A DNA stretch of 21,123 nt from a virus: IMG/VR virus record IMGVR_UViG_3300017987_000419, positions 1 through 21,123 of that record; one strand, 5' to 3'. The number at the start of each line of letters is the position of its first letter. Position 1 is the first letter of the stretch. The position numbers and the translations under genes are program-made. Positions 1 to 21,123 of the stretch are shown one piece after another. Below the pieces are notes generated by a model. It did no database searches. It saw only the letters and a list, made by a program, of their open reading frames with translations, and was not told the DNA's origin.

Positions 1-916
1 ATTCACCAGCGTTAGCATCTAAAGCGTCAGCATAAATTATAACAAAATTCTGATTTTCAAGCACCGTACAACTATTAACTGTAACAGTCCCTTGCGTGTG
101 GAATGAAGTCGGACCAGTGATAAGAGTTCCATCACTATCATATATAGAAAAATAACTTTCAGTTGAGATACTGTCATAATAAGCAACAACAAAATTATCA
201 TCTGAAAAAACACCACATGACGCTCCAGTGATCGAATTACCTGTGAATTCAGAAATTGCTTTTTTTGTACTCATCGAATCAACAAAAGACGGATTGGCAT
301 GTAATTGAATATCCGGGGCAAATCCTATCCTTGCAACAAGCTTTTTAAAATTTCCTGTCATAGAAAAGCCTTCCTCTACATACGTCTGGGAGGCATTAAC
401 ATCATTGATAACAACCGCCTGGTGTGTGACATCACACTGAGAACCGGCGTGGCCTATTGTAAGATAAGGCAGTGATTCCGTACCATTGCCAGTAGTATCA
501 TTTCCTGTCTTTGCAACAAAGATTGAATTCGCATCGGACGGGGTATAATCCAGCACCCTTTTTGTGTATTTGGCATTAGAAAACTTCCCATAAAACCCTG
601 CAAAATTACTATTATCAATAGTGTCTAACTCTTCATTATATTCTTCATTAAAAAGAGCAACTACTTTTGTTTTTGTGCTTGTGCACGCATTCGCAGAGGC
701 GAGTAATGTTTTTTTCGGTAGTGCCTGCGTTCCTGGGTTGGTATCACTACCCAATGAATCATTAACAAATATTGAATTATCATCTGTATACGTATAATCG
801 ACTAAATCAATCACTATCCATTCTTCAGGGCCTATAACATTTTTTTCGAATGCAAATTTATTATTCTGTGGATCATAATCGAATTTCATGTATATGTCAT
901 TATAAAAGTCATGCAT
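1..916 (-). CDS. Large fibre-like / distal tail protein, partial (C-terminus beyond window edge)
   Basis: The frame is open from an ATG at 916 to the window edge with no stop: 305 codons are visible. The ATG overlaps the tape-measure stop as TAATG, so translation is probably coupled. Two related segments are visible, DYTYTDDNSIFVNDSLGSD near residue 40 and DYTPSDANSIFVAKTGND near residue 123. Each is followed by a G-T...LP..T motif of the kind that opens DUF1565-type right-handed beta-helix proteins. From about residue 236 the pattern changes to shorter repeats (NFVVAYYD...SIYDSDGTLI, then NFVIIYAD), which look like beta-propeller blades. Position after the tape measure suggests a distal tail, baseplate or receptor-binding protein. 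The frame and the repeats are seen; the role is inferred from position. Confidence 0.8.
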   Translation of the reverse strand, partial: MHDFYNDIYMKFDYDPQNNKFAFEKNVIGPEEWIVIDLVDYTYTDDNSIFVNDSLGSDTNPGTQALPKKTLLASANACTSTKTKVVALFNEEYNEELDTIDNSNFAGFYGKFSNAKYTKRVLDYTPSDANSIFVAKTGNDTTGNGTESLPYLTIGHAGSQCDVTHQAVVINDVNASQTYVEEGFSMTGNFKKLVARIGFAPDIQLHANPSFVDSMSTKKAISEFTGNSITGASCGVFSDDNFVVAYYDSISTESYFSIYDSDGTLITGPTSFHTQGTVTVNSCTVLENQNFVIIYADALDANAGE

Positions 917-2907
917 TAGTAAACACCCTCTTCACCATAATTATTAACACCCATTGACCTGGCTTTCTCAGTTCTTGGTTCCTCTATTCCTTCAGCTAAT
1001 ACTTTAGAGTCAAGCAGCACTTGAACAATACGCGGGCTTTCATCCCCGCCCTCTGGACCTGATAAAGTAATTTCTGATTTCTTTAAATTCTCGGTTATCG
1101 GTTTTGTGAGAACTGTTTCACCTGCATGCAACATGCCTAGCTTATTCTCTGGTAAATCAAAGACGCCTTTGGCAAACATCGACGGTTCGGGCGTTTGTGA
1201 AATTTGCTGTACAACGGCCATACCAGCGGCAATTGTTAATCCCATAAAAATTAGTCCAAGAATAGGCCCGACGATCGGAATCGAACTCATGGCGGCAAGG
1301 GCCGAGACACCAGCGGCAAGGGCTGAAATAATCGCGCTTGCTATTCTTAATTTCTTTTCACGCTTTGCCTCGCGTCTTTTGATTAGCTTCTGATGTAATT
1401 CAAATAATTTATCTTGCTCAGTAAGTGCCTTCCTTTTTTCATCCTCATCCTTGACAGTAGCCTCAATCAATGCCTTTCTAAATTTATAACCGTTTTCAAG
1501 GTTAGCCATTGCCCTTTGTTGCTCTGCATCCCAGATGTCCCCAAGCTGACCGGATAAACTACTTGCCATTGAAATTAAAGAGCTTGAATAATTAGCAAAT
1601 TTATCAAGTCTTTCCTGGAATGGGTCAACGCCTTTTTTTCCCTTATCTTCTTTTTCCCCTTTTCTTCCGGCTGTAGGATCAAGGGTCTTTGTTGCATCTG
1701 CCAATAATTTAGCCTGTTCCATTATTGCCACTCTTTGAGCATTTTCAAGCCCGACCAATTCCCGTCCTGACTTTACAAGATTATTTTTAATTTGTAATAA
1801 TTGTTTTTCTGACTCTATCAATTCCTTTTTGGATTTAACGTTTTCGTCTTCAGCTTCTTTAATCGTTTTTTCTAACTGTAATTGTTTTTCACCTGTAGCA
1901 GTTAATAATTTTCTTTTATTATTTAAAATTACTAATGAATTACCTGCCACTGTTATTTTGTTAATTAACCATGATATACCGGTAACAAGTCCAGCTATAG
2001 CAGAACCAATAATAGAAACAATATTTCCGACCTTGCCAAGAACTTTACCTAAAACACCACCCGATTTTGTAAGCAAACCAAAAGATTTAATTAGATCCTT
2101 TATACCCGGACCCATCTTTTTACCCATATCAATTAAAACTAAAGTAAAGTTGTCTTTAAGAGTTGAAAACATACCTGACATGGTGCGGGATTGTTTTTCA
2201 AGCATGCCCGCAAATTTGCCGGTTCCAGTGGTAAGATTTTTGAGTGCCATATCAACATCAGCAAAACCTACTTTGCCCTGACTTACCATCTTAACAATAG
2301 CAGTTGTAGTCACCCCAAATTTATCGGCAAGCGCCTGGATAATTGGCACCCCAGCTTCAGCAAATTGACGAATCTCTTCCATACTTGCTTTGCCAATAGT
2401 TTTAACTTTACCGTAAGCAAGGCCTAACCGGGAAAGTATTTCTTGATTACCCTGGGCTGCGTTTCCAAGATTACGCATAGTTTCAACAATCTTTTCTTGT
2501 TCAACCCCGAACGCTAAAAGTTGCTTTGACGTCTCAACCAATCCCGGTAGTTGGAAAGGTGTTTCCGCAGAGAAATCTTTTATTTCTTTTAATAGGTTTT
2601 TTGCATTTTTTGCACTCCCCAACATAGTGGAAAATGCAACCTCAAATTGCTCCATTTGTGCGGCTGCTTTAAATGCCTTTTTGCCAATATCGATAAAGAA
2701 CCGAACAATTCCAAGAGCAAGAAAGGCTTTTAATGCTTTTCCAAGCATACCAACGCCACCGGCCATTTTTTTCATGCCCTTTGAGCCTTTGTCACCGGCC
2801 TCTTGGGCAGCCTCTCCGGTATCCTCTAAAGCAGCCGCGCTTTTCTTTGTGGCTGCTATTAGTTGACCATTCTCTAATATTATCTCTAGTTCTATTCGCT
2901 CAGCCAT
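916..2907 (-). CDS. Tail tape measure protein
   Basis: The 663-residue product is the longest complete gene here. It should set tail length and pass into the host envelope on infection. The N-terminal third (about 60-270) resembles the tape-measure domain of siphoviruses, with F-x-TMLG-S near 92-98, then a phrase P-x-Q-L-P-G-L and a helix rich in G, A and Q. Hydrophobic stretches lie near 293-320 and 521-568 (alanine/glycine/isoleucine-rich), typical of tape measures. A charged, coiled-coil-like middle (340-510) separates them. The C-terminus has HAGETVLTKP, like the tail ends of many tape measures. The start overlaps the upstream T frame by 8 bases. By the usual rule of about 0.15 nm per residue, the tail would be near 100 nm. 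Confidence rests on length, composition and position after the chaperones. Confidence 0.93.
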   Translation of the reverse strand: MAERIELEIILENGQLIAATKKSAAALEDTGEAAQEAGDKGSKGMKKMAGGVGMLGKALKAFLALGIVRFFIDIGKKAFKAAAQMEQFEVAFSTMLGSAKNAKNLLKEIKDFSAETPFQLPGLVETSKQLLAFGVEQEKIVETMRNLGNAAQGNQEILSRLGLAYGKVKTIGKASMEEIRQFAEAGVPIIQALADKFGVTTTAIVKMVSQGKVGFADVDMALKNLTTGTGKFAGMLEKQSRTMSGMFSTLKDNFTLVLIDMGKKMGPGIKDLIKSFGLLTKSGGVLGKVLGKVGNIVSIIGSAIAGLVTGISWLINKITVAGNSLVILNNKRKLLTATGEKQLQLEKTIKEAEDENVKSKKELIESEKQLLQIKNNLVKSGRELVGLENAQRVAIMEQAKLLADATKTLDPTAGRKGEKEDKGKKGVDPFQERLDKFANYSSSLISMASSLSGQLGDIWDAEQQRAMANLENGYKFRKALIEATVKDEDEKRKALTEQDKLFELHQKLIKRREAKREKKLRIASAIISALAAGVSALAAMSSIPIVGPILGLIFMGLTIAAGMAVVQQISQTPEPSMFAKGVFDLPENKLGMLHAGETVLTKPITENLKKSEITLSGPEGGDESPRIVQVLLDSKVLAEGIEEPRTEKARSMGVNNYGEEGVY

Positions 2908-3627
2908 TGCCCTGTGCCTTCAATTGCTTGCCTATTATTTCATTCTTTATTTGCTCGTCAAAACCAATATCATGATTCTTCTTTTTGTTGAAATCTTGTA
3001 GCATCCTTTCATCTCTTTGATTGATCTTTTCATTTAAGTAATCTTTATAAATATCAGTATCTAAGTCTTTTGTTGGCTCTATCCCATGAACTCTATATAA
3101 TAAAATATTATCATTCATTATTTTCTCGTATTCTCTTTTCTCTTCCTCAATCAAATATAAAACCGCTTTTCTTATCTCAGTACTATAAATATCTTTTTTA
3201 TTCCACCCCTTTGTCTGTAATATCATAATCTGATTATCAATTATATCATCCAATTTTAATATATACTCGTCAAAACTTATACCGCTTTCAAGTTTCCCTG
3301 CTCCCTATCCTCTTCTAATTCATTCACAGGATTTAAAACTCTATCATTAAAAAAATTGGTTACTACTTTATATTCGTTAACCCTGACTTCTTTAATCATT
3401 TTTCTTAATGACCGGAATGGCTTTTTGAAAGGCCAAAATCCTTTTTTTGGAATGCATTTCCATATACACCTGAAAACAAAATAATCAAAGTTGTATCTTT
3501 GCCCTTTCGCCTGCAGTTTTCTATCAACTTCTATGAGCCTGTTATACACGCCCATGAATTTCATGTAATGCACATACCTGAAAATAATTTCAACTTCTTT
3601 TCCCCCGATTACCATTGTGTCTTTCAT
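2900..3627 (-). CDS. Tail assembly chaperone G-T fusion made by -1 frameshift
   Basis: The reading frame at 2900-3253 has no ATG start and no ribosome binding site. Its first possible initiator is a TTG, but the frame is open further upstream, back across the end of the 116-residue G-like gene. At 3292-3298 the zero frame reads CAG GGA AAC, a canonical G_GGA_AAC heptamer. A -1 slip after AAC (codon 112) continues as L-E-S-G-I-S-F-D-E-Y, giving 112 + 130 = 242 residues. In lambda-like siphoviruses the G and G-T proteins chaperone the tape measure and recruit tube subunits, and this order (tube, G/GT, tape measure) is the usual one. The T part is charged and helical. The site and open frame are seen; frameshifting itself is inferred from the conserved phage mechanism. 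Confidence 0.82.
3277..3627 (-). CDS. Tail assembly chaperone, G-like (unshifted product)
   Basis: This is the 116-residue product when no frameshift occurs. It opens with MKDTMVIGGKEVEIIFRY, the short beta-hairpin start common in tail assembly chaperones, followed by a mostly helical, basic middle and the terminal phrase NELEEDREQGNLKAV. The ATG at 3627 is preceded by GAGGTAG within the 2 bases after and around the upstream stop, a fair ribosome binding site. The gene sits between the tail tube region and the tape measure, as expected. The zero-frame stop TAA is only five codons after the slippery AAC codon. Family identity is by position and pattern, since these proteins diverge quickly. 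Confidence 0.75.
   Translation of the reverse strand: MKDTMVIGGKEVEIIFRYVHYMKFMGVYNRLIEVDRKLQAKGQRYNFDYFVFRCIWKCIPKKGFWPFKKPFRSLRKMIKEVRVNEYKVVTNFFNDRVLNPVNELEEDREQGNLKAV
3292..3298 (-). promoter_or_regulatory. -1 programmed frameshift slippery heptamer G_GGA_AAC
   Basis: On the minus strand the heptamer GGGAAAC sits in phase with the G frame (CAG GGA AAC), matching X_XXY_YYZ. The -1 frame is open through it and on to the T frame stop at 2900, and the zero frame stops 18 bases later. I did not find an obvious strong stimulatory hairpin immediately downstream. The same type of heptamer is used in phage tail G/GT genes. Confidence 0.85.
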
Positions 3628-3628
3628 A

Positions 3629-3892
3629 CTACCTCGTTATAAAATAAAATTCATTGCAAATCATACAAACCGCCACATATTTAAAAATCAAAAACTTCTC
3701 CCCCTCATGACAGGCCGGGCAATACCTGAGCTTAAAAGCGTTAAACAATGGCTCTGTAATTTCCAACGGCCGCCCGGCTCGCTTAACCATTGAAGAACCC
3801 TTGATAAGCCGCGGGATAATTTGCTTTCCCGCGGCCATGTGTTTTAAGCTTCTTTCTTCCTCAGTTATTAACGCTCTTATCTCATCCATCAT
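3629..3892 (-). CDS. Small zinc-ribbon protein between tail tube and chaperone genes
   Basis: The 87-residue product starts at an ATG that overlaps the tube-gene stop as ATGA. Near the C-terminus are two cysteine pairs, YCPAC and VCMIC, about 17 residues apart, forming a probable four-cysteine zinc ribbon. The N-terminal half is basic and helical, with RSLKHMAAGKQIIPRLIKG. I do not recognise the family. It lies where many siphoviruses place nothing or a chaperone, so it might be an assembly factor or a small regulator carried in the late operon. Zinc binding is inferred from the cysteine spacing. Confidence 0.75.
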   Translation of the reverse strand: MMDEIRALITEEERSLKHMAAGKQIIPRLIKGSSMVKRAGRPLEITEPLFNAFKLRYCPACHEGEKFLIFKYVAVCMICNEFYFITR

Positions 3893-5027
3893 TCAGGTGT
3901 CGTATTGCTGAAAATTCCTATTCTATTTTCTGTACTATCGTACATAACCTGAACATTAACATTAAATTCACCATAATTTTTTTCGGGAAACGGAAAGCTC
4001 ATTCCCGCTGGCTTGACTCTATACAGCAACATATTGTAAAGAGTGCCCGCGTTAGTCTCCGAAAATATTGTCATTCCATACTCCTGAAAATCCATAGGTT
4101 GCTCGCCTATAATGGCGCTATAGCTACCACCATGCGGCTTTTGTACATAAAATTTCGCCGTATCATCGGTGGTCATGGCTATTGCTGATGAACTGCCGCC
4201 GGTAAGGGTAAGTCCAAAATTATCTACATCAACCGTTGCCCCCGAGGCCGGCACAGTAATCGGAGACGCCGTAATTTTGCCGTCATCATCCTCATACGCC
4301 TCATCTGTTCCCCTTGCGAAATTTGAACTGCTCATAGCATAAATGTCTACTGTTGCTGCCGCTGTAGCCTTAATTACATACCACCCTTCTTTCAGTTCAT
4401 CCTTTCCAGTGCTTGCCTTAACTGTAATGGTTGCTATCCCTTCAGCTGCATCAATTACAGACGTTCCATTTACGTTATCCTCATCTATAACATCCCCATC
4501 CGTGTCAGCTGCATATTCCGTAACATTACCAGCTACATTAGTAGCTATAATGTCACCTGTCATTTCTCTTGCTACTATTGATACCGTTGGCTCAAAAGAA
4601 CTTATCGCTGAATCCCAGACAAAAAGGTTTGACCCACCTTTAAGCTGAGCAAATTCTGCGGGCATTTCAATCATAACATCCCCGAGTACTCGGTAATATG
4701 CTTGACTGAGCCATGTAGTTCTACTAAAAACATTTATATTCGCTATTGGTCGTCAATCAATAACCGCTTTCGCTGCTTGTAGTCCCCTACAAGATTAGAC
4801 TATATCACCAACCTTTACAGGTTGCCCGGCGCTTCCACTACCGACTTGTAGTGTACTCCCTTTCGGGATAGTCGTTGCACCTTCCTCAATTGAGGCTTGG
4901 CTCAGGATTGTCTGGTCTAGAGTTCCCCTGAGTTCACCGGGTTTGCAACATGCGTTACCACATGAGGCGGCAATTTTTACCGTATATCATGTATCCCAAA
5001 AATGGATCGCTTTTGGCTTTCGCTCAT
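3889..5027 (-). CDS. Major tail (tube) protein, split gene interrupted by a group I intron
   Basis: Exon 1 is 4979-5027 and exon 2 is 3889-4730 (minus strand, join 5027-4979 then 4730-3889). Exon 1 opens with an ATG seven bases after a perfect AGGAGG (5035-5040) and encodes MSESQKRSIFGIHDIR plus one base. Removing 4731-4978 restores the frame: the split codon T|TT gives F17, then F-S-R-T-T-W-L and on to R-V-L-G-D-V-M. The joined protein is 296 residues. The spliced start (S-I-F-G-I-H, then S-R-T-T about three residues later, then V-L-G) fits the pattern I remember for siphovirus tail tube proteins. The C-terminus, with PFPEKNYGEFNVNV, is also tube-like. The ATG at 4674 lies inside exon 2 (residue 36) and is not the true start. 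It lies between the tail terminator and chaperone genes, as expected of a tube gene. Confidence 0.88.
4731..4978 (-). ncRNA. Group I self-splicing intron (IA-like, no ORF)
   Basis: Read on the minus strand, the conserved core is plain. P4 is CTCAGG (4927-4932) with CCTGAG (4901-4906), the latter inside the Q-type phrase AATCCTGAGCCAAG. P7 is GACTAT (4868-4873, in R-type GTGCAACGACTAT) with ATAGTC (4798-4803, in S-type GATATAGTC). P3 is CCCGG (4937-4941) with CCGGG (4825-4829). P6 is CCTC-AATT-GAGG. P7.1 is CCC-GAAA-GGG, P7.2 is CACTAC/GTAGTG, P8 is CAACC/GGTTG and P9 is CTTGTAG (4787-4793) with CTACAAG (4776-4782). P1 pairs exon CGGU (4979-4982) with intron GCCG (4968-4971), placing the required U.G at the 5' splice site. 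The intron ends in G (4731). Extra P7.1/P7.2 stems point to subgroup IA. At 248 nt it is small and encodes no endonuclease. Confidence 0.93.
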
Positions 5028-5040
5028 TTACTTGCCTCCT

Positions 5041-5511
5041 TTAACAAAAAAATACATCCTTATAAACCTCAAAAAATATCACCGCTCGCCCGATCCAGAA
5101 TTCACCATTCGGATGCTTTGAAATATCCGTCGCGAAATCTGGCCTAAAGGGGTATTTATTAACGACCTCCCCGAAGGTCAAATCTTGATAAATCGCTGCT
5201 TTTATATCATCGTAAATATCAAAGAGTCCTTTAAATGATCCCTTTCCCTCTTTGACCTTTACTTTCTCTTTGTGCCAGTTTGAAAACATTATTATTACAG
5301 GGTAAATTCTGCGCTCTGCCTGATGTTCTGATAAAGTCCCGGCCCTTTCAACTCTGAAATCAGTTAAATCAAAATTAACATACGGAAAATTTGCCTTATC
5401 TTCAAGTGACAATTCATCCTCATACTCAGTCCAGGATTTAATATAGTTTAATGTACTATAATTCTGCAATTGTTCACTTATTGCCTGTATTATGTCATTG
5501 GCTTCACTCAT
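5041..5511 (-). CDS. Tail terminator / tail completion-like protein
   Basis: The 156-residue product starts at an ATG overlapping the upstream stop as ATGA. The pattern fits minor tail or tail-terminator proteins: an N-terminal helix (NDIIQAISEQLQNY), then F-P-Y-V-N-F-D-L, then a beta strand RRIYPVIIMFSNW, then a helix FDIYDDIKAAIYQD, and a final strand IGRAVIFFEVYKDVFF. Lying between a gpG/gp10-like protein and the tail tube gene is the expected place for a protein capping the tail tube at the head end. It is 13 bases upstream of the intron-bearing gene, whose ribosome binding site lies in the gap. The exact family is not certain. Confidence 0.72.
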   Translation of the reverse strand: MSEANDIIQAISEQLQNYSTLNYIKSWTEYEDELSLEDKANFPYVNFDLTDFRVERAGTLSEHQAERRIYPVIIMFSNWHKEKVKVKEGKGSFKGLFDIYDDIKAAIYQDLTFGEVVNKYPFRPDFATDISKHPNGEFWIGRAVIFFEVYKDVFFC

Positions 5512-6020
5512 GATTTCATTTCATCCGCTATATATTTTTCAACAAATTCTTTTATCTTTTTATTTAAAAACTCTTTAGCATATTCAAAAATAGGCCGCTT
5601 TCGATTAAAGTATTTAGCATATTCTCTTACTCGCACATTTCTTGATTTTGCCGTTCCTCTTTGCATGCCTGAGACAGCCGGATTAAGTTGATATAACATG
5701 CTTTTTTTCTTGTATTTAGTAATAGCTTTAGTTGATACGGCTGTTCTTAAAGCACCTGTCATAATACCGATTGTTACCGGGTATCCTTTTTTTGCTTTCC
5801 ATGCTCTGTATTTGGTAGTCAATTTTGCCCACCCTGCTGGGTTGGCTTCACTAAATACGTGCCGCATAGTGTCCTTAATCCAGGGCGTGATAACCGAAAA
5901 AACGTCTTTCATATCAGAGGCGTCACGCGCACCTTTTTCTAATCGTGCGATTATATATTCAAATGTGGCCTTACCCCCGGGCTTTTTAGCCTGTATTTTT
6001 ATAACATTTTCAACTGCCAT
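5508..6020 (-). CDS. Virion morphogenesis (Mu gpG / HK97 gp10-like) neck protein
   Basis: The frame is open from 6110, but the likely start is the ATG at 6020, which follows AAGGAGAG by about ten bases and gives a 170-residue protein (MAVENVIKIQ...). The phrase AGWAKLTTKYRAWKAKKGYP, followed by MTGALRTAVS, is the hallmark W-x-x-L-x-x-x-T...K...TG-x-L-R-x-S pattern of phage virion morphogenesis and HK97-gp10 proteins, which complete the head-tail junction. The C-terminus is a long basic helix (FNRKRPIFEYAKEFLNKKIK). It overlaps the connector gene by 11 bases, and its stop shares ATGA with the next start. Confidence 0.82.
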   Translation of the reverse strand: MAVENVIKIQAKKPGGKATFEYIIARLEKGARDASDMKDVFSVITPWIKDTMRHVFSEANPAGWAKLTTKYRAWKAKKGYPVTIGIMTGALRTAVSTKAITKYKKKSMLYQLNPAVSGMQRGTAKSRNVRVREYAKYFNRKRPIFEYAKEFLNKKIKEFVEKYIADEMKS

Positions 6021-6477
6021 GAATAGAGACTCTCCTTTGCAATCTCGCACCTTGCTGAAAATCATAACCACCCTCGGCCAGACTCCACTTTGCTTTCTCA
6101 ATATAATCATTTGCGGCCATTTCTTTGCCTATGGTGCCAAGAGTGGAAAAAGTAACGTCTCCCTGCGTCCGGGATTCCCTTGCCGCTCTTCTTCGGTATT
6201 TATCGCGCCTACCGTGTAATAAATAAAACTCTGCTATCGAAAAATATACTTCCGCCCGATAAACATATAATTCAGTTGTACTTAATCCCGTTTTGTCCAG
6301 TGCTTCCAGTGCATCATAGGTGTCTTCACCTATTACCGGTTCCATGCGCTCTAATTTGGCTATATCAATTGCATATTCAAGGTCTTCTTGAAATTTAGAT
6401 TCATTGTCATAGCCATACGTCTGAAACGCCTCTAGTTCCTTTTTCATGTCTTCTATCTCATACGTTTCACTGAGCAT
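6010..6477 (-). CDS. Head-tail connector (adaptor)-like protein
   Basis: The 155-residue product is predicted to be almost wholly helical, as in gp6/gp15-type adaptors that sit under the portal. An acidic N-terminus (EIEDMKKELEAFQ) is followed by helices with A-x-x-Y-x-x-A-E-F-Y-L-L-H-G-R-R and the basic RDKYRRRAARES. Start ATG overlaps the minor head protein stop as TAATG. The neighbours on both sides (minor head protein, gpG-like protein) support a connector role; no family signature is strong enough to be sure. Confidence 0.6.
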   Translation of the reverse strand: MLSETYEIEDMKKELEAFQTYGYDNESKFQEDLEYAIDIAKLERMEPVIGEDTYDALEALDKTGLSTTELYVYRAEVYFSIAEFYLLHGRRDKYRRRAARESRTQGDVTFSTLGTIGKEMAANDYIEKAKWSLAEGGYDFQQGARLQRRVSIHGS

Positions 6478-7457
6478 TACACAGCCTCCTTTTCAGCAAG
6501 AAATAATAATGTTTCAATTCTGTTATAATCGGTTTTGGACAATGGCCGAATGCTATGTTTGCAATTTGGCCCGAATGCACCTCTTGCCCGTGCCTCACTA
6601 ATAGTGAGTATTCTAAAAATAGCTGCTGCCCCTGGATCATGGGCAATTAAGCTTTTACCTTTAAATCTTTTTGAGAGTATTTCCGCGCACACTTGACGAC
6701 GTATGCTGGTTTTATACGGTGTTTTATCCCGCCTAAAATACTCACTCACTCGCCTTTGTTTTATTATTTCCTGCATTTCCACGCCATTTCTTTCTACATT
6801 AAGCGCGGTTGTCCTGGTTGCCATCTCTGAATAATCATCAAACCTGTGTTTGCTGCCATCTCTATAAATTATGAATTGGTCTTTATCAAGCATTTTCTCG
6901 AAATCTGGATTCGCTTTTAAAATATCTTTTTTTACTCTCTCCATGAAAGCAGCTTTATTTTTTTGAAATGCTTCGCCTGTTTTTACAAGTGCATCAAATC
7001 TGGCACTTTCTGAAATCAATTTAGTTTGATATTTTCTAATATTTGATAATATCAAATTATTAGTTCTTGATAAAGCACCCTCAATATTTTCTTTGAAAAG
7101 TTGTATTGAATTGTTTATTATAGTTTTTTTTGCCAGTGGATTAGTAATTTTAAGCTTTTTGAAAACTGCCTCCGAATAAACAAACCTCATGAATTTTCTG
7201 TATAGCTTTTCCATTGCAGCACTCACCCCGGTTGACGCTCCTGATATTCTAATTGATAGAGCCCTTGTCTCTTTTGACGAAAGTAAATTCTCTCCTTTGC
7301 GAAGTGCTTTTTTCATAAGCGTCTGATATTGCTCCGCTAGCGAGACAATATATTTAGCAATAAATAAATCGATCGCCCTTTGCGGATTTCCTTTCCGCGC
7401 CACTTCTTCGTAACGCTTCAGGTCTTTCTTGCTTATTTTGTCTTTAAATATCGGCAT
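6477..7457 (-). CDS. Minor head protein (minor capsid protein 2 / Mu gpF-related)
   Basis: The 326-residue product has a helical N-terminal two thirds with many lysines. It then has IYRDGSKHRFDDYSEMATRT, the Y-x-D-G-x-x...Y-x-x-M-x-x-RT motif of phage minor head proteins near residue 206-225. The final section ends FGPNCKHSIRPL, the usual P-N-C-x-H-x-x-x-P-L close of this family. The central C-x-x-C...W-x-G part typical of the family is not intact, so that region is divergent. These proteins usually bind the portal inside the head. Here the gene lies 7 kb from the portal gene, beyond the accessory block, which is unusual. It overlaps the upstream zinc-ribbon gene by 14 bases. Confidence 0.78.
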   Translation of the reverse strand: MPIFKDKISKKDLKRYEEVARKGNPQRAIDLFIAKYIVSLAEQYQTLMKKALRKGENLLSSKETRALSIRISGASTGVSAAMEKLYRKFMRFVYSEAVFKKLKITNPLAKKTIINNSIQLFKENIEGALSRTNNLILSNIRKYQTKLISESARFDALVKTGEAFQKNKAAFMERVKKDILKANPDFEKMLDKDQFIIYRDGSKHRFDDYSEMATRTTALNVERNGVEMQEIIKQRRVSEYFRRDKTPYKTSIRRQVCAEILSKRFKGKSLIAHDPGAAAIFRILTISEARARGAFGPNCKHSIRPLSKTDYNRIETLLFLAEKEAV

Positions 7458-7659
7458 TTTCTATTTCTTTTTCTGCCTCAAAAAATGATTTCTTCTTTTT
7501 CTTATCAGTCTTTTTAATAAAATTATCAATCACACCCTTGCAATCGCAACTATAGTATTTCCCTTTCTTGACGAGATTATAATCTCTTACCATTTGCGAT
7601 ATTGAAGTACCTTCAAATCTTTTTTTACATCGATAACATTTAATAACGTATTTTTTCAC
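7444..7659 (-). CDS. Small CxxC/CxC zinc-binding protein
   Basis: The 71-residue product starts MKKYVIKCYRCKKRFEG and has CDC near residue 39, so C-x2-C plus C-x-C could bind one zinc. The C-terminus is strongly basic (IKKTDKKKKKSFFEAEKE). The start shares ATGA with the stop of the upstream Ig-like gene, and the end overlaps the minor head gene by 14 bases. I do not recognise a family; nucleic-acid or protein binding is a guess from the composition. Confidence 0.7.
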   Translation of the reverse strand: MKKYVIKCYRCKKRFEGTSISQMVRDYNLVKKGKYYSCDCKGVIDNFIKKTDKKKKKSFFEAEKEIENADI

Positions 7660-8012
7660 AATATACTCTCCTTTATTATTAATGGCGATTCATACCTAAT
7701 TACGTCAGTATCTACGGTAATTATTGCCTGAATTTCTGATATATATTTACCAGGAGGCAGCAACGTTGATGTATTCTCGCTCGCCGGTATGTTTACCAAC
7801 ACTACCCCATTCGCCCCACCTGTTTTATCAAAATTTCCGTCGGTTTTCTCAATTAAATAAGTATCATCCGTCAATTTAGCTTTAGCCTTGAATGTAAATA
7901 TTGCACTAGATACATCCAATAGCTCTAATTTGCCTGTAGTCTGATTGCGCCGCCTAAATGTCCATTGTATCCATCGGCCCTCACCGTTGCGCAATTCTAT
8001 TTCATTTGACAT
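7656..8012 (-). CDS. Ig-like / BppU-type beta-sandwich virion protein
   Basis: The 118-residue product looks like an all-beta sandwich. It contains IELRNGEGRWIQWTFRRR, then DVSSAIFTFKAKAKLTDD, then GVVLVNIPASENTSTLLPPGKYISEIQA. This order (S-x-x-x-x-F-x-x-K, then G-x-V-x-V, then L-x-P-G-x-Y) is like that of BppU/DUF2479-type N-terminal domains and other phage surface Ig folds. The start overlaps the upstream micro-gene by 11 bases. It is probably a virion surface or baseplate-type module, but there is no clear function. Confidence 0.68.
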   Translation of the reverse strand: MSNEIELRNGEGRWIQWTFRRRNQTTGKLELLDVSSAIFTFKAKAKLTDDTYLIEKTDGNFDKTGGANGVVLVNIPASENTSTLLPPGKYISEIQAIITVDTDVIRYESPLIIKESIL

Positions 8013-8157
8013 AACACTTAACCTCTATAACAATTTCTGTATCATCAATAATTACATCAGGTTCATTATCCTCAATCTCTATATCAGCACCGTACAATAT
8101 GACATCACATGATCCATTCATACTAATTATGCCCTTTGTCGCTAATCCCAGGCTCAT
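8002..8157 (-). CDS. Small acidic protein of unknown function
   Basis: A 51-residue frame runs from an ATG at 8157, which overlaps the previous stop as ATGA, to a TGA at 8002. It opens MSLGLATKGIISMNGSCDVI and continues into an alternating, acidic beta-like part (DIEIEDNEPDVIIDDTEIVIEV). Overlaps at both ends (4 and 11 bases) and open frame support it as a real gene. Similar short G-L-x-x-x-G-I starts occur in small structural genes of phages, but I cannot assign a family. Confidence 0.65.
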   Translation of the reverse strand: MSLGLATKGIISMNGSCDVILYGADIEIEDNEPDVIIDDTEIVIEVKCYVK

Positions 8158-8741
8158 TGTTTAACAACCTTGTATGTTTGCAATTCGTCATTATTCCATA
8201 TCGCAGTAATTGTATATGTTGCCAGAACATCATTAGCAGTCCCAACACTACCAGCCGCACTATATATTCTCAATCTTCCACTCGTTAATAATTTAGCACC
8301 GCTATATGTATCATAGCTGGTGTTATCCAAATAATAATTTTCTTGCGCCAATCCCAACGATCTGGTTAACGTATTAACTATATCTGTTAGTGCGCCAGAA
8401 TCAGGCAAATTATCTGTCACAATTTTAATCGCAGCCGTATCAGTTTTAATATCATCCAAATCATTAGTCTCACAAAATAACGTCTCACCCAAAACCCTGT
8501 CGTCAGGACATGTTATCTCTAAATCGTATGTGCCGAGCGATAGCGGCGTAAATGAGGCATAATAATATCCTGTTGATCCTATTTCTGCTATCGTTACGAC
8601 CTCTGGCGCATTAGCATTATTTAACGTCAAATTATATGTGCATGATCCAGCCTGACCAGTTAATGGAGTGATCCCGTCTGTACCAAATACCGTAAATGGT
8701 ATATATACAAGCTCATTTTGTTTTGTTTTCCGGCTGCCCAT
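8154..8741 (-). CDS. Probable beta-rich virion surface protein
   Basis: The open frame begins with GTG at 8750, but AGGTGA lies just before an ATG at 8741, which is the better start and gives 195 residues. The N-terminal half (NELVYIPFTVFGTDGITPLTG, then STGYYYASFTPLSLGTYDLE) is like an Ig-type domain seen in phage proteins that present a linear, beta-rich surface. A linker DIKTDTAAIKIVTDNLPDSG follows. The C-terminal part has L-D-N-T-S-Y-D and a final strand TYTITAIWNNDELQTYKVVK. Such D-I-K-T-D-T linkers recur in phage structural proteins of this kind. The start region overlaps the coiled-coil gene. Role inferred from context. Confidence 0.68.
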   Translation of the reverse strand: MGSRKTKQNELVYIPFTVFGTDGITPLTGQAGSCTYNLTLNNANAPEVVTIAEIGSTGYYYASFTPLSLGTYDLEITCPDDRVLGETLFCETNDLDDIKTDTAAIKIVTDNLPDSGALTDIVNTLTRSLGLAQENYYLDNTSYDTYSGAKLLTSGRLRIYSAAGSVGTANDVLATYTITAIWNNDELQTYKVVKQ

Positions 8742-8907
8742 CCATCTCACCTATTAACTCTAGTTGTCCCTGTATTCTCAATCCTTCGATATTTAGCAAT
8801 TGCAACTGCTTGTCAATCTGATTTCTTTGTTGAGTCAACATATTGATTTCTTGCTCAATTTCTTTTATTCTATTTTCACGGGTTATTCTTTTTTCTTCAA
8901 AATCCAT
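8713..8907 (-). CDS. Small coiled-coil protein
   Basis: The 64-residue product is nearly one helix, with a heptad-like pattern from EKRITRENRIKEIEQEINML to IDKQLQLLNIEGLRIQGQL. Overlaps at both ends (11 bases upstream, 29 downstream) make it part of the translationally coupled run. No known family. It may be a trimer-forming or scaffold helix accompanying the neighbouring surface proteins. Confidence 0.65.
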   Translation of the reverse strand: MDFEEKRITRENRIKEIEQEINMLTQQRNQIDKQLQLLNIEGLRIQGQLELIGEMDGQPENKTK

Positions 8908-9211
8908 TTAAAACCTCAATCTGATTATTAAGTCTTACTATTTTGTCCTGGCTCTTTTTTATCTTTTTCTCTTCTTTATCAATTTGATCCATTACTATTT
9001 TAATCTTTTTTTCTGAGTTCTTTTCTATTTCTTCACCAATTAAATGGATTATGTGGTTTTCCCATATCCATTCATTTTTAAGCGGCTCATAATACCAGCC
9101 GTGCGGAGAGGCATTCAAAAGAATTTTCACAAAATCTTCTGCCTCATCCAGTGAATCAAAAAAATCATTCTGAATGTCTTGTCCGCCTATTGTTAACTTG
9201 ACTTCTATCAT
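8897..9211 (-). CDS. Hypothetical protein with C-terminal coiled coil
   Basis: The 104-residue product has an N-terminal alpha/beta part (MIEVKLTIGGQDIQNDFFDS, then DEAEDFVKILL, then HGWYYEPLKNEWIWENH) and a C-terminal lysine/glutamate-rich coiled coil (KIVMDQIDKEEKKIKKSQDK). Start shares ATGA with the stop of the upstream gene. No family is recognised. Its coiled coil resembles that of the next gene, so the two may pair. Confidence 0.62.
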   Translation of the reverse strand: MIEVKLTIGGQDIQNDFFDSLDEAEDFVKILLNASPHGWYYEPLKNEWIWENHIIHLIGEEIEKNSEKKIKIVMDQIDKEEKKIKKSQDKIVRLNNQIEVLNGF

Positions 9212-9438
9212 GGTATAATCCCTAAAAATATTACCCTCAATTCATCATCCGTCGGGTGGTCACCGTACCACGTACCCAGCCCAACATTAGGGTTGTACGT
9301 CCATATTATTGGAGAACCATAAAACTCTCCGTATGCAATCAACCCTAGTGCGTAATCTCTTGCCGCCTGTTCTGTCGGAAAGGCCGGATTTGAAAACGGC
9401 CCACCATCGAGTGTTATTATTAAGTGATAATAATTCAT
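9208..9438 (-). CDS. Hypothetical small protein downstream of fibre-like gene
   Basis: The 76-residue product reads MNYYHLIITLDGGPFSNPAF and then EQAARDYALGLIAYGEFYGS, with W/Y-rich C-terminus (WTYNPNVGLGTWYGDHP). The first part of the pattern (strand, then aromatic-rich loop, helix EQAARDYAL) resembles the N-terminal half of the following gene, so both may share a small alpha/beta fold. It starts 3 bases after the fibre-like gene. A fibre chaperone or decoration role is possible but not shown. Confidence 0.6.
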   Translation of the reverse strand: MNYYHLIITLDGGPFSNPAFPTEQAARDYALGLIAYGEFYGSPIIWTYNPNVGLGTWYGDHPTDDELRVIFLGIIP

Positions 9439-9441
9439 TCA

Positions 9442-10575
9442 TCACGTCCATGCCGGTATGTAATAAACGGTACCTGTATTATCCTTAACAGTCAACCATC
9501 GCGATATAGTAGCTGTCCCAACTCCGGCAGGTGCCACATTGGTAATAGTCACAGTTTGCGCACCATTATTTGTCCAATTATTAGGACTTGTCAATTTAAC
9601 CGTTCCAGAACCCTGAAGAGAGCTATTTACCACCAAATCGGTCCCATCATAAGAGATACCTGCATCTTGACCAGTTCCCCAAATTACACTCTTATCATCA
9701 GTCGCCACTTGGATATCTGCTTTGTGATAGAGTACAGCGTTTACAGAGTCACTCCAGATAGACCACACATTAGTACCATGATCAATATTTTCAAGTTTCA
9801 ATCCGTATTCATTTACTATACTTGATCCACCATGCAAAGTCAGTCCACCCGCGATATCAGAATTGGCGAGAAAATGCATATAATTAGTACATACCACGCC
9901 GCCCCTCAACTCCTCAGTGCCCAAAAAGACTTTAAGTGCAAAAATCCCATTGGTCTGAAATCCTATCATTCTGCCCATTGTTAGAGCTGACCCATTGTAT
10001 TTGTCAGTTGATGTCCCTGCATTAAACGCCGATACTTCCGTGGGAGGCACCCCTACGCCTGAATGGTCAACACGGTACTTCGGACCACCAAGAAAAGAAC
10101 TCAGTGAAAAATTAGCATGTGCCCCTGGTGCTGATGTCTCAGCCCACGTTGACGCATCCTGAAATACGGCAGACCCTCCAAAAGTCTGAGCTGTATTATA
10201 TTGAATTATATTAGTATAAGTAAACCCGCCAAATAGTACAAAAGCCGATCCTGTACAATCTGATGTTTCGTTTGACTTCATAATTGCTCCCTGGGTAGCT
10301 GATGCGCCAGCCGACATGTCATCAAACCCGAGAAAAGTAATCCCTCCATAAACGAGACATCTACCATCAGTCGCGCCTGCCTGTACGGGTGGGGCTACTG
10401 TGTTTGGTCTAAGTTCCAGATTATCACTAATAGAATCGCCACCATAAATCACCGGGCAATTATTCAAGTTATTATCACCCATGTCTAAATCATTTGTTAA
10501 AGGATCATTTGTACAATCTAATTTCAGATAACGTCCATCGGCAATGGCCTGTGATATTGAATTGCGCACATCCAT
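9442..10575 (-). CDS. Fibre- or tailspike-like protein
   Basis: The 377-residue product has ISQAIADGRYLKLDCTNDPL near the N-terminus. The A-D-x-R-Y-L-K-L-D phrase is a recurrent signature of phage fibre repeats, followed by L-T-x-D-L-D-M-G-D-N-x-L-N. The middle is rich in glycine, serine and asparagine with beta pattern. The C-terminus (VTITNVAPAGVGTATISRWL, then GTVYYIPAWT) ends in a short strand common to phage fibre and capsid-fibre proteins. The ATG at 10575 has AGGAGG about 13 bases upstream; a nearer ATG is in another frame. It could be a head fibre, since it lies among head genes, or a displaced tail fibre. Confidence 0.75.
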   Translation of the reverse strand: MDVRNSISQAIADGRYLKLDCTNDPLTNDLDMGDNNLNNCPVIYGGDSISDNLELRPNTVAPPVQAGATDGRCLVYGGITFLGFDDMSAGASATQGAIMKSNETSDCTGSAFVLFGGFTYTNIIQYNTAQTFGGSAVFQDASTWAETSAPGAHANFSLSSFLGGPKYRVDHSGVGVPPTEVSAFNAGTSTDKYNGSALTMGRMIGFQTNGIFALKVFLGTEELRGGVVCTNYMHFLANSDIAGGLTLHGGSSIVNEYGLKLENIDHGTNVWSIWSDSVNAVLYHKADIQVATDDKSVIWGTGQDAGISYDGTDLVVNSSLQGSGTVKLTSPNNWTNNGAQTVTITNVAPAGVGTATISRWLTVKDNTGTVYYIPAWT

Positions 10576-10592
10576 TAGTATTCATTGCCCTC

Positions 10593-11129
10593 CTAGTATT
10601 CATAATAAAATAAACTTATGGTCACATTATTCCCGCCTGTGCTATCAGCTACTTTTGCACGCACTCTACTATTGGCGGGTATTTCGCATGATTGAATTGG
10701 GACATTCATGGTCCCGTCCTGAACTGCATTTTTAACAAATCTCACTCGACCGCATTCGATATCAGTAGCACCGTAATACAAAACTAATTCATAAACTGCG
10801 TTCGCGCTTATATTTTCGACACTAACATTATGAATATCGAAAATATGTGTTATAGCGTTTGCTGCGACAATATCATTAGAAAAATTTCCCAGTGTCCACG
10901 CCGCTCCATCAGAGGTAACAGTTATACCTGTAGCCAATGAGGGAATAACTTTACTGGACGTGTTGTGATGTTCTTTTATTGTTACAACAAGAGAATATAT
11001 ACTATCTCCGTCGTGCGTATCCGTTTTATTTCCAATCACATCTGACATAATAACATTATCAGCACTATCAGCACTCGGCACATTATGATACGTCTCCATA
11101 TTATTACGGCCTGGATTTATAATTGACAT
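10593..11129 (-). CDS. Conserved-looking beta-rich virion protein
   Basis: The 178-residue product contains SADSADNVIMSDVIGNKTD, then HDGDSIYSLV, then a TVTSDGAAWTLGNF segment and a C-terminal half of strands ending ANSRVRAKVADSTG and VTISLFYYEY. I recall similar D-V-I-G-N-K-T-D-T-x-x-G architecture in hypothetical structural proteins of environmental phages, but cannot name the family. The ATG directly follows the previous TAA, with GGAGG just inside the upstream gene. All-beta content and location suggest a capsid decoration or fibre-foot protein. Confidence 0.68.
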   Translation of the reverse strand: MSIINPGRNNMETYHNVPSADSADNVIMSDVIGNKTDTHDGDSIYSLVVTIKEHHNTSSKVIPSLATGITVTSDGAAWTLGNFSNDIVAANAITHIFDIHNVSVENISANAVYELVLYYGATDIECGRVRFVKNAVQDGTMNVPIQSCEIPANSRVRAKVADSTGGNNVTISLFYYEY

Positions 11130-11480
11130 TTAATCCTCCAAGATGTCCAGTACTGCTATTACTGTGCTATTTGCCGCCGTTATGCCCTTAATAGCACCTT
11201 TCCATGTATCAAGAGTTATTGACGCCCCTAAACCATCCCTTGCCGCTGTGCCATCGCTCAATACAAAATTATATGCGGCCGTACTGGGATCACCTCCCAA
11301 TCGAATTATGCAAGGCTCTGTTCCACAATTTTGCAGTGTGATAGATTTCCTTGTAGCTGAAGCCGCTGCAATTTCAATACCCCCTACGGTTGTATTTACC
11401 GTAACCGGTGCGGCCGTTGGCGCCTTATCAGTACCCCCGAACTGGTCCTCTAATATATCGGTTGTTCTTGCTTCGCTCAT
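11130..11480 (-). CDS. Probable capsid decoration-type beta-sandwich protein
   Basis: The 116-residue product is a strand-rich single domain: GIEIAAASATRKSITLQNCG, then EPCIIRLGGDPSTAAYNFVL, then ASITLDTWKGAIKGITAANS. The pattern of an R-K-S-I-T-L-Q-N phrase followed by L-x-L-x-x-G is like small beta-sandwich proteins that coat phage surfaces. It starts with an ATGA overlap. Function is inferred. Confidence 0.68.
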   Translation of the reverse strand: MSEARTTDILEDQFGGTDKAPTAAPVTVNTTVGGIEIAAASATRKSITLQNCGTEPCIIRLGGDPSTAAYNFVLSDGTAARDGLGASITLDTWKGAIKGITAANSTVIAVLDILED

Positions 11481-11758
11481 TTTTCCCCCTGATCAGCCTC
11501 AACCTGTGATTTCAGCGTTGGGCTTTTTGCTCTTTGTTCTTTGACTTTATCGCTGTCTGATTTCCTTAATTTTTCAATTGCCCTTTGAAAATCAGTTTCA
11601 TATCCTAATTCTTTTAATAATTTGATTTCTTTCTCGTCGCTTGTCTCGTATGCTCCTGGAATAGTGTACCCATTACCATCAAAATTGGTACCACCAAACG
11701 AGCAGAGTATTTTTTTCATTTCCTTATTCCAGACCTGGCCAATTCCATAAAATTTCAT
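11477..11758 (-). CDS. Small protein of head region (VW-N-KE type)
   Basis: The 93-residue product opens MKFYGIGQVWNKEMKKILCS and then FGGTNFDGNGYTIPGAYETSDE, ending in a charged helix with LLKELGYETDF. The order V-W-x-x-E-x-x-x-x-L-C, T-x-D/E, and L-x-E-L-G-Y is typical of small proteins found just after major capsid genes in many phages, whose role is not clear. SD AGGTGA sits close before the ATG. It lies downstream of the terminator at 11.88 kb. Confidence 0.68.
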   Translation of the reverse strand: MKFYGIGQVWNKEMKKILCSFGGTNFDGNGYTIPGAYETSDEKEIKLLKELGYETDFQRAIEKLRKSDSDKVKEQRAKSPTLKSQVEADQGEK

Positions 11759-11761
11759 AAA

Positions 11762-11866
11762 TCACCTCACTTTAAATATCTTGTCTCTGCATTTTTTACA
11801 AAAATATAAATCGTTATGCTTCAATAAATCATAAAATATGTTACATCTAATACACATCACTTTCAT
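11762..11866 (-). CDS. 34-residue four-cysteine micro-protein
   Basis: The frame encodes MKVMCIRCNIFYDLLKHNDL and then YFCKKCRDKIFKVR. CIRC and CKKC pairs 18 residues apart form a minimal zinc ribbon. The start is uncertain: neither ATG at 11866 nor the internal one at codon 4 has a strong ribosome binding site. It lies just after the terminator and 3 bases before the next gene. Its sequence integrity supports coding, but it may be poorly expressed. Confidence 0.55.
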   Translation of the reverse strand: MKVMCIRCNIFYDLLKHNDLYFCKKCRDKIFKVR

Positions 11867-11878
11867 AATAAAACATAA

Positions 11879-11898
11879 TGGGGGACAAGAGCCCCCCA
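11879..11898 (-). terminator. Rho-independent-type terminator after major capsid / beta-helix cluster
   Basis: On the minus strand TGGGGG (11893-11898) pairs perfectly with CCCCCA (11879-11884) around an 8-base loop. The stem is followed by a T-rich but not pure run, ATTATGTTTTATTAT. It lies 6 bases after the stop of the small acidic gene. It would give partial termination below the highly expressed capsid gene, tuning expression of the downstream surface block. Confidence 0.65.
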
Positions 11899-11904
11899 GC
11901 TAGT

Positions 11905-12018
11905 TTATTCTTTATTCTTCAATTGTTCCTGAAGCTCATCACGCTCCTTATAAAAGAGTGCCTCAGCTTCAGACATTTTTTTCTCTTCTTTTACTTCTTC
12001 TTTTTTCTCTTCTTTCAT
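11905..12018 (-). CDS. 37-residue charged helical micro-protein
   Basis: The frame starts at an ATG overlapping the previous stop as ATGA and ends with TAA at 11905. It encodes MKEEKKEEVKEEKKMSEAEA followed by a helix LFYKERDELQEQLKNKE. It is strongly charged, a probable single helix or coiled coil. It is the last gene before the terminator. No known family; coding is supported by the overlap and placement. Confidence 0.6.
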   Translation of the reverse strand: MKEEKKEEVKEEKKMSEAEALFYKERDELQEQLKNKE

Positions 12019-12269
12019 TCTATCACCTCGTAATGTTTCCAGCCTATTGCTGTATAACTGCCAATCTCTGAATATGAAATAGAATCTAATATAAATTCAA
12101 GTCTACCCTCTGTAACGTTATAACTAGGCTCTTCAAATTTATAAATCTCTCCATATTCATCATTGATATAAGACTTATCCGGGAGAACATACGGGATGTC
12201 AAAATCCCTATAAATATATTCCCCCGGTCTGTCTGATATTTCCCTTATATACCAAATCTTAGCAATCAT
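12015..12269 (-). CDS. Hypothetical protein, 84 residues
   Basis: The product has aromatic-rich, strand-like sequence: MIAKIWYIREISDRPGEYIY, then a DIPYVLPDKSYIN segment and TEGRLEFILDSISYSEIGSY. The ATG overlaps the beta-helix gene stop as TAATG. I do not recognise a family. It is presumably a small partner of the beta-helix protein or a decoration factor, judged by coupling only. Confidence 0.62.
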   Translation of the reverse strand: MIAKIWYIREISDRPGEYIYRDFDIPYVLPDKSYINDEYGEIYKFEEPSYNVTEGRLEFILDSISYSEIGSYTAIGWKHYEVIE

Positions 12270-13159
12270 TAGCTGGCCGTATGATTATCGGCTGCGCCAG
12301 TTCCATCGTCAGTAACTGCCGTACCCGCTTGTATCCAGTTATCGGATATAAGCACATAAGCTCCAGCCGCATCCTGATGTATGCCTGTCGTACAAGTGCC
12401 GACAATTTTATTCTGATGTATAAAACTCCCAAGAGCAGCGGTGGCTACCGCATTAGCATGAACCATTATTCCGGTAGTACCATCACCTGAGACTTTACAA
12501 TTTTTTATCTCTGATGTACAGAAATACGTATCACCACCATCGCCCTGTCCAACATGAATACCAGCCGTCTGGAAGTCATGCACGTGGCAACTATCAATTA
12601 CGGATTCTTTAACATTTGCTCCCCATATTCCAATGGTTGCGTTTGTGCCGTCACCTTTGAGAGTGACATTTTTAAGCAGGCACCCATCGAAAACAGACAA
12701 ATACAACGCCGGATAAGCGGTTGCCATATTGATCTGGATATTCTGTATTGAGCAACCGGCGCCACTAAAAGCCATCGCCGCCGGTGATCCACTGGAACCA
12801 TCGTAATTAACAACAACCCCATAATCAATATTTCCAATATCCTGGACGCCTATAAGGTGAACATTATAAGCACTCCATAATACTTGCTCGTTATACTGAC
12901 CCGGAGCAACATAAACATAAACTTGCCTGTCTTTGTCAGTATTTATGTTAGTCGTTCCTGCCGTATATCTGGCCTTATTAAGACCTTCCTGAATTGTTTT
13001 AAATGCTTTTTCCCATGTACTACCATCACCGCTTGAATTAACAGAACCGTCTACGTAATAAACGTTCCCATAAGGTTCAATTAAAGCTCTCAGCTCCACT
13101 ATTGCTTCTCTGGTAGCTGGGCGAACACCCGGATAAAGCTCTCTCCATTCAAAAGCCAT
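12269..13159 (-). CDS. Right-handed beta-helix (pectate-lyase fold) protein next to major capsid gene
   Basis: The 296-residue product starts after AGGAGGT. A short N-terminal anchor, MAFEWRELYPGVRPATREAI, is followed by VYYVDGSVNSSGDGSTWEKA and FKTIQEGLNKA, the DUF1565-like opening of right-handed beta-helix proteins. The rest has coil repeats of hydrophobic and N/G residues, including VHLIGVQDIGN, CSIQNIQINMA, CLLKNVTLKGD and ESVIDSCHVHD. No catalytic carbohydrate-active triad can be assigned. It directly follows the capsid gene (11-base gap), so a capsid spike, decoration or head-fibre role fits at least as well as a tailspike. The fold is clear; the role is inferred. Confidence 0.82.
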   Translation of the reverse strand: MAFEWRELYPGVRPATREAIVELRALIEPYGNVYYVDGSVNSSGDGSTWEKAFKTIQEGLNKARYTAGTTNINTDKDRQVYVYVAPGQYNEQVLWSAYNVHLIGVQDIGNIDYGVVVNYDGSSGSPAAMAFSGAGCSIQNIQINMATAYPALYLSVFDGCLLKNVTLKGDGTNATIGIWGANVKESVIDSCHVHDFQTAGIHVGQGDGGDTYFCTSEIKNCKVSGDGTTGIMVHANAVATAALGSFIHQNKIVGTCTTGIHQDAAGAYVLISDNWIQAGTAVTDDGTGAADNHTAS

Positions 13160-13170
13160 ATTGTACCTCC

Positions 13171-14112
13171 TTAACTCGTTGCCAGACTATGAATTTTCCC
13201 GTGAAGGAATTCAACTCCATAATCCAGACCGATTTTACCAAAAATTTGACCCTTTTCTGCAGCTCCGGCTTTCGCTAAATCCTCATAAAAGAAATTTCCT
13301 TTTCCTGGGACGGGTTGAAATACTGGCGCGCATGAAGACACATCTGCTATCAATATGTCGTCAGTAGGCATGAATCTATCATACACCACACCAAGAGTCG
13401 CAAAATCAGTCAATATTTGTTTTATCGCCACTCCGCCAACGTTCCTGTCTTCAGGCGCATAGCCATAAATATCAGATATTTTCTGAATTTGAAAAGCATT
13501 TGCAAATAGAACCATATTCATGAACTGGGCCCCGCCACCGGCCATGGTCCTGAGTGCCTCATCAATCATGTCTTTAGTCAAAGTTGCCGCAGATGCATTG
13601 ATTGACGTTGTGGTACACGCCGCAAGCATTCCCCGCGTCTGATTTGCTACACCTGCATTTATAGCAATTTGATACGTTCCATTTATAAATGAGTATTCAA
13701 TATCGCGTGCAATTTTTTTGAGATTATAGGCGATTTGAAAATTAACCTCATCAGTTACATTATTCACCTGTCCCTGTGTATTGATACCTGAAAGCCTGGC
13801 TTGATTAGCCAATTTTTCATAACTAATATCAATAGCCTGGTGGTGAATCTCACATACATTTTTATTTTGTGTTCTGACTGCCTCATTCCCATTTGGAGCC
13901 GTTAAACTCGCAGTCTCAGTTATTCCCGGCTGTGCTGCGGCTGGATAGTCATATTGACTTGAAATTGGGAACTCAAAATTACTTGATTGCTTGCCGCCGT
14001 TCATACCACCTATCATAGAAAAAAAAGGTGTGTTTTCAGCATCGGCAGTTATAAGCAAACCAGAATAATTTGGAAGGTCCCATATTGTGGCATTACCTGT
14101 TATCTGTGCCAT
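13171..14112 (-). CDS. Major capsid protein (SU10/DUF5309-type, HK97 fold)
   Basis: The 313-residue product opens MAQITGNATIWDLPNYSGLL and has ENTPFFSMIGGMNGGKQSSN, then the phrase YDYPAAAQPGITETASLTAP. The N-terminal D-x-P-N-Y-x-G-x-L, T-P-F-x-S-x-I-G-G and Q-P-x-I-T-E-T pattern matches SU10-type major capsid proteins (DUF5309). The central and C-terminal parts have MILF-like A-domain strands and the final PVPGKGNFFYED loop. It follows the scaffold gene by 10 bases and has a clear ribosome binding site (AGGAGA). It would form the icosahedral shell. Confidence 0.93.
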   Translation of the reverse strand: MAQITGNATIWDLPNYSGLLITADAENTPFFSMIGGMNGGKQSSNFEFPISSQYDYPAAAQPGITETASLTAPNGNEAVRTQNKNVCEIHHQAIDISYEKLANQARLSGINTQGQVNNVTDEVNFQIAYNLKKIARDIEYSFINGTYQIAINAGVANQTRGMLAACTTTSINASAATLTKDMIDEALRTMAGGGAQFMNMVLFANAFQIQKISDIYGYAPEDRNVGGVAIKQILTDFATLGVVYDRFMPTDDILIADVSSCAPVFQPVPGKGNFFYEDLAKAGAAEKGQIFGKIGLDYGVEFLHGKIHSLATS

Positions 14113-14122
14113 TTATTTTCTC

Positions 14123-14905
14123 CTAGTTTGATTTTTGTTGAGCCTGCATAGCTGCTACCTGCCCAACTAAATCACCTGCTTTTGTCGCTTCTTCAAATTG
14201 TTTGTCAAATTTATTGCCGGATGTCATACCACCACCTGGACTAGAACCACCGCCTGGTGAAAGCTTGTTTTTAAGATGAAAGTTGTTTTCGTCCAAACTC
14301 AAAAACTTTTCCACTGCTACCATTGCAGATAATTCCATTGGTTTTACGACCCCGGATTCATCAGGGAAATTCAACGTCAATACTGTTGAATATGTTCCCT
14401 GTTTCTCGCCTGTACTCAAATCAATGTTTTCTTTTAGACGTGCTTGACCAATTGTGCGCATAATTGAAACTAATTGGTTTCTATTGTGTACGTCGTGTTT
14501 TGCAAGTGCCTCTTGAATATCGTTCATAATTTTCTCATCTTTATAACGATTTTCTGCCTGTTCTTTCTGGCTCTGTATTGCTTCTTTTTCTTTGTTCAAC
14601 TGGTCCAGTACTGTCTGAAATTCCTGTTTAAGTTCTTCAACCTCCGAACTTTTCCCTTTGTCCTTCTTTTTATTTTCTTCATGCTCAGACAAAGACGCTT
14701 TCATTTGGTCAATTTGTGTCCTTAAATCGTTCATCTCCGGGCTAATGTCTTCCTTGCCTTTGTTGCGATTAAAACTTATGATGTGTCCGATTAAATCCTG
14801 CAAATCTTCAGGAACCTGTCGTTCCTGATTGCTAATTGGATCGGTAACCGTAAAAGTTTTAATCGCTTCCTTCGGTTCCTTCGGTTCCTGGTTGTTCTGG
14901 TCCAT
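14123..14905 (-). CDS. Capsid scaffolding protein
   Basis: The frame is open from a GTG at 14917, but GAGG stands six bases before the ATG at 14905, which is the better start and gives 260 residues. The sequence is charged and helical: a coiled coil from about 55 to 125 (NDLRTQIDQMKASLSEHEEN and following), then an alpha/beta part, then a Gly/Ser-rich linker (SPGGGSSPGGG). The final helix, KFDKQFEEATKAGDLVGQ, is of the type that contacts capsid. Position between portal and capsid gene is classic. It overlaps the portal gene by 47 bases in another frame. Confidence 0.85.
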   Translation of the reverse strand: MDQNNQEPKEPKEAIKTFTVTDPISNQERQVPEDLQDLIGHIISFNRNKGKEDISPEMNDLRTQIDQMKASLSEHEENKKKDKGKSSEVEELKQEFQTVLDQLNKEKEAIQSQKEQAENRYKDEKIMNDIQEALAKHDVHNRNQLVSIMRTIGQARLKENIDLSTGEKQGTYSTVLTLNFPDESGVVKPMELSAMVAVEKFLSLDENNFHLKNKLSPGGGSSPGGGMTSGNKFDKQFEEATKAGDLVGQVAAMQAQQKSN

Positions 14906-16409
14906 CTTGTTCCTCACTTTGTTGTTGTTGTGCCATATTGGCTATATTAAGACGCGCATTCTCACGCGTTTCTTCACTAAGTTCAATTTCTTCTTCTATT
15001 GATTCCCTGATTTCTTCCATTTCTTTTTCAGAAACAGAATCATCAAAGCTAAGATCAACAATTCTTTTTACCGCATGCTCTTTAACTTTCGGATACGATG
15101 ACAGAGCTGTCAGCATGTTATATAACCTTTCAAGCTCTTGTTGCATCTCTTCGCCAAGAAAATCTTTTTTATATTCTATTGTTGCGCTGGTATCATCTAT
15201 CCCCATCCATAACCCGGACAACCTGAATATTTCTTTTTCCACCTCTTCCATTGAAGAGGCTCCGCTTGCCAGAAGAGCCCTTGTTTTTGTGAAATCAAAA
15301 AACTTAGCCGCACCACTCTGGACATAGTTCTTTGTAGCATCAGTATCAAGACCGAGCTTCTTCAATATCCCTGAGAGATAAAACTCCATAGCCTGCAAAA
15401 ATGGGGTAGTGTCCGATAGTGTAGGCCCATCGAAAAACGGCTTATGCGGAGTAGCATCTGGAAATGGGATCACTGCGTAATTACTGAATGATTGAGCCTC
15501 CAATTCTTTAGGCACTGTACCCGGATAGAACAAATATTTGAACGTTCCACCCACCAGCATTTCATCAAGCAGAGACATATAGTTGTAAACCGCCTGGTCA
15601 AATAACCCTATATCTTCAAATATAGTATCCTGGACCTTCTCTGTCGTCCTATCATGCCAGTTTGCAAAAACAAAAGGGACCTCTCCAACCGGGTGAGGGA
15701 CTTGCTCGCTTGCCTGAAAATTTTGGCCTGTGGTTATTGTCCTCAGAGTTTGATTGGCAGATAAATTTTCTATCTGGTCAATTTCATCAATTGATATAAA
15801 ATCTTGAAAATAATCTTTAGTCCATAATCGGTACGATATTACATATTTTGCTTTTTTGTATGGGTCAGCATTGTCATAATATGTGTTATCCAGAATAACC
15901 CACTGCAAGGAATCGTTTTCATCACAATAGTAATTTCGTATCTGCCATGGTTGATACATAACCGCGTATGCATTGAGATTTAAGTTTTTTCGGTCCGCCT
16001 CAGTTCTCACAAATTCAGTGTCGAAAGATGGTGAATCAATCAATACACCCACTGTGTACATGAGACTATTGACAGCTATCATCTGCATAAAATTGTCAAT
16101 ATTTTGTGTTCTGGATGCTCTCTCAATCAATTCGTCCTGTTTATAATCTGTTCTTATCACATCATTGGTGAAGAGAAAGCCAGTTAGCATATCCGCAAGA
16201 GGTTGAACATTATTAAAAAATACCGCTCTCTTTTTCCGTTCTGTATATGATAAATCTGATTCTCTGAGCGTAAATTTATGCAGATAGTCGCCATCCATAT
16301 ATGTCTGGCCACCTGCATAACTATCACTAATCAATTTCCAAATATCAAGTTTATCATCGTATGTGGGGTGCGTTTGGTTTGTTGCGTAATAAATATCTTG
16401 CTCGACCAT
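14859..16409 (-). CDS. Portal protein
   Basis: The 516-residue product opens MVEQDIYYATNQTHPTYDDK and continues with YLHKFTLRESDLSYTERKKR, then AVFFNNVQPLADMLTGFLF. The Y-L...E...Y-x-x-R-x-x-R-A-x-F-x-N phrase followed by T-x-x-L-x-G is typical of DUF4055-like portals. The middle has VGVLIDSPSF and later SLLDEMLVGGTFKYLFYP. A C-terminal helix and an acidic, repetitive tail (EEQDGPEQPGTEGTEGSD) end it. It forms the dodecameric DNA channel. The start is 134 bases after the terminase stop, behind its own promoter-like region. Confidence 0.92.
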   Translation of the reverse strand: MVEQDIYYATNQTHPTYDDKLDIWKLISDSYAGGQTYMDGDYLHKFTLRESDLSYTERKKRAVFFNNVQPLADMLTGFLFTNDVIRTDYKQDELIERASRTQNIDNFMQMIAVNSLMYTVGVLIDSPSFDTEFVRTEADRKNLNLNAYAVMYQPWQIRNYYCDENDSLQWVILDNTYYDNADPYKKAKYVISYRLWTKDYFQDFISIDEIDQIENLSANQTLRTITTGQNFQASEQVPHPVGEVPFVFANWHDRTTEKVQDTIFEDIGLFDQAVYNYMSLLDEMLVGGTFKYLFYPGTVPKELEAQSFSNYAVIPFPDATPHKPFFDGPTLSDTTPFLQAMEFYLSGILKKLGLDTDATKNYVQSGAAKFFDFTKTRALLASGASSMEEVEKEIFRLSGLWMGIDDTSATIEYKKDFLGEEMQQELERLYNMLTALSSYPKVKEHAVKRIVDLSFDDSVSEKEMEEIRESIEEEIELSEETRENARLNIANMAQQQQSEEQDGPEQPGTEGTEGSD

Positions 16410-16434
16410 AGTAACCTATTTATATTTTAAAAGT

Positions 16435-16453
16435 TGCCTCGTATCGTGAGGCA
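16435..16453 (-). repeat. Perfect 6-bp dyad in the portal leader
   Basis: TGCCTC (16435-16440) and GAGGCA (16448-16453) pair around a 7-base spacer. In RNA of the minus strand it would form a hairpin about 25 bases before the portal start. Only four U residues follow, so it is at best a weak terminator; an RNA control element is as likely. Confidence 0.5.
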
Positions 16454-16460
16454 GCCGAGC

Positions 16461-16479
16461 TAATACGTGTCGTGTATTA
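16461..16479. repeat. Second dyad, operator-like
   Basis: TAATAC (16461-16466) and GTATTA (16474-16479) form a perfect 6-bp inverted repeat with a 7-base centre, GTGTCGT. It could be a hairpin or a protein-binding site near the promoter. Confidence 0.45.
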
Positions 16480-16518
16480 AACGTGCTTAAACAACAAAGC
16501 GAGTGATTTATCATTTAT

Positions 16519-16547
16519 AAAATAAGACATATACTGCCATTTGTCAA
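16519..16547 (-). promoter_or_regulatory. Sigma-70-type promoter candidate for the portal-head operon
   Basis: A perfect TTGACA (16542-16547) and TATTTT (16519-16524) are separated by 17 bases. The -35 box overlaps the terminase large subunit stop. It would feed the intergenic leader and the portal, scaffold and capsid genes. The -10 box is 4 of 6. Confidence 0.55.
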
Positions 16548-17755
16548 GTATTTTTAATCAATCCATCCGGCCCTATTTGCTTAAATTTAAAAGACTTTTT
16601 AATATGTGTAAATATAGCATAGCGCATACTATCGACCAAATGGTCCTGAAATTTAACCGGTTCATCCATAGCCTTTCCATTCGCGTCTTCCGCCCACACA
16701 TAAGACTGAATCTCTTTGATTAGATTCTCACTACCTGCCAGTATATTCAAATCGCATGTCTTGACATAATCAATCTGTGTTTTGACAACCACTTTCTTGT
16801 CAGCTGGATAGGCCTGTAATCCAGCTTCTTTCATTTCCTGTATTCTCTGTGGCTCTGCGCTATCGCAGTATATTCTATGGTTTACAATTACCGGTTTTAA
16901 AAATTCAATTAAATCGTTGTTAGTCATACGTGTACGATATAGCACCTCTTCAATATATAACACCTGGTCAGATATGCATATCTTGACTACTGCTGTTTGA
17001 TTATTGAACCCAAAATCACATCCATAAATGACCTCATCTATATTATCGGGTTTTTTATCCACAATCCGATAATTCTCGTATATAACACCCTGGAGCTGTC
17101 CCCACTCTCCCAGACAATACACTTTATGTAAATTCTTGTTAGTGTATTTAAGCGCTTCTAATTGTTCAATGTATTCTTTCTCTATGAATGGGTTGTCATA
17201 GGCATTTGTCTGTATTTTGTGCGCTCCATTTCCATTGGTGAAGAACTTCTGAAATATCCACGATGTCATACCCACCGGGTTGAAGCTCATTATTAGTTGC
17301 TTGAATGCCCCTTTGCCTCCCCTCAGTCTCATGTCAATAAGATCATAGGCAGGCTCTGATAGTTCATTGGCTTCCTCAATCCATATCATATCAATGTCAG
17401 TGATTGACTTGATCTTGTCATAATCGCCTTTATTATTCATGGATAGATAGTATATGTGTGAATCTTTATTCACAGTTGCTGTGTACTCTGATTTATTGAT
17501 TGAATAAGGAATTTTAAGCGTTTCAGCCCTAGATTCTATTATTGGTATACATGTCCGTCTTAATGATGGGAAAGTCTTTCTAATAACCAGTATTCCTAAT
17601 TTCTCTTGAATACAACACTGTATTAGTAGTTTATCAGCTATTGAGTAGGTTTTTCCGGCTCCGGCTCCGCCGAAAAATATAACTGTTCGCTTTGTAGACT
17701 TAAAGAATTCTTTATGATTGATATTAAGGTGCTGATTTATGTTTACTCTATTCAT
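16544..17755 (-). CDS. terL: Terminase large subunit
   Basis: The 403-residue product carries a Walker A GGAGAGKT at 29-36, a Walker B-like MIWIEEAN at 123-130 and the coupling motif SFNP at 157-160. The nuclease domain has D247 in YGCDFGF, D298 in YCDSAEP and a C-terminal DHLVDSMRYA at 371-380, so the three metal-binding acidic positions are present. It belongs to the Terminase_3 type. It packages DNA and cuts concatemers. The start overlaps the small terminase stop by 8 bases. Length is normal to slightly short. Confidence 0.95.
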   Translation of the reverse strand: MNRVNINQHLNINHKEFFKSTKRTVIFFGGAGAGKTYSIADKLLIQCCIQEKLGILVIRKTFPSLRRTCIPIIESRAETLKIPYSINKSEYTATVNKDSHIYYLSMNNKGDYDKIKSITDIDMIWIEEANELSEPAYDLIDMRLRGGKGAFKQLIMSFNPVGMTSWIFQKFFTNGNGAHKIQTNAYDNPFIEKEYIEQLEALKYTNKNLHKVYCLGEWGQLQGVIYENYRIVDKKPDNIDEVIYGCDFGFNNQTAVVKICISDQVLYIEEVLYRTRMTNNDLIEFLKPVIVNHRIYCDSAEPQRIQEMKEAGLQAYPADKKVVVKTQIDYVKTCDLNILAGSENLIKEIQSYVWAEDANGKAMDEPVKFQDHLVDSMRYAIFTHIKKSFKFKQIGPDGLIKNT

Positions 17756-18155
17756 CTGTAATGAAATCTTTTGATATTTCTATAGTTACCTTGCCGGATA
17801 TTGTAGCGTCTATTTGTTTTTTGTCTATGAATAAACCGTGGAGTTTAGATATGTTTTCAAGTGCGCGGCTTTTTGTGTGCTCACTATACTTTGTATTATT
17901 ATACATCTTCCAGAACTCGCCCTCAATTTGTTCTGCTTTATGCCTATTCAGTTCTCTGTTTTCGTTGACAAGTTCGTCAATACGGGCTTTTATCTTATCA
18001 TTTCTTAACAATCTGGAAGACTCAGCACATGCTGAATCATATTTAACGTCCGTATAAATTAGTTGGTATGACTTAACACCGTTGTAATTAGTTTCTTGAT
18101 TGTTAATGTAGGCCTGACAAAATGCTTCATGTTTTTTGTTTTCTAACTCTGCCAT
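17748..18155 (-). CDS. terS: Terminase small subunit
   Basis: The 135-residue product fits the Terminase_2 family: N-terminal KHEAFCQAYINNQETN, then SACAESSRLLRNDKIKARID, the helix-turn-helix region that recognises the packaging site. A coiled-coil/oligomerising part follows (NRHKAEQIEGEFWKMYNNTK). The end has L-H-G-L-F-I and a short strand. It uses TAG as stop, directly showing that amber is not reassigned. The ATG shares TAATG with the preceding small gene's stop. Confidence 0.9.
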   Translation of the reverse strand: MAELENKKHEAFCQAYINNQETNYNGVKSYQLIYTDVKYDSACAESSRLLRNDKIKARIDELVNENRELNRHKAEQIEGEFWKMYNNTKYSEHTKSRALENISKLHGLFIDKKQIDATISGKVTIEISKDFITDE

Positions 18156-18343
18156 TATCTTTTTATTTCCTCACCTGTAACCATCTCATAAAACGAGCAA
18201 AGAACTTTGTCCATTTCTTCAATTGTTCTTTTCTCTCCTGTGGGTTTAAACGTTATGTGTGGAAAAGCTGGTAATTTGTCTTTGATTTGGTTGAATTGTT
18301 TCTCTGTTAATTTCATATTTTTAGGTAAGTGCCCGGCCTTCAT
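18155..18343 (-). CDS. Small protein upstream of terminase small subunit
   Basis: The 62-residue product reads MKAGHLPKNMKLTEKQFNQI and then KLPAFPHITFKPTGEKRTIE, with a basic C-terminus. Two starts are possible, ATG at 18343 or the internal ATG at codon 10. Neither has a purine-rich ribosome binding site, and the first lies in the loop of a strong hairpin. The gene ends as TAATG with the terminase gene, so it is likely part of that operon. No family recognised. Confidence 0.6.
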   Translation of the reverse strand: MKAGHLPKNMKLTEKQFNQIKDKLPAFPHITFKPTGEKRTIEEMDKVLCSFYEMVTGEEIKR

Positions 18344-18359
18344 GGGAGCAAAGACCGGG
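18332..18359 (-). promoter_or_regulatory. 9-bp mRNA hairpin with start codon in its loop
   Basis: In the minus-strand RNA, CCCGG-U-CUU (18351-18359) pairs with AAG-G-CCGGG (18332-18340) including one U.G pair, around a 10-base loop UGCUCCCAUG. The loop's AUG is the first start of the small gene. No U-run follows, so it is not a terminator; translational control is possible. Confidence 0.5.
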
Positions 18360-18399
18360 ACTTTGGGATTTATCTCTATGGCTGTAAAAGATTATATAC

Positions 18400-18428
18400 A
18401 ATATAATTATAATGTGCGATTATTTCAA
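18400..18428 (-). promoter_or_regulatory. Promoter candidate P2 upstream of packaging operon
   Basis: TTGAAA (18423-18428) and TATATT (18400-18405) are 17 bases apart. The start site would lie about 50 bases before the small gene's first ATG. The region is very AT-rich, so chance matches are possible. Confidence 0.5.
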
Positions 18429-18445
18429 GTGTTTTTTATATTGCT

Positions 18446-18473
18446 ATTGTATTTTGCCATAACTACCAGTCAA
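18446..18473 (-). promoter_or_regulatory. Promoter candidate P1 upstream of packaging operon
   Basis: TTGACT (18468-18473) and TACAAT (18446-18451) are 16 bases apart, each five of six to consensus. It lies in the 203-base gap 18344-18546, the only long gene-free stretch outside the intron. A T-run of seven is at the gap's upstream end without a strong stem. Confidence 0.55.
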
Positions 18474-18546
18474 TTCAATTATTGTTTGCTCAAATCTTGC
18501 TTGTAAAGTATTATTAAGCAATTTAAAAAAACAGATTATTTCGGGC

Positions 18547-18651
18547 TTACAATTCATTTATACTCAAGGCCCCCTTATCTGCAATAGTATAATCAATTAT
18601 CGATAAACACCCTATTTCCTGATCTGTTAGCCTTTCTTTGCGCTCACTCAT
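18547..18651 (-). CDS. 34-residue micro-protein ending the early gene run
   Basis: The frame starts with ATGAGTGA overlapping the previous stop by 8 bases and ends with TAA at 18547. It encodes MSERKERLTDQEIGCLSIID followed by YTIADKGALSINEL. The overlap and the operon-end location support coding. It is likely a short helical protein; no family recognised. Confidence 0.55.
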   Translation of the reverse strand: MSERKERLTDQEIGCLSIIDYTIADKGALSINEL

Positions 18652-18877
18652 CTTTCACAACCTTCTGATAATCAACCCGTGGATACCTATCAAATAAATA
18701 TTCTTGATTTTTACACTCGCTACAAACATGGGTCCATTTATTCTTACTAAGCGGGCTTTCCTGTCCTATAAACACCATAACCCCCTTCATGCATTTTTCA
18801 CATAATTTTTCAATTACAAATGTATTAACCCTGGTATGTATTACATGTTTATCTTTATTTTCTGATTTCTTTAGCAA
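18644..18877 (-). CDS. Zinc-ribbon protein, 77 residues
   Basis: CEKC near residue 26 and CSEC near 52 form a four-cysteine zinc ribbon, with strands VMVFIGQES and WTHVC between. The N-terminus is basic (MLKKSENKDKHVIHTRV). It overlaps the preceding gene by 23 bases and the following micro-gene by 8. Function unknown; binding to nucleic acid or to a host factor is a guess. Confidence 0.72.
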   Translation of the reverse strand: MLKKSENKDKHVIHTRVNTFVIEKLCEKCMKGVMVFIGQESPLSKNKWTHVCSECKNQEYLFDRYPRVDYQKVVKDE

Positions 18878-19073
18878 AATATTTTACCGCCCTTTTTAAT
18901 AGTTTCAATAGTTTTCTTTTTTCTCTTTTGTTCTTTATTGATTTATCATATTTAAGTGAGTTCCTGAGATTTACAAGGAATTTATGGTGATTGATTGTAT
19001 CCTGAAGGCTTCTTTCCTGTGTATAATATTCTTGTGCCCTGGAAGTCATCATGTATATATAATATTCAATCAT
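18855..19073 (-). CDS. Small basic helical protein, 72 residues
   Basis: The product reads MIEYYIYMMTSRAQEYYTQE, then a lysine- and arginine-rich helix (KNKREKRKLLKLLKRAVKYF). GGAGATAA lies before the ATG, a good ribosome binding site. It is strongly basic at the C-terminus and could bind nucleic acid. Overlaps the next gene by 23 bases. No known family. Confidence 0.65.
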   Translation of the reverse strand: MIEYYIYMMTSRAQEYYTQERSLQDTINHHKFLVNLRNSLKYDKSIKNKREKRKLLKLLKRAVKYFAKEIRK

Positions 19074-19089
19074 TTTCTATTATCTCCAT

Positions 19090-19338
19090 TTAAAAATCCT
19101 CATTTATCATATTGTACTTGCCAAATAATTTTCTTGCACACTCAAAACAATAATACCGTCGTTTTTTACTATGTTTATATCTGCGTCTGTATATTGTCTC
19201 ATCTATATGACAAAGTTTTCTACATTTAGTGCATAATCTCACGCTGCTTTCCTTTCGCTTAATTGCTTCAACACGTTCTCTGTTCAATCTCATGTCAATA
19301 TGACTCTGGTTAATAATATCACGCAGTTCTTCAACCAT
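19090..19338 (-). CDS. Zinc-finger protein, 82 residues
   Basis: The frame is open from 19362, but AAGGGGG stands just before the second ATG at 19338, giving MVEELRDIINQSHIDMRLNR as the start and removing the overlap with the upstream gene. CTKC near residue 36 and CFEC near 64 (in YYCFECARKLF) make a zinc ribbon with a basic inter-cysteine segment (YRRRYKHSKKRRYY). A nucleic-acid binder is plausible; family unknown. Confidence 0.72.
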   Translation of the reverse strand: MVEELRDIINQSHIDMRLNRERVEAIKRKESSVRLCTKCRKLCHIDETIYRRRYKHSKKRRYYCFECARKLFGKYNMINEDF

Positions 19339-19348
19339 GAAAGCCCCC

Positions 19349-19732
19349 TTATTTAAATTCAATTAAATTTTTGCTTATATGATCTAATTCGTCTTTGATT
19401 GAATCCATGTGGACATAATATTTAGATACCTGTTCGTGCAATTCCTTGCTTTTGTCGTAAATACTTGATATGACCGCCCGGTTTTTGTGCGTTAATGTTT
19501 TTGCTTGTATATTTTTTGAATCGGCCTGTTTAATATATTTATTTTTCTCATCAATAAGATTTTCCAGTCTTTTGATTTCCTGATCTTTTAATAATATTTT
19601 TTGATCATATTCTCCTTTTATACGATCTTCATTCATTTGTAGTCTTTTCTGCCAATCTTTTTCAATTACCCTTTTTTCTCTCTCTCTCTCATTATATATC
19701 AATTGCTTTAATCGACTTTTCAATACCAACAT
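19349..19732 (-). CDS. Long coiled-coil protein, 127 residues
   Basis: The product is charged helix almost throughout, with an extended K/E/D/R-rich coiled coil (IKGEYDQKILLKDQEIKRLE and following), then KSKELHEQVSKYYVHMD and a final DELDHISKNLIEF. AGGAGG lies four bases before the ATG (19732). It follows a one-pass membrane protein by 8 bases. Homology not recognised. A membrane-anchored coiled-coil pair, a scaffold helper or a DNA/regulator role are all possible. Confidence 0.68.
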   Translation of the reverse strand: MLVLKSRLKQLIYNEREREKRVIEKDWQKRLQMNEDRIKGEYDQKILLKDQEIKRLENLIDEKNKYIKQADSKNIQAKTLTHKNRAVISSIYDKSKELHEQVSKYYVHMDSIKDELDHISKNLIEFK

Positions 19733-19740
19733 AAAACCTC

Positions 19741-19953
19741 CTAATATTGACGCTTGATACTCCTGAGAATTATACCATGATCATGCTCGTAATTTTCTAA
19801 AAATTCCTTAATCGTAGTATCATGCATTTTTATTATTTTGTCTAGTTTTTGTTCGATTTTCCAACTTGCAATAATTATACAAAATATCGCAGTGAATATC
19901 AACAAAATAATTACGACCTGGTATCGGTTAGGCTGTACTTTGTAACTATCCAT
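19741..19953 (-). CDS. Single-pass membrane protein, 70 residues
   Basis: After a short polar start (MDSYKVQPNRYQ) comes a hydrophobic segment of about 20 residues (VVIILLIFTAIFCIIIASW), then an amphipathic helix with K/E/D (KIEQKLDKIIKMHDTTIKEF). SD GGAGG is 4 bases before the ATG, which overlaps the HNH gene by 8 bases. This N-in, one-pass layout with a following charged helix recalls spanin or anti-host membrane proteins, but it lacks a clear family match. Confidence 0.68.
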   Translation of the reverse strand: MDSYKVQPNRYQVVIILLIFTAIFCIIIASWKIEQKLDKIIKMHDTTIKEFLENYEHDHGIILRSIKRQY

Positions 19954-20203
19954 TTATCCTCCTGACTTTTATTCCTGATTTCGATCGTGGTTCTATTCCC
20001 AATATTTCACAAAATTCTTTTTCTGTTAATTTAGGTATTGATTTATTTAAATGACAATCATTGCAAAGATACATAATATTCATTGATAAATCCAGCAACA
20101 TCCCATACAGTTTTCTATTGCGCTTAGTTTGACTGAGCAAATGATGTTTATCTGTCGCTGGTTTACCGCATATCTCACAGGGCCGCAATATATTCACTGA
20201 CAT
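19946..20203 (-). CDS. HNH endonuclease-type protein
   Basis: The 85-residue product has CEICGKPATDKHHLL (C9, C12, H20, H21), N42 in the middle helix and CNDCH at 47-51, the C-x2-C...HH...N...C-x2-C-H layout of phage HNH proteins. SD GGGAGG touches the first ATG; the in-frame GTG at codon 3 (20197) has better spacing and could be the start. Overlaps the VRR-NUC gene by about 29 bases. It could help packaging with terminase or cut DNA for homing. It is far from the intron, so a direct tie is speculative. Confidence 0.78.
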   Translation of the reverse strand: MSVNILRPCEICGKPATDKHHLLSQTKRNRKLYGMLLDLSMNIMYLCNDCHLNKSIPKLTEKEFCEILGIEPRSKSGIKVRRING

Positions 20204-20456
20204 CCTCCCATTTTCTTGCTATAAAATAATGCCCAGCATGCTCTTTAATTTCACGTTCAAAAAGCTTTTGATTTTTGCTTTGCTTACCATTCTCAGTTTT
20301 TATTTCTATCCATAATACAATACCATTTTTAATAGCAGTCAAGTCAGACACTCCTTTATGAGATAAAGCTGACTGGTGATTTTTCCAGACATACCATCCC
20401 ATCCATTGGAGATAGTCTTTGATTGTTCTCTGGATGTCTGATTCTTTCTCTTTCAT
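20175..20456 (-). CDS. VRR-NUC-type nuclease
   Basis: The 93-residue product has MKEKESDIQRTIKDYLQWMG and then HKGVSDLTAIKNGIVLWIEI with K. This is the PD-(D/E)xK core of the small viral VRR-NUC proteins: D38, E51-x-K53 and a following Q in GKQSKNQ near 57-63, with a final helix EIKEHAGHYFIARKWEDVSE. Such proteins act in replication and repair, often Holliday-junction cleavage. ATG shares TAATG with the relic frame upstream. Confidence 0.85.
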   Translation of the reverse strand: MKEKESDIQRTIKDYLQWMGWYVWKNHQSALSHKGVSDLTAIKNGIVLWIEIKTENGKQSKNQKLFEREIKEHAGHYFIARKWEDVSEYIAAL

Positions 20457-20571
20457 TACAACTCATTCCATTTTTTGTTATTACCTCTTGATTTTTCAAA
20501 TTGCTTTATCCAAAAAGTAATTTTTCATTGATTGACGGTATTTCTATGTTTTCAATATCAATTATTTTCAT
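20456..20571 (-). pseudogene. Possible frameshifted micro-gene or decayed short gene
   Basis: A start at 20571, with AGGTGAG ten bases earlier, encodes MKIIDIENIEIPSINEKLLF then G and stop TAA at 20506. The -1 frame then runs WIKQFEKSRGNNKKWNEL and stops as TAATG at the VRR-NUC start. One inserted T in the CTTTTTGG tract would join them into a 38-residue protein. This fits either a real slip site or a recent decay. An IPSxN-type start like this resembles resolvase-like phage genes, from memory only. Confidence 0.35.
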
Positions 20572-20692
20572 AATAAATAATCTCACCTTTTTCTATCAAT
20601 TCATAGAATTTCTTGCACCCCGGGCAATAGTAATATGTGTGTTCTCCCTGGTTTATTTCACACATGTTTTTGTTGCAACACGGACTCTTCAT
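20558..20692 (-). CDS. 44-residue CxC-CxxC micro-protein
   Basis: ATG at 20692 overlaps the previous stop as ATGA; stop TGA at 20558. It encodes MKSPCCNKNMCEINQGEHTY, then YYCPGCKKFYELIEKGEI. Two cysteine groups (CC...C, then CPGC) suggest a zinc ribbon. Coupled overlaps at both ends support real coding. Function unknown. Confidence 0.68.
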   Translation of the reverse strand: MKSPCCNKNMCEINQGEHTYYYCPGCKKFYELIEKGEIIYYENN

Positions 20693-21099
20693 AAATATTC
20701 TCCATGATTGTCTTCTAATTCCTGAACACTCACTCCCAATTCATCAGCCAATAATTTTACGCTTGCCTCATAAAATTTATTAAATTGATCCTGGTCCATA
20801 ACTTCAAATCGTATTGAACCTGCTTGTAAAACCTCAGAGCCATCAAACATGGTGACTATATTTGTATAACCCAAATGTATTTTTAGAGCCGTCAATAACG
20901 CTTCTGTATTATTCCACTTTTCACTATTTTCAACCACCACTTTTAGTATTGCAAAGAATTTTCTATGGTGTAATAGATTTCTGGCTTTTTTAATTTCGCA
21001 TGTATAGATATTATTATCTGGCAATTTGCGCAAATTCTGCAAATCTTGATCATGCAGAGGAGTGAATTTATTTCGCTCTTTGTAGAATGCTATTTTCAT
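20689..21099 (-). CDS. DUF1367-like phage protein
   Basis: The 136-residue product opens MKIAFYKERNKFTPLHDQDL and has CEIKKARNLLHHRKFFAILK, the R-N-x-x-x-H-x-K/R-F-F-A-x-L phrase of DUF1367 phage proteins, then IRFEVMDQDQFNKFYEA near the end. Usual members are longer; this is a short form. They are found near replication and recombination genes; the function is not known. ATGA is shared with the upstream gene end and with the downstream micro-gene. Confidence 0.68.
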   Translation of the reverse strand: MKIAFYKERNKFTPLHDQDLQNLRKLPDNNIYTCEIKKARNLLHHRKFFAILKVVVENSEKWNNTEALLTALKIHLGYTNIVTMFDGSEVLQAGSIRFEVMDQDQFNKFYEASVKLLADELGVSVQELEDNHGEYL

Positions 21100-21123
21100 C
21101 TCTTATTTCTTCCAAAATCATCC
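21096..21123 (-). CDS. C-terminal end of an upstream gene, truncated by the window edge
   Basis: In the frame shared with an ATGA overlap, the last bases encode DDFGRNKR and a TGA stop. The overlap style matches the rest of the operon, but only eight codons are visible, so identity cannot be judged. Confidence 0.4.

Follow-up and report, generated by a model that had tools for sequence, protein, structure and literature searches.

An ORF-less group I intron in a probable tail-tube gene of a metagenomic phage

Introns in phage virion genes

Group I introns in genes for virion proteins have been described before, and for the host gene considered here the nearest case is the tail-tube gene orf142 of phage Twort, which contains three of them (PMC11878797, PMC10136302). 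In the Twort record, the CDS named tail tube protein is in four pieces, and the Rfam model finds its three introns at 100.9, 97.4 and 63.6 bits. Likeness to the locus presented below extends to the type of intron, the absence of any CDS annotated inside the introns of orf142 (TmpA), and the tail-tube function of the gene. The differences are as clear: Twort is a large contractile-tail staphylococcal phage with three introns in one gene, whereas the gene described here has one, and the two phages are apparently unrelated, with no detectable similarity between their tube proteins.

Other structural genes provide further parallels. Mycobacteriophages BAKA and Optimus (Cluster J) have a 265-bp endonuclease-free intron in a minor tail gene, LittleE has an intron in its capsid gene, and splicing of these mycobacteriophage introns has been demonstrated by RT-PCR (PMC3706429). 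The BAKA/Optimus intron resembles ours in being short, in lacking an endonuclease, in occupying a virion structural gene and in having been found through intron-less relatives; it is unlike ours in its minor tail host gene and its sequence, and no subgroup is given for it there. In phage C72C1, a group I intron (81.8 bits) lies between two parts of the major head protein gene, also structural, although in this case the host is a capsid gene and the core is only 61% identical to that of our intron. Three small reverse ORFs are annotated between those two parts of the C72C1 gene (L115:1153-2354).

Given the Twort, mycobacteriophage and C72C1 cases, neither the kind of intron nor its host gene nor its want of an ORF is without precedent. 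The earlier note on this DNA had supposed the tail-tube gene to be an unrecorded host for such an intron, a supposition that fails on the three in Twort orf142. What can be added is a further host lineage: besides Twort, a phage group with no apparent relationship to it has group I introns in what is probably its tail-tube gene, and with two lineages in hand a preference of introns for tail-tube genes becomes testable. The evidence comes from a 21,123-nucleotide stretch of viral DNA (the window) and from a related viral contig, L016.

The interrupted gene

Read on the minus strand, the gene opens with an ATG at 5027 and runs for sixteen codons before the unspliced frame meets a TAA stop. With the 248 nt of 4978-4731 cut out, exons of 49 and 842 nt form a single frame of 296 residues. 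This is the frame proposed in the earlier note, and the strong ribosome binding site that it placed on the 49-nt first exon is indeed present as AGGAGG at 5040-5035. The unspliced frame terminates on the junction itself, in a U/AA whose U closes exon 1 and whose two As open the intron. The first ATG of the large downstream frame is at 4674, 57 nt into exon 2 (261 aa), and the listed ORF begins 35 residues too late in comparison with the joined frame. This is a clean example of a phage structural gene that ordinary annotation would truncate. The parts are as follows.

5035-5040, minus strand: Shine-Dalgarno sequence AGGAGG, 7 nt before the start codon, as likewise in L016
4979-5027, minus strand: exon 1, 49 nt, consisting of MSESQKRSIFGIHDIR and the first base of codon 17; the homologous start in L016 is at 13403
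4731-4978, minus strand: ORF-less group I intron, 248 nt (RF00028 match, fold z-score, exact empty site in L016)
3889-4730, minus strand: exon 2, 842 nt, of the probable major tail-tube gene (joined frame, gene order)

The intron and its ribozyme core

When the window was scanned against 4227 Rfam families, RF00028 (Intron_gpI; cut-off 50 bits) matched 4989-4776 on the minus strand with 83.3 bits (E 3.4e-20), over the whole model (positions 1-253) and thus with the full core. Structure prediction agrees, the intron RNA folding more stably than its dinucleotide shuffles (z -3.9). Within the intron, neither strand has a stretch between stops of more than 60 codons, and no homing endonuclease was found in the open stretches of either strand. 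Window 4978-4731 is a complete ORF-less group I intron, a new example of an established kind. The earlier note had claimed as much from the letters alone; the covariance score and the want of any ORF beyond 60 codons bear it out, and its coordinates, 4731-4978, were exact.

All of the core helices that it had named (P3, P4, P6, P7, P7.1, P7.2, P8 and P9) can be placed, as can P2; the U.G pair in P1 (exon CGGU, intron GCCG) and the closing G are likewise as it described them, the latter being G4731, a position fixed by the empty site in L016.

4979-4982, minus strand: P1, 5' strand CGGU, in the exon, its U being the last exon base (read directly, Rfam alignment)
4968-4971, minus strand: P1, 3' strand GCCG, the internal guide, which forms the U.G pair (read directly, Rfam)
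4974-4978, minus strand: possible P10 strand AAAAA, the first five intron bases (bases read directly, pairing putative)
4726-4730, minus strand: possible P10 partner UUUUU, the first five bases of exon 2 (pairing putative)
4935-4941, minus strand: P3, 5' strand CCCGGUG (Rfam; covaries with its partner across 13 introns)
4825-4831, minus strand: P3, 3' strand (Rfam, covariation)
4901-4932, minus strand: P4-P5 region, with P4 at 4932-4926/4907-4901 and P5 at 4921-4919/4913-4911 (Rfam, covariation, fold)
4879-4901, minus strand: P6 (4901-4899/4881-4879) and P6a (4895-4892/4887-4884) (Rfam, covariation)
4869-4873, minus strand: P7, 5' strand GACUA, of the guanosine-binding helix (identical in 13 of 13 aligned introns)
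4798-4802, minus strand: P7, 3' strand UAGUC (identical in 13 of 13 aligned introns)
4836-4868, minus strand: P7.1 (4868-4865/4860-4857) and P7.2 (4853-4848/4841-4836) (read directly; P7.2 covaries)
4810-4823, minus strand: P8 (Rfam, covariation, fold)
4776-4793, minus strand: P9, CUUGUAG GGGA CUACAAG (Rfam, covariation)
4744-4773, minus strand: P9.1 (GC-GAAA-GC) and P9.2 (UAUUG...CAAUA) (read directly; counterparts in L016)
4731, minus strand: terminal guanosine, omega G (read directly; the L016 empty site agrees)

An alignment of this intron with 12 other phage introns reveals compensatory change in P3, P4, P5, P6, P8 and P9, with 29 of the 41 predicted pairs keeping their pairing through changes on both sides. 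P7.1 and P7.2, located between P7 and P3, are marks of subgroup IA. Here they read CCC-GAAA-GGG and CACUAC...GUAGUG, respectively, and they place the intron in subgroup IA, at subgroup level only and undivided among IA1, IA2 and IA3.

A relative with an empty site

A capsid-based search of viral contigs yielded about 80 relatives, among which only L016 has tail genes in common with the window. Its capsid protein is 68% identical to the window's, and homology extends to its minor head, connector, neck and terminator-like genes. The terminator-like protein of L016 (12646-13392, plus strand) has 248 aa vs 156 aa in the window, and its extra ~95 residues match tail-fibre PHROGs, that is, a domain inserted in a small tail protein.

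The homologue of the interrupted gene starts at L016 13403, with AGGAGG upstream, and its frame reads MAESTVRSIFGIHDVRFFNRSTW unbroken across the predicted junction; at the same stretch the joined window frame reads MSESQKRSIFGIHDIRFFSRTTW. L016 13433-13456 encodes GIHDVRFF, uninterrupted where the window has its junction, and the junction codons (CGG TTT TTC in L016, CGG T/TT TTT in the joined window) show no insertion or deletion. The uninterrupted codons of L016 align with the joined window frame and so locate the two splice sites to single-base precision. Alternative 3' ends for the intron would also leave the frame open, for example after G4743, but were rejected, since residues would be gained or lost relative to L016. 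An intron-less homologue with the same junction, on which the earlier note had let its reading depend, is thus found in L016.

Further relatives of the joined protein were sought widely. There were none by tblastn in 50,697 phage records or in a plasmid set, and none in genome contigs. Scans of viral contigs with the joined protein, the tape measure, a neighbour gene, an N-terminal alignment of two sequences and a pair of degenerate DNA patterns recovered nothing beyond L016, copies of this phage and chance matches.

The copies are two further IMG/VR contigs that carry the intron, with ~10 kb 100% identical to the window and zero mismatches. Being identical, they contribute no independent conservation; recurrence of the same 10 kb without a mismatch does indicate that the sequence is not an accident of assembly. 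That an assembly artefact or a frameshift region has been misread as an intron, a view which has nothing to recommend it beyond the metagenomic origin of the DNA, is of negligible probability given those two other metagenome contigs and a covariance match (E 3e-20) that cannot come from assembly error.

The ribozyme core, the junction and the empty site in a relative are direct observations, and on their strength the intron is real, with better support than a purely computational case usually has. A sharper question is whether it still works. Were it a degenerate relic that no longer splices, the tail protein would have to be made from the internal ATG at 4674 (261 aa), which does lie in frame shortly after the junction. 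The core helices are all intact, however, and the 83.3 bits of the match fall inside the 75.8-93.9 range of the other phage introns examined; the strong Shine-Dalgarno sequence precedes exon 1, not 4674; and the 35 residues lost with the internal start (SIFGIHDxRFF...) are among those best conserved with L016. We therefore regard a non-splicing relic as very improbable and an active intron as the preferred reading.

Identity of the host gene

The order of genes in the window runs from the capsid gene through connector, terminator-like gene, interrupted gene and three small genes to the tape measure. Annotated phages Mendokysei and G4 have a matching order, from which the window neighbours are named, by position only. 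Three genes serve as landmarks.

2907-916, minus strand: tape measure (PHROG)
14112-13171, minus strand: major capsid protein (Pfam SU10_MCP)
17755-16544, minus strand: large terminase (family match)

On this basis the interrupted gene is quite likely the tail tube, the best reading by position, gene order being what points to a tail-tube function for the 31-kDa, 296-residue product. Of the earlier assignment to the tail tube, the position ahead of the tape measure, shared with Mendokysei and G4, holds; a family match does not accompany it, with no tail-tube family match for the interrupted protein in PHROGs, Pfam or NCBIfam. A single-sequence structure model of exon 2 was too poor for use (mean pLDDT 36). 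This lack of a family match leaves some room for the gene to encode a different tail or neck protein while still hosting a group I intron. We consider that unlikely, as the interval from the terminator-like gene to the chaperone-like genes ahead of the tape measure encodes no other large protein and shows no sheath gene, and as none of the genes found just after the tape measure could be recognised as part of a contractile baseplate. The tail tube remains the favored identity.

Two other parts of the structural region deserve mention. Directly after the interrupted gene, window 3629-3892 (minus strand) encodes an 87-aa protein with two CxxC pairs, for which no confident family match was found. 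From the capsid to the minor head gene, window 7656-13159 (minus strand) holds a number of genes that look structural, one of them matching a beta-helix; this is an unusual location for fibre or decoration genes.

A second intron in the same gene

L016 has an intron of its own, elsewhere in the homologous gene.

L016 13547-13793, plus strand: ORF-less group I intron, 247 nt (RF00028, 60.5 bits, E 5.5e-15)

A whole-contig Rfam scan of L016 with fast filters missed this element. It sits after codon 48, 32 codons downstream of the window's site, at a point where the window is uninterrupted: excision gives RG/GSNLFLWDS, and the window, intron-free there, reads KGGSNLFVWDS. Its ends follow the same rules, with exon GGGGU facing the intron guide GCCCC, a U.G pair at the cut and a terminal G; the counterparts of P9.1 and P9.2 are GCC-GAAA-GGC and GGAUAAA...UUUAUCC. 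Once the two introns are taken out, the sequenced overlap has identities of 51/74 in protein and 140/223 in DNA. The two introns being reciprocal, each phage is the intron-less control for the other, and the empty sites fix the splice sites of both introns without recourse to RNA. Different intron sites in one structural gene of two related phages are the most interesting point to come from this locus.

Such an arrangement could reflect two gains or the movement of one element within the gene. The aligned cores of the window and L016 introns are 65.2% identical. For the L016 intron, helicase introns of Klebsiella phages come closer (about 70%), and a tree of 13 introns also puts it nearer to these than to the window intron, though with weak support (74-76). 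Since each intron is closer to introns of other genes, and the tree agrees, separate gain is the better reading, and we favor it for what the sequences suggest about history.

Proposed splicing

The group I intron very probably self-splices from late phage mRNA, yielding the probable tail-tube subunit. The late transcript would fold the ribozyme, with the guide GCCG pairing with the exon end CGGU; free guanosine bound in P7 would attack after the U of CGGU; and the released exon 1 would attack after G4731, P10 (AAAAA/UUUUU) perhaps holding it in place. Exon 1, with its sixteen codons and one base of codon 17, would thereby be joined to 842 nt, and translation of the message from the strong exon 1 start would give the 296-residue protein. 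Since the unspliced frame stops at the junction-spanning UAA, the full protein depends on splicing, and we infer that splicing takes place in cells. Ribosomes that halt at this UAA before splicing could stay out of the ribozyme core; the L016 intron too has a UAA in frame at its start.

It is tempting to see regulation here, the intron being kept for a splicing efficiency that, tied to exon 1 translation or to GTP, sets the timing or amount of tail tube. Exon 1 has only 16 codons with UAA on the splice site, such that a ribosome would stop beside P1, and the same gene in L016 has an intron that also starts with UAA. The dependence of splicing of one T4 intron on translation of its message (discussed in PMC11878797) can be counted on the same side. 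Against this, the L016 gene is open at the window's site, and its own intron lies elsewhere in the gene and is no closer to the window's (65.2%, vs 69.7% for that of pYD6-A) than are introns of unrelated genes. Because the site is intron-free in L016, the window intron is not needed for the gene. A retained regulator is accordingly improbable, and the control point for tail assembly that the earlier note envisioned has no support beyond the presence of the intron and is an idea that is not needed.

A broader version might also be entertained, in which ORF-less group I introns land preferentially in the tail-tube genes of unrelated phages and the junction UAA couples splicing to translation, timing or limiting tail-tube synthesis. 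Preference would draw on the three introns in Twort and the two at different sites in the window lineage; taken as a whole, the proposal strikes us as improbable.

Origin of the intron

The nearest other introns found belong to genes for DNA polymerase, helicase, terminase and capsid proteins, a spread over unrelated genes that is as expected of a mobile element. Closest in sequence is the DNA polymerase intron of the Pseudoalteromonas phage pYD6-A (69.7% over the aligned core), with that of the Acinetobacter phage KEN_02 at 66%; both differ from ours in having a replication gene as host, and that of pYD6-A contains an inserted ORF besides. Most likely the window intron is a mobile element or its relic rather than a dedicated regulator. 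Its origin was presumably selfish, and it may be tolerated because it removes itself from the message. The intron has no homing endonuclease, so present mobility is conjectural.

In Vibrio phage R16F (L119:83-970), two group I introns (93.9 and 90.6 bits) apparently divide the large terminase gene, which is annotated as three separate CDSs. In the window itself, a small HNH-like protein is encoded at 19946-20456 (minus strand) beside a gene for an Hjc/VRR-NUC-like nuclease; distant from the intron, it is possibly a free-standing nuclease.
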